This document shows positions 1 to 47,579 of a DNA stretch of 47,579 nt, one piece after another. The translations under genes and the position numbers were made by a program. Every line of letters begins with the position of its first letter. The first letter of the stretch is position 1. The notes under the pieces are model-generated. The model saw only the letters and a list, made by a program, of their open reading frames with translations. It did not search any database and was not told the DNA's origin. Source of the DNA: Paludibacter sp. (GTDB lineage Bacteria; Bacteroidota; Bacteroidia; Bacteroidales; Paludibacteraceae); contig NZ_WASO01000006.1 of NCBI RefSeq assembly GCF_009712605.1, positions 1 to 47,579 on the forward strand. Reading direction: 5' to 3'.

Positions 1-1028
1 TGTGTATCGTCCGTTCTCATGTACATATCCTGTCCCCAGTCCGAATTCCGATTAACCGGGAATTTGAATTCGCCGACATTCATAACTCCTTTATAAGTAA
101 ATATATAAGGATTGGTAGCGTCCTGTGCGAGTTGGGTGGCATTGGAAATATCCCAACCGTTCGGAGCGGCGCTCCCCACCATGTAAATAGCGCTATAAGC
201 AGGCAGATCGACTTTGGCAATCGTTATGGTCAAATCCAGCAGACTGACCGTTATTTTGTAAACCGCAGACTCGGTAATCGTAAATTTGTTGTCTGGGTCT
301 GTACTTAGCTGACGGTAAACAATATGGCTGGCATCGCTACCCATGTTGTACGACGGAAGGAACTGTCCGGGTGTAGTGATAAATTTGAAGCTTCCGGCGC
401 TCAATGCTCCCTGATAAACAAAAACGGTAGCATCGGTTGCCGAAGGTGTCAGCGCAAGCGCATTGTTTGCGTCCCATCCCTTTGGAGAAGCATCTCCGAT
501 GATATAAAGTGTTTTGCTGACCGGTTGGTAAGGCGTTACCGTGATGGTCAGGACATTGGAAGTCTCAGAGCTTTCTGGTGTCGAATAGATCGTAGAAACC
601 ACTTTTGCCTCCATGTCAATTGTCGTGCCGGCAGTCGCTTTCCAACGGTTCAACAACGAGTCATTAAAAGCAGCAACGTTGAAGTCTTTCGAATAGACAC
701 CTTTCCCCATGTCGTAAGAGAGCGCTTTGGAAAAGTTATTTCCTTTTTTGTCGATCAATAGTTTGTACGAGATAGAAGCGCCCGAACCGTTGTTGCTTCC
801 GGTTGTCCAGCTTAACGTGAAGCCCGTCTGGCTGGCCTGTTTCTGATTCAGAACCACCGTCGTAGCGGTACTCGACAGGGTTAATGGGCCGGCGAGGGCC
901 AGTTTTAATGCTTCGAACTGATCGCAGGAAGTCAGTAATGTTGCTACTGAAAGCGCAAAAAGCGTAATCCGTAAATAGGACCGTTTTGTCAGAGCGCTGC
1001 AAATGTGGGTTATATCAATTTTTCTCAT
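1..1028 (-). CDS. SusE-like outer-membrane lipoprotein, partial (C-terminus beyond window)
   Basis: The reading frame is open from the ATG at 1028 to the window edge, giving 342 codons and no stop. The N-terminus is a lipoprotein signal: a basic start, a hydrophobic stretch, then LLTSC with the acylated Cys at about residue 35. Next comes a SusE-type Ig-like domain around a GFTLSW segment. Two copies of a SusE/SusF starch-binding-like module follow, each starting LYIIGDASPKGWD or IYMVGSAAPNGWD and ending in a GxFKF strand. SusE/F proteins sit on the cell surface and help capture glycan for the SusC/SusD importer. The gene lies 29 bases downstream of susD and is probably co-transcribed. The upstream ATG at 1038 is out of frame. 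Family assignment is good; the glycan specificity cannot be read from the sequence. Confidence 0.85.
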   Translation of the reverse strand, partial: MRKIDITHICSALTKRSYLRITLFALSVATLLTSCDQFEALKLALAGPLTLSSTATTVVLNQKQASQTGFTLSWTTGSNNGSGASISYKLLIDKKGNNFSKALSYDMGKGVYSKDFNVAAFNDSLLNRWKATAGTTIDMEAKVVSTIYSTPESSETSNVLTITVTPYQPVSKTLYIIGDASPKGWDANNALALTPSATDATVFVYQGALSAGSFKFITTPGQFLPSYNMGSDASHIVYRQLSTDPDNKFTITESAVYKITVSLLDLTITIAKVDLPAYSAIYMVGSAAPNGWDISNATQLAQDATNPYIFTYKGVMNVGEFKFPVNRNSDWGQDMYMRTDDT

Positions 1029-1057
1029 TGGTATGCATTTTAGAAGTTAAACTTGAA

Positions 1058-2566
1058 TCAATATCCCGGATTCTGAGTCAGGTTGGGATTGGCATCACGT
1101 TCTTTCTGTGGAACCGGCAGTAAGAGAAATTTGCTACTCATGTTCGATTTGCCGATAGAGTGGAGGTAATCAATACCGTACTGGCCGTTGTTAATTCTGA
1201 TAAGGTCAAACCAGCGCTGTCCCTCGAAAGCCAGTTCCATGCGGCGTTCGTGAAGAATCTTAGCGCGAAGATCAGCCTGGCTGAGGCCTGTTACATCTCC
1301 CAAACCGGCTCTGGCTCTGACTTTATTCAACGTGGCACTGGCATTCGAGGCCGGAAGTTGAGCATCAGAGGTTTTGCCCAATTCATTCAGTGATTCGGCT
1401 TTCATCAATAATATGTCGGCATAACGCAATACCGGGAAATTCAACGGGCTGTTGTCGTAAGAAGCTGATACTGATTTTGTAACCAAAAATTTACGTAGGT
1501 TGTAACCGGTGGTGGAGTACGATTTCTGGTAATCCATACCGTCGAATTTCGGGCAGCCTTCATATAAAACTGTGGCATCTTTGCGTAAATCGCCTGTTTC
1601 ATAGGCATCCATAAACTCTTGCGTCGGTTGATTCCAGCCCCATCCGCCGGCCACCATGTTCGAGCCTCTTGGTCCGGTGAAAGTGCTCAACCATGATGAT
1701 TGGTTTTCGTTCGACCAGAAACCATATCCGGCATTGCTGGTGTACTGAATTTCAAAGAGAGACTCTTTCGAGTTTTCGGTTGCCGGGTTAAAATTGTCGG
1801 CATAGTTGGTATTCAGATCATATCCCAACGTTTTTACCTGATCGCAGAGATCGGACACCTGTTGCCAGTTGCCCAGCGTGAGGTAAACTTTGGCCAACAT
1901 ACCTACTGCCGATCCTTTGGAAGCGCGTCCAATATCGGAACCGGTATAATCTTCACGTTTAGGTAACAGGTTGATAGCGTTGGTTAGATCAGAAATGATT
2001 TGCTTGTACACATCCGCTTTGGGGGTTCTAAAAGGACGCAGGTCGTCACCTGGATTAACCGGCTGAAGAACCAGAGGTACATCGCCGAAGAAACGAACCA
2101 AAATGAAGTAATACTGAGCACGTAAGAAATAGGCTTGCCCCAAAACTTTATTTTTTACCGTTTCGCTGATAGTCATGCCGGGTACTTTTTGCAAAATAAT
2201 ATTGCAACGCAGAATACCGGGCCATGGACCGCGCCAGAGGTCGAGAACTCCCTGGTTATCTGTTGTCGTTACGAAATTGGCTTCGTCCTGAGTTTCGATA
2301 CCGTCGGATCCGCCACCGGCTCCTACAATACTGTTGCCGGCCATAATATCCGTTGTCCACATGCGCATGTTATACAATTTGGGCCATTGCAGGGGTTGGT
2401 ATGCCCCGTTGACAGCAGAAATAGCGTCATCTTCCGTCTGAAAAAAGTTTGAAGTGTTGATGGTGTCTTCGGGTGCTTTATTCAGAAAGTCACTGCTACA
2501 GGCAGTTAACAATAGAGCTGCCAGAGCGAAGGAAATATATTTTTTGATTTGCATAATATCGTTCAT
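1058..2566 (-). CDS. SusD-like glycan-binding lipoprotein (RagB/SusD family)
   Basis: This 502-residue surface lipoprotein forms the lid over the SusC channel. Its signal peptide ends in LLTAC with the lipid-bearing Cys at residue 23. The NTSNFFQTEDDAISAVNGAY segment near residue 40 is the usual SusD N-terminal helix, and TPR-like helices make up the core. The C-terminus RxxELAFEGQRWFDLIR, then LPVPQKE, NPNLTQNPGY, is the standard SusD ending. The start at 2566 lies 8 bases after the SusC stop, so the two are translationally close; an in-frame ATG at 2554 (MQIKK) is an equally plausible start. Length is normal for the family. The ligand cannot be inferred. Confidence 0.95.
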   Translation of the reverse strand: MNDIMQIKKYISFALAALLLTACSSDFLNKAPEDTINTSNFFQTEDDAISAVNGAYQPLQWPKLYNMRMWTTDIMAGNSIVGAGGGSDGIETQDEANFVTTTDNQGVLDLWRGPWPGILRCNIILQKVPGMTISETVKNKVLGQAYFLRAQYYFILVRFFGDVPLVLQPVNPGDDLRPFRTPKADVYKQIISDLTNAINLLPKREDYTGSDIGRASKGSAVGMLAKVYLTLGNWQQVSDLCDQVKTLGYDLNTNYADNFNPATENSKESLFEIQYTSNAGYGFWSNENQSSWLSTFTGPRGSNMVAGGWGWNQPTQEFMDAYETGDLRKDATVLYEGCPKFDGMDYQKSYSTTGYNLRKFLVTKSVSASYDNSPLNFPVLRYADILLMKAESLNELGKTSDAQLPASNASATLNKVRARAGLGDVTGLSQADLRAKILHERRMELAFEGQRWFDLIRINNGQYGIDYLHSIGKSNMSSKFLLLPVPQKERDANPNLTQNPGY

Positions 2567-2574
2567 TTAAGGAA

Positions 2575-5500
2575 TTATAAACCAATGTTCACACCAATGC
2601 TGTAGGTTCTTGTAACCGGATACACGTTGTTGTCAATGCCGCTTGCACCCACTTCCGGATCGAATCCGGTATATTTTGTGAATGTGCAAAGATTTTCAAT
2701 AGAGACATAAAACCGCAGATTGGTCAGATATATTTTTTTCAGCGTTTGCGTTGGTAGTGTATATCCTAATTTTACATTCTTGATTCTCACGTAAGAACCA
2801 TCTTCGATGTAACGATCGGATGGTCGTGTGTTTTTGTTGGGGTCGTTGTAAACGGCACGTGGCATAGAGGTAATGGTGCCTTCTCCCGTCCAGCGTTTAA
2901 GTGTTTCAGTGGTTTGGTTCTGAGCTACATCCATTGCTTCACTCCAGAAACGGTTGGCATTGCAAATTTTATTGCCGGCCACTCCCTGCATGAAAATGCT
3001 TAGGTCGAAACCACCATAGCTGAAGGTATTGTTCATCGCAAATATGAATTTCGGGTTCGGACTGCCGAGGTACGTTCTATCCTGATCGTTGATAACTCCA
3101 TCGTGATTCAGGTCTTTGAACCGGATATCACCCGGAGATGTACGGTTGTAGGGATCGTTGCCTGGAACCTGAAGTGCATGGTTGTCAACTTCTTTCTGGT
3201 TCTGGAAGATACCGTCGGTTTTGAATCCGTAAAATTCGTTGATGGGTTGTCCGGCTTTGATCAATGCCAGATTATAGTTCAATCCGATGCTTCCGCTCGA
3301 CATAGGAACGGTGTCATTGATGCTGACCACTTTGTTCTGGTTGTAGGAAAAGTTGAACGATGAATTCCATTTCAGTTTTCCGGTAAGGTTTTTCGTGTTT
3401 ACTGTTACTTCCACACCACGGTTGTCCATTTTGCCTGCATTGATGGATGGAACATAAACGTCAGAATAACCGGTAGATACGGGTACTACCATCGGAACCA
3501 GCATCTTGTCCGTGCGTTTGATATAGGCATCCAGACTGATATCTACTCTTTGATTGAATAAAGTGGCATCAAAACCTGCATTGGCCTGTTTTTGTTGTTC
3601 CCATTGTACATTCGGATTGGGCATTACTGTTGGAACTACTGCCGACACAACCGTATTGTTGAAATTGTATTTAATGGTGTTCAGTGAGGATGCAAACGAA
3701 TAATTACCGATTTCCTGATTACCGGTTATACCGTATCCGGCTCTGATTTTTAGATCATTGATGAAGGATATGTTTTTGAAAAAATCTTCCTGACTGGCTC
3801 TCCAGGCCAACGAAACGGAAGGAAAGATCCCGTATTTATTGTTTGATCCGAAGCGGGACGAACCGTCGCGGCGGATAGTTGCGGTAACCAGATATTTGTC
3901 GTTGTAAGCATAGTTGAAACGTCCCATTTCGGAGAATAGTGCCCAGCTGGAAGTGCTTCCGCCAATTGTAGGTTGTAGAGTACCGTTGCTGAGTTGTTGA
4001 GTCAAATCGCTGGCAAAAGTCTGAATGGAACCGTTCATATAATTGTAACGGTTTTTTTGAGCACTGGTACCTGCCATGATGCCGATGCGGTGCAGACCGA
4101 ATGATTTGTCAAAAGTCAGGGTGTTATCCCAGGTCCAGGTGAGATTTTTATTATATTGTTCCGATAAATAGGAATTGGAATTAATGCTGGTGTCCCATGC
4201 ATATTTCGGAGCCCAGCTGCGTGAATTCCAGAAGTTGGCCTGTAATCCGAAATTGGACTTCAGTTTCAGGTATTTCATTATTTCCAGTTCACCAAACACC
4301 GATCCCATTACGTTATAGCCCAAAGTGCTGTTGTCTACTGTTTTGGCAAGGCCTATCGGGTTCACAATGTCGCCGTCCCACATAGGTTGGGCTACCGGAC
4401 CGGAGTAATTACCGTTACTTCGGTAAATTGGCTGGGTTGGCAGTGCCAGCATTGTGTTTTTGATGCTGTAATTGCCGCTCGATTTGATGTCGTGGTTCAA
4501 CGTCAGGTTGTTGCCGAATTTCAAAACGGGTAGTACTTTCGACTCGGTGTTGAGTTGGAACGTGTAACGAGAATAGCCTGTGTTGGTCACTATGCCATCT
4601 TGTTTCAGGTAGTTACCCGACACATAATAACTTGATTTGTCCGAATTACCCGAGTAAGAAAAAGAGTAGTTGTGCATGGGAGCTGTGCCGAATAATGCAT
4701 CCAGCCAGTCGGTGCCGGCACCCAGACTTTCGGGACTTGAATATTCGGGATTTTTAGCCAGTCCTGCATTGGTCATCATTTCATTATGCAATGTTGCAAA
4801 CTGTGAAGCATTCAGCATTTTTATCGTGTGAGTTGCTTCCTGCAGTCCGAATGAGTAGTTGAAATTGATGTGCGATTTATCTCCTTTCCCTTTTTTTGTG
4901 GTGATAATCACTACGCCGTTGGCACCTCTCGATCCGTAGATTGCTGTAGCAGACGCATCTTTTAGAATTTGTAACGATTCTATATCGTCCATGTTCAATT
5001 GGTTGAGTCCGCTCGAAACCGGCAATCCGTCAATAACAAAAAGAGGATTGCTATCATTGATAGTCCCGGTTCCGCGGATTCTGAAAGTGGCATCGCTACC
5101 CGGAGTTCCGGAAGAAATTACCTGTACACCGGCTGCGCGTCCTTGCATGGCATCGCTCACACTTGGTACAGGTAAAGAACTTAAATCTTCCGTTTTAACT
5201 ACTGATACAGAGCCTGTCAGATCTTTTTTTCGCTGACTGCCGTATCCAACTACTACAATCTCTTCCAATGCCTTGGAACTTTCTGCCATTACTATTTTTA
5301 TAGAAGATCCTTTTGCTGCCACTTCCTGAGGATTGTATCCGACGTATGAAACAAGCAGGACCGGATTTTTAATGTTCGTTGCCGGAAGAGTGAACTTCCC
5401 GTCAACATTGGTGATGGTACCTGTGGAGGTGCCTTTGATCATGATGCTTACACCAATTAGCGCTTCTCCTTTTTGATCTACCACAACGCCCGAAACGGGA

Positions 5501-5589
5501 GAAGGGTTTTGTGCAATAATGCCTGTCGAAATAAGCAGCATACATAACAATGTGGCTATTCCGGTAAGTCTAAATTTTTGATGATTCAT
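2575..5589 (-). CDS. SusC-like TonB-dependent outer-membrane transporter
   Basis: A TonB-dependent barrel that imports oligosaccharides together with the SusD lid. From the ATG at 5589 (MNHQKF) it has a signal peptide ending in IIAQ and then a carboxypeptidase-regulatory-like domain at about 30-105 (SGVVVDQKGEALIGVS). A TonB box-like stretch EEIVVVGYGSQRKKDLTGS and a plug domain with AIYGSRGANGVVIITTKKGK come next. The remainder is a 22-strand-type barrel of normal length (about 1004 residues in all) ending in the aromatic-poor YSIGVNIGL. An in-frame ATG at 5613 would add eight residues ahead of the signal peptide, so I prefer 5589. It is the first gene of a SusC-SusD-SusE transcript. I see no anti-sigma-interacting N-terminal extension, so control by a hybrid or transmembrane regulator seems likelier than by an ECF sigma pair. 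Confidence 0.95.
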   Translation of the reverse strand: MNHQKFRLTGIATLLCMLLISTGIIAQNPSPVSGVVVDQKGEALIGVSIMIKGTSTGTITNVDGKFTLPATNIKNPVLLVSYVGYNPQEVAAKGSSIKIVMAESSKALEEIVVVGYGSQRKKDLTGSVSVVKTEDLSSLPVPSVSDAMQGRAAGVQVISSGTPGSDATFRIRGTGTINDSNPLFVIDGLPVSSGLNQLNMDDIESLQILKDASATAIYGSRGANGVVIITTKKGKGDKSHINFNYSFGLQEATHTIKMLNASQFATLHNEMMTNAGLAKNPEYSSPESLGAGTDWLDALFGTAPMHNYSFSYSGNSDKSSYYVSGNYLKQDGIVTNTGYSRYTFQLNTESKVLPVLKFGNNLTLNHDIKSSGNYSIKNTMLALPTQPIYRSNGNYSGPVAQPMWDGDIVNPIGLAKTVDNSTLGYNVMGSVFGELEIMKYLKLKSNFGLQANFWNSRSWAPKYAWDTSINSNSYLSEQYNKNLTWTWDNTLTFDKSFGLHRIGIMAGTSAQKNRYNYMNGSIQTFASDLTQQLSNGTLQPTIGGSTSSWALFSEMGRFNYAYNDKYLVTATIRRDGSSRFGSNNKYGIFPSVSLAWRASQEDFFKNISFINDLKIRAGYGITGNQEIGNYSFASSLNTIKYNFNNTVVSAVVPTVMPNPNVQWEQQKQANAGFDATLFNQRVDISLDAYIKRTDKMLVPMVVPVSTGYSDVYVPSINAGKMDNRGVEVTVNTKNLTGKLKWNSSFNFSYNQNKVVSINDTVPMSSGSIGLNYNLALIKAGQPINEFYGFKTDGIFQNQKEVDNHALQVPGNDPYNRTSPGDIRFKDLNHDGVINDQDRTYLGSPNPKFIFAMNNTFSYGGFDLSIFMQGVAGNKICNANRFWSEAMDVAQNQTTETLKRWTGEGTITSMPRAVYNDPNKNTRPSDRYIEDGSYVRIKNVKLGYTLPTQTLKKIYLTNLRFYVSIENLCTFTKYTGFDPEVGASGIDNNVYPVTRTYSIGVNIGL

Positions 5590-5882
5590 TGATTTTGAAA
5601 TTAAGGTTGACACATTAATTTTTATTTCTCATTCAGGACTAATAATTTATTCAGATTGTTTATTCCTTCTTTCGTTTTCAAGTAAAAAAATAACAAGAAC
5701 CATGTTGAAATTACTGTATAAAAGAGGGACGAAATCAGGGACAAAAGGAACGACTATGCCTTGATGTTAGGCTGAGTCAGGGAGAGTAAGAATGCGAGAG
5801 TGAAGTTCGGTGGGTCATGTTTTTTCAATTTAAGGTTAACAATAAGTTTTCCTGAAAGCACAATAAGCTCAGGATTGACAAT

Positions 5883-5891
5883 GCAAAATTA
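5883..5891 (-). promoter_or_regulatory. Bacteroidota -7 promoter element upstream of susC
   Basis: The minus strand reads TAATTTTGC, matching TAnnTTTG. No good TTTG -33 element lies 19-20 bases upstream, which is common at activator-dependent sus promoters. Transcription from here would leave a leader of about 260-280 bases. Confidence 0.5.
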
Positions 5892-6027
5892 GAACAGAGA
5901 TGAATTCAATATTTTTCCTGTACTGAAAATGTAGTAAAAAGCAAAGTGTTTGAGTGTTTAATCTGTTTATAAACAGAGTTCTGATGGATTTTTGGGAGGT
6001 GAAAAATGTAGTGGTATTGAAAAAGAA

Positions 6028-6059
6028 AAAGCCTTTGGAATTTCAATTCCAAAGGCTTT
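6028..6059 (-). terminator. Intrinsic terminator of the DUF6377 regulator gene
   Basis: There is a perfect 14-bp stem (AAAGCCTTTGGAAT against ATTCCAAAGGCTTT) with a 4-base loop. On the minus strand it is followed by TTTTTCTTTTTC. It sits 20 bases after the stop of the gene at 6080. Confidence 0.85.
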
Positions 6060-6079
6060 AAAAGGTATGTGAGGGTCTA

Positions 6080-7726
6080 TTATTTGATGTTGGTGCCGAT
6101 TCGCATTACCTGAGTTTCGAAATCGTCGCGGGGTACGCTGGCTTTGTTCCTTAGTTTGGTGCGGTAGTTGTAAATAGTCGATAGTGAATATCTCAGAAAA
6201 TGAGAAATCTTCACACTATCAGTAATGCCCAAACGTATCAGGGCGAAAATTCGTAGTTCGGTATTGAGTACTTCACCCTGCTTTAGTACGATGCGCCCGT
6301 TTTCGACCAGTAGTTTATTGAACTCTTCGACAAACCCGGGAAACAGTTGAAGAAAAGTCGTGTCGAAATTGGCATAAAATTCGGCCAATTCATCTTCAAT
6401 AAACTGTTTGGACTTGATAGTACGAAGCACTTCGTCGATTTTACCGGCTGCGGCTGTTTTATTGAGAAGACGCCGGTACGAATCCAGTTTGTCGATGTAC
6501 ACCGAACACTGATCCATATACCGTCCGATATATTCTTCTTTAATAAGGTTGGCCTCGCTCAGGGTAAAATTGGCATGTTTCAACTGCTCGTTGATATCCG
6601 ACAGTTCGGCGTTGAGGCTGATTAATTGTTCGTTGGCAGTACTGAGTTCTTTTCTGGCAACCGCCAACTTCTTCATTTGCCTGTAAAGTAAGCCTATGGT
6701 AAGAATCAGGAAAAGAGCCAGTATACTGATGCTGATAAGAAAAATGGTGAGCTGACGTTGCCGTGCCTTATTTTCCATCTGGTAAGCCCTGTCAATGATG
6801 GGCAGCATCTGGGTAATTTCAATAGTGCGGAGACGGGCATTGCAAAACAGGGCGTCGTCCAGTGAGCGCCGGATGTATTTGTAGGCTCTGTCGATGTCGC
6901 CATCTTCGTAAAGCATGATGGACAGTTTACGGAGCGAGATATATTCTTTATTTGCCGATTGCAAATCATAGATCGAAGAAACAATCAGCCATTTTTTTTC
7001 ATTGTTCCGGTCTCCTTTTCCGTGATAAGCTTCTGAGATACTGTAGGCAATGATTGCTCTGTCATGACTGCCTTCCTGAATGGTAGGATAATATTTCAAA
7101 AGTATTTTCAGGGCATCGTCATATCTTTTATTCACAATGAGCTGGTCGGTTTGCACCATAATGTGAGTGCTCGACTTCGGAGGGTTGGTCACCAGTAACG
7201 AATCGCGGAAAGAAGCCGTCAGTTTTTCATAATACGCCTTTTCCTGATAGGATACGGCATAATCGGCCATATTTCCATAAATGGTTCGGTAAATGTGGAA
7301 ATAGTATGCTTTCAGATCGGGCGACCGGTTTATATCGACACTTTTCAGCAGATCGATGCCTTCTTTATACATCCCCACGGTACCCATAATGGACGCAAGG
7401 TTCAACCGTGCATCAGCAATGTTCCGGCTATTGGCAAGTCTTTCTGCAATTTGAAGCTTCTTTCTGGCGTAAGTCAATGCCGAATCCGATTTGTAGGCTT
7501 TGTATTCGTCGTATAGCTGTCCGCAAATGGTATAGAGCTGATCGTTGGATGGCGAATAAGAAAGCAATCCTTTCAGGTGATTCAGTTTGTTCTCCTTTTT
7601 CTGAATGTAAATTTGATACTGGTCGATGGTGTTGTCCAGTACTTTGAGCAGCGAATCGGTGGTGTTTTTGGCAGTTATATTGATAGCTGCGCAACAGCAT
7701 AAGAAGAACACAACGATTTTTTTCAT
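6080..7726 (-). CDS. DUF6377-type transmembrane regulator (TPR sensor, helix, coiled coil, C-terminal HTH)
   Basis: A 548-residue protein from the ATG at 7726 (MKKIVVFF), where a clear signal peptide begins; the open frame extends 33 codons further but lacks signal features. Residues 20-320 are TPR-like helices expected in the periplasm. One membrane helix lies at about 327-347 and a cytoplasmic coiled coil at about 350-395. The end, about 490-527, reads [32 protein letters not shown], the LuxR/helix-turn-helix-like end of Bacteroidota DUF6377 proteins. I infer a one-component membrane regulator that senses something in the periplasm. It lies directly upstream of the SusC promoter region on the same strand, so it is a candidate regulator of that cluster. 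It has its own terminator and is not part of the sus transcript. Confidence 0.8.
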
Positions 7727-7882
7727 GGGGATATTTTTGTTGAAGAGTTCTACTTCAATGCAAAATGTAATGTGCTTTGGAAATGAGACGTATATAGTTT
7801 TGTGGTACAATAAAAAGAAAAGCACACAAAAAACATCTGTTTTTAATGTGCTTTGATAGCTCGTTGTAACAAATATGTTTGT

Positions 7883-8359
7883 TTACTGATTTTGATTATT
7901 TATTACTTGTTCCGCTTTATCATGCAATAATGCATTAATATCAATAGATGGGAAATTATACTTTCCGAAAGGGAAATACGAAGTTAGATTAGAAAGATAT
8001 AATCTCATATTAGTAATACAAATACTTAATGCAGAAAATTGCAAAAATTCCTGTTTCTGCTTGTCTGATAATTCTGCATTCGCATCGAATCCAAAAAAAC
8101 CAACACTTTCAGCAAATAGAGAATAACCCTCTTTAGGCTCTTCTTTTTCATTTAAAGGGAAATTGATTGCAATTTTTGAAAGAATTTGATATGTTTTGGT
8201 ATTGTCTTGTTGTGATATGCCAAAATCAATTTCAATAGGGTACAGAGCCATTTTTTTCTCTAGATCGGCTCTTGATTCAATATTACCTCTAAACAAACCA
8301 GAACTACTAACTATTGCAAAGTCAATAAGAATCAGTGGCGATTTGGTCGCATTTATCAT
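7883..8359 (-). CDS. SecB-like chaperone of a toxin-antitoxin-chaperone module
   Basis: A 158-residue acidic, cytoplasmic protein. Its second half reads SICITNMRLYLSNLTSYFPF and continues GKYNFPSIDINALL. This matches the SecB fold signature in which a helix and FPF/YPF turn are followed by a short proline-containing strand and the last helix. SecB proteins bind unfolded polypeptides; the branch linked to HigB/HigA modules protects the antitoxin. Here the gene is third in the order toxin-antitoxin-chaperone, starting 11 bases after the antitoxin stop, the same order as in the Mycobacterium tuberculosis TAC locus. Base composition is much more AT-rich than in the flanking housekeeping genes, which suggests acquisition by transfer. 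The SecB-like call rests on motif recognition rather than a search. A free-standing SecB-like protein of general function is the alternative. Confidence 0.7.
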   Translation of the reverse strand: MINATKSPLILIDFAIVSSSGLFRGNIESRADLEKKMALYPIEIDFGISQQDNTKTYQILSKIAINFPLNEKEEPKEGYSLFAESVGFFGFDANAELSDKQKQEFLQFSALSICITNMRLYLSNLTSYFPFGKYNFPSIDINALLHDKAEQVINNQNQ

Positions 8360-8370
8360 AAAATAAGAAT

Positions 8371-8787
8371 TTAAGCAACTCTGTTCTTTAATTTCTCTTC
8401 TTGTTTATTAATTGGAGTACAATAAGCATTGCTATCATATGTAAAATAGCCATTGCTATGTAGATAGTTTCTACAAGATTCAATATCATTAGGGGAAGCA
8501 CACTGAGATACCAAACAATCTTGAATAATATATTGTTCTTTACTTTGAAAAGAAAGAGTAGGAATAATGCCTACGGCAAGAGATAATTCAACTAATTTAG
8601 AAATACGATGGTCGTAGTTTCCATTAAGTATTTGACTTATATATCCTTTAGAAACGCCTAATTTTTCAGCTAATTTGGTTTGGCTATTTCCATTTTCTTT
8701 CAAATATTGACTTACTTGATCAAATAAATCCATTTGAATTTTAGTAATAATATAGCCAGGACTGCAAATTAATTCTTCACGAGTCAT
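8371..8787 (-). CDS. HigA-like XRE-family antitoxin
   Basis: 138 residues with a helix-turn-helix at about 33-57 (SQTKLAEKLGVSKGYISQIL, a textbook XRE motif), preceded by a short helix. A C-terminal tail of about 50 residues contains four Cys and no recognisable domain. In TAC systems the antitoxin carries a C-terminal chaperone-addiction extension in this position, and the tail is a candidate for that. The gene lies 12 bases downstream of the toxin frame and 11 bases upstream of the SecB-like gene, so the three form one transcript. It probably represses its own operon through the palindrome at 9193-9212. An internal ATG (residue 19, MDLFDQ) is an alternative start. AT-rich like its partners. 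Confidence 0.8.
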   Translation of the reverse strand: MTREELICSPGYIITKIQMDLFDQVSQYLKENGNSQTKLAEKLGVSKGYISQILNGNYDHRISKLVELSLAVGIIPTLSFQSKEQYIIQDCLVSQCASPNDIESCRNYLHSNGYFTYDSNAYCTPINKQEEKLKNRVA

Positions 8788-8799
8788 ACTTGGTAATTT

Positions 8800-9168
8800 T
8801 TAGGAATTGAGATAATCTGAAACAATAGAAATTAGTTGGTTAATATCTTCTGGTTGAGTGTTCTTATAACCACCTAATATTACAATTTGATTTTTTAATG
8901 ATTGTAATCCATAAACACGAAGATCCCCTTTTTAAAATTCAAAACATTTGACATTTAATTTACGTAATCTAGGATGTTTTATTTCTCTCCATTGCTTTTG
9001 TAAAAGCATTAAACCATCAACGTATCTTTGCATATATTGCCCGATACTTTGATAGGAACGGAAATAAATTGGATTCGAAGCTATTTCAATTTCATATTGA
9101 TCCAACAAACATTTTCCATTAATTAATAATTTATGAAAAATATATTTGTTAGGTCTAATCTCGTCCAT
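8800..9168 (-). pseudogene. RelE/HigB-type toxin interrupted by an in-frame TAA
   Basis: The frame from the ATG at 9168 (MDEIRPNKYIFHKLL) runs to TAA at 8932-8934 and then stays open in the same frame to TAA at 8800-8802. The second part, KGDLRVYGLQ, then IVILGGYKNTQ, is the conserved C-terminal half of RelE/HigB-like ribonuclease toxins, and the part before the stop (LRKLNVKCFEF) leads straight into it. A single substitution in one codon (for instance AAA to TAA) explains the break. The truncated 79-residue product would lack the strand carrying the conserved Arg, so it is probably inactive. An ATG at 9192 is in frame, but a -7 promoter element lies over those codons, so 9168 is preferred. 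The alternatives are a sequencing error or stop readthrough. Confidence 0.75.
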
Positions 9169-9178
9169 TATTTGTGTT

Positions 9179-9187
9179 GCAAATATA
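9179..9187 (-). promoter_or_regulatory. -7 promoter element of the TAC module
   Basis: The minus strand reads TATATTTGC, a perfect TAnnTTTGC. It lies 10 bases before the ATG at 9168, so the transcript would be nearly leaderless, and it argues against the ATG at 9192 as start. Confidence 0.6.
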
Positions 9188-9192
9188 CGCAT

Positions 9193-9212
9193 AGTTTAGT
9201 AATAACTAAACT
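9193..9212. promoter_or_regulatory. Palindromic operator candidate for the TAC antitoxin
   Basis: AGTTTAGT and ACTAAACT form an 8-bp inverted repeat around AATA. It sits just upstream of the -7 element, spanning the spacer and -33 position, where binding of the XRE antitoxin would block transcription. Autoregulation is inferred from position and family. Confidence 0.55.
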
Positions 9213-9584
9213 TTTTCCAGTAAGAAAAAGGTTAAAAATAAAAACATTTACATCGCTGTTATATATGTGTTTATGTACTATACATTTAGAATCCGCTTAT
9301 GGAAAATTAAAAAACAATCAAAATAGTAACAAATTTAAAGTCATTTGTGTTCTCTCAAAATGAAATAAATTTGATCTTGAATTCAAAGGAACAATTTTTT
9401 CACGAAATTTCAAAATTGAACTATAGCTCGTTTAGAATGTTGATAGTTGATAAGTAAAAAGTGCTTTGTGTTTAGATTTGATATTCAAAATGATATTGTA
9501 TTTGCACGGATTGAATTATATCTACAAAATCATGAAATTATGAGAGATTTCCTTTGTAGACTTAATAATGTCGGATTTGGAAAT
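9213..9584. other. AT-rich intergenic stretch between mnmE and the TAC module
   Basis: About 370 bases with no convincing gene, terminator or repeat. Composition resembles the TAC genes rather than mnmE, so the transferred segment probably extends to near the mnmE stop. No attachment-site direct repeat was recognised. Confidence 0.5.
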
Positions 9585-10982
9585 TCACTTTCCAATGCAA
9601 AACTTCTGGAAGATGTTACCCAAAATCTCGTCGTTGGTAATGCTGCCTCCGGTGATAAGTCCCAGATAATAAATTGATTCGCGAATATCCTGCGATACGA
9701 ACTCCCCTGAAATATTGTTGTTCAATCCTTCTATTACCCGCAGGATAGCTTCCTGCGCTTTTAGTAAAGCTTCGTAATGTCGGGCATTGGTGACGATTAC
9801 GTCGCTTGCGCCTATTTCAGGAATATTGGCGGCAGCAATCAGCGCTTGTTGCAGTTGTTCGTAGCCCTGACCGAATTTGGCCGACAAGAAACAGCAGGGT
9901 TCATTCGTCAACACCGGCAAAGCTTGTAGAGCCGTGCGTTTTTCTTCGGTCAGCGAATCGATTTTGTTGACAATGAAGATACGTTGTTTGCCACTTGTTT
10001 TGTCGACGATATCGGTCGCAAATTGTGTCAGGTCGGTGATGCTGCGCGTAGAGTCGAGCACCGGAAGAACGATCGTTGCCTGATCGATTTTGTGAAAAGT
10101 GCGTTCAATTCCGAGGCTTTCAATTTTATCGCGGGTATCGCGGATCCCGGCAGTGTCAATAAAGCGGAATTGCACGCCTCCAAAAGTCATCACTTCTTCA
10201 ATGGTGTCGCGGGTAGTACCGTGAATATCGGAAACGATAGCGCGTTCTTCGTTGAGCAGGCGGTTGAGCAAAGTCGATTTTCCCACGTTGGTTTCGCCGA
10301 CTATGGCCACCGGAATTCCGTTTTTAACGGCATTTCCTACGCTGAACGAGTTGATTAGTTTGGTGGTAACCAGTTCTATGTGGTTAATCAGTGTATTGAG
10401 CTGGTCGCGGTTGGCAAACTCTACCTCTTCTTCGCTGAAATCGAGTTCGAGTTCTATTAAAGAGGTGAAATCAAGTAATTCTGCGCGTAAACGATTTAAT
10501 TCATCTGAAAATCCACCTTTCAGCTGGTTGATAGCCAGTTTGTGGGCAGCTGCCGATTCGGCGGCAATCAGGTCGGCAACGGCTTCGGCTTGCGACAAAT
10601 CCATTTTACCGTTCATGAAAGCGCGTTGCGTATATTCTCCCGGTTCGGCCATGCGGCAACCGTTGGCAATAAGCAATTGAAGGATTTGCTGCTGAATAAA
10701 TGCCGATCCGTGGCACGAAATTTCTACCGAATCTTCGCCGGTATAGGAGTGAGGATTGCGAAAAACGGAAATCAAAACTTCATCTACCGTTTCTCCTTTT
10801 TGATTGATAATATTGCCGAAGCTCACCGTCTGTCCCTTTTGAGAGAGAACATCGCGGGTATTGTTTTTGGCTTTGAAAATAGCATTGCAGGTGGCAATTG
10901 CATGTTGCCCCGAAACGCGCACAACAGCAATTGCTCCTTGTCCGGGAGCTGTTGAAATAGCGCAAATAGTATCGTTATTCAT
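9585..10982 (-). CDS. mnmE: tRNA uridine-5-carboxymethylaminomethyl(34) synthesis GTPase MnmE
   Basis: 465 residues, full length for the family. With MnmG it modifies U34 of tRNAs reading split codon boxes. The N-terminal formyl-THF-binding domain begins MNNDTICAISTAPGQGAIAVVRVSG. The embedded Ras-like G domain shows GETNVGKST (P-loop), a DTAG switch motif (FIDTAGIRDT) and NKID. The protein ends in FCIGK, the C-x-G-K signature with the essential Cys. The start overlaps the end of the DUF308 gene by 8 bases, so the two are co-transcribed. The C-terminal stop lies next to the AT-rich island. Confidence 0.97.
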   Translation of the reverse strand: MNNDTICAISTAPGQGAIAVVRVSGQHAIATCNAIFKAKNNTRDVLSQKGQTVSFGNIINQKGETVDEVLISVFRNPHSYTGEDSVEISCHGSAFIQQQILQLLIANGCRMAEPGEYTQRAFMNGKMDLSQAEAVADLIAAESAAAHKLAINQLKGGFSDELNRLRAELLDFTSLIELELDFSEEEVEFANRDQLNTLINHIELVTTKLINSFSVGNAVKNGIPVAIVGETNVGKSTLLNRLLNEERAIVSDIHGTTRDTIEEVMTFGGVQFRFIDTAGIRDTRDKIESLGIERTFHKIDQATIVLPVLDSTRSITDLTQFATDIVDKTSGKQRIFIVNKIDSLTEEKRTALQALPVLTNEPCCFLSAKFGQGYEQLQQALIAAANIPEIGASDVIVTNARHYEALLKAQEAILRVIEGLNNNISGEFVSQDIRESIYYLGLITGGSITNDEILGNIFQKFCIGK

Positions 10983-11589
10983 TCGAAAAATCTTGATTTG
11001 AGTTGTAGTGCATTCCGCTTGCCGGCGCTACCGATTTTCGCTTGTTTTCCTTCTTTAACCGTATGGTCAGGAATATGCCCGAAATGCCTGTGTAGATAAG
11101 GGCTGCAGCACCAAAGTAGCCTATAAGGTTGACAACTCCTTCAGGTTTAACCAGTACAAGGATGCCAAGTCCCAGTAAAACCAGCGGACTCAGGTAGTAG
11201 AGTGCCGAGACGGAACTGTTGAAGCTGCGGAGCGAGGTGATTTCAATGAGTTGCAATATGGAGAGACCGATAATGCAAATAGCAATGACCACGATGAACC
11301 ATTGTGCAAAAAATGAGGGTTTGATGATAAAGGCCAAACCGACAACCAACGAAACAATCGAATTGATAGATGCTGTGTGAATCAATATGTTACGAATCAC
11401 ATGACGGAACGATAGTAAAAAGGAAATTACTCCGTAAAGTACCAGTAAAATACCAATGCCAACAACAACTCCTGTGGCAAAAGCATCGGGATACATCCAA
11501 AGAAGGACTCCGGCTGCAATGCAGATAATATTGCGAAGAAACATCCAGTCGGTTCTCGCTGTGAAGCGGGTTAATATCGATTCTTTCAT
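10975..11589 (-). CDS. DUF308 (HdeD-like) integral membrane protein
   Basis: 204 residues with about six hydrophobic helices, arranged as tandem two-helix DUF308 units: IICIAAGVLLWMYPDAFATG, then VSLVVGLAFIIKPSFF, then LLGLGILVLVKPEGVV. The repeated pattern of helix, Gly-rich turn and Pro marks the HdeD/DUF308 family, whose function is largely unknown apart from acid resistance for E. coli HdeD. The C-terminal 25 residues are charged and cytoplasmic. It lies 13 bases after the nucleoside phosphorylase stop and overlaps mnmE, forming a phosphorylase-DUF308-mnmE transcript. Confidence 0.8.
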   Translation of the reverse strand: MKESILTRFTARTDWMFLRNIICIAAGVLLWMYPDAFATGVVVGIGILLVLYGVISFLLSFRHVIRNILIHTASINSIVSLVVGLAFIIKPSFFAQWFIVVIAICIIGLSILQLIEITSLRSFNSSVSALYYLSPLVLLGLGILVLVKPEGVVNLIGYFGAAALIYTGISGIFLTIRLKKENKRKSVAPASGMHYNSNQDFSNE

Positions 11590-11602
11590 GTCTGTGTATG
11601 TT

Positions 11603-12472
11603 TTATATTCTGTCCAATACTTTTTCTACCAGCATCTGAACCGATTCTTTGTAGTTGGGAAATGCATCGTGAATGCGACGATTGGCGATAATGCAGCAAA
11701 CGGTTACCGCTTTGTGTCCCATTAATTTCGATAAGCCGGCAATGGCAGAACTCTCCATTTCGTAGTTCGTAATTTTGAACCGTCCATAGCGGAAGGTTTC
11801 TATGAGGTCGTTCAGGGTAGGGTGGGCAAGAGGAAGCCTGAGTTCGCGTCCCTGTGGCCCGTAAAAGCCGTTTGCCGAAATAGTTACGCCTCTCAGCATG
11901 TCGTCTTTTCCGATGCGCTCTACAAGTTCCGGATCATTATCGGCAACATACGGGGCGCACCATTGAGGGTGCCAGTTGACATGATGCGTGAATGCTTTTT
12001 CAAACTCGATATCGCATGCTGCGTTTCTGTTGGCATAGAAGTTCAGTACGCCATCAAATCCTATCGATTTTTCAGACAGAACATATGTGCCGGGTCTGAT
12101 GTCAGGTTGGACGGCGCCGGATGTACCTATTCTTACTAAAGTCAGTTGCTTGTGTTCCGGCTTTTCTGTCCTGTTGATGAGATCAATATTCGATAATGCG
12201 TCCAATTCGTTGACAACGATATCAATATTGTCCGTTCCAATGCCGGTTCCCACCACTGTCAGACGTTTGCCTTTATAGGTGCCGGTAATAGTGCGAAATT
12301 CACGATTGGCAACATCGCACTCAATATTTTCGAAATAGGAGGCGATCATTTCAACGCGACCCGGATCGCCTACTAAAATGATTTTCTCAGCGAGTTGCTC
12401 CGGGAGCAGGTGTAAGTGGAATATTGAGCCATCATCATTGATAATGAGTTCCGAGCTTGGAAAATATTTCAT
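11603..12472 (-). CDS. Nucleoside phosphorylase, uridine phosphorylase-like
   Basis: 289 residues of the PNP/UDP phosphorylase family, which splits nucleosides with phosphate to give base and ribose-1-phosphate. Visible signatures are KIILVGDPGRVEMIA at about 30 (phosphate-binding GDPGR), VVGTGIGTDNIDIVVNEL at about 75, TLVRIGTSGAVQPDIRPGT at about 110 and NYEMESSAIAGLSKLMGHK at about 235, where the Glu of EMES contacts the ribose. Length fits Bacteroidota uridine phosphorylase-like enzymes, which are longer than E. coli Udp (253). Base preference is not certain. It is the first gene of a probable phosphorylase-DUF308-mnmE transcript with its own promoter at 12573-12580. Confidence 0.85.
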   Translation of the reverse strand: MKYFPSSELIINDDGSIFHLHLLPEQLAEKIILVGDPGRVEMIASYFENIECDVANREFRTITGTYKGKRLTVVGTGIGTDNIDIVVNELDALSNIDLINRTEKPEHKQLTLVRIGTSGAVQPDIRPGTYVLSEKSIGFDGVLNFYANRNAACDIEFEKAFTHHVNWHPQWCAPYVADNDPELVERIGKDDMLRGVTISANGFYGPQGRELRLPLAHPTLNDLIETFRYGRFKITNYEMESSAIAGLSKLMGHKAVTVCCIIANRRIHDAFPNYKESVQMLVEKVLDRI

Positions 12473-12572
12473 ATCGATGTTGTTTTGGTTTGTAAAATTT
12501 ATAGGAAATTTCTGGCATTGTAATCACAAGAACTACTTTGTCTACAAAGAGATGAGGTAGTTTGAAGAAAGC

Positions 12573-12580
12573 CAAATTTA
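12573..12580 (-). promoter_or_regulatory. -7 promoter element for the nucleoside phosphorylase gene
   Basis: The minus strand reads TAAATTTG, with a TTTG about 18 bases further upstream. It lies about 100 bases before the start codon. Confidence 0.55.
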
Positions 12581-12646
12581 GTTAATTTTGAGGACAAACA
12601 AAAATACGACTTTGTTTAAGAAATTGTGCCTTTAGATGCAAATTTA

Positions 12647-13030
12647 TTATTTGTCGTTTTTTAAGAGAGCGTTTACTGCGTTTTTGACAAATGGAAACCT
12701 GTTGTAATCAGGGTGAATAATCTCTTCGTTGCACACAATAATGTCCAGATCCATGGGCACAATGCCCTGGGCTTTTTGCTCGGGAGTCCGGCCAAGTATG
12801 ACTTCCATGGCCTTCAGTTTCGGTTTCAGTTCCAATGCTGTCAGACTGCTCTCAAAGCTTACGGCTCCGTTATAAAACGGTTGTGTGTAATGATTTCCGA
12901 TTGCCGGAATCCATTGAAAGTTGGAAAAACGAACATTGGTAAATGCGTTATTCAGTAATATTTGCACTGCGGTAACATTTTGTTCCGCGTTGGAGTTTGA
13001 TCCGATGGAGACAATATATGTATTGGGCAT
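12647..13030 (-). CDS. folK: Short HPPK-like protein (dihydropterin pyrophosphokinase, FolK family)
   Basis: 127 residues from the ATG at 13030 (MPNTYIVSIGSN); a longer open frame runs 28 codons upstream but is not FolK-like. HPPK transfers pyrophosphate from ATP to the pterin precursor of folate. The GSN motif near residue 9 and MDLDIIV near residue 98, which supplies the two metal-binding Asp, are present. The protein is about 30 residues shorter than E. coli FolK (159). The usual R-x-P-R before the D-x-D is replaced by GIVPMDLD, so a conserved Arg is missing. It may be a divergent, still active Bacteroidota form or a paralogue. A -7 element lies at 13055-13062. Confidence 0.7.
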   Translation of the reverse strand: MPNTYIVSIGSNSNAEQNVTAVQILLNNAFTNVRFSNFQWIPAIGNHYTQPFYNGAVSFESSLTALELKPKLKAMEVILGRTPEQKAQGIVPMDLDIIVCNEEIIHPDYNRFPFVKNAVNALLKNDK

Positions 13031-13054
13031 TGGGTTATTCTTGTAAACAGAGAA

Positions 13055-13062
13055 CAAAAGTA
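13055..13062 (-). promoter_or_regulatory. -7 promoter element for folK
   Basis: TACTTTTG on the minus strand matches TAnnTTTG, about 25 bases before the start at 13030. This supports the short start. Confidence 0.5.
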
Positions 13063-13233
13063 CATTAATCAGGTCTGATTTGAAAAATATTAATCCGACT
13101 TTATGTCTGTACAAATTAAAGTTGTGTTTTTATTGTGGTTGTATATTGTTGATATATAATTGAATGTGTATGTTGGTTCTTTGTCGTATCGGCTTTCTGT
13201 AGTTAAATGTTTCTAATTTTTATAAATGCCGAT

Positions 13234-13249
13234 ACGTTTAAACGTTTAA
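13234..13249. promoter_or_regulatory. LacI-family operator 1, at the lacI promoter
   Basis: ACGTTTAAACGTTTAA contains two overlapping 12-bp palindromes (13234-13245 and 13238-13249). It lies just upstream of the TATATTTGC element at 13255. It resembles the two other sites at 14323 and 16693 and fits autoregulation by the downstream LacI protein. Confidence 0.7.
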
Positions 13250-13254
13250 CCTGC

Positions 13255-13263
13255 TATATTTGC
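13255..13263 (+). promoter_or_regulatory. -7 promoter element of the lacI-type gene
   Basis: TATATTTGC, a perfect TAnnTTTGC, about 40 bases before the ATG at 13304 and immediately downstream of operator 1. Confidence 0.65.
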
Positions 13264-13303
13264 ATCGTAATAATCATGTTACCTTTAATCTGAAAATTCA
13301 GCT

Positions 13304-14305
13304 ATGAAGAAAAAGACTTCCTTAAAAGATATTGCAGTGCAGGTCGGTGTATCGACGGCATTGGTCTCTTATGTGCTGAATAATAAGAAAGAAGGACGAA
13401 TCAGTAAAGAGATTACGGCTAAAATCAAACAGGCTGCTATCGATCTCAATTACCAGCCGAACCATATTGCCCGTAGCCTTCAGGCACAAAAAACCATGAC
13501 CATTGGTTTGATTGTGGCCGATATTGCCAACCCATTTTCTTCCCAGATTGCACGGATTATTGAAGACGAAGCGCAAAAAGCCGGCTACTCGGTGATTTTT
13601 GGCAGTTCAGACGAGAAAGCTTCCAAAACTGAAAAGCTTATTAAGCTGTTTCTGAATCGTCAGGTCGACGGGTTTATCATCGCTTTCCCCGAAAATACGC
13701 AAACTCAGGCTCAATACCTGAAGCAAATCGGCATCCCGTTTGTGATGATCGACCGTTATTTTCCGGAAATCACCTCCAATTGCGTGTCAATCAACAACTA
13801 TTCCGCCGCAGCTTCGGCAATCAATCATTTGCTGGAGAATGGCCGCCGGAGGATAGGTATTGTCACGTATGCCACTGCTTTGCACCATTTAAATGAACGT
13901 AAGCGCGGTGCAATTGATCTGTTGGGTGATAATGCAGCTGTGGGTGAGGTGCGTATTGACCATGTTTCGGAAGACGTTTCAGAAGCGATTGCCGGTTTTC
14001 TTGCTTTGCCCGAACCGGTGGATGCCGTTTTCTTTACCACTAACTTACTGACAGTTGCAGGTTTGAAATATCTTAACTCGTTGAACGTAAAAGTGCCGGA
14101 TCAGGTTGCTGTGGTCGGTTTTGACGAAACCGACGCTTTCGATCTTTTCTATGCTCCCGTCTCTTATGTGAAACAGCCCATGACCGATCTTGGCAGAGAG
14201 GCTGTGAATCTGCTGCTTAAAACTATTGACGATAGTAGTTTGCAAAAGTCGGTTACGCTTGAAACCGAATTGGTTGTCCGTCAATCGTCTGTTTTATTCC
14301 GATAA
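13304..14305 (+). CDS. LacI-family transcriptional regulator of the sugar operon
   Basis: 333 residues, standard LacI length. The DNA-binding domain at 1-60 begins TSLKDIAVQVGVSTALVSYVLN, followed by the hinge helix HIARSLQAQ that inserts into the operator minor groove. The effector-binding domain has the usual core: TIGLIVADIANPFSSQIAR, then DGFIIAFPEN, then VAVVGFDETDAFDLFYAPVS. It heads the divergent pair with folK and lies 78 bases upstream of the kinase gene. The three GTTTAA-CG-TTAAAC-like palindromes at its own promoter, before the kinase and before the porin are the obvious targets. It presumably represses until a sugar or sugar phosphate binds. Inducer identity is inferred only from the operon (a ketohexose). 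Confidence 0.95.
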   Translation: MKKKTSLKDIAVQVGVSTALVSYVLNNKKEGRISKEITAKIKQAAIDLNYQPNHIARSLQAQKTMTIGLIVADIANPFSSQIARIIEDEAQKAGYSVIFGSSDEKASKTEKLIKLFLNRQVDGFIIAFPENTQTQAQYLKQIGIPFVMIDRYFPEITSNCVSINNYSAAASAINHLLENGRRRIGIVTYATALHHLNERKRGAIDLLGDNAAVGEVRIDHVSEDVSEAIAGFLALPEPVDAVFFTTNLLTVAGLKYLNSLNVKVPDQVAVVGFDETDAFDLFYAPVSYVKQPMTDLGREAVNLLLKTIDDSSLQKSVTLETELVVRQSSVLFR

Positions 14306-14322
14306 ATTTTTTTTGCACGAAA

Positions 14323-14338
14323 GTTTAATCGATTAAAC
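14323..14338. promoter_or_regulatory. LacI-family operator 2, upstream of the kinase gene
   Basis: GTTTAATCGATTAAAC is a perfect 16-bp palindrome preceded by CGAAA, 45 bases before the kinase ATG. It shares the arms and flanking CGAAA with operator 3. Confidence 0.8.
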
Positions 14339-14383
14339 AGATTCTTTTTTCTGAGATTTAAAACCCCAAATATTTTATTTATC

Positions 14384-15298
14384 ATGGAAAATGTATCAAA
14401 ATCAGTTGTTTGTTTTGGAGAAGTGCTGTGGGATGTTTTCCCCAATCAGGTGAAACCCGGTGGCGCTCCGATGAATGTGGCTTATCACCTGAGAAAGTTC
14501 GGTGTCGATAGTCATATGATCTCTCGTGTGGGTGCCGATGAAATGGGTCTGCGCTTGTTGAATTTACTGGATCAATGGCAGATTCCGGCCGGTTATTGTC
14601 CCCGCGATACCGAACATGTTACCGGTCAGGTGATTGCAAAAATTTTACCCGGAAACGAGATGGAATATACCATTCAGCATCATGCTGCCTGGGATTATAT
14701 CAGCTGTAGTGAAGAGCAGGAAGCTCTTGTTTCAAAGGCCGATGCATTTGTTTTCGGTAGTCTGGCTGCCCGTGGAGAAACTTCGCGCGAAACGCTCTTT
14801 CGTCTTCTGGACAAAGCTCAATACAAAGTGTTTGACATTAATCTGCGTGCTCCGTTTTACAATTCTGAGATCGTTGAACAACTGCTTGAGAAGTGTAATC
14901 TGTTAAAGATGAACGAAAATGAGCTGTATCTGTTGTCGCAATGGTATTTGCTAAGTGCCGATAATGAAGCCGCAAATGTAAGAACGTTGCAGGAACGTTT
15001 CGGAATTGATGAAGTAATTGTAACCCGGGGCGGGGATGGAGCCACTTATTATTCAGCTTCGGAAACTTGTTCTGTTGCTGCCTATCCGGTTGATGTTCAG
15101 GATACCGTAGGTAGCGGTGATTCTTTTCTGGCTGCATTTCTTGCTCAAAAACTGCAAGGCGCAGAACCTTGTGAAAGTATGAAATATGCGTCAGCCTTAG
15201 GGTCTTTTGTGGCTTCCTGCGATGGTGCTTGTCCGGCTTATACTCTCGATCAACTCAAATCATTTATAGTTCAAAAAGAAACAGAAGTCGTTTGTTAA
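14384..15298 (+). CDS. PfkB-family carbohydrate kinase, fructokinase-like
   Basis: 304 residues. Predicted to phosphorylate a ketohexose with ATP in the cytoplasm. The N-terminus CFGEVLWDVFP and KPGGAPMNVAYHL give the sugar-binding GG motif typical of bacterial fructokinases. FDINLRAPFY at about 150 is the PfkB middle motif. DTVGSGDSF at 240-248 is the anion-hole signature with Asp246 as catalytic base. It is the first structural gene after lacI, followed 31 bases later by the FucP-type permease. Together with the 3-epimerase the logical substrate is fructose, or the product of epimerisation. A different keto- or deoxy-sugar cannot be excluded. Confidence 0.9.
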   Translation: MENVSKSVVCFGEVLWDVFPNQVKPGGAPMNVAYHLRKFGVDSHMISRVGADEMGLRLLNLLDQWQIPAGYCPRDTEHVTGQVIAKILPGNEMEYTIQHHAAWDYISCSEEQEALVSKADAFVFGSLAARGETSRETLFRLLDKAQYKVFDINLRAPFYNSEIVEQLLEKCNLLKMNENELYLLSQWYLLSADNEAANVRTLQERFGIDEVIVTRGGDGATYYSASETCSVAAYPVDVQDTVGSGDSFLAAFLAQKLQGAEPCESMKYASALGSFVASCDGACPAYTLDQLKSFIVQKETEVVC

Positions 15299-15329
15299 TC
15301 AATTCCTTGAATCCTAAAAACACAAAACT

Positions 15330-16667
15330 ATGCAAGCTTCAAATTTTAATTCGCCCAAGGCTGTTGTCGCCACTGCATCGCTCGATGCAAAAGTGCAGAA
15401 AGCAAGTTATCTGATCCCGTTTGTTCTCATTATCAGTCTTTTCTTTATGTGGGGAATGGCCGGTAACCTGAATGATATTCTCATTAAGCAGTTCAAAAAG
15501 ACTTTCGAATTGACCGATTTTCAATCAGGTTTGGTACAGTCGGCTTTTTATATGGGCTATTTTTTGTTTGCCATTCCGGCATCGTTGGTAATGCGCCGTT
15601 TTAATTACAAATCAGGGATTATTATCGGCTTGTTGCTCTATGCCACGGGTGCTTTTCTCTTTTTCCCGGCGGCTAATCTGGCTTCTTATGGATTCTTCCT
15701 GTTTGCTTTGTTTGTAATAGCTTCCGGTCTGGCATTTCTGGAAACGGCCGCCAATCCGTATGTATCGGTGCTGGGTGCTCCCGAAACGGCTACTTTTCGC
15801 CTCAATCTGGCGCAATCGTTCAACCCTATTGGCTGCGTGACAGGGATTTTGGTAGGACAGCATTTCATTTTCTCCGGCGTGGAATATTCGAAAGAACAAC
15901 TGGCGGCTATGGCTCCCGAAGCCATCAGGGCTTACCATCAAACCGAAGCTTTGGCCGTGCAAACTCCTTATTTGGTAATTGGTATGGTGATATTGATTGC
16001 AGCTTTGGCAATCGCCATTACTAAATTCCCGACCGTAAAAGACGAAGAGGTTTCAGAACAGAGCTCAGCAAAGAACACATTAAAATTTATATTTGGCAAA
16101 CGCCACTTCAAACAAGCCGTGCTGGCTCAGTTCTTCTATGTTGGTGCGCAGGTTTGCATCTGGAGTTACCTTATTCGCTACATTCAGGGTACTATGCCGG
16201 GCACTCCCGAAAAGGTCGCTGCCAACTTTCTGACTATCTCATTGGTCGTTTTTACTATCGGGCGTTTTGTGGGAACAGCGTTACTCAAGAAAATTAAGGG
16301 ACATAATTTGTTGGGAATCTATGCGGTAATGAATGTTGTTTTGCTGATTGCTGGAATTTTGTTGCCGGGCAAAATTGGGGCGTGGATGTTGGTTGCCACC
16401 AGTTTCTTCATGTCGATCATGTACCCGACCATTTTCTCTCTCGGTATCCGCGATTTGGGCCAACACACCAAACTGGCCTCTTCAGTACTGGTAATGGCCA
16501 TTATCGGTGGTGCTACACTTACAATGCTTATGGGTGCTGTTTCCGATTTGGCTGGTATTGCGAATTCGTTGGTCGTTCCGCTGCTTTGCTTTGTATTTAT
16601 TGCTTTCTATGCATTGAAAGGCTACAAAGAAAAGGTGGAAGCCAATTCGCATCTCTCTTCTTATTAA
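15330..16667 (+). CDS. FucP-type sugar:proton symporter (MFS)
   Basis: 445 residues with twelve predicted membrane helices. The first helix segment VLIISLFFMWGMAGNLNDILIKQFK and FLETAANPYVSVLG followed by FRLNLAQSFNPIG are hallmark sequences of the FucP/glucose-galactose MFS branch. The family imports hexoses by proton symport across the inner membrane. It sits between the kinase and the LamB-like porin in a tight plus-strand operon (gaps of 31 and 44 bases). The substrate is probably the ketohexose handled by the neighbouring epimerase and kinase; this is inference from context. Confidence 0.9.
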   Translation: MQASNFNSPKAVVATASLDAKVQKASYLIPFVLIISLFFMWGMAGNLNDILIKQFKKTFELTDFQSGLVQSAFYMGYFLFAIPASLVMRRFNYKSGIIIGLLLYATGAFLFFPAANLASYGFFLFALFVIASGLAFLETAANPYVSVLGAPETATFRLNLAQSFNPIGCVTGILVGQHFIFSGVEYSKEQLAAMAPEAIRAYHQTEALAVQTPYLVIGMVILIAALAIAITKFPTVKDEEVSEQSSAKNTLKFIFGKRHFKQAVLAQFFYVGAQVCIWSYLIRYIQGTMPGTPEKVAANFLTISLVVFTIGRFVGTALLKKIKGHNLLGIYAVMNVVLLIAGILLPGKIGAWMLVATSFFMSIMYPTIFSLGIRDLGQHTKLASSVLVMAIIGGATLTMLMGAVSDLAGIANSLVVPLLCFVFIAFYALKGYKEKVEANSHLSSY

Positions 16668-16692
16668 GTCATCCGTCTATTTTTTACTCGAA

Positions 16693-16710
16693 AGTTTAAA
16701 CGTTTAAACT
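16693..16710. promoter_or_regulatory. LacI-family operator 3, touching the porin start codon
   Basis: AGTTTAAACGTTTAAACT is a perfect 18-bp palindrome ending one base before the ATG at 16712. It occupies the place of a ribosome-binding region, so a bound repressor would act as a roadblock inside the operon or at an internal promoter. Same arms and CGAAA flank as operator 2. Confidence 0.8.
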
Positions 16711-16711
16711 T

Positions 16712-18085
16712 ATGAAAAACATCATTTCAATAATAGTTTTTTTGATGGTTGTACATGTCGTGAGAGGACAGGTGGTGATTACCAACACCCGGATGTCATT
16801 CGGGACTACCGGTCGTATCGGAGTCGGATTGTCGCCTACCGGTGAAGGTAACATGTGGAAACCTTTGAATTTGACAGGACAAGGATCTTTGGTCGGCCGA
16901 ATGGAGCAAAACGATTACATGGACTTATTGCCGGCACTTCATTTTACACCGATGTTGAATGGAAAAGACAGCACCAATGTTACGTTTCAGGTTCGTCTGG
17001 GTATGTATGCGGCAAATGGTCAGTTTATGGGCAATACCGGCACCCGTACGGATGGTGGCCTGACATTTATTTTGCCCGAAACGTATATCGAAGCCCGCAA
17101 TATTCTGGGCAGCCGTTGGTCTGCATGGGTAGGCGTACGTTTCCGTCGTTACGACGATATTCACATTTGCGACTATTTTTATTTCGACGACCATTCGGCG
17201 CAAGGTGCAGGCGTGAGTTACAAGAACACTGAACTTGCAATGTACATGCCGGCATCTACCGATTCATATCCATACAACTATAAAGTAACTGTTGCAGGAG
17301 CTACCAATCCGGTCATTCGCCAGCGTCAGGTCTATGTGCTTGAACATAGCATTATTGCAAACAACGGAAATACATTGAAATTGCTGGGCGAATTTCATCA
17401 TGTGGCAGCCTCTTCCGATTCGGCTTCCATGCACTTTAAATCCGATAACGGCTGGGTGATCGGTGCAAAGTACAACAATTTCATCAAAACCCGTATGCCG
17501 GGCTCGTTCAACCAGTTTGCCGTTCGTTACGGTCGTGGAATTGCCAACGGTGGAGACAACGGAACTACCTATACCTGGTCGACTTACGGTGCTCCCGACG
17601 AAAATGGAAAGTATACCAATGCTTACTCGTTTACCACGGTAGAACATTTTCTGTTGAACCTGTCGCGCAAGATTACGTTGAACGGATATGGCGTGTTTAC
17701 CCAAAGCAAGGGTGGAGCTTCGAATGATAATAAAGCGACTTACTTTGATGGATCTGAAATTTATAACCGGAAAGTCGATTTTGTGGTGGGTATGCGCAGT
17801 ATCTTTTATGCTACCAACTGGCTGCACCTGATCAATGAGTTGCACTATGCCGTTCGTAAAGACGGTGCAAATCCCGATGCTGCCATGTGGAAATTCTCTT
17901 TTGCTCCTACAATTGCACCACTTGGTAAACGCGATCCCTGGTGCCGTCCTCATATCCGTTTGGTGATGACGCTTGCCCGCTACAACGATTATGCTGCGGC
18001 CAACCACTATTCACCCTGGTTGCAGATCAATAACAAGCGTTGGGGAACCTACATCGGTGTAAAAACGGAGTGGTGGATTTTTTAA
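16712..18085 (+). CDS. LamB/maltoporin-like outer-membrane porin
   Basis: 457 residues with a signal peptide of about 20 residues ending VRGQ. The body alternates short polar turns and aromatic strands typical of an outer-membrane barrel. The segment WVGVRFRRYDDIHICDYFYF followed by DDHSAQGAG closely resembles the maltoporin stretch in which the ring strand WVGKRFYxRxDxHIxDF is followed by a Gly-rich loop. The protein ends in a Trp-Trp-Ile-Phe aromatic terminus suited to BAM-dependent assembly. It lies between the permease and the epimerase in the operon, so it is the likely outer-membrane entry route for the sugar. This is unusual in Bacteroidota, where SusC/D pairs normally do that job. Selectivity is unknown. 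Confidence 0.75.
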   Translation: MKNIISIIVFLMVVHVVRGQVVITNTRMSFGTTGRIGVGLSPTGEGNMWKPLNLTGQGSLVGRMEQNDYMDLLPALHFTPMLNGKDSTNVTFQVRLGMYAANGQFMGNTGTRTDGGLTFILPETYIEARNILGSRWSAWVGVRFRRYDDIHICDYFYFDDHSAQGAGVSYKNTELAMYMPASTDSYPYNYKVTVAGATNPVIRQRQVYVLEHSIIANNGNTLKLLGEFHHVAASSDSASMHFKSDNGWVIGAKYNNFIKTRMPGSFNQFAVRYGRGIANGGDNGTTYTWSTYGAPDENGKYTNAYSFTTVEHFLLNLSRKITLNGYGVFTQSKGGASNDNKATYFDGSEIYNRKVDFVVGMRSIFYATNWLHLINELHYAVRKDGANPDAAMWKFSFAPTIAPLGKRDPWCRPHIRLVMTLARYNDYAAANHYSPWLQINNKRWGTYIGVKTEWWIF

Positions 18086-18118
18086 TCGCTTTATAATTAG
18101 AAAGTAATAAATAATACT

Positions 18119-18967
18119 ATGCCAAAATTCGGATCAACAATACTCTCTTTTATTCCTTCATGGACACCTGAGGGAGGAAAATATGCCATCGAAAAGTGTG
18201 CTGAATATGGTTTCGATATGCTCGAAATTATTTTGCCTGCCACGCTCGATTTCGAAGCAAAAACTGTAAAAAAACAATTGGACAACGTCGGACTGGAATG
18301 TCGATGTACACTCAATTTACCAATGGAATGCCATTTGCCGGTATATCCGGAAAAGGCTCTTAGCTTGATAAAACAGGCTCTCGACAAAGTGGCTGAAATG
18401 CAAGGTGATTTTCTGGGAGGCGTACTCCATTCGGCAATCGGAACATTTACCGGTCAGCCTTGTAGCGATACCGAATACAAAGTAATTAACCATGTGTTTG
18501 CGGAACTGGCCGTTTATGCAGCCGAGCGAAATATTACCATTGCTCCCGAACCAATCAATCGTTACGAAAGCTATGTGTTTACTTCGGTAGATGAGGTTTT
18601 GTCAATGATTGATAGCGTTGGTTTCCTTAATCTTGGTCTACATCTCGATACTTTCCACATGAATATCGAAGAGTCGGACTTTTATACTCCGGTGGTTAAA
18701 GCCGGAAAAAAACTAAAGCATCTTCACATCACCGAAAGCGACCGTGGAATGCTGGGCGAAGGGAATGTTCATTGGGATGATCTCTTCCGGGCTCTTGCGG
18801 CAATAAATTATCAGGGACCGTTGGTGTTGGAAAATTTTTCTTCGGAAATTAAAGAACTGGTTGGTCCTACTTCCTTGTGGCGCCCGTCGAAGTATAATTC
18901 AGAAGACCTGGCAAAAGGCAGCCTTGCGTTCATGAAAAATAAGGTCGCTGAGTTTTATAATAATTGA
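18119..18967 (+). CDS. Ketose 3-epimerase (D-psicose/D-tagatose 3-epimerase-like TIM barrel)
   Basis: 282 residues of the AP-endonuclease-2/xylose-isomerase-like TIM barrel fold. Candidate metal ligands are Glu144 (APEPINR), Asp177 (HLDTFH), His203 (HLHITE) and Glu238 (LENF), separated by 33, 26 and 35 residues. These are exactly the spacings I recall for E150, D183, H209 and E244 of Agrobacterium D-psicose 3-epimerase. The substrate contacts E156, H186 and R215 also have counterparts at identical offsets (Glu150, His180, Arg209). It should interconvert C3 epimers of free ketoses, for example psicose and fructose or tagatose and sorbose. It closes the LacI operon, followed by a terminator at 19001. 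A hydroxypyruvate-isomerase-like role is the main alternative, but the residue pattern favours a 3-epimerase. Confidence 0.85.
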   Translation: MPKFGSTILSFIPSWTPEGGKYAIEKCAEYGFDMLEIILPATLDFEAKTVKKQLDNVGLECRCTLNLPMECHLPVYPEKALSLIKQALDKVAEMQGDFLGGVLHSAIGTFTGQPCSDTEYKVINHVFAELAVYAAERNITIAPEPINRYESYVFTSVDEVLSMIDSVGFLNLGLHLDTFHMNIEESDFYTPVVKAGKKLKHLHITESDRGMLGEGNVHWDDLFRALAAINYQGPLVLENFSSEIKELVGPTSLWRPSKYNSEDLAKGSLAFMKNKVAEFYNN

Positions 18968-19000
18968 GAAAAAGAGTGGCTCGGATGTGATTGGATTGGT

Positions 19001-19035
19001 CGGGTTGTCATTGTAAAGTGGCAACCCGTTTTTTT
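19001..19035 (+). terminator. Terminator of the LacI-regulated sugar operon
   Basis: CGGGTTGTCA pairs with TGGCAACCCG (one G-T pair) around an 8-base loop, followed by seven T. It lies 34 bases after the epimerase stop. Confidence 0.85.
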
Positions 19036-19057
19036 ATATAGACAATCCGTTCTTCGA

Positions 19058-19090
19058 TTTGCACAGCTTGCTGATTAATTGTAAATTTGC
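19058..19090 (+). promoter_or_regulatory. Promoter of ffh (-33 TTTG, -7 TAAATTTGC)
   Basis: TTTG at 19058-19061 and TAAATTTGC at 19082-19090 are separated by 20 bases, a textbook Bacteroides-type promoter, about 43 bases before the ffh ATG. Confidence 0.8.
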
Positions 19091-19133
19091 ACTCCGAAAA
19101 AACTGAAATTCAAAAAGCAAATCTTTTTCATAT

Positions 19134-20444
19134 ATGTTTGAAAATCTAAGCGAAAGACTTGAACGGTCGTTTAAGATACTGAAAGGTCAGGGATCGATTA
19201 CTGAAATCAACGTTGCCGAAACGTTGAAAGATATCCGTAAAGCATTGATCGACGCCGACGTAAACTACAAGGTAGCCAAGACTTTTACCGATGAGGTAAA
19301 AGAAAAAGCACTTGGTCAGGATGTGTTGACTTCGTTGCAACCCGGGCAGTTGATGGTGAAGATCGTGCATGACGAACTGGCTCGTTTGATGGGTGGTACT
19401 ACTGTCGATGTCAATATCAAAGCCAATCCGGCAATTATTTTGATGTCCGGTTTGCAGGGTTCCGGTAAAACGACCTTCTCTGGTAAGTTGGCCAGCATGC
19501 TCAAGTCGAAACGCGGCAAAAATCCTTTGTTGGTTGCCTGCGATATCTACCGTCCGGCTGCTATTGACCAGTTGAAGGTGCTTGGAGAACAAATCGGCGT
19601 GCCTGTTTATGCTGAAGTAGGCAACAAAAATGCTGTCGAAATTGCACAAAACGCCGTAAAATTTGCGAAACAGAACAATCATGATTTGGTGATTGTCGAT
19701 ACCGCCGGTCGTTTGGCTATTGACGAGCAAATGATGAAAGAGATTGCAGCTGTTAAAGCTGCAATTCAGCCGCACGAAACCCTGTTCGTGGTCGATTCTA
19801 TGACCGGTCAGGATGCGGTGAATACTGCCAAGGAATTTAACGATCGTCTCGATTTCGACGGGGTTGTTCTTACCAAACTCGATGGTGATACCCGTGGTGG
19901 TGCCGCGCTCTCTATCCGTACGGTGGTTACCAAGCCGATCAAGTTTGTGGGTACCGGAGAAAAGATGGATGCCCTCGATACTTTCCACCCCGAACGTATG
20001 GCCGACCGTATTCTCGGTATGGGTGACATCGTTTCGTTCGTGGAAAAAGCTCAGGAAATGTACGATGAAGAAGAAAGTCGTCGCCTGAGCAAGAAACTGG
20101 CTAAGAACCAATTCGACTTTGATGATTTTATGGGTCAGTTGACTCAGATCAAAAAAATGGGTAACCTGAAAGATGTGGCTTCGATGATTCCCGGTATGGG
20201 CAAGGCATTGAAAGACGTGGAATTTGATGACAATGTTTTCAAATCGACCGAAGCGATTATTCATTCCATGACTCCGTTCGAACGGAAAAATCCGGAGGTG
20301 ATAAACGGAACCCGCCGTCAGCGTATTGCTAAAGGTAGCGGAACTACTATTCAGGATGTAAACCGTCTGCTGAAGCAGTTCGACGAAATGCGTAAAATGA
20401 TGAAAATGGTATCGCAACACAAGATGCCGTTCAAAAGAAAATAA
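19134..20444 (+). CDS. ffh: Signal recognition particle protein Ffh (SRP54)
   Basis: 436 residues. It binds 4.5S RNA and signal sequences of nascent membrane proteins and docks with FtsY. The N domain covers about 1-85. The G domain carries [15 protein letters not shown] (P-loop, about residue 105), [24 protein letters not shown] and [10 protein letters not shown]. The methionine-rich M domain from about 300 includes [18 protein letters not shown] and ends in [15 protein letters not shown]. It is somewhat shorter than E. coli Ffh (453). Monocistronic: own promoter upstream and a strong terminator at 20468. Confidence 0.97.
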
Positions 20445-20467
20445 ATCGGATATACGATAGATAATGC

Positions 20468-20501
20468 AACGCAGCTGCTTTAGGGTAGCTGCGTTTTTTT
20501 A
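20468..20501 (+). terminator. Terminator of ffh
   Basis: AACGCAGCT (20468-20476) pairs with AGCTGCGTT (20487-20495), followed by a run of T. It starts 24 bases after the ffh stop. Confidence 0.85.
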
Positions 20502-20551
20502 TGACAAAGAATCAAATGTAGTGGATATGCGCTTTTGTTTTGGGAATTGTG

Positions 20552-20559
20552 TATATTTG
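20552..20559 (+). promoter_or_regulatory. -7 promoter element for the receiver/PEP-synthase-like gene
   Basis: TATATTTG matches TAnnTTTG. It lies about 95 bases before the preferred ATG at 20655 and 20 bases before the alternative ATG at 20580. Confidence 0.5.
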
Positions 20560-20654
20560 TGTGGCTTTGAAAATGGTTGATGTCGGATTCTGTGTTCGAT
20601 TATTGGCTCATTAGCTTCTCTGAACGTTGTTTGTCTCATTTTCAAATTGAATCC

Positions 20655-23618
20655 ATGAGAAACGTCAATATTAAAAAATTATACTTCAAGGATACCTCGT
20701 TTGCCGATCTGATGAACAAGCGGGTGTTCAATATTCTTCTCATTGCCAGTGCCTACGATTCGTTTACGTTGGAAGAAGACGGTCGGGTAGACGAGCAAAT
20801 ATTTAACGAATATGTCTCTCTCAACCTGCGCTATCCGCCGCGCATTACGCTGGTTCATACAGAGGATGAAGCTTTTCATTTGCTTCAAACCCGTAATTTT
20901 GAACTGATTATTTCTATGCCTTCGGGCGAACACAGCGATACCTTTGAGCTTGCTAAACGAATCAAAGATCAGTTTCCTCAAATTCCCATCACCGTGCTTA
21001 CTCCCTTCTCCCGTGGCGTTACGCGGCGGTTGGCGCATGAAGACCTGAGTGCTATCGACTACGTGTTCAGCTGGTTGGAAAATGCTGATTTATTGTTGGC
21101 TATCATCAAACTGATGGAAGATAAGATGAATGCCGAGGCGGATGTAAAGTCGGTCGGGGTGCAGGTCATTTTGGTAGTGGAGGATTCTGTACGGTTTTAC
21201 TCATCCATTCTTCCGTTGCTTTATAAACTGGTGTTTAAGCAGTCGCGCTCATTTATGACTGAGGCGCTCAACGAGCACGAACGGATGTTGCGTATGCGCG
21301 GGCGTCCCAAAATTTTACTGGCACGTAATTATGAAGAGGCCTGGGAGCTTTATCAACGTTACAAGCATCATCTGCAGGGTGTAATCACCGATGTGAGTTT
21401 CAATCGTTCGGGAGTGAAAAATAAATATGCCGGAGTGGCGCTTTGTGAAGATATACGCTTGGAAGATCCTTATGTGCCGATCATTATGCAGTCGTCTGAC
21501 GAGGAGAATGCCGAGTATGCCGAACGATTCGGAGCCGTTTTTCTGAATAAAAACGCCAAAGTTTTTCAACGCGACTTGCAGGAAACGGTGATTAATAATT
21601 TCGGTTTCGGTGATTTTGTCTTTATAAATCCCGTAACCGGAGAAGAAGTGGCTCGCGTTACGAAACTGAAGGATTTGCAGGAGTTGATTTTTACCATTCC
21701 CGATGATTCGTTGCTCTACCATGTGTCGCGCAACCATATCTCGCGCTGGCTCTATTCGCGTGCCATGTTTCCGTTGGCCGAATTCCTGCGGCGTATTACT
21801 ATCGAGCCTGGCGATACGTTGAGCGATGTGCGGAAGATTATTTTCGACGCCATTGTCGATTACCGTCGCATCAAAAACAAGGGAATCGTTGCGGTTTTCG
21901 AGCGGGGACGTTTCGACGAATACTCCAATTTTGCCCGTATCGGAGAAGGATCGATGGGAGGAAAGGGGCGTGGTCTGGCATTCCTCGATGCCATGGTGAA
22001 ACGTAATATCGAAGAGAGCGAATTCGGAGCTTCGGTGGTTGCTGTGCCCCGTACGGTGGTGCTTTGTACCGATGTTTTCTCTGAATTTATGGAAAGGAAC
22101 GATCTTTATTCTATAGCATTACAGGACGAGCCGGATGAGGTGATTCTCTCTCATTTTCTCAATGCAAAAATGGCGCAGAATATTGTGGCAGATCTCTACG
22201 CATTTCTCGGTTCCATAGCGGGCCCTATTGCTATCCGGTCGTCCAGTTTGCTTGAAGATTCGCATTATCAACCCTTCGCCGGTATCTATACCACCTACAT
22301 GGTGCCCAATGTAAAGGCCAGTAAAACCAATACGCTGCTGGCTGTGTGTGAGGCCATCAAGGCTGTCTATGCGTCGGTGTATTACAAAAGCAGCAAGGCT
22401 TACATGAAAGCTACGCGCAATGTGATTGACGAAGAGAAGATGGCCATTGTCTTGCAGGAAGTGTGCGGATCGGCCTACGGAACTCATTTTTATCCCTCAT
22501 TCTCGGGCGTGGCGCGCTCGCTCAATTACTATCCTATCGGACACGAAACTCCCGAAGAGGGCATTGCTAACGTGGCGTTGGGACTCGGTAAATATATTGT
22601 GGACGGTGGTACTTCGTTGCGCTTTTCTCCCGCGCACCCTAAAAGTTGCCTGCAGGCCAACAATGTGGAGATTGCGTTGAAAGAGACGCAGACTCATTTC
22701 TATGCATTCGACCTTTCGCAGGAGCATTTTACGCCGCAGGTAGATGACGGGTTTAATTTATTGAAACTGACATTGAAGGATGCAGAGAAAGACAATTCGC
22801 TGCCTTGGCTGGCATCTACGTTTAATCCGCAGGCACAAGCACTTTACGATTCGATGTTTGAAGAGGGGCGACGGGTAATTACGTTTGCCAATATTCTGAA
22901 ACACGATACTTTTCCTTTGGCGGCTATCTTGCAGAAGGTTTTACAGACCGGACAGCGCGAAATGGGGCGTCCTGTTGAAATTGAGTTTGCTGTAGAACTC
23001 GACCGGAAGAATAAGGCAGGTACGTTTTATCTGTTGCAGATTCGTCCTATTGTGGACTCAATGGAGATGCTGGAAGAGGATTTGGAAGATATTCCCGACG
23101 GCGAAACCATTATAAATTGCACCAATGCGCTGGGGCATGGTATTACGCATGATGTTTGCGACATTATCTACGTGAAACCCGAGTCGTTCAATGCTGCCAA
23201 TAATCGCAAAATGGTGGACGAGATTGATGCTCTCAATCGCCAACTGCTCGCCGACGAGCGAGGCTGTGTGCTGATTGGTCCGGGGCGCTGGGGGACCAAC
23301 GATCCGTGTCTGGGCATTCCCGTTAAGTGGCCGCACATTTCGTCGGCACGGCTGATTGTGGAAGCCGGATTGACCAACTATCGCATCGATCCGAGTCAGG
23401 GCACGCATTTTTTTCAGAACCTGACATCATTTGGAGTCGGATATTTTACCGTGAATCCTTATATCAAAGAAGGTTACCTCGATTTTGACTATCTCGATGC
23501 CCAGCCAGCCATTCACGAAACGGAAAATATTCGTCATGTGCGTTTCGAACAGCCTTTCGTAATTAAAATAGACGGGAGAAAAAGTAGGGGCGTGGTGCTG
23601 AAATCAGGGAAGAATTAA
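20655..23618 (+). CDS. Receiver-domain / PEP-pyruvate-binding (PPDK N-like ATP-grasp) hybrid protein
   Basis: 987 residues from the ATG at 20655 (MRNVNIKKLYF). An in-frame ATG at 20580 would add 25 residues that do not look conserved. Residues 1-150 resemble a degenerate receiver fold. Residues 168-315 look like a second receiver with an acidic pair (Glu176, Asp177 in VVEDS), Asp246 in VITDVSF, Ser280/281 in IIMQSS and Lys299 in LNKNAK, but with a long insert between the first strands. From about 420, GEGSMGGKGRGLAFLDAM, then GPIAIRSSSLLEDS at about 523 and LLQIRPIVDSME at about 793 give the PEP-synthase/PPDK N-terminal ATP-grasp domain. No phosphohistidine swivel motif and no PEP-binding TIM barrel follow, so it is not a normal PEP synthase. 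The last 170 residues, with GPGRWGTNDP, look conserved but I do not recognise them. Cytoplasmic; function unknown. Confidence 0.8.
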   Translation: MRNVNIKKLYFKDTSFADLMNKRVFNILLIASAYDSFTLEEDGRVDEQIFNEYVSLNLRYPPRITLVHTEDEAFHLLQTRNFELIISMPSGEHSDTFELAKRIKDQFPQIPITVLTPFSRGVTRRLAHEDLSAIDYVFSWLENADLLLAIIKLMEDKMNAEADVKSVGVQVILVVEDSVRFYSSILPLLYKLVFKQSRSFMTEALNEHERMLRMRGRPKILLARNYEEAWELYQRYKHHLQGVITDVSFNRSGVKNKYAGVALCEDIRLEDPYVPIIMQSSDEENAEYAERFGAVFLNKNAKVFQRDLQETVINNFGFGDFVFINPVTGEEVARVTKLKDLQELIFTIPDDSLLYHVSRNHISRWLYSRAMFPLAEFLRRITIEPGDTLSDVRKIIFDAIVDYRRIKNKGIVAVFERGRFDEYSNFARIGEGSMGGKGRGLAFLDAMVKRNIEESEFGASVVAVPRTVVLCTDVFSEFMERNDLYSIALQDEPDEVILSHFLNAKMAQNIVADLYAFLGSIAGPIAIRSSSLLEDSHYQPFAGIYTTYMVPNVKASKTNTLLAVCEAIKAVYASVYYKSSKAYMKATRNVIDEEKMAIVLQEVCGSAYGTHFYPSFSGVARSLNYYPIGHETPEEGIANVALGLGKYIVDGGTSLRFSPAHPKSCLQANNVEIALKETQTHFYAFDLSQEHFTPQVDDGFNLLKLTLKDAEKDNSLPWLASTFNPQAQALYDSMFEEGRRVITFANILKHDTFPLAAILQKVLQTGQREMGRPVEIEFAVELDRKNKAGTFYLLQIRPIVDSMEMLEEDLEDIPDGETIINCTNALGHGITHDVCDIIYVKPESFNAANNRKMVDEIDALNRQLLADERGCVLIGPGRWGTNDPCLGIPVKWPHISSARLIVEAGLTNYRIDPSQGTHFFQNLTSFGVGYFTVNPYIKEGYLDFDYLDAQPAIHETENIRHVRFEQPFVIKIDGRKSRGVVLKSGKN

Positions 23619-23641
23619 TTGACACGAAGACTCATAAATAG

Positions 23642-24913
<1,272 letters not shown>

Positions 24914-24964
24914 TAAACGTAATTGAGTTCTAATTGATACAAGGGAATTCTGATGAAATTTTTA

Positions 24965-24972
24965 TACATTTG
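24965..24972 (+). promoter_or_regulatory. -7 promoter element for the small lipoprotein gene
   Basis: TACATTTG matches TAnnTTTG, about 78 bases before the ATG at 25050. No clear -33 partner. Confidence 0.4.
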
Positions 24973-25049
24973 TTTCATTAAAACAGAATAGAATTATTTT
25001 GTCTGTTTGCGATTTAATTATGTGCCAATTCGTTTTATTTTAGTTATTT

Positions 25050-25580
25050 ATGAGACAAAAACTCGTGATGGGGCTGATGTTGTTGTCAGTTGTTTTGCTG
25101 TCCTCGTGTCAAAAAGATACATGGCGACAAGGTACGCTTGACTATAAATTTGCTCCGACTACCTCTCGCACAGGTTATTTTGAAGAACGTCAGGTCGCCT
25201 ATCCTGAAGATATTTCAATTACCGGCTATGCAAATCAAATCAATGATTTCAGCTTCCTTGGTTCCGTGGTTGAAGTTACCGGTGATCTGGTGGCTGGAGA
25301 TGTGATTCGGGGCTTAGTTGTTGATATCGATGGCATTGGGCAATACTCGTTTCCGAATATTCCGGTTTATAAAAACGGAGAAGTGATTACGATTGCCGAT
25401 TCACGCAATAATGTCGCGTTCTACAATTTCATGATGAATGCGTTCAATTACATGCGAAATACAGGAAAGCAGGATATTATTGTCAGTGCATATCTTCAGG
25501 ATCAATATGGTTATGCTGTTCCGGGTGCCAGAGTCGAAGTAAATATTTACAACGACTTAGACGTAAACGTGAATGATTAA
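25050..25580 (+). CDS. Small lipoprotein of unknown function
   Basis: 176 residues. The signal peptide ends in VLLSSC with the acylated Cys at residue 20, followed by QKDTW, so the protein is expected on a membrane, and the absence of Asp at +2 fits outer-membrane sorting. The mature part is a mixed beta-rich domain with no motif I recognise; the C-terminus is acidic (NDLDVNVND). It has its own -7 element and a shared bidirectional terminator. Not assigned to a family. Confidence 0.75.
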   Translation: MRQKLVMGLMLLSVVLLSSCQKDTWRQGTLDYKFAPTTSRTGYFEERQVAYPEDISITGYANQINDFSFLGSVVEVTGDLVAGDVIRGLVVDIDGIGQYSFPNIPVYKNGEVITIADSRNNVAFYNFMMNAFNYMRNTGKQDIIVSAYLQDQYGYAVPGARVEVNIYNDLDVNVND

Positions 25581-25600
25581 CCTCTTCTTGTTCTAAAAAC

Positions 25601-25636
25601 AAACGGTCGGATTTTCAAGCGAAAATCCGACCGTTT
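25601..25636. terminator. Bidirectional terminator between the lipoprotein gene and guaB
   Basis: A perfect 16-bp stem (AAACGGTCGGATTTTC against its complement) with loop AAGC lies between convergent genes. T-rich tails exist on both strands. Confidence 0.85.
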
Positions 25637-25657
25637 TGTATATGTGATAAGCGAATA

Positions 25658-27160
25658 TTATCCGTTATTCCGTGAGTCTTTTACAATCACGTCGTGAGCT
25701 CCGCCTTCGATGATACTGGTCGATGACACTAAGGTGATTTTGCCGTTTTTTTGCAAATCGGTGATGGAAGTAACGCCGCAGCTACTCATGGTAGAACGTA
25801 TTTTACCCAGCGTTATATCAAGGTTGTCTTTTAGTTTTCCGGCGTAAGGCACAAAGCTGTCAACGCCCTCTTCAAATTTCAGGCCTTCAGCACCTCCTGC
25901 ATCATAGCGTTGCCAGTTGCGTGCGCGGTTTGATCCTTCACCCCAGTATTCCTTCATATAATTGCCGTTCACCATCAGTTTGCGGGTAGGGCTTTCGTCG
26001 AAACGTGCGAAGTAACGACCCATCATGATGAAGTCGGCTCCCATTGCCAAAGCAAGCACCATGTGATAATCCTGAACGATACCACCATCCGAACAGATAG
26101 GAACATAAACGCCCGTCTTCTTGAAGTATTCGTCACGGGCGGCAGCTACTTCGATTAAAGCGGTGGCCTGTCCGCGGCCGATCCCTTTTTGTTCGCGGGT
26201 GATACAGATAGAACCTCCACCGACACCTACTTTCACGAAGTCAGCTCCGGCCTCTGCCAGATAAAGGAATCCGTCACGGTCAACTACATTACCGGCTCCG
26301 ATTTTTACCTTGTCGCCGTAAGTGTTTTTTACGTATTCCAAAGTTTCTTTCTGCCAAACGGAGAATCCGTCGGATGAGTCAATACACACCACGTCAACAC
26401 CGGCTTCGATCAATTGTGGAACACGTTCGCGATAGTCGCGGGTGTTGATACCAGCGCCAACCAGCAATTTCTTGTCGGCATCAGAGATTTCGTTAGGGTT
26501 GTCCTGGTGGCTATCGTAATCTTTTCGGAATACAAAATATTTCAGACATTGATTGTTGTCGATAATAGGTAAACAATTGAGTTTGTGATCCCATATTATG
26601 TCGTTTGCTTCTGCCAGAGAGATACCGAATTCGCCGGTTATCAGCTTGTCAAACGGAGTCATAAACTCTTTGACTTTCTTGTCGAGGCTATCGCGGGTGA
26701 TGCGGTAATCGCGGCCGGTGACGATGCCGAGTAGTTTGCCGTCTGAAGCGCCGTTTTCGGTAATCCCGATAGTAGCGTGTCCCGATTTTTCTTTCAGCGC
26801 CAACACGTCAGCCAGTGTGTTTTCCGGCGTGAGGTTGGCATCGCTGATTACAAATCCGGCTTTGTATTTTTTTACCTTGCGCACCATTTCTGCCTGCGAT
26901 TCGATAGACTGCGAACCGAAGATAAATGAAAGACCACCGTTGCGTGCCAGTGCAATCGCCATTTTATGATCCGATACGGATTGCATAATTGCCGATACAA
27001 ACGGAATGTTAAGGGAGATTGCAGGAGTTTCGTTCGCCTTGAATCTTACAAGCGGAGCTTTCAATGATATCTGGTTAGGAATACACTCTTTGGTGGTTAA
27101 ACCCGGGATCAACAGGTATTCACTAAACGTTCTGGAGATGTCATTTAAATAGTGTGCCAT
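25658..27160 (-). CDS. guaB: IMP dehydrogenase with CBS domains, divergent Bacteroidota form
   Basis: 500 residues from the ATG at 27160 ([10 protein letters not shown]); the frame extends 11 codons further without support. IMPDH oxidises IMP to XMP, the committed step of guanine nucleotide synthesis. The TIM barrel has the catalytic loop [14 protein letters not shown] with Cys319, the phosphate-binding CSDGGIV segment, and a flap containing [14 protein letters not shown] pair is inserted at about 100-220 ([19 protein letters not shown]). The wording around the Cys and flap differs from the common bacterial form (GPGSICTTR), so this is a second subtype that could coexist with a standard GuaB elsewhere. 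It has its own strong promoter at 27190-27222. Confidence 0.88.
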
Positions 27161-27189
27161 ATCAGTTTCTTTTTTGGAAATAAAATTGG

Positions 27190-27222
27190 GCAAAGATACA
27201 AAAATTAGAGAACTCCGGCAAC
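27190..27222 (-). promoter_or_regulatory. Promoter of guaB (-33 GTTG, -7 TATCTTTGC)
   Basis: On the minus strand, GTTG at 27222-27219 and TATCTTTGC at 27198-27190 are separated by 20 bases, about 30 bases before the preferred start. Confidence 0.7.
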
Positions 27223-27259
27223 AGCCCGGAGCGGTTGTTTCTGTCGTTTTATAACAAAA

Positions 27260-27289
27260 AAACGGATTGTGTAATGACGCAATCCGTTT
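27260..27289 (-). terminator. Terminator of floA
   Basis: AAACGGATTG and CAATCCGTTT form a 10-bp stem with a 10-base loop, followed on the minus strand by seven T. It lies 17 bases after the floA stop. Confidence 0.85.
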
Positions 27290-27306
27290 AGTTTATTCAT
27301 AGTTCA

Positions 27307-28308
27307 TTAGGCCGGCTTCGAAGGTTTACCACCTGTTGTGCCCTGCGGAGAAGCAGGCTTGGCAATTGATTCGCGCATCGACGTATCGGCTTCAATATTT
27401 TTCATTTTATAGTAGTCCATAATGCCGAGGTTGCCACTTCTGAAAGCATCGGCCATGGCTTTGGGAACTTCTGCTTCGGCTTCAATTACCTTGGCACGGG
27501 CTTCCTGCGCTTTGGCTTTCATTTCCTGTTCGGAGGCTACAGCCATTGCGCGGCGCTCTTCAGCTTTAGCCTGAGCAATATTTTTGTCGGCTTCGGCCTG
27601 ATCCATCTGAAGCTGAGCGCCGATGTTTTTCCCGATGTCTATATCTGCAATATCAATGGAAAGAATTTCGAATGCTGTTCCTGCATCCAGTCCTTTTTGT
27701 AAAACCAGTTTTGATATTGAATCAGGATTTTCCATTACGGTTTTGTGTGTCTGCGATGACCCAATGGATGAAACAATACCTTCCCCAACGCGGGCAAGAA
27801 CCGTTTCTTCGCCTGCACCACCCACCAACTGGCGGATATTGGCGCGAACCGTTACACGAGCTTTCGTGATCATCTGGATGCCATCTTTGGCAACAGCAGT
27901 CACCGGAGGCGTATCAATTACTTTGGGATTAACAGACATCTGAACTGCCTCGAATACATCGCGACCTGCAAGGTCAATAGCAGTTGCCATTTGAAAAGAG
28001 AGTTCAATGTTTGCTTTGGCAGCAGAAACCAATGCGTGAACTACTCTTTCAATATGTCCTCCGGCAAGATAGTGAGCTTCGAGGTCATCGCGACGAATGG
28101 TGTTTAAGCCGGCTTTATGTGCTTCAATCATGCATCGTACGATGGCATGAGGCGGCACTTTACGGATGCGCATCAGAAACAGCTGAATCAGCGATATACT
28201 TACTCCTGAAACTTTTGCGGAGATCCACAACAGGAAAGGAACGTAATAAAAGAAAATGATTAGCAGGATGAATAACGCTACTAATCCGCCAACAACAAGA
28301 ATATCCAT
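27307..28308 (-). CDS. floA: Flotillin-like protein FloA
   Basis: 333 residues of the FloA (UPF0365, SPFH-like) family, which forms membrane microdomain assemblies. A hydrophobic N-terminus at about 3-30 ([20 protein letters not shown]) anchors the protein. The SPFH core contains [20 protein letters not shown] and [21 protein letters not shown] long Glu/Ala-rich helix from about 235 ([20 protein letters not shown]) mediates oligomerisation. The tail is Pro/Gly-rich. An NfeD-type partner usually adjoins floA; none is adjacent here. It lies 37 bases downstream of the FKBP lipoprotein gene, so the two may be co-transcribed. Confidence 0.95.
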
Positions 28309-28345
28309 AGTTGATGCGTTTTATGAGAGTATTGTTAATGTCCGT

Positions 28346-28819
28346 TTATTGAAACCCTAAGAGCTGTACGTCAAAAATCAAAGTTGAGTAAGCAGGAATG
28401 TTTCCGTAAGCGTTAGAGCTATAACCTAATGATTGAGGGATGTAAATTTCCCAACGGGAACCAGTGTTCATCTTTGTCAATGCTTCCTGAAATCCGCTCA
28501 CGAAATAAGAAACATAACTTGAGCTTGCTGTGTTAACCCAAGTCGTATCGTTCATTGTTGTATCGAATACGGTTCCGTCAATCAGTCTGCCGGTGTAGAC
28601 TATTTTTGCGTAACTTGATGTGTTGGGCTTAAGGCCAACACCATCTGTTAATATTTTGTATTGAAGACCGCTTTTTGTGACATGAACGCCATCTTTGGTC
28701 GCATTTTCTGTCAGAAATTTTTCGTTCAGATCTTTCCAACTATCGCTGGTGCTGGTGCAAGCGCAAACGGTGATTCCTAAAGCAACAATAATAAATGTAA
28801 TCCAGTTACGAGTCGACAT
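28346..28819 (-). CDS. FKBP-type peptidyl-prolyl isomerase lipoprotein
   Basis: 157 residues from the ATG at 28819 (MSTRNWITF). The longer frame is ruled out because a promoter and a terminator lie inside it. A lipoprotein signal precedes Cys21 (TVCAC). The FKBP domain covers about 45-157: TKSGLQYKIL, YAKIVYTGRLIDGTVFDTT, VSGFQEALTKMNTGSRWEIYIP, LGYSS and AYSTLIFDVQLLG. Several aromatic active-site positions are conserved (Tyr of YTG, Phe of VFD, the W-IYIP strand), so isomerase or chaperone activity in the cell envelope is likely. Its own promoter is at 28940-28970; floA follows. Confidence 0.9.
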   Translation of the reverse strand: MSTRNWITFIIVALGITVCACTSTSDSWKDLNEKFLTENATKDGVHVTKSGLQYKILTDGVGLKPNTSSYAKIVYTGRLIDGTVFDTTMNDTTWVNTASSSYVSYFVSGFQEALTKMNTGSRWEIYIPQSLGYSSNAYGNIPAYSTLIFDVQLLGFQ

Positions 28820-28939
28820 AAAATGAATGTTAGAAGATGAGTTGATGGTGATATATATCTTCAGGTGTGTTTCTGATTGTAATTTTCTTTGAATGGTAAG
28901 TGCCCTGAATGTATTATTCTGGCTTTCAAAACCAGGCAT

Positions 28940-28970
28940 CAAAGATAGTAAAATTTGAAAGGGCGACAAA
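28940..28970 (-). promoter_or_regulatory. Promoter of the FKBP lipoprotein gene (-33 TTTG, -7 TATCTTTG)
   Basis: TTTG (28970-28967) and TATCTTTG (28947-28940) on the minus strand are separated by 19 bases. The -33 TTTG is the end of the T-tract of the preceding gene's terminator. Confidence 0.75.
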
Positions 28971-29000
28971 AAAAATCCGGTCACTTCACAGTGAACCGGA
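28968..29000 (-). terminator. Terminator of the NigD-like gene
   Basis: TCCGGT/ACCGGA and CACT/AGTG pair with one bulged base around a 4-base loop. On the minus strand eight T follow (28975-28968). It lies 85 bases after the stop at 29085. Confidence 0.8.
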
Positions 29001-29084
29001 CTCCCATCTAACCAAAAACCAAAAAAAAATAAAGATTGTCAGCGCTGAGGCTGTATTTATATTGTTGAATGCTAATTTGTTGAA

Positions 29085-29753
29085 CTATTTTTTAGGGTAA
29101 GTTAGTTCATAACGCATAACATTTCCGGTGTAATTTTTAGCTTCTATTACCAATTGAATATTTCCTGAGGGTAATGTATTTGTAAAGTCCTTTAAGTTAA
29201 AAGATATGATACCTTTATTTTGAATGACATATCGTTCACTAAATGCGTTCTGTCTGAACTCGAGATGCGTTTTGCCGTCAGCAGCAGCCGGTAACAGCGA
29301 GTTTCTTACCATGCTAAACAGGTGTTTGACCTTGTCTCCGTAATATCGAAACGATACATTGAGGTAATTGCCTCCTACCCATATTTCATCAATATCAACA
29401 GGATCGTTTCCAACGCTGTCCTGATTTGCTGCATTGAGGACTTCTATCTTCTTTATCTCTACCTCGTTAATGTTGTTGATCCTGATTTTACGCAACAACT
29501 GTTCGTTGATGGAGTCTGATAAAATGGAGTAATTAATGATTACCCGCTTGCCATTTTCAGCCTTGAAGCCGGTTTCGTTTGCTATGGCATAGCTTCCGTT
29601 ATCAAACTGAACACCGAAACTACCAGAAGGATTGGTTTGGTAAACGGTAGCAAGACTAACCCAATACTTGTCCAAAGATTGTTGTTCTTCTTTATTACAA
29701 GATGTGACACACAATAAAATTGCACAACTGCAAACTAATCCTATTATCTTCAT
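29085..29753 (-). CDS. NigD-like lipoprotein
   Basis: 222 residues. The signal peptide ends in CVTSC with the acylated Cys at residue 19. The mature domain starts DKYWVSLATVYQT, then GSFGVQFDNGSYAIANE, GKRVIINYSIL and EIWVGGNYLNVSFRYYG, the run of motifs that characterises the NigD/NigD-like family of Bacteroidales. The name comes from a bacteriocin-associated gene, but most homologues have no known role and no bacteriocin gene is adjacent here. Probably surface or periplasm-facing. Monocistronic, ending in the hairpin at 28976-29000. Confidence 0.8.
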   Translation of the reverse strand: MKIIGLVCSCAILLCVTSCNKEEQQSLDKYWVSLATVYQTNPSGSFGVQFDNGSYAIANETGFKAENGKRVIINYSILSDSINEQLLRKIRINNINEVEIKKIEVLNAANQDSVGNDPVDIDEIWVGGNYLNVSFRYYGDKVKHLFSMVRNSLLPAAADGKTHLEFRQNAFSERYVIQNKGIISFNLKDFTNTLPSGNIQLVIEAKNYTGNVMRYELTYPKK

Positions 29754-30070
29754 TTAATAAATTACTGCCTTTGTAATGTAAGATGAAATGTGTCGGAAAA
29801 CGTTGCATAATTTGAAATGATTTAGTAAATTTTAACTTGATGGTGTGTTTTTTGTCGTTTTGAGGTATTGTGTTGATAGGTAGTTGTTTTGAGTCGCTTT
29901 TATTGTATGGGAGCTTTGACGGATGTTGCGAAGTAAAAGACCGGCGCACTTTGGCGAAAATTATACTTAACGATTCAAAAAACAATGGCGCTGTTTTCTC
30001 GCTAATTCAAATATAATTGTAACTTTGCGCATCAATACACCTTGCATTTTTACACTTTTAAAAAGAACGT
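29754..30070. other. Intergenic region between divergent NigD-like and DUF4827 genes
   Basis: About 317 bases with no coding frame I can support. A TAACTTTGC promoter element at 30020-30028 serves the plus-strand gene. No clear -7 element was found for the minus-strand gene. No repeats or hairpins of note. Confidence 0.5.
30020..30028 (+). promoter_or_regulatory. -7 promoter element for the DUF4827 gene
   Basis: TAACTTTGC, a perfect TAnnTTTGC, about 42 bases before the ATG at 30071. Confidence 0.6.
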
Positions 30071-30637
30071 ATGAAGTTATTCTCGGGTTTTGTTTTAAGC
30101 TGCATTTTTGCAGTGATTGCTATAGTTGGTTGTAGTGGGTCATCCACTTATTCCGATCTTGTAAAAACGCAGAAAGCGACAATCAGTACTTTTCTTCGAT
30201 ATGATACGATAAATGTAATAAATTCATTACCATCTAATTATGCTACTAAGGCTTGGTCTGGCAAAAAGGATTATTATTTGAGTTCTACAGGGCTTTATTA
30301 TCATTTACTTCAAGTTGGAGATCAGGCTGCTATAGATAGTAAAGATTCTATTCGCGTGGGAGATAACGTAGTTGTGCGTTACATTAAAATTGGTATAACG
30401 TTACCTCCTGATACAGTTGAAAGTACATGGACAACACTGAATTCGGCTTATCCCAGCAGTATAACTTATGGTTCTACCGGTTCGGAGCCTTCGGCATGGC
30501 AAGAAGCAATCACTTATATGAAATATTCCGGCGCTCAGGCAGAACTTATTGTTCCCGGAACGCTTGGAACATCTACAGATCAATCAAATGTAACGCCCTA
30601 TTATTACAAGCTGAGTATTAAAAAACTTCCGCGATAA
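30071..30637 (+). CDS. DUF4827-type lipoprotein (FKBP-like)
   Basis: 188 residues. Lipoprotein signal ends in AIVGC (Cys21). The mature part begins STYSDLVKTQKATISTFLRY, followed by KKDYYLSSTGLYYHLLQVGD and VGDNVVVRYIKIG, then a GSTGSEPSAWQEAITYMKYSG segment and an AELIVPG strand. This order matches Bacteroidales DUF4827 proteins, which look like FKBP domains with weakly conserved active sites. It directly precedes the glmM-type gene, an arrangement I recall from other Bacteroidales. The product is probably an envelope folding helper; activity is unproven. Confidence 0.75.
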   Translation: MKLFSGFVLSCIFAVIAIVGCSGSSTYSDLVKTQKATISTFLRYDTINVINSLPSNYATKAWSGKKDYYLSSTGLYYHLLQVGDQAAIDSKDSIRVGDNVVVRYIKIGITLPPDTVESTWTTLNSAYPSSITYGSTGSEPSAWQEAITYMKYSGAQAELIVPGTLGTSTDQSNVTPYYYKLSIKKLPR

Positions 30638-30659
30638 TCAAGAACAACTCATATAAAGG

Positions 30660-30699
30660 CTGCGAATCATTTACTATATTTGGTTCGCAGTAATTTTTT
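30660..30699 (+). terminator. Hairpin with T-run between DUF4827 and the glmM-type gene
   Basis: CTGCGAA (30660-30666) pairs with TTCGCAG (30684-30690), followed by TAATTTTTT. The loop is long (17 bases), so termination may be partial. A TATATTTG sequence lies inside the loop. Confidence 0.55.
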
Positions 30700-30711
30700 G
30701 TACACACCTAA

Positions 30712-30720
30712 TATTTTTGC
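30712..30720 (+). promoter_or_regulatory. -7-like element immediately before the glmM-type gene
   Basis: TATTTTTGC fits TAnnTTTGC but ends three bases before the ATG at 30724, so transcription from it would be leaderless. The TATATTTG at 30675-30682 is an alternative. Confidence 0.35.
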
Positions 30721-30723
30721 ACT

Positions 30724-32109
30724 ATGACATTAATCAAATCCATATCAGGAATCAGGGGAACCATCGGAGGAAAGACCGGCGATGGTCTTAATCCTCTTGA
30801 TATAGTAAAATTTACAACAGCTTATGCTACATGGGTCAAAAGGCATACTCAGCAACGTCCTTTGAAAGTCGTTGTGGGAAGAGATGCCCGTATTTCAGGC
30901 GAAATGGTTAATCATGTTGTTATCGGCACCTTACTTGGAATGGGATTTGATGTGGTTAACATTGGCTTGGCGACAACTCCAACAACAGAGCTCGCCGTTA
31001 CAATGGAGAGTGCAAGTGGAGGTATAATCCTTACGGCAAGCCATAATCCCAAACAATGGAATGCCCTGAAATTGTTGAATGAAAAAGGTGAGTTTCTGAG
31101 TGCCAAAGATGGAGAAGAAGTTCTTCAGATTGCCGAATCGCAGGATTTTGAATTTGCCGAGGTGGATGAGATCGGTAAATTGACAGAAGATTTCACCTAT
31201 ACTCAAAAGCACATAGAAAGCGTTTTGGCTCTCGATTTGGTGGATGTGGAAGCTATTTACAAGGCCGACTTTAAAGTGGCTGTCGACTGTGTTAATTCTG
31301 TGGGAGGAATCGCAATACCGGAATTATTGTCGAATCTGGGTATTAACAGTGTGGAAAAATTATACTGTACGCCCGACGGACATTTTCCGCACAATCCGGA
31401 ACCTCTGCCGGAGCATCTTACCGCAATTTCGGATCTGTTGAAAAGTGGAAAGGCTGATGTGGGATTTGTTGTCGATCCTGATGTAGACCGTTTGGCTATT
31501 ATTTGCGAAGATGGTTCTATGTTTGGTGAAGAATATACCTTGGTGTCGGTGGCCGATTATGTCCTTTCAAATACTCCGGGCAATACGGTTTCAAATATGA
31601 GCTCAACCCGTGCGTTGCGTGATGTTACGCAGCAGCATGGCGGTGTTTATACCGCTTCTGCTGTGGGCGAAGTCAATGTTGTGACGAAGATGAAGGAAAC
31701 AAATGCGGTAATCGGTGGCGAAGGTAACGGTGGTGTTATTTATACTGCCAGTCATTATGGACGCGATGCTTTGGTTGGTATTGCTCTGTTCCTTACTCAT
31801 TTGGCAAGAACCGGCAAAAAAGTATCAGAACTGCGCGCAACTTATCCATCTTATTTTATGGGTAAAAAGCGGATGGACCTGACACCTGATATTAATGTTG
31901 ACGAAGTATTGGCTGCTATCAAAGCAAAATATGCTCAATACGACATTAACGATATTGACGGGGTGAAAATCGATTTTCCGGAAGGATGGGTGCATTTGCG
32001 GAAATCCAACACGGAGGCTATTATTCGTATATATTCGGAAGCCAAATCTCCGGCAGAAGCCGACCGTTTGGGTGAAGAAATTATTGCTGAGATTAAAAAG
32101 CTTATTTAA
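30724..32109 (+). CDS. glmM: Phosphoglucosamine mutase (alpha-D-phosphohexomutase family)
   Basis: 461 residues. It isomerises glucosamine-6-phosphate to glucosamine-1-phosphate for peptidoglycan and LPS precursors. The active-site loop GGIILTASHNPKQWN places the phosphoserine at Ser106. The metal loop is DPDVDR (Asp251, Asp253, Asp255). A sugar-recognition loop GGEGNGGV sits near 335 and the C-terminal phosphate loop includes RKSNTEAIIRIYSEA. The GEGNGG loop resembles phosphomanno/glucomutase and archaeal enzymes more than E. coli GlmM (GEQSGH), so substrate preference is not certain, though Bacteroidales proteins of this type are commonly named GlmM. It follows DUF4827 and precedes a cyclo-ligase gene. 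Confidence 0.85.
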   Translation: MTLIKSISGIRGTIGGKTGDGLNPLDIVKFTTAYATWVKRHTQQRPLKVVVGRDARISGEMVNHVVIGTLLGMGFDVVNIGLATTPTTELAVTMESASGGIILTASHNPKQWNALKLLNEKGEFLSAKDGEEVLQIAESQDFEFAEVDEIGKLTEDFTYTQKHIESVLALDLVDVEAIYKADFKVAVDCVNSVGGIAIPELLSNLGINSVEKLYCTPDGHFPHNPEPLPEHLTAISDLLKSGKADVGFVVDPDVDRLAIICEDGSMFGEEYTLVSVADYVLSNTPGNTVSNMSSTRALRDVTQQHGGVYTASAVGEVNVVTKMKETNAVIGGEGNGGVIYTASHYGRDALVGIALFLTHLARTGKKVSELRATYPSYFMGKKRMDLTPDINVDEVLAAIKAKYAQYDINDIDGVKIDFPEGWVHLRKSNTEAIIRIYSEAKSPAEADRLGEEIIAEIKKLI

Positions 32110-32137
32110 TATAGGCGTTTAGCTATATCTTGATTTT

Positions 32138-32677
32138 ATGGGTAATACAGCGATGCAAAATAAAAAGCATGTGCGGGCCCTGATTAAAGAGCGCAAACTG
32201 CAATTATCGAAAGACGAACAAGTTTATTTGTCTGAGAAAGTGGTTCAAAATATTGAGCAGTGTGAAGAATTTCACACTGCTCATTCTGTTTTGTGCTATT
32301 GGCCTTTGTCGGACGAGGTACAAATTGATTCGTTAATTGAAAAGTTTTGGCACGAAAAGCAATTCTATTTGCCGGTTGTTTCCGGCGATAAGCTGGAATT
32401 GAAGCTTTTTGAAGGCCGCGATAAAATGCAGATTGGCGCGTTCGGTATTTTAGAGCCGACCGGAGAAACGTATTCTGGAGATGTGGATCTGGTGATTGTT
32501 CCGGGCGTCGCGTTTGACTTGCAGGGGCATCGCTTGGGGAGAGGGAAAGGCTATTATGATCAATTTCTACCATCCACAAAAGCATATAAGGTAGGTGTTG
32601 CTTTTCGGTTGCAAATAGTGGAAAATATACCTGTCGATGAATGGGATATACCTGTCGATAGGGTAGTGACTGATTGA
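32138..32677 (+). CDS. 5-formyltetrahydrofolate cyclo-ligase
   Basis: 179 residues. Converts 5-formyl-THF to 5,10-methenyl-THF with ATP. The family signatures are FYLPVVSGDKLELKLF (middle), GAFGILEP, and the C-terminal VDLVIVPGVAFDLQGHRLGRGKGYYD, whose GRGKGYYD loop binds the phosphate. Length is normal. The ATG at 32138 (MGNTAMQNKK) or at 32153 (MQNKK) could start it. It lies 28 bases after the mutase gene, probably co-transcribed, and ends before a strong bidirectional terminator. Confidence 0.92.
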   Translation: MGNTAMQNKKHVRALIKERKLQLSKDEQVYLSEKVVQNIEQCEEFHTAHSVLCYWPLSDEVQIDSLIEKFWHEKQFYLPVVSGDKLELKLFEGRDKMQIGAFGILEPTGETYSGDVDLVIVPGVAFDLQGHRLGRGKGYYDQFLPSTKAYKVGVAFRLQIVENIPVDEWDIPVDRVVTD

Positions 32678-32703
32678 AAAATTACTGAAAGACGACTATA
32701 GAA

Positions 32704-32738
32704 AAAGGGCTTCGCAATTCATTTTTGCGAAGCCCTTT
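32704..32738. terminator. Bidirectional terminator between the cyclo-ligase and nagB genes
   Basis: AAAGGGCTTCGCAA and TTGCGAAGCCCTTT form a 14-bp perfect stem with a 7-base loop between convergent genes. Confidence 0.85.
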
Positions 32739-32757
32739 GCTATTAAATAATTTGTTA

Positions 32758-33567
32758 TCAAAGCATTTTCTGAGGATCTAACCACTGGCTTTCGATGTCA
32801 AGGAAGTACTTGTAGGTACCAACTGTCAGTTCTTCGCAGGATGCCTCGTCACACACGATAATTCCTTTCGGATGCAATTGCAGCATGCTGATTGTCCATT
32901 TGTGATTAACTCCTTCTTCCACTGCCTGACGTAAAGCGCGGGCTTTATTGTGACCTGAAATAAGGATCAACACCTCGCGGGCATCCAGAATAGTTGCAAC
33001 GCCTACAGTCAAAGCCGTTTTAGGCACTTTGTTGACGTCGTTATCGAAGAAACGCGAATTGGCAATGATAGTGTCGGTCGTCAGCTCTTTGTCTCTTGTA
33101 CGGGAGTATAGCGATGAACAAGGTTCGTTAAAAGCAATGTGTCCATCAGATCCTACGCCACCCATGAAAAGATCGATTCCGCCTACGGCCTTAATCTTTG
33201 CTTCATAGCGTTCGCATTCTGCTGTTGTATTTTCTGCATTTCCGTCAAGAATATTCACATTTTCTTTCGGGATGTCGATGTGGCTGAAAAAGTTCTTCCA
33301 CATGAAGGTGTGATAGCTTTCTGGATGATCTTCGGGAATACCGATATATTCATCCATATTGAAAGTGATCACATTCTTGAAAGATACAGCTCCGGCTTTG
33401 TACAACGAAATCAATTCTTTGTAGGTTCCCAGTGGTGTTGAGCCCGTAGGCAGACCTAAAACGAAAGGCTTCTCCGGTGTCGGATTTGCTTTTCGTATTT
33501 TTGATACGATGTAAGCCGCTGCCCATTTTGATACTACCTCGTAGTTCGGCTCAATAATTAGTCTCAT
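32758..33567 (-). CDS. nagB: Glucosamine-6-phosphate deaminase NagB
   Basis: 269 residues, close to E. coli NagB (266). Converts glucosamine-6-phosphate to fructose-6-phosphate and ammonia. The catalytic set aligns with the same numbering as E. coli: Asp72 in NMDEYIG, and Asp141, His143 and Glu148 in [11 protein letters not shown]. The phosphate loop [12 protein letters not shown] is intact. Unlike the N-terminal domain of the fusion at 40422, nothing is missing here, so this is the working deaminase of the window. Transcribed alone or with an unseen promoter; 124 bases separate it from the flavodiiron gene upstream. Confidence 0.97.
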
Positions 33568-33691
33568 AGTAAGTGTAATTTAAAGATTTGTAATTTTGTG
33601 TTTCATCTTCACATTGTATGGATAACCCGAAGGCTATCTCTGTCATCAGCACCATAACAAAACTGTCAGTAAATCAGCAATACACTTTTTG

Positions 33692-34873
33692 TTATGATTT
33701 AGCCAGCAATCGTCCCAGTGCGATACAATCTTCGTATTTGTCCTCTTTGAGGCTTTGCTTGATCTCGATGGGGAGGCTTACGACATCCCATTTTACCCGT
33801 TCTGCAAAAGCTGCCAATAGTTTGATGGAAGCATTCGACCAGGTTGACGATCCGAAATAAGCAAATTTACGATTCTTGATATCGCGGGTTTCCAGTTTTG
33901 CCAGCAAAGAGGCTATTTCCGGGAATAATTCATTGCTGTATGTCGGACTTCCGATAACGATACGGTCATAGCGGAAAATGTCACTCAAAATAAACGAAAC
34001 ATCCGTTTTGGATACGTTGTAAATCGTGATATTTTTTTCGCCTTCTTCCGAAAGACCATACGCGATGGCCTCCGCCATTTGTTCGGTATTGCCATACATG
34101 CTGCCGTAAATAATTACCACGCCGCGTTCTCCTTCGTACCGGCTTAGTTTGTCTGTGATTTCGATTATTTTATTAACCTTTTCACGCCAAACTGGTCCGT
34201 GGGTAGGACAAATAGTCTTGATTTCAATGTCCTTCAGCTTGTTTAATGCATTCTGAACGGCAGATCCGTACTTGCCGGCAATATTTGAAAAATAGCGGCG
34301 GCTTTCTTCCAAATGGTTTCCGGTTTCAATATCAGTATCCAGTACTCCTCCGTCCAACGTGCCAAACGCACCGAAAGCATCTCCTGTAAATAATAACTTG
34401 TCGTTAATATCGTAAGTCATCATAGTTTCCGGCCAGTGAATCATCGGAGTGAGGAAGAACTGGAGGGTATGCTTACCCAAAACCAGTTTATCCCCATCTT
34501 TTACTTCGTGCAAGCCATCATTGATTCCGTAGAACCCATCAAGCATTTTAAAGGTTCGCGCGTTCCCAACGATTTTAATATCAGGAAACATGCGTCGAAT
34601 AGCCCGGATTGCTCCTGAGTGATCAGGTTCCATGTGGTTGATTACCAAATAATCCAGATGGCGATCTCCCAATACACTCAACAGTTTATCCAGAAATACT
34701 TCGGCGAAAGAAACTTCTACGGTATCCACCAAAACTGTTTTCTCATCCATTATCAGATAGGAGTTATATGAAACTCCGTGTGGTAGTGGAATGAGGTTTT
34801 CAAAGAGCACTTTTTGCCGGTCGTTGACACCTATGTAATAAATGTCGTCGGTTATATGTCTTGCTTTGTACAT
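33692..34873 (-). CDS. Flavodiiron protein (FprA family, O2/NO reductase)
   Basis: 393 residues. It reduces oxygen to water or nitric oxide to nitrous oxide, protecting anaerobes. The metallo-beta-lactamase-like domain has all diiron ligands: His80, Glu82 and Asp84 in NHMEPDH, His146 in PMIHWPE, Asp165 in FTGDAFG and His225 in CPTHGP. Residues from about 250 form a flavodoxin domain with the FMN loop IIYGSMYGNTEQMAE and SPTYSNELFP. No rubredoxin domain is fused. It lies 81 bases downstream of transketolase on the same strand. Confidence 0.95.
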   Translation of the reverse strand: MYKARHITDDIYYIGVNDRQKVLFENLIPLPHGVSYNSYLIMDEKTVLVDTVEVSFAEVFLDKLLSVLGDRHLDYLVINHMEPDHSGAIRAIRRMFPDIKIVGNARTFKMLDGFYGINDGLHEVKDGDKLVLGKHTLQFFLTPMIHWPETMMTYDINDKLLFTGDAFGAFGTLDGGVLDTDIETGNHLEESRRYFSNIAGKYGSAVQNALNKLKDIEIKTICPTHGPVWREKVNKIIEITDKLSRYEGERGVVIIYGSMYGNTEQMAEAIAYGLSEEGEKNITIYNVSKTDVSFILSDIFRYDRIVIGSPTYSNELFPEIASLLAKLETRDIKNRKFAYFGSSTWSNASIKLLAAFAERVKWDVVSLPIEIKQSLKEDKYEDCIALGRLLAKS

Positions 34874-34954
34874 AACTAAGTGATTAAAAGATAAACAATA
34901 TCCATTGTGTATCTTTCCACGGTGTCAGAAACTAAGGTTGAAGGGCAAGTTCTA

Positions 34955-36985
34955 TTACTTGCCCAATTGTGCTGTAACCTGGTTAACTACATTTTCTGCA
35001 GTGAAACCAAATTCTTTATCCAATACTTTGTAAGGAGCAGAGTATCCGAAATGATCCAGACCGAATACTTTTCCGTTTGCGCCAGCCAGGCGTTGCAAGG
35101 TAGAAGGCAGACCTGCTGTAAGACCGAATACCGGTGTGGAAGCAGGAATTACTTCGTTACGATAGCTTTCGTCCTGGTTGAAGAACAAGCCTTCAGAAGG
35201 AGCAGAAACTACCTGAGCTTCGATGCCTTTTTCTTTCAGGAATGGAACAGCTTCAATCAAAGTTGCAACTTCAGATCCGTTTGCAACCAAAATGATATCA
35301 GCTTTAGTGGCTGGTTTGTAAACGATATAGGCTCCTTTTGCTGCTTGCAAAGCGGATGTGTAGCCGTTTTCGGCAACAAGGTTTTTGATATTTTGACGAG
35401 ACAGGATCAACCCAGTTGGTGTACATGTGTTTTCGAGAGCCAGTTTCCATGCAACTGTTGTTTCGTCAGCGTCAGCCGGACGAAGAACCAACATGCTGTT
35501 TTTGCCGTGGTGGTTTTTCAATTGTTCCATCAAACGGATCTGAGCTTCCTGTTCAACAGGTTGGTGGGTAGGACCGTCTTCACCTACACGGAATGCATCG
35601 TGTGTCCAAACGTATTTTACGGGCAATTGCATCAAGGCAGCCATACGTACGGCAGGTTTCATGTAATCGGAGAATACGAAGAATGTACCCACTGCAGGAA
35701 TAACCCCTCCGTGGAGAGCCATACCGTTGGCAATAGCAGCCATGGTAAGTTCGCAAACACCAGCCTGGAAGAAGGCACCTGAGAAATCGCCTTTTGTGAA
35801 AGCTTTTGTTTTCTTGAGGAATCCGTCTGTTTTGTCAGAGTTTGATAAGTCAGCCGAAGCAACGATCATGTTTTCTACCTGACTTGCAAAAGCAGCCAAA
35901 ACGGTAGAAGAGGCTGCGCGTGTAGCCTGATCTGCTTTTTGAGCGATAGCAGCAAAGTCAACTTTAGGAGCTTCTTTCGAGAAGAAAGATGCAAGTTTTT
36001 TAGCCAATTCAGGGTTTTCTTTTTCCCATACAGCTTGCTGAGCTTTCTTTTCGGCAGCGATTTTAACCAACGCTTCTTTACGTTTTGCGTAGAGTTCTTC
36101 AACTTCAGGGAAAATAACAAATGGGTTTTCGGGATTTCCACCGAGGTTGGCAATTGTTTTGTCATAAGATGCACCAGCTTCGCTCAATGGCATACCGTGT
36201 GTAGCGCATTTATTTTCGTAGCTGCTTCCGTCTGCTGTAACAGCACCTTTACCCATAATGGTTTTGCCGATAATCAGGGTAGGACGTTCTGTTTCAGTTT
36301 GTGCTTTTGTTAAAGCTTCGCGAATCTGAGCTGCGTCATTACCAACGATTGAGATAACATTCCAGCCCCATGCTTCGTATTTTTTTGCAGTGTCTTCTAC
36401 ACTCACTTCGCTTACAACTGTTGAAAGCTGAATATCGTTAGAGTCATAGAACATGATCAGGTTGCTCAGTCCGAGAGTACCGGCGATACGGCCTGCACCC
36501 TGAGAGATTTCTTCCTGTACGCCACCGTCAGAAATAAAAGCATAGATTTTGTGGCTCATCCAGTTGCCGAAACGGGCAGCAAGAAAGCGTTCTGCTATAG
36601 CAGCACCGATAGCCATTGTATGACCCTGTCCGAGAGGACCGGATGTGTTTTCAACACCGCGTTCAACATCCACTTCGGGGTGACCCGGAGTTACACTGCC
36701 CCATTGACGGAACTGTTTCAGATCTTCCAGTGAATATTTACCTGTAAGAGCCAATACACTGTAAAGCATCGGCGACATGTGACCCGGATCAAGGAAGAAA
36801 CGGTCTCTGTTGATCCATTGAGGATCGCTGGGATCGTAAGTTAAGAATTCGCTGAACAATACGTTTACGAAGTCTGCGCCTCCCATTGCTCCGCCCGGGT
36901 GACCTGATTTGGCCTTTTCGACCATACTAGTTGCCAAAATACGAATGTTATCGGCTGCTCTGTCTAAAATGGATGTTGTGCTCAT
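34955..36985 (-). CDS. tkt: Transketolase
   Basis: 676 residues, full length. Thiamine-diphosphate enzyme moving two-carbon units in the non-oxidative pentose phosphate pathway. The N-terminus KSGHPGGAMGGADFVNVLF and PGHPEVDVERGVENTSGPLGQG are standard. The ThDP-binding region reads FISDGGVQEEISQGAGRIAG and includes DSNDIQLS. The pyrimidine domain has RVGEDGPTHQPVEQ. Supplies pentose phosphates for Prs, encoded about 0.6 kb upstream. It starts 37 bases after the small acidic gene, so the two are probably co-transcribed. Confidence 0.97.
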   Translation of the reverse strand: MSTTSILDRAADNIRILATSMVEKAKSGHPGGAMGGADFVNVLFSEFLTYDPSDPQWINRDRFFLDPGHMSPMLYSVLALTGKYSLEDLKQFRQWGSVTPGHPEVDVERGVENTSGPLGQGHTMAIGAAIAERFLAARFGNWMSHKIYAFISDGGVQEEISQGAGRIAGTLGLSNLIMFYDSNDIQLSTVVSEVSVEDTAKKYEAWGWNVISIVGNDAAQIREALTKAQTETERPTLIIGKTIMGKGAVTADGSSYENKCATHGMPLSEAGASYDKTIANLGGNPENPFVIFPEVEELYAKRKEALVKIAAEKKAQQAVWEKENPELAKKLASFFSKEAPKVDFAAIAQKADQATRAASSTVLAAFASQVENMIVASADLSNSDKTDGFLKKTKAFTKGDFSGAFFQAGVCELTMAAIANGMALHGGVIPAVGTFFVFSDYMKPAVRMAALMQLPVKYVWTHDAFRVGEDGPTHQPVEQEAQIRLMEQLKNHHGKNSMLVLRPADADETTVAWKLALENTCTPTGLILSRQNIKNLVAENGYTSALQAAKGAYIVYKPATKADIILVANGSEVATLIEAVPFLKEKGIEAQVVSAPSEGLFFNQDESYRNEVIPASTPVFGLTAGLPSTLQRLAGANGKVFGLDHFGYSAPYKVLDKEFGFTAENVVNQVTAQLGK

Positions 36986-37022
36986 AAGTGTTTTTATGTG
37001 TTGATATTTATGTGATTTCTAA

Positions 37023-37352
37023 TTATTCTTCGTTGTAGATGCCTATTGATTTTCCATATTCAAATTCGCCTTCCAGCAACGATTGGACTTCTTCTTCGGA
37101 AAGATTGACTACTTTGTCTTTTTTTATCGCTTTCATGACAAATAGCAACATGTCATCTTCGTCAATGGAAGCTTCTTCGGTGGAATTTTCTTCTATGAGT
37201 CCGTTGGCCTCGTAAAAATCGTAGATAACATCCAAAATGTAAGCGATGTCATCTTCGGTTACTTTTGCTTTGAGTTCTTGAGGTATGTATTTTAAAATGA
37301 ACGCAATGGCTTCATCGTCGTCAAATTCCGGAAGGTCATCAATTTCTTTCAT
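37023..37352 (-). CDS. Small acidic protein of unknown function
   Basis: 109 residues or so from the ATG at 37352 (MKEIDDLPEF); the longer frame upstream crosses a promoter element. The protein is strongly acidic with three helical stretches (EAIAFILKYIPQEL, DIAYILDVIYDFYEANG, EEEVQSLLEGEFEYGKSIGI). No signal peptide or membrane segment, so cytoplasmic. It lies 37 bases upstream of transketolase and is probably co-transcribed. I do not recognise a family; the acidic helical make-up suggests a protein-binding role, but that is only inference. Confidence 0.75.
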   Translation of the reverse strand: MKEIDDLPEFDDDEAIAFILKYIPQELKAKVTEDDIAYILDVIYDFYEANGLIEENSTEEASIDEDDMLLFVMKAIKKDKVVNLSEEEVQSLLEGEFEYGKSIGIYNEE

Positions 37353-37441
37353 AATAGTAAGTTTTAGAGTTATCGGATTTGTGTTTTGTTTTGTGTCGTT
37401 TTTTTGTCTCTCAGAGCGAGTCAGTGAAGAATTTCTTCCTC

Positions 37442-37450
37442 GCAAAAATA
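37442..37450 (-). promoter_or_regulatory. -7 promoter element for the small acidic gene and tkt
   Basis: The minus strand reads TATTTTTGC, about 90 bases before the ATG at 37352. This supports the shorter start. Confidence 0.5.
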
Positions 37451-37550
37451 AACAACAAATTTAATGCGAAAAACTTCTTTCATTTCAACGATTTAGCCGG
37501 ATACTCACGGCTGTGAAATGACAAGAAGTTATTCAAATGTGTGATTTTGA

Positions 37551-37584
37551 GGTTGTAAAGATAATGATTTTTATCTTTACAACC
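37551..37584. other. Stem-loop downstream of prs
   Basis: GGTTGTAAAGATAA and TTATCTTTACAACC form a perfect 14-bp stem with loop TGATTT, 41 bases after the prs stop. There is no clear T-run, so it may be a 3'-end stabiliser or weak terminator. Confidence 0.6.
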
Positions 37585-37624
37585 TAATCTTATGTATGGG
37601 AAAACCTCGTAATTACATCTCTTT

Positions 37625-38563
37625 TTACAGCAAATACTGGCTGCTGATTGATTCGTTATTGAATACTTTTTTGATGGTATCAGCAAACAGATCGGCTACG
37701 GATAACACCTTCACTTTACTGCAATTTCCGTTGTAAGGAATTGAGTCGGTAAAGATGATCTCTTTCAGTACGGAGTCTTCGATGCGTTGAGATGCCGGGG
37801 CGGACATAATGGGGTGGGTGACTACGGCTCGGACCGATTTTGCGCCATACTCCATCATAAGTCCGGCAGCTTTTGTCAACGTGCCCGCGGTGTCAACCAT
37901 GTCGTCGAGAATGATTACGTTTTTGCCGGTTACCTTACCGATAATTTTCATTTCGCTCACTTCGTTTGCTTTTTCACGTAGCTTGTAGCAAAGTACCATC
38001 GGCGACTCCAAATGTTTTGAATAAGATCCAGCGCGTTTTGAACCACCTACGTCGGGAGATGCAATAGCGAGATCTTCAATATGAAGTGATTTGATGTGCG
38101 GTACAAAGAGAGTTGATGCATAGAGGTGATCGACAGGTACATTGAAGAATCCCTGAATTTGATCGGCATGTAGATCCATCGTGATGAGACGGTCGATGCC
38201 AGCTACACTCAGAAGGTCGGCAATCAGTTTTGCGCCGATTGAAACACGGGGTTTGTCCTTTCTGTCCTGGCGAGCCCATCCGAAATAGGGAATTACAGCA
38301 ATGACTTTGTAAGCCGAAGCTCTTTTTGCTGCGTCAATCATCAATAAAAGTTCCATCAGGTTGTCTGATGAAGGGAATGTAGATTGTACAAGAAATACGT
38401 AGCAACCACGAATTGATTCGTCATATCTGACAGCAAATTCGCCGTCTGCAAAACGGGTGGTTGTCATTTTTCCCAGTTCACAGCCAAGACTCTGGCAGAT
38501 TTGCTCGGCCAGATAGCGGCTGCTTGACCCCGAAAAGACTTTGTATGAGTCTGCTAAATGCAT
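37625..38563 (-). CDS. prs: Ribose-phosphate pyrophosphokinase (PRPP synthase)
   Basis: 312 residues. Makes PRPP from ribose-5-phosphate and ATP for purine, pyrimidine, His and Trp synthesis. Family motifs include FADGEFAVRYDESIRG, FGWARQDRKDKPRVSIGAKLIADLL in the flexible ATP loop, TMDLHADQIQGFFNVPVDHL with the divalent-cation site, and VIILDDMVDTAGTL, the PRPP-binding loop. Length is normal. Monocistronic on the minus strand with a -7 element at 38602-38609. Confidence 0.97.
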   Translation of the reverse strand: MHLADSYKVFSGSSSRYLAEQICQSLGCELGKMTTTRFADGEFAVRYDESIRGCYVFLVQSTFPSSDNLMELLLMIDAAKRASAYKVIAVIPYFGWARQDRKDKPRVSIGAKLIADLLSVAGIDRLITMDLHADQIQGFFNVPVDHLYASTLFVPHIKSLHIEDLAIASPDVGGSKRAGSYSKHLESPMVLCYKLREKANEVSEMKIIGKVTGKNVIILDDMVDTAGTLTKAAGLMMEYGAKSVRAVVTHPIMSAPASQRIEDSVLKEIIFTDSIPYNGNCSKVKVLSVADLFADTIKKVFNNESISSQYLL

Positions 38564-38601
38564 GTTGTGTGATTTTTTGTAGGTGGTGAAAATTGAAGTT
38601 A

Positions 38602-38609
38602 CAAAGTTA
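38602..38609 (-). promoter_or_regulatory. -7 promoter element for prs
   Basis: TAACTTTG on the minus strand, about 40 bases before the prs start. No good -33 match. Confidence 0.5.
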
Positions 38610-38714
38610 TATAGAATTTGTAATTAATCCTTGGAATTATAACGTTTTGTTCATGGTAACGCAGCAGGTAAGATTAAACCGTCAATCACTGTAAATGATT
38701 CATGTAGAGGGTGG

Positions 38715-38753
38715 CATAAAAAAAGGGTCTACACCTGATAGTGTAAACCCTTT
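38715..38753 (-). terminator. Terminator of the tRNA operon
   Basis: AAAGGGTTTACAC pairs with GTGTAGACCCTTT (one G-T) and is followed by seven T on the minus strand, 9 bases after tRNA-Leu. Confidence 0.85.
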
Positions 38754-38761
38754 ATTTTAAG

Positions 38762-38844
38762 TACCCGGAGGGGGACTTGAACCCCCACAGCCGTGAAGCC
38801 AAAGGATTTTAAGTCCTTCGTGTCTACCATTCCACCATCCGGGC
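38762..38844 (-). tRNA. tRNA-Leu (anticodon TAA)
   Basis: 83 bases on the minus strand. Acceptor GCCCGGA pairs with TCCGGGT (one G-T pair) with discriminator A. The anticodon stem-loop GGACTTAAAATCC shows TAA. A long class II variable arm and the T-loop GGTTCAAGTCC are present. CCA is not encoded. It follows tRNA-Gly by 9 bases in one transcript. Confidence 0.95.
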
Positions 38845-38853
38845 ATCCCTTTG

Positions 38854-38926
<73 letters not shown>

Positions 38927-38995
38927 AATCATTGTTCTTTTTTATCGAATAGAGAGAGCTTTTTTGGAAAGCTCAATGCTTATCTGTTTTGCGGT

Positions 38996-39004
38996 GCAAA
39001 GATA
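38996..39004 (-). promoter_or_regulatory. -7 promoter element of the tRNA operon
   Basis: TATCTTTGC on the minus strand, about 70 bases before the tRNA-Gly 5' end. Confidence 0.6.
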
Positions 39005-39198
39005 AGGATTTTTTTTAGTCCCGAAATATTCGGACTGACTTTTTTTCTAAAAAACATTTCAATAATATGGAGGTGATAAAACGTTCGTTTTTTTTGAGGT
39101 TTTAGAACTTGTTTTATTTAAACTGGAGGCTTTATGTCTCATTTTTTCAATTATATCTATCAAAAAGACAGCGTGTGTTTCAAAATTGCTATGATTTG

Positions 39199-39339
39199 AT
39201 GCGAATTTTGCAATCTGTTTCCCGTAAATGGGATACCTTTGTTTTCATAATACTAGGTGGTCTTATATTAATAATTTTAGGTTCAGCGATAGGAATAATT
39301 TTTTTAAGCAAAAAAGAAAGTGTGGTTTATTTCGAATAA
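39199..39339 (+). CDS. Possible small single-helix membrane protein
   Basis: 46 residues from the ATG at 39199. A basic N-terminus (MRILQSVSRKWD) precedes one very hydrophobic helix of about 23 residues (FVFIILGGLILIILGSAIG and on) and a short Lys/Glu tail. A terminator hairpin begins inside its last codons. No family recognised and no clear promoter or ribosome site, so the call is tentative. An in-frame start at 39109 would add 30 residues. Confidence 0.3.
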   Translation: MRILQSVSRKWDTFVFIILGGLILIILGSAIGIIFLSKKESVVYFE

Positions 39340-39367
39340 CTCGAATATTCCACACTTTTATTTTTTT
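39317..39367. terminator. Hairpin terminator between the small ORF and the transporter gene
   Basis: AAAGTGTGG (39317-39325) pairs with CCACACTTT (39350-39358), with a second stem TTCGA/TCGAA inside the loop. T-rich tails follow on both strands (TTTTATTTTTTT on plus, CTTTCTTTTTT on minus). It would serve the minus-strand transporter and any plus-strand transcript. Confidence 0.7.
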
Positions 39368-39414
39368 ACGCAAACCCCCATCTAGTATTTGCCTTCAGAT
39401 CTGACTATTGATTT

Positions 39415-40305
39415 TTATCTGTTTCGTTGTTTTCTCCAGAGCTGGTAAGAATTAACTATGTTTTGCCACAAAACGTAGGCTCCGGGTCCTATTGACGAGA
39501 TTGGATCAAGGTATGATAATGCCATCCAGATGGTCAATACCGTATTCTTTTGCCCCAATCCTTGTCCCCCAGTGACTGTTTTATCATATTGTTTGCCAAT
39601 TTTTCTTCCGGCAAGAAATTGTCCTATGCAGATAAAAAATGTAGAGGCTGCCATTATTATTTCAACGGCATAATTATCTGCCGGCTGTTTCATGACAAAT
39701 GAAACGGTTTTTCCTACAACTATCGTAAGAGCCAGCGCCCACAGGTAGAATGACCATCCGTGTAGTGCTTGTATTTTTATTTTGGCTTTCGGGGCAAGTT
39801 TTTCTAATGTAAAAGCGAATACTAATGGCAGAATCAGTAGGGGAAAAACCTCTTTCAGAATATACAGGAAAGACTCGAAAAAAGTAAAATTTGAGTGTTC
39901 TCCAATAAATGAAAAAATAATTGGCGCGAATATAGCTACGCATAAATTGCTGAGAATGCTATAAGCCGTGAGGCTGGCTATGCTCCCGCCTAACATGCCG
40001 GTGATTACAGCAGCCGAGGTAGCCGTGGGTGCTAAAACACATATCATTGATCCCTGAGCAATGAGAGGATTGAACCATCTCAGAGCCAGATAAACAGCAA
40101 TACTGCCGAATAGTTGTATGGCCAACAGATAGAAATGAAATTTTTCGAACCAGAGTTCTTTGATTGATAGTTTGCAATAGGTTATAAAAAGCATTGCAAA
40201 GATCAGGTATGGGGTGATGAATGACAATTCTGTAAAAAAACGGTAGAAGATAATGCCAATGCACATGGCAATGGGGAGCATGTATGATTTTAAAAATCTG
40301 GTCAT
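39415..40305 (-). CDS. Ten-helix transporter, BASS (bile acid:sodium symporter)-like
   Basis: 296 residues with about nine or ten hydrophobic helices and a short basic C-terminus (WRKQRNR). The segment VLAPTATSAAVITGMLGG between helices resembles the conserved cross-over region of BASS-family and related secondary carriers, which move organic anions with sodium. A second Gly-rich stretch VTGGQGLGQKNTVLTIWMALSYLDP matches the second half of that fold, where unwound helices meet. Substrate unknown. It lies 116 bases downstream of the NagB-like/PIG-L gene region but on the far side of a hairpin, so it is probably a separate unit. Confidence 0.6.
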   Translation of the reverse strand: MTRFLKSYMLPIAMCIGIIFYRFFTELSFITPYLIFAMLFITYCKLSIKELWFEKFHFYLLAIQLFGSIAVYLALRWFNPLIAQGSMICVLAPTATSAAVITGMLGGSIASLTAYSILSNLCVAIFAPIIFSFIGEHSNFTFFESFLYILKEVFPLLILPLVFAFTLEKLAPKAKIKIQALHGWSFYLWALALTIVVGKTVSFVMKQPADNYAVEIIMAASTFFICIGQFLAGRKIGKQYDKTVTGGQGLGQKNTVLTIWMALSYLDPISSIGPGAYVLWQNIVNSYQLWRKQRNR

Positions 40306-40371
40306 TGTAGGTGTTGTGGATGGGCGTGATATGTGTTTGCAAAGCTACAAAAAGAGCGCTGTATACAAAAG

Positions 40372-40401
40372 CGACCGTTTTGCATGTGAGCAAAACGGTC
40401 G
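40372..40401. terminator. Hairpin between the NagB/PIG-L fusion and the transporter gene
   Basis: CGACCGTTTTGC and GCAAAACGGTCG form a perfect 12-bp stem with loop ATGTGA, 20 bases after the fusion-gene stop. The T-run on the minus strand is short (CTTTTG). Confidence 0.65.
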
Positions 40402-40421
40402 TCTATTTTTATCATGTTTTC

Positions 40422-42401
40422 TTATTGAATTGGAATATAACGTACGAATGCTTCAATTGCTTCGTAGGCTGCCAAACCTAATTCGTTGTAGAAAGCTGCT
40501 GTTGCGCGGTTTCTCTCTTCGGAACGTTGCCAGAAAAGGCGTTCGTCGTTGCCCAGAAAGGGTGCACTTTCCATCTGAGACTGATGTTTGAGAATGGCGT
40601 TGCGTTTCGAACGCAATTCTTCGGGACTCAGAGGTACGGCCATTTCTATATGGTCAATTTCCCATTCCATCCATGCACCACGGTACATCCAGATGCGGCA
40701 GTCGTTGAGCCATGATTCGTTCTTCAGGTCATCGATGGCGGCAAGTACCGCGTCAAGACACACTTTGTGCGTTCCGTGCGGGTCTGCAAGGTCACCTGCC
40801 ACGTAGATCTGGTGTGGCTTTAACTCCTGTAAAAGCGCTTTTACAATTTCTATGTCAGCTTGCGAAATCGGTTTTTTCTTAATGGTGCCGGTTTCATAAA
40901 ACGGCAGATTCAAAAAATGTACATTCCTGGAGGAAACACCTTCGAAACGACAAGCCGCTTTTGCTTCTCCCCTGCGAATCAATCCTTTCATGGATAATAT
41001 TTCCGACAAAGGAATCTGGCCTTCGCCTCTGACCAGAAACTTCGATTGTATTTCGTAACGTGCTTTCAGATCTTTGTTGTCAGGTTCGAACATTTCGATG
41101 TACCCTTTGACAAAAGAGAGAAAACGGATGATTTCGTCATCGTTTACTGCAATATTTCCCGATGTTTCGTATGCCACATGCACTTCGTGGTGTTGATCAA
41201 CAAGGCGTTTTAACGTTCCACCCATCGAAATAACATCATCGTCGGGGTGAGGACTGAATACAAGCACCTTTTTGGGATATGGTTTTGCCCGTTCGGGCCG
41301 ATATGTGTCGTCTGCATCCGGCTTGCCACCCGGCCATCCTGTAATTGTATGCTGAAGATCGTTGAAAATCTTTATGTTACAATTGTAGGCAGATCCGAAA
41401 ATGGTGAGCAATTCACTCAGGTTATGTTCCGTGTAATCTTTATCGGTAAGTTTAAGTATGGGCTTGTTGACTTGTTGACAAAGCCATACAATGGCACGGC
41501 GTATTAGTTTGTCGTCCCAATCGCAGGAAGTTACCAGCCACGGTTTGCTTATTCTTGTCAATTCTCCCGCTGCGTGAATGTCAATGACAAAAGAAGCATT
41601 GTTGTGAAGTTGCAGGAACGATGCCGGAAATGCAACAGATGCCGGTTCTTCAACAGCAGTGCGTACGACCGCCGATTTGTCTTCACCCCAAGAAAGCAAT
41701 ACGATACGTTTCGCTTTCATTATTGTACCAATACCTAAGGTAATCGAACTTACCGGAGGTTCTGAAAAACCAAGATGGCGAGCAGCTTCCTTACGCGATT
41801 CGCTGTTGAGCATGATTAACCGGGTGGCTGAGTTCAGTTGTGAACCCGGTTCGTTAAAACCGATGTTGCCACCTCTTCCAATGCCCAGTAACTGAAGGTC
41901 AATACCGCCCAGTGCGTTGATTTTTTCTTCAAACGCTTTGCAGTGTGCCATTACATCTTTGCGGTCAATGGTCGCATCCGGCGAAATGATATTGGCCGGA
42001 TCAATGTCGATGTGGTCGAGCAGCATCTCTTTAATACGAGCTAAAAAACTTTTATCCATCGACTTGACTAATGGATAATACTCGTAAAGGTTTACTACTA
42101 CTACTTTCTTGAAACTTAACCCTTCTTCCTTGTGAAGGCGTACCAGTTCCGAATACAATTCGATGCCGGCTCTTCCGCCGGTGAGGCCTAAAACGAACAA
42201 TTCTCCCTTGCTGTTCTTCTCTTTTATCAACCCCTCAATTTCCGCAGCCACTTTTTTAGAGCCACGCAAAGCATCGTCAAAAATTTCCACTGGAACCTTT
42301 TCGAAACGCGTCAAAGCTGCCTGCTCGAAAGCATCGGTAGGATGGTAGAGGCGTTCAGGAATCCGGTTCAGTGTAATTTGTGAACTTAGATTTGTTCTCA
42401 T
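40422..42401 (-). CDS. NagB-like domain fused to a PIG-L/LmbE deacetylase domain
   Basis: 659 residues in two domains. Residues 30-300 have the NagB/6PGL fold, but the catalytic set is changed: Asp72 of NagB is Tyr106 (NLYEYYP), Asp141 is Gly177 and His143 is Asn179 (GRGGNIGFNEP). Only the Glu148 equivalent (Glu184) remains. The phosphate loop is TGGRAG instead of TGSTP. Residues 375-600 are a PIG-L/LmbE zinc deacetylase with HPDDD at 385-389 and His542/His545 in DPHGTHK, so this half looks active. PIG-L enzymes remove acetyl from N-acetylglucosaminyl groups. Similar fusions in other Bacteroidales are often named glucosamine-6-phosphate deaminase, which the missing residues argue against. Cytoplasmic. 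Confidence 0.85.
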   Translation of the reverse strand: MRTNLSSQITLNRIPERLYHPTDAFEQAALTRFEKVPVEIFDDALRGSKKVAAEIEGLIKEKNSKGELFVLGLTGGRAGIELYSELVRLHKEEGLSFKKVVVVNLYEYYPLVKSMDKSFLARIKEMLLDHIDIDPANIISPDATIDRKDVMAHCKAFEEKINALGGIDLQLLGIGRGGNIGFNEPGSQLNSATRLIMLNSESRKEAARHLGFSEPPVSSITLGIGTIMKAKRIVLLSWGEDKSAVVRTAVEEPASVAFPASFLQLHNNASFVIDIHAAGELTRISKPWLVTSCDWDDKLIRRAIVWLCQQVNKPILKLTDKDYTEHNLSELLTIFGSAYNCNIKIFNDLQHTITGWPGGKPDADDTYRPERAKPYPKKVLVFSPHPDDDVISMGGTLKRLVDQHHEVHVAYETSGNIAVNDDEIIRFLSFVKGYIEMFEPDNKDLKARYEIQSKFLVRGEGQIPLSEILSMKGLIRRGEAKAACRFEGVSSRNVHFLNLPFYETGTIKKKPISQADIEIVKALLQELKPHQIYVAGDLADPHGTHKVCLDAVLAAIDDLKNESWLNDCRIWMYRGAWMEWEIDHIEMAVPLSPEELRSKRNAILKHQSQMESAPFLGNDERLFWQRSEERNRATAAFYNELGLAAYEAIEAFVRYIPIQ

Positions 42402-42468
42402 AGCTAATGTTTATAAAAATATTTGATGGTAATAATACCCTTATCCATAAACCCGTCGGTTTATATAA

Positions 42469-42503
42469 AAAGTCCCGGACTTGTGGAGGAAGCCCGGGAC
42501 TTT
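42469..42503 (-). terminator. Terminator of gdhA
   Basis: AAAGTCCCGG and CCGGGACTTT form a 10-bp stem with a 15-base loop, followed by TTTTTATATAAA on the minus strand. It lies 5 bases after the gdhA stop. Confidence 0.8.
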
Positions 42504-42507
42504 AATC

Positions 42508-43842
42508 TTAAATAACGCCTTGTGCCATCATGGCTCGCGCAACTTTCATGAATCCGGCAATGTTTGCACCTTTCATGTAGTTGATATAGCCATCGGGCTG
42601 TCGCCCGTAGTGTACACATTGGGAATGAATGCTTCCCATAATCTGGTGAAGCTTGGCATCCACCTCTTCGGCAGGCCATCCCAAATGCATGGCGTTTTGC
42701 GTCATTTCAAGTCCCGAAGTAGCAACGCCTCCTGCGTTGACTGCTTTCCCCGGACCGTACAATATTTTATTTGCAATAAACAAGTCTATTGCTTCGGGAG
42801 TGCAGCCCATATTGGATATTTCACCAACGCAGCGTACTCCATTTGCAATCAAATGTTTTGCATCTTCTTCGTTCAATTCGTTCTGAGTTGCGCAAGGTAG
42901 CGCAATATCAGCTTTTACTTCCCACGGACGTTTGTTTGGTACGAAAGTGGCGCCAAACTGTTCGGCATAAGGAGCCACAACGTCGTTGCAGGAAGCACGT
43001 AATTCAAGTAAATAGTCTATTTTGTCTCCCGAAACTCCATTCGGGTCGTAAATATAACCATCAGGACCGGAAATTGTTATCACTTTTGCTCCAAGTTGGT
43101 TAGCTTTCAGAGCGGCACCCCAAGCAACGTTTCCAAAACCGGAGATGGCCACGGTCTTTCCTTTCAACGAATCACCGGCCGTTTCGAGCATTTGTTGTAC
43201 AAAGTATAGACCTCCAAAACCGGTAGCTTCCGGACGAATCAATGATCCTCCGTATTCGAGGCCTTTGCCCGTCAAAACGCCGGTAACAGTATTGGTCAGT
43301 TTTTTGTACATGCCGTTCAGGTAGCCGATTTCACGTGCTCCCACACCAATATCACCGGCCGGTACGTCAGTTTCGGGGCCTATGTGTTTCCAAAGCTCCA
43401 GCATAAACGACTGGCAGAATCTCATCACTTCGGCATCCGATTTGCCTCTTGGGTTAAAGTCCGAACCTCCTTTTGCTCCTCCCATCGGAAGAGTGGTCAA
43501 TGCGTTTTTAAATATTTGTTCGAAGCCCAAAAATTTCAAAATAGACAGGTTGACTGACGAGTGAAACCGGAGGCCTCCTTTGTAAGGGCCAATAGCGTTG
43601 TTGAACTGAACGCGGTAACCCAGGTTGACCTGTACCTCCCCGTTGTCGTCAATCCAGGGAACTTTGAACGTGAAAATCCGGTCGGGTTCCACCAGACGTT
43701 CGGCTATTTTTGCTTTTTCGAACTCCGGGTGTTGGTTATAAACCTCCTCGATACTTAACAGCACTTCGTGTACTGCCTGCAAATATTCGTGTTCGCCGGG
43801 GTGTTTTGCTTCCAGCGAATGCATCAGTTTTTCTATATCCAT
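42508..43842 (-). CDS. gdhA: Glutamate dehydrogenase (NADP-type hexameric)
   Basis: 444 residues from the ATG at 43842 (MDIEKLMHSLE); a 7-codon extension is possible. Makes glutamate from 2-oxoglutarate and ammonia. Signatures are GPYKGGLRFHSSVN at about 90, the catalytic region LPMGGAKGGSDFNPRGKS with the essential Lys, and the Rossmann motif VAISGFGNVAWGAA near 230. Length and the N-terminal helix fit the 50-kDa small hexameric form used for ammonia assimilation by Bacteroidales. Its own terminator follows. No clear -7 element was found upstream. Confidence 0.95.
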   Translation of the reverse strand: MDIEKLMHSLEAKHPGEHEYLQAVHEVLLSIEEVYNQHPEFEKAKIAERLVEPDRIFTFKVPWIDDNGEVQVNLGYRVQFNNAIGPYKGGLRFHSSVNLSILKFLGFEQIFKNALTTLPMGGAKGGSDFNPRGKSDAEVMRFCQSFMLELWKHIGPETDVPAGDIGVGAREIGYLNGMYKKLTNTVTGVLTGKGLEYGGSLIRPEATGFGGLYFVQQMLETAGDSLKGKTVAISGFGNVAWGAALKANQLGAKVITISGPDGYIYDPNGVSGDKIDYLLELRASCNDVVAPYAEQFGATFVPNKRPWEVKADIALPCATQNELNEEDAKHLIANGVRCVGEISNMGCTPEAIDLFIANKILYGPGKAVNAGGVATSGLEMTQNAMHLGWPAEEVDAKLHQIMGSIHSQCVHYGRQPDGYINYMKGANIAGFMKVARAMMAQGVI

Positions 43843-44099
43843 GGTGTGATATTTTTGCTGCAATTTTAAGCATTCTCGGAGCAGAAAACAACTTTTCGAA
43901 CTGTTATTTGGTAATTTTATGTATTAAATATACAAAAAATATGTATCTAAAATATAATTCGAGCAAATTGACACGAAGGTCATTTATCAATCTGATAGTG
44001 TATGTTTTAATTCAATGAACGTGTGACCGCTTATCCTTAATAATATGCTCACTTTGTCTGTTATTAAAGAGTTTTTGAAAAAATGCAGGTTAGTGTCGG

Positions 44100-44996
44100 T
44101 TATTTCCCCAGTAACAAGATTAAAGTACCGGTTATGACGCCTGCAAGACAAATAAATTTGACTTTAATATTCTTTTCTCTAAAGACAAAAGCTCCGATTG
44201 AGAATGATACTACAACTCCGGCTCTTCTAACGGTAGACAGAAGCGATATCATGGCGTCGGGATCGGAGAGTGCAAAGAAATAGACGAAGTCGGCCAGAGT
44301 AAGAAATACCGAAATGCCGATAATCGAATATCGCCACTGAAACGGAGTCGATGTTTTGCGTTTGGGATACCAGAGAAATAAAGTGATGATTCCCATGATA
44401 ATTGACTGATAGAAAAGATAATAAACCTGAACTCCCACCCGGTTGAATTCTCTCATCAGAAACTTGTCATAAAGTCCGCTGGCGGCTCCCGTAAGCGCTG
44501 CTAAGATAATAAAAAAGACCCACTTATTGTTGTGAAAAACCACGCCTTCTTTCTTTCCGACCATTGAAAAAAGGTAAAACGAAATCAAGGTTACTGATAC
44601 ACCAATCCATTGATACGGGGACAATCTTTCCGAAAAAATGACCAACGCTCCCAGTAGCGTCCAAAGTGGTCGTGTGGCTTCAATCGGCGTGACGATTGTA
44701 ATGGGCAGGTGCTTCATTGCGAAGTAGCCGAACAGCCACGAAGACAGTACCAATAACGATTTTAGTAAGATGAAAAAATGAGCTCTGCCATCCATTGGCG
44801 GAACATACAGCAGCGTGCCTTTCATCAAGTCGGGAAAATAGTGCGACAATACCGGCAGCGGCGATAAAATAAGACTGGAAATAACGATGGAAGAAAAAAG
44901 TACCGGAATAACGGCATTTTTTTGAAGCGAAACCTTTTTTGCAACATCGTAAATTCCTAACAAAAGTGCAGAGAGTGCACCCAATAATAACCACAT
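44100..44996 (-). CDS. EamA/DMT-family transporter
   Basis: 298 residues with ten hydrophobic helices in two five-helix repeats, as in the drug/metabolite transporter superfamily. LPITIVTPIEATRPLWTLLGALVIFSERLS is the end of repeat one with the usual Pro and ERLS turn. DPDAMISLLSTVRRAGVVVSFSIGAFVFREKNI is the equivalent in repeat two. Substrate unknown. The starts and stops leave 70 bases to the rhodanese gene upstream on the same strand. No terminator is evident after it. Confidence 0.85.
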   Translation of the reverse strand: MWLLLGALSALLLGIYDVAKKVSLQKNAVIPVLFSSIVISSLILSPLPVLSHYFPDLMKGTLLYVPPMDGRAHFFILLKSLLVLSSWLFGYFAMKHLPITIVTPIEATRPLWTLLGALVIFSERLSPYQWIGVSVTLISFYLFSMVGKKEGVVFHNNKWVFFIILAALTGAASGLYDKFLMREFNRVGVQVYYLFYQSIIMGIITLFLWYPKRKTSTPFQWRYSIIGISVFLTLADFVYFFALSDPDAMISLLSTVRRAGVVVSFSIGAFVFREKNIKVKFICLAGVITGTLILLLGK

Positions 44997-45066
44997 AATC
45001 TTTTTGTTTTAAGAGCTATTCCGTCGATTTCATCATCGAAAGAAATAGCCGTTTTGCCTGAAAAAT

Positions 45067-45471
45067 TTACTTAACTACGTTTTCGCCGGCTGCCTGCCAA
45101 CTGTTGAAGCCTTTCTCAAGGTTGAGGATGCTGACAAATCCGAGTGTCAGCAATTTTCCGGAAGCTACTACGCTGCGGTGCCCGGAGCGACAATAGACCA
45201 TCACGGCTTTGGTTTTGTCGAATTTTGAAACTTTAGCATCAAACTCAGGGTCGTTAACCGAGATGTTGACCGCATTGTTCAGATGTCCGGCGGCGAACTC
45301 TTCCGGTGTTCTGACATCGAGCAGCGTGACTGACGGATTTTTTGTCAGATACTTTTTGAACTGACTAACCGATAAATCGGTTCTGCCTTTCTGGTTTTGT
45401 TGTGCATTCAGGCTTAAAGCACAAATGAACAGCAAAATGGAGGCTGTAAGGAAAGTTTTTATTCGACTCAT
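45067..45471 (-). CDS. Exported rhodanese-like protein
   Basis: 134 residues from the ATG at 45471 (MSRIKTFLTA). A terminator hairpin of the upstream gene lies over the longer frame, which rules out the farther start. The signal peptide ends SLNAQQ, so the protein acts in the periplasm. The single rhodanese domain has VTLLDVRTPEEFAAGHLNNAVNI and the active-site loop VYCRSGHRS with Cys94. Such proteins transfer sulfane sulfur or act as persulfide carriers. Located between an EamA transporter and the GGGtGRT gene. Confidence 0.9.
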   Translation of the reverse strand: MSRIKTFLTASILLFICALSLNAQQNQKGRTDLSVSQFKKYLTKNPSVTLLDVRTPEEFAAGHLNNAVNISVNDPEFDAKVSKFDKTKAVMVYCRSGHRSVVASGKLLTLGFVSILNLEKGFNSWQAAGENVVK

Positions 45472-45484
45472 AATTGTTGGTGTA

Positions 45485-45519
45485 TAAAAAAACTGCCCCG
45501 GCACGAATGCTGAGGCAGT
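45485..45519 (-). terminator. Terminator of the GGGtGRT/NifU-like operon
   Basis: ACTGCC (45492-45497) and GGCAGT (45514-45519) pair, with further weak pairing inside. Seven T follow on the minus strand (45491-45485). It is about 107 bases after the stop at 45626. Confidence 0.75.
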
Positions 45520-45625
45520 ATTATATTAGCTAATTTCAAGATTGAGAATTCCAGTATTCCATTTCTTTCGGGATGCTCATTTGAGATAATCTTGAATCAT
45601 TGGAATCTTGAATTCTGAAATCTTC

Positions 45626-46624
45626 TTATTTGCATGCCTCTGCGATAGCAACGGCAACAGCAACGGTTGCACCAACCATTGGGTTGTTACCCATTCCGAG
45701 GAAGCCCATCATTTCAACGTGAGCAGGAACGGAAGAAGAACCAGCAAACTGAGCATCACCGTGCATACGACCCATAGTGTCGGTCATGCCATAAGAAGCA
45801 GGACCAGCAGCCATGTTGTCGGGGTGAAGGGTACGACCTGTACCACCACCTGAAGCAACAGAGAAATATGGTTTGCCTAATTCGTTGCATTCTTTTTTGT
45901 AAGTACCTGCAACAGGATGTTGGAAACGTGTTGGGTTAGTTGAGTTACCTGTGATGGAAACGTCAACGCCTTCAGCGCGCATGATAGCAACACCTTCGCG
46001 AACGTCGTCAGCACCGTAGCATTTTACTTTTGCACGAAGACCTGTTGAATAAGGTTTTTCTTTTACAACGTTCAAAGCGCCCGAAGCATAGTCAAACTGA
46101 GTTTGTACATAAGTAAAGCCGTTGATACGAGAGATGATCATAGCAGCATCTTTACCCAAACCGTTCAAAATAACGCGCAATGGGTTTGTACGTACTTTGT
46201 TTGCCATTTCAGCGATTTTGATAGCACCTTCAGCAGCAGCGAAAGATTCGTGGCCTGCGAGGAATGCGAAACACTGAGTTTCTTCGCGCAACAAACGAGC
46301 GCCGAGGTTACCGTGACCGATACCTACTTTACGATCGTCAGCTACAGAACCGGCAATGCAGAAAGACTGCAAACCGATACCGATTGCTTCTGCAGCGTCA
46401 GCAGCAGTTGTGCAACCTTTTTTGATAGCGATGGCAGCGCCTACTACGTAAGCCCATTTTGCATTTTCGAAGCAGATAGGCTGAGTTTCTTCACAAATTT
46501 TGTAAGGATCAATGCCCTTTGCATCGCAGATAGCCTTAGCTTCGTCGATGTCTTTGATTCCGTATTGATTGAGAGCCGCATTTACCTGGTTAATACGGCG
46601 GTCGTAACTTTCAAATAAAGCCAT
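45626..46624 (-). CDS. GGGtGRT protein
   Basis: 332 residues. The name-giving motif GGGTGRT is at about 259-265, followed by a Gly/Met-rich tail (MAAGPASYGM, HGDAQFAGSSSVP, MGFLGMGNN). Near the N-terminus are conserved Cys in DEAKAICDAKGIDPYKICEE and IKKGCTTAADAAEAIGIGLQSFC. The GGGtGRT family is known only as a conserved protein of anaerobes next to a NifU-like gene; no activity has been established. No signal or membrane helix. It follows the NifU-like gene by 57 bases, an invariant pairing that suggests iron-sulfur chemistry. Codon choice looks like that of highly expressed neighbours. Confidence 0.9.
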   Translation of the reverse strand: MALFESYDRRINQVNAALNQYGIKDIDEAKAICDAKGIDPYKICEETQPICFENAKWAYVVGAAIAIKKGCTTAADAAEAIGIGLQSFCIAGSVADDRKVGIGHGNLGARLLREETQCFAFLAGHESFAAAEGAIKIAEMANKVRTNPLRVILNGLGKDAAMIISRINGFTYVQTQFDYASGALNVVKEKPYSTGLRAKVKCYGADDVREGVAIMRAEGVDVSITGNSTNPTRFQHPVAGTYKKECNELGKPYFSVASGGGTGRTLHPDNMAAGPASYGMTDTMGRMHGDAQFAGSSSVPAHVEMMGFLGMGNNPMVGATVAVAVAIAEACK

Positions 46625-46681
46625 AATTTTTGTTCGAATTAAAAATTAATAATTAATAATACATCATTCTGCATCACGAGA

Positions 46682-47374
46682 TTACTCGTGGCGCGGGTCA
46701 ATATATTTAGCAGCTTCTTTGAAGCGACCGTACGAACCTTTTGCTTTTTCCAAAGCTTCAGCAGCATTAACACCTTTCTTAACCATGTCCATGAATTTGC
46801 CCATGTGAACGAATTCGTAGCCGATTACTTCACCGTCTTCGTCCAAGCCGATGCGCGTGCAGTAACCTTCAGCCATTTCGAGGTAACGAACGCCTTTAGC
46901 CAAAGTACCGTACATTGTACCTACCTGGCTGCGGAGACCTTTACCCAGATCTTCGAGACCGGCACCGATTGGCAGACCACCTTCCGAGAAAGCAGACTGA
47001 GAACGTCCGTAAGCAATTTGTAAGAACAATTCGCGCATTGCAGTGTTGATAGCATCGCAAACCAAGTCGGTATTCAATGCTTCAAGAATGGTTTTGCCGG
47101 GAAGTACTTCGGCAGACATAGCTGCAGAGTGAGTCATACCCGAACAACCGATAGTTTCGATCAAAGCTTCCTGGATGATACCGTCTTTGATGTTCAGTGT
47201 TAGTTTACAAGCGCCTTGTTGTGGTGCACACCATCCCACACCGTGAGTTAAACCGGAAATATCTTTAATTTCCTTAGCCTGAACCCATTTTCCTTCTTGA
47301 GGAATGGGAGCTGGTCCGTGGTTAGGACCTTTTTTTACCACACACATTTGTTCTACTTCATGTGAATAAATCAT
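46682..47374 (-). CDS. NifU/IscU-like iron-sulfur scaffold protein, partner of GGGtGRT
   Basis: 230 residues. The segment IGCSGMTHSAAMSAEVLPGKTILEA at about 75-100 matches the NifU/IscU core, where GCGxxxAxSSxxxExxxGKT carries a cluster-binding Cys (Cys77 here). Further Cys at 11, 49 and 56 could complete a site; the arrangement differs from true IscU. About 100 residues follow that IscU lacks (GEVIGYEFVHMGKFMDMVKKG and on). It is the first gene of the pair with GGGtGRT and has a clear promoter at 47432-47464. I infer a scaffold or carrier for an Fe-S cluster used by the partner protein. Confidence 0.82.
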   Translation of the reverse strand: MIYSHEVEQMCVVKKGPNHGPAPIPQEGKWVQAKEIKDISGLTHGVGWCAPQQGACKLTLNIKDGIIQEALIETIGCSGMTHSAAMSAEVLPGKTILEALNTDLVCDAINTAMRELFLQIAYGRSQSAFSEGGLPIGAGLEDLGKGLRSQVGTMYGTLAKGVRYLEMAEGYCTRIGLDEDGEVIGYEFVHMGKFMDMVKKGVNAAEALEKAKGSYGRFKEAAKYIDPRHE

Positions 47375-47431
47375 ACCCTCTGAAATTTAAAATGTTGATT
47401 ATTAAGTGTTTAATTAACAGCTCTTTGATAT

Positions 47432-47464
47432 GCAAAGCTAACGAAATTTTTTGATAGCGGCAAA
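47432..47464 (-). promoter_or_regulatory. Promoter of the NifU-like/GGGtGRT operon (-33 TTTG, -7 TAGCTTTGC)
   Basis: On the minus strand TTTG (47464-47461) and TAGCTTTGC (47440-47432) are separated by 20 bases, about 60 bases before the start at 47374. Confidence 0.75.
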
Positions 47465-47532
47465 TGACCGTGACCTATAATAAAGGTGAAAAATGGTCAT
47501 ATTAAACCCCGAAGGTTTCAAAAGTGAAGTGC

Positions 47533-47564
47533 ACCCCAAAAGTTAGACAAAACTTTTGGGGTGT
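47533..47564. repeat. 13-bp inverted repeat near window end: terminator or IS-type end
   Basis: CACCCCAAAAGTT (47533-47545) and AACTTTTGGGGTG (47552-47564) form a perfect 13-bp stem with loop AGACAA, followed by TTTTGT on the plus strand. The sequence GTGCACCCCAAAAGTTAGACA resembles the terminal repeats of some IS3-family elements, so it could be an IS remnant or edge rather than a terminator. What lies beyond the window decides. Confidence 0.5.
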
Positions 47565-47579
47565 TTTGTTATGTATAGA

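Follow-up and report, generated by a model that had tools for sequence, protein, structure and literature searches.

Three adjacent minus-strand reading frames in a Paludibacter sp. contig raise the question of whether they form a working toxin-antitoxin-chaperone (TAC) module or the remains of one. The window that we analyzed is a stretch of 47,579 nucleotides, in which a sequence-only reading had proposed a TAC module made of a RelE/HigB-like toxin, an XRE antitoxin and a SecB-like protein. The three frames lie at 8800-9192, 8371-8787 and 7883-8359, with gaps of 12 and 11 bases, as that reading described (Table 1), but the toxin is not one continuous gene. Translating 8800-9192 runs into an in-frame TAA at 8932-8934, with 86 codons ahead of it and 43 behind. 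The reading frame is unchanged across the stop, the listed ORF is the 86-residue piece (8932-9192), and none of the 43 codons past the stop is ATG, GTG or TTG.

Table 1. Features of the TAC-like locus, with positions in the window.
Feature	Position	Strand	Remarks
Palindromic operator candidate	9193..9212	.	immediately 5' of the toxin start codon; site conserved in relatives
RelE-type toxin, N-terminal piece, 86 codons	8932..9192	-	closed by in-frame TAA 8932-8934
Toxin downstream remnant, 43 codons and stop	8800..8931	-	in the frame of the N-terminal piece; without ATG/GTG/TTG
XRE-type antitoxin gene	8371..8787	-	138 aa; helix-turn-helix at residues 27-77
Antitoxin C-terminal tail, candidate chaperone-addiction segment	8374..8559	-	residues 77-138; putative function
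GY motif in antitoxin tail	8446-8451	-	residues 113-114
SecB-like chaperone gene	7883..8359	-	158 aa
Terminator-like hairpin	7819..7854	-	inverted repeat, 3' of the chaperone gene

Scored apart against a profile built from 16 intact relatives, the N-terminal and C-terminal toxin pieces reach 61.2 and 44.7 bits, respectively, and cover profile positions 1-82 and 85-126 of 130. Both pieces still match this profile of the family, so if there is a break at all it is a recent one. The stop maps between E81 and L87 of the toxin family alignment, and five residues past this position (R88, Y90, G104, K106 and Q109) are invariant in 18 relatives and may be catalytic. Because the toxin gene is not intact, we file the locus as a toxin-dead member of the TAC class by descent, and not as a working TAC. 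Our favored account, which we hold to be quite probable, is a chromosomal TAC operon by descent in which a premature stop has disabled the toxin; judged from the sequence, active toxin is probably not made here, while antitoxin and chaperone remain. We infer that the stop is truly present in the organism; this account could fail if it is a sequencing or assembly error. A fully working TAC, in which the TAA is such an error or a minority variant, or in which readthrough is frequent enough to supply toxin, would suit the continuous frame, the family fit of both pieces and the intact appearance of the antitoxin, the chaperone and the operator-like site. The codon is nevertheless a plain TAA with no start codon after it, and 13 other loci also have broken or partial toxins, indicating that decay is common in this toxin family; we regard a working module as unlikely. 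In another relative, L092, the toxin pieces likewise share one frame across the break, and several other broken relative toxins show a frame change or a deletion.

A RelE-type family, as proposed, is supported for this toxin by way of its relatives. Against TIGR02683, the C-terminal piece of the window toxin scores 16.9 bits (E 0.006), below the cut-off of 62.85, and the N-terminal piece gives no match; no second copy of the N-terminal piece was found in the same genome. Among the relatives, TIGR02683 is matched by 8/18 (best E 1.6e-6) and Pfam Gp49 by 2/18 (best E 4.7e-5). A structure model of the toxin from the intact relative L024 (pLDDT 95) has YafQ/RelE-type toxins in its first 14 rows against the PDB, with probabilities of 0.66-0.99 and weak E-values of 0.04-0.33. 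The toxin family profile searched against PDB sequences gave nothing meaningful, the best row being a designed protein, and family searches of the window toxin pieces gave no match to an ADP-ribosyltransferase.

For intact relatives, we propose that the operon is repressed by the XRE antitoxin, which would bind the palindrome ahead of the toxin gene. The antitoxin's C-terminal tail would make it unstable or prone to misfolding, and binding of the tail by the SecB-like chaperone would keep the antitoxin active. The antitoxin would in turn restrain the RelE-type toxin, probably an mRNA nuclease, and the toxin would be released when the chaperone is drawn elsewhere. Both the chaperone-tail binding and the nuclease activity of the relatives' toxins are presumed in this scheme.

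The regulatory part of the scheme draws on the upstream palindrome, which is found at 9193-9212 as the earlier reading stated and has a similar site conserved 5' of the toxin in relatives. Taken alone the palindrome is unremarkable: when the 140 bases upstream were shuffled 2000 times by mononucleotide, 448 of the shuffles contained a perfect arm of at least 7 bases. We built an operator pattern from the window and 11 relatives, and with up to 3 mismatches it occurs near the toxin start in 62 of 69 examinable loci, including 50 of the 57 outside the pattern-making set; random 90-nt stretches taken from the loci contain it in 148 of 5000 cases. The natural reading would be that the XRE antitoxin represses its own operon at this conserved site. 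The single promoter that had been assigned to the operon fared worse, as a sigma-70 scan (other promoter types lay outside it) returned 12 sites against 12.3 expected in shuffles. A 91-nt stretch holding the terminator-like hairpin folds at -19.6 kcal/mol (z -3.1).

The third gene, which adjoins the toxin-antitoxin pair, has a predicted SecB fold: the model of the window chaperone (pLDDT 91.4) shows this fold in structure comparison, in agreement with the SecB-like identity first proposed. Sequence profiles detect the similarity less readily. Pfam PF02556 gave no match to the window chaperone at E up to 1, and its best match among the chaperone relatives (E 1.1e-4) falls under the curated cut-off. 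Searched against PDB sequences, a profile of 13 chaperone sequences found no SecB and a profile of nine found SecB weakly (E 0.014). The window chaperone has no PADLOC match, and the PADLOC model PD-T4-9_C is matched by 2 of 13 chaperone relatives (best E 1.5e-6). The SecB export chaperones of E. coli and H. influenzae share 13-15% identity with the window protein; unlike them, the window chaperone shares its operon with a toxin-antitoxin pair and falls below Pfam detection.

Could this gene nevertheless be the organism's general export chaperone, SecB proper, lying beside a toxin-antitoxin pair by chance? Elsewhere in the genome PF02556 has no match at E up to 10, other TAC chaperones that were put to the test are reported to be able to replace E. 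coli SecB (PMC5105189), and three chaperone relatives (L004, L005 and L006) have no XRE gene alongside. Against this, the chaperone is patchy, occurring in 11 of 393 genomes of the order with its own counted, many relatives share its position and gene order, and a long antitoxin tail goes together with the third gene (below). We consider an export chaperone placed here by chance highly improbable. The three relatives without an adjoining XRE gene have a small conserved ORF 5' of them and, downstream, a gene that we take to encode glutaminyl-tRNA synthetase.

The antitoxin is of the XRE type, as had been read from the sequence: it matches HTH_3 (E 9e-9) and HTH_19 (E 3.7e-7), both past the curated cut-offs, and scores 16.9 bits against the HigA antitoxin model TIGR02607, below its cut-off of 47.7. 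In the 393 genomes, the antitoxin query matched 16, own genome included, and the lists of chaperone-matching and antitoxin-matching genomes overlap in the window's own genome only. Many antitoxin relatives instead have a different, more diverged third gene next to them. We therefore distinguish two subtypes of third gene, the window-like A1 (16 members in the first count) and A3 (42 in the same count); three further A3 genes and one third gene cut by a contig end were added later. None of 25 A3 members matches Pfam SecB, and A3 third genes have no match among PDB sequences; an early, small A3 profile had an unrelated ribosomal protein as its sole match (E 0.014). A3 is tied to A1 by profile comparison only (95.4%, 85.2% and 87.8%), so the SecB nature of A3 is presumed from that link. 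In a chaperone tree A3 and A1 are split (99/98), with no firm placement for the window chaperone; interspersed with the A1 set are six chaperones whose loci have another type of toxin and two that have no adjoining XRE gene. At L002, L003, L007, L009, L010 and L011, window-subtype chaperones lie behind this other toxin type (mostly 125-136 residues, with VKRKC as a frequent start) and an XRE antitoxin that looks unrelated, indicating that one chaperone subtype serves two types of toxin-antitoxin pair.

To compare loci, we used the best 80 of 145 relatives from an antitoxin-alignment scan of genome contigs together with 11 loci from the genome searches (the window in, and L019 dropped since its antitoxin frame was not located), giving 91 loci. 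Of these, 83 have distinct antitoxins, eight duplicates being left out of the distinct counts. A toxin was scored as broken at profile coverage under 85% and a third gene at under 80%; the third gene of L095, with one 6.5-bit match, was set to absent by hand. Among the 91 loci, 60 have an intact third gene and 4 a partial one; in 1 it is truncated by a contig end, 23 have none, and 3 are without downstream sequence. An intact toxin is found in 65 loci and a broken or partial one in 14; 7 have none, and 5 lie too close to a contig end for a judgment. The three genes co-occur in relatives, so neither this check nor that of the SecB fold went against the earlier reading.

The antitoxin's tail differs with the presence of the third gene. 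Its median length is 62 residues in 58 distinct antitoxins with a third gene and 38 in 21 without (Mann-Whitney p 3.7e-7, ignoring the relatedness of loci); 4 distinct loci are left out, as they lack downstream sequence or hold a remnant. The ranges overlap: tails of 57-61 residues also occur in 6 of the 21 antitoxins that no third gene follows. Among these long tails, those of L084 and L099 arise because the antitoxin stub runs on into the C-terminal remnant of an A3 third gene, with the toxin intact. At both loci it looks as if the end of the tail and the bulk of the chaperone had gone in a single deletion. In L043, which has no third gene, the tail ends just ahead of the GY motif, and its remaining part is 62% identical to that of L032 over 29 residues. 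The tail was thus lost together with the chaperone in L043, L084 and L099. Moreover, 13 of 15 aligned A1 antitoxins carry GY at residues 113-114, and a GY motif occurs in 13 of the 15 A1 antitoxins compared with 3 of the 68 others, although the motif was picked post hoc and shared descent inflates the contrast. This length link and the GY stretch support, by comparison, the proposal that the tail is a chaperone-addiction segment. The four cysteines named in that proposal are present in the window but are not conserved in 15 aligned relatives. A Cys-rich metal site in the tail was considered and ruled out, as the four Cys columns are not conserved.

Decay in this family shows a preferred order. 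Of the distinct loci, 42 have both toxin and third gene intact, 12 keep an intact third gene next to a broken or missing toxin, and 0 have a broken third gene next to an intact toxin. The binomial p for 12 against 0 is 0.0005 (0.002 counting only the 10 broken frames), to be read with the caveats that loci are related, all were reached through their antitoxins and many come from metagenome assemblies; L050 and L051 are possibly divergent and not broken, and excluding them gives 10 instead of 12. A further 13 of the 83 distinct loci have an intact toxin with no third gene at all, and L014 and L068, whose antitoxins are identical, have no toxin and, of the third gene, just a remnant. Should the antitoxin depend on its chaperone, loss of the chaperone before the toxin would be unexpected unless the tail goes too, which is the pattern observed.

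The same counts bear on whether an antitoxin-chaperone pair is retained toxin-free for a use of its own, such as guarding against related incoming TAC modules or regulating other promoters. Of 54 distinct loci with an intact third gene, the 12 that have no intact toxin would fit such retention, and a published survey pools TAC or "AC" loci (PMC4257090). The same pattern is expected, however, if the toxin merely goes first and the rest decays later, and L047 and L014 resemble later stages of decay. We find retention rather improbable here, somewhat more so than a working module, and keep to a TAC operon with a dead toxin. For 57 loci whose toxins are intact, a toxin-antitoxin tree that omits three loci without downstream sequence requires 5 changes of the A1 label, at least 3 of which supported branches force, and 11 changes of the no-chaperone label, of which at least 8 are forced. 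As few no-chaperone changes occurred in 57 of 500 shuffles, so chaperone absence is hardly clustered. Partner change and chaperone loss look recurrent in these sequences, and contig errors may add to the losses. We offer one broader interpretation tentatively: chaperone dependence in this lineage may be a detachable layer, with tail and chaperone repeatedly swapped or lost on one toxin-antitoxin backbone; where the toxin is the first to break, the remaining antitoxin and chaperone may persist because they serve some separate role, for example guarding the cell against related modules on incoming elements, and the window might hold one such pair.

The TAC kind is already known, and several characterized systems resemble the locus in part. 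The M. tuberculosis TAC HigB1-HigA1-SecBTA (Rv1955-Rv1956-Rv1957) has a chaperone with about 8% identity to the window chaperone in structural alignment and a tail sequence unlike the window's, although the published ChADs too lack significant mutual similarity, and it differs from the window in that the window toxin frame is broken. The anti-phage system CmdTAC (PD-T4-9) likewise consists of toxin, antitoxin and SecB-like chaperone and is reported to sense phage capsid via its chaperone (PMC11618068), but CmdT is an mRNA ADP-ribosyltransferase whereas the window toxin family is RelE-type. Two-gene RelE/ParE (TIGR02683, Gp49) and XRE pairs share the toxin family and XRE antitoxin but have no chaperone, and their antitoxin tails are mostly shorter, with overlapping ranges. 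TAC antitoxins are described as having variable C-terminal extensions, with extension grafting and pair specificity; grafting an addiction segment by hand made a two-gene pair chaperone-dependent (PMC5105189), and a chaperone-ChAD structure has been reported (PMC6377645). Published surveys describe 44 of 70 SecB sequences outside alpha-, beta- and gamma-proteobacteria as TA-associated, with TAC chaperones in several diverged groups that show signs of horizontal transfer (PMC4257090), and nine Bacteroidetes sequences among 3813 SecB surveyed (PMC4361572). Among titles and abstracts, mostly of the open literature, none concerned this Bacteroidota lineage, joint loss of tail and chaperone, or the order of decay. 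We find the comparative pattern around the locus more interesting than the locus itself: third-gene presence or absence is accompanied in this family by matching antitoxin-tail changes and a preferred order of decay. With near relatives that have and lack the third gene, the family provides natural cases for the gain of, or escape from, chaperone dependence, and L043/L032 and L084/L091 are natural pairs for comparing it.

How the module came to this site is suggested by its composition and flanks. The GC content is 0.283 over 7728-9584 and 0.436 in the remainder of the window, confirming the AT-rich island noted before, and the lowest value among 421 other windows of the same length is 0.365. 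The AT-rich stretch goes past the three genes both ways (7728-7882 and 9213-9584), and the 7819-7854 hairpin is the one feature recognized in these margins. The right-hand neighbor, MnmE, is 91-97% identical in three same-genus genomes, and in 3 of 6 fetched same-genus stretches the similarity to window DNA ends at MnmE; on the left, in one of the six, it ends at the start of the 6080-7825 gene. Two of the six (L124 and L125) match neither flank, and none of the six provided a clean empty site. G421 and G465 have no match to the left-hand flanking gene, and in G447, G480, G491 and G501 it lies on a separate contig from MnmE; the two flanking genes were not found adjacent in same-genus genomes, and the antitoxin query has no match in the 7 same-genus genomes listed. 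Flanks that are not side by side, together with the AT-rich composition, suggest a horizontally gained or rearranged stretch. Horizontal gain, as first proposed from AT-richness, is likely for the module stretch, these data falling short of proof.

One relative, L058, is a triad on a 3 kb contig labeled as a Lokiarchaeota MAG that sits among Bacteroidota loci, which suggests a binning error or transfer. Spread by plasmid or phage was considered and set aside, as a tblastn search with the chaperone found nothing at E 0.01 in collections of plasmids and phages. Scans of viral contigs turned up 2 chaperone relatives and 11 antitoxin relatives. One viral contig of 4051 bases, IMGVR_UViG_3300048575_000095, carries both a chaperone relative and an antitoxin relative (L128, L133).
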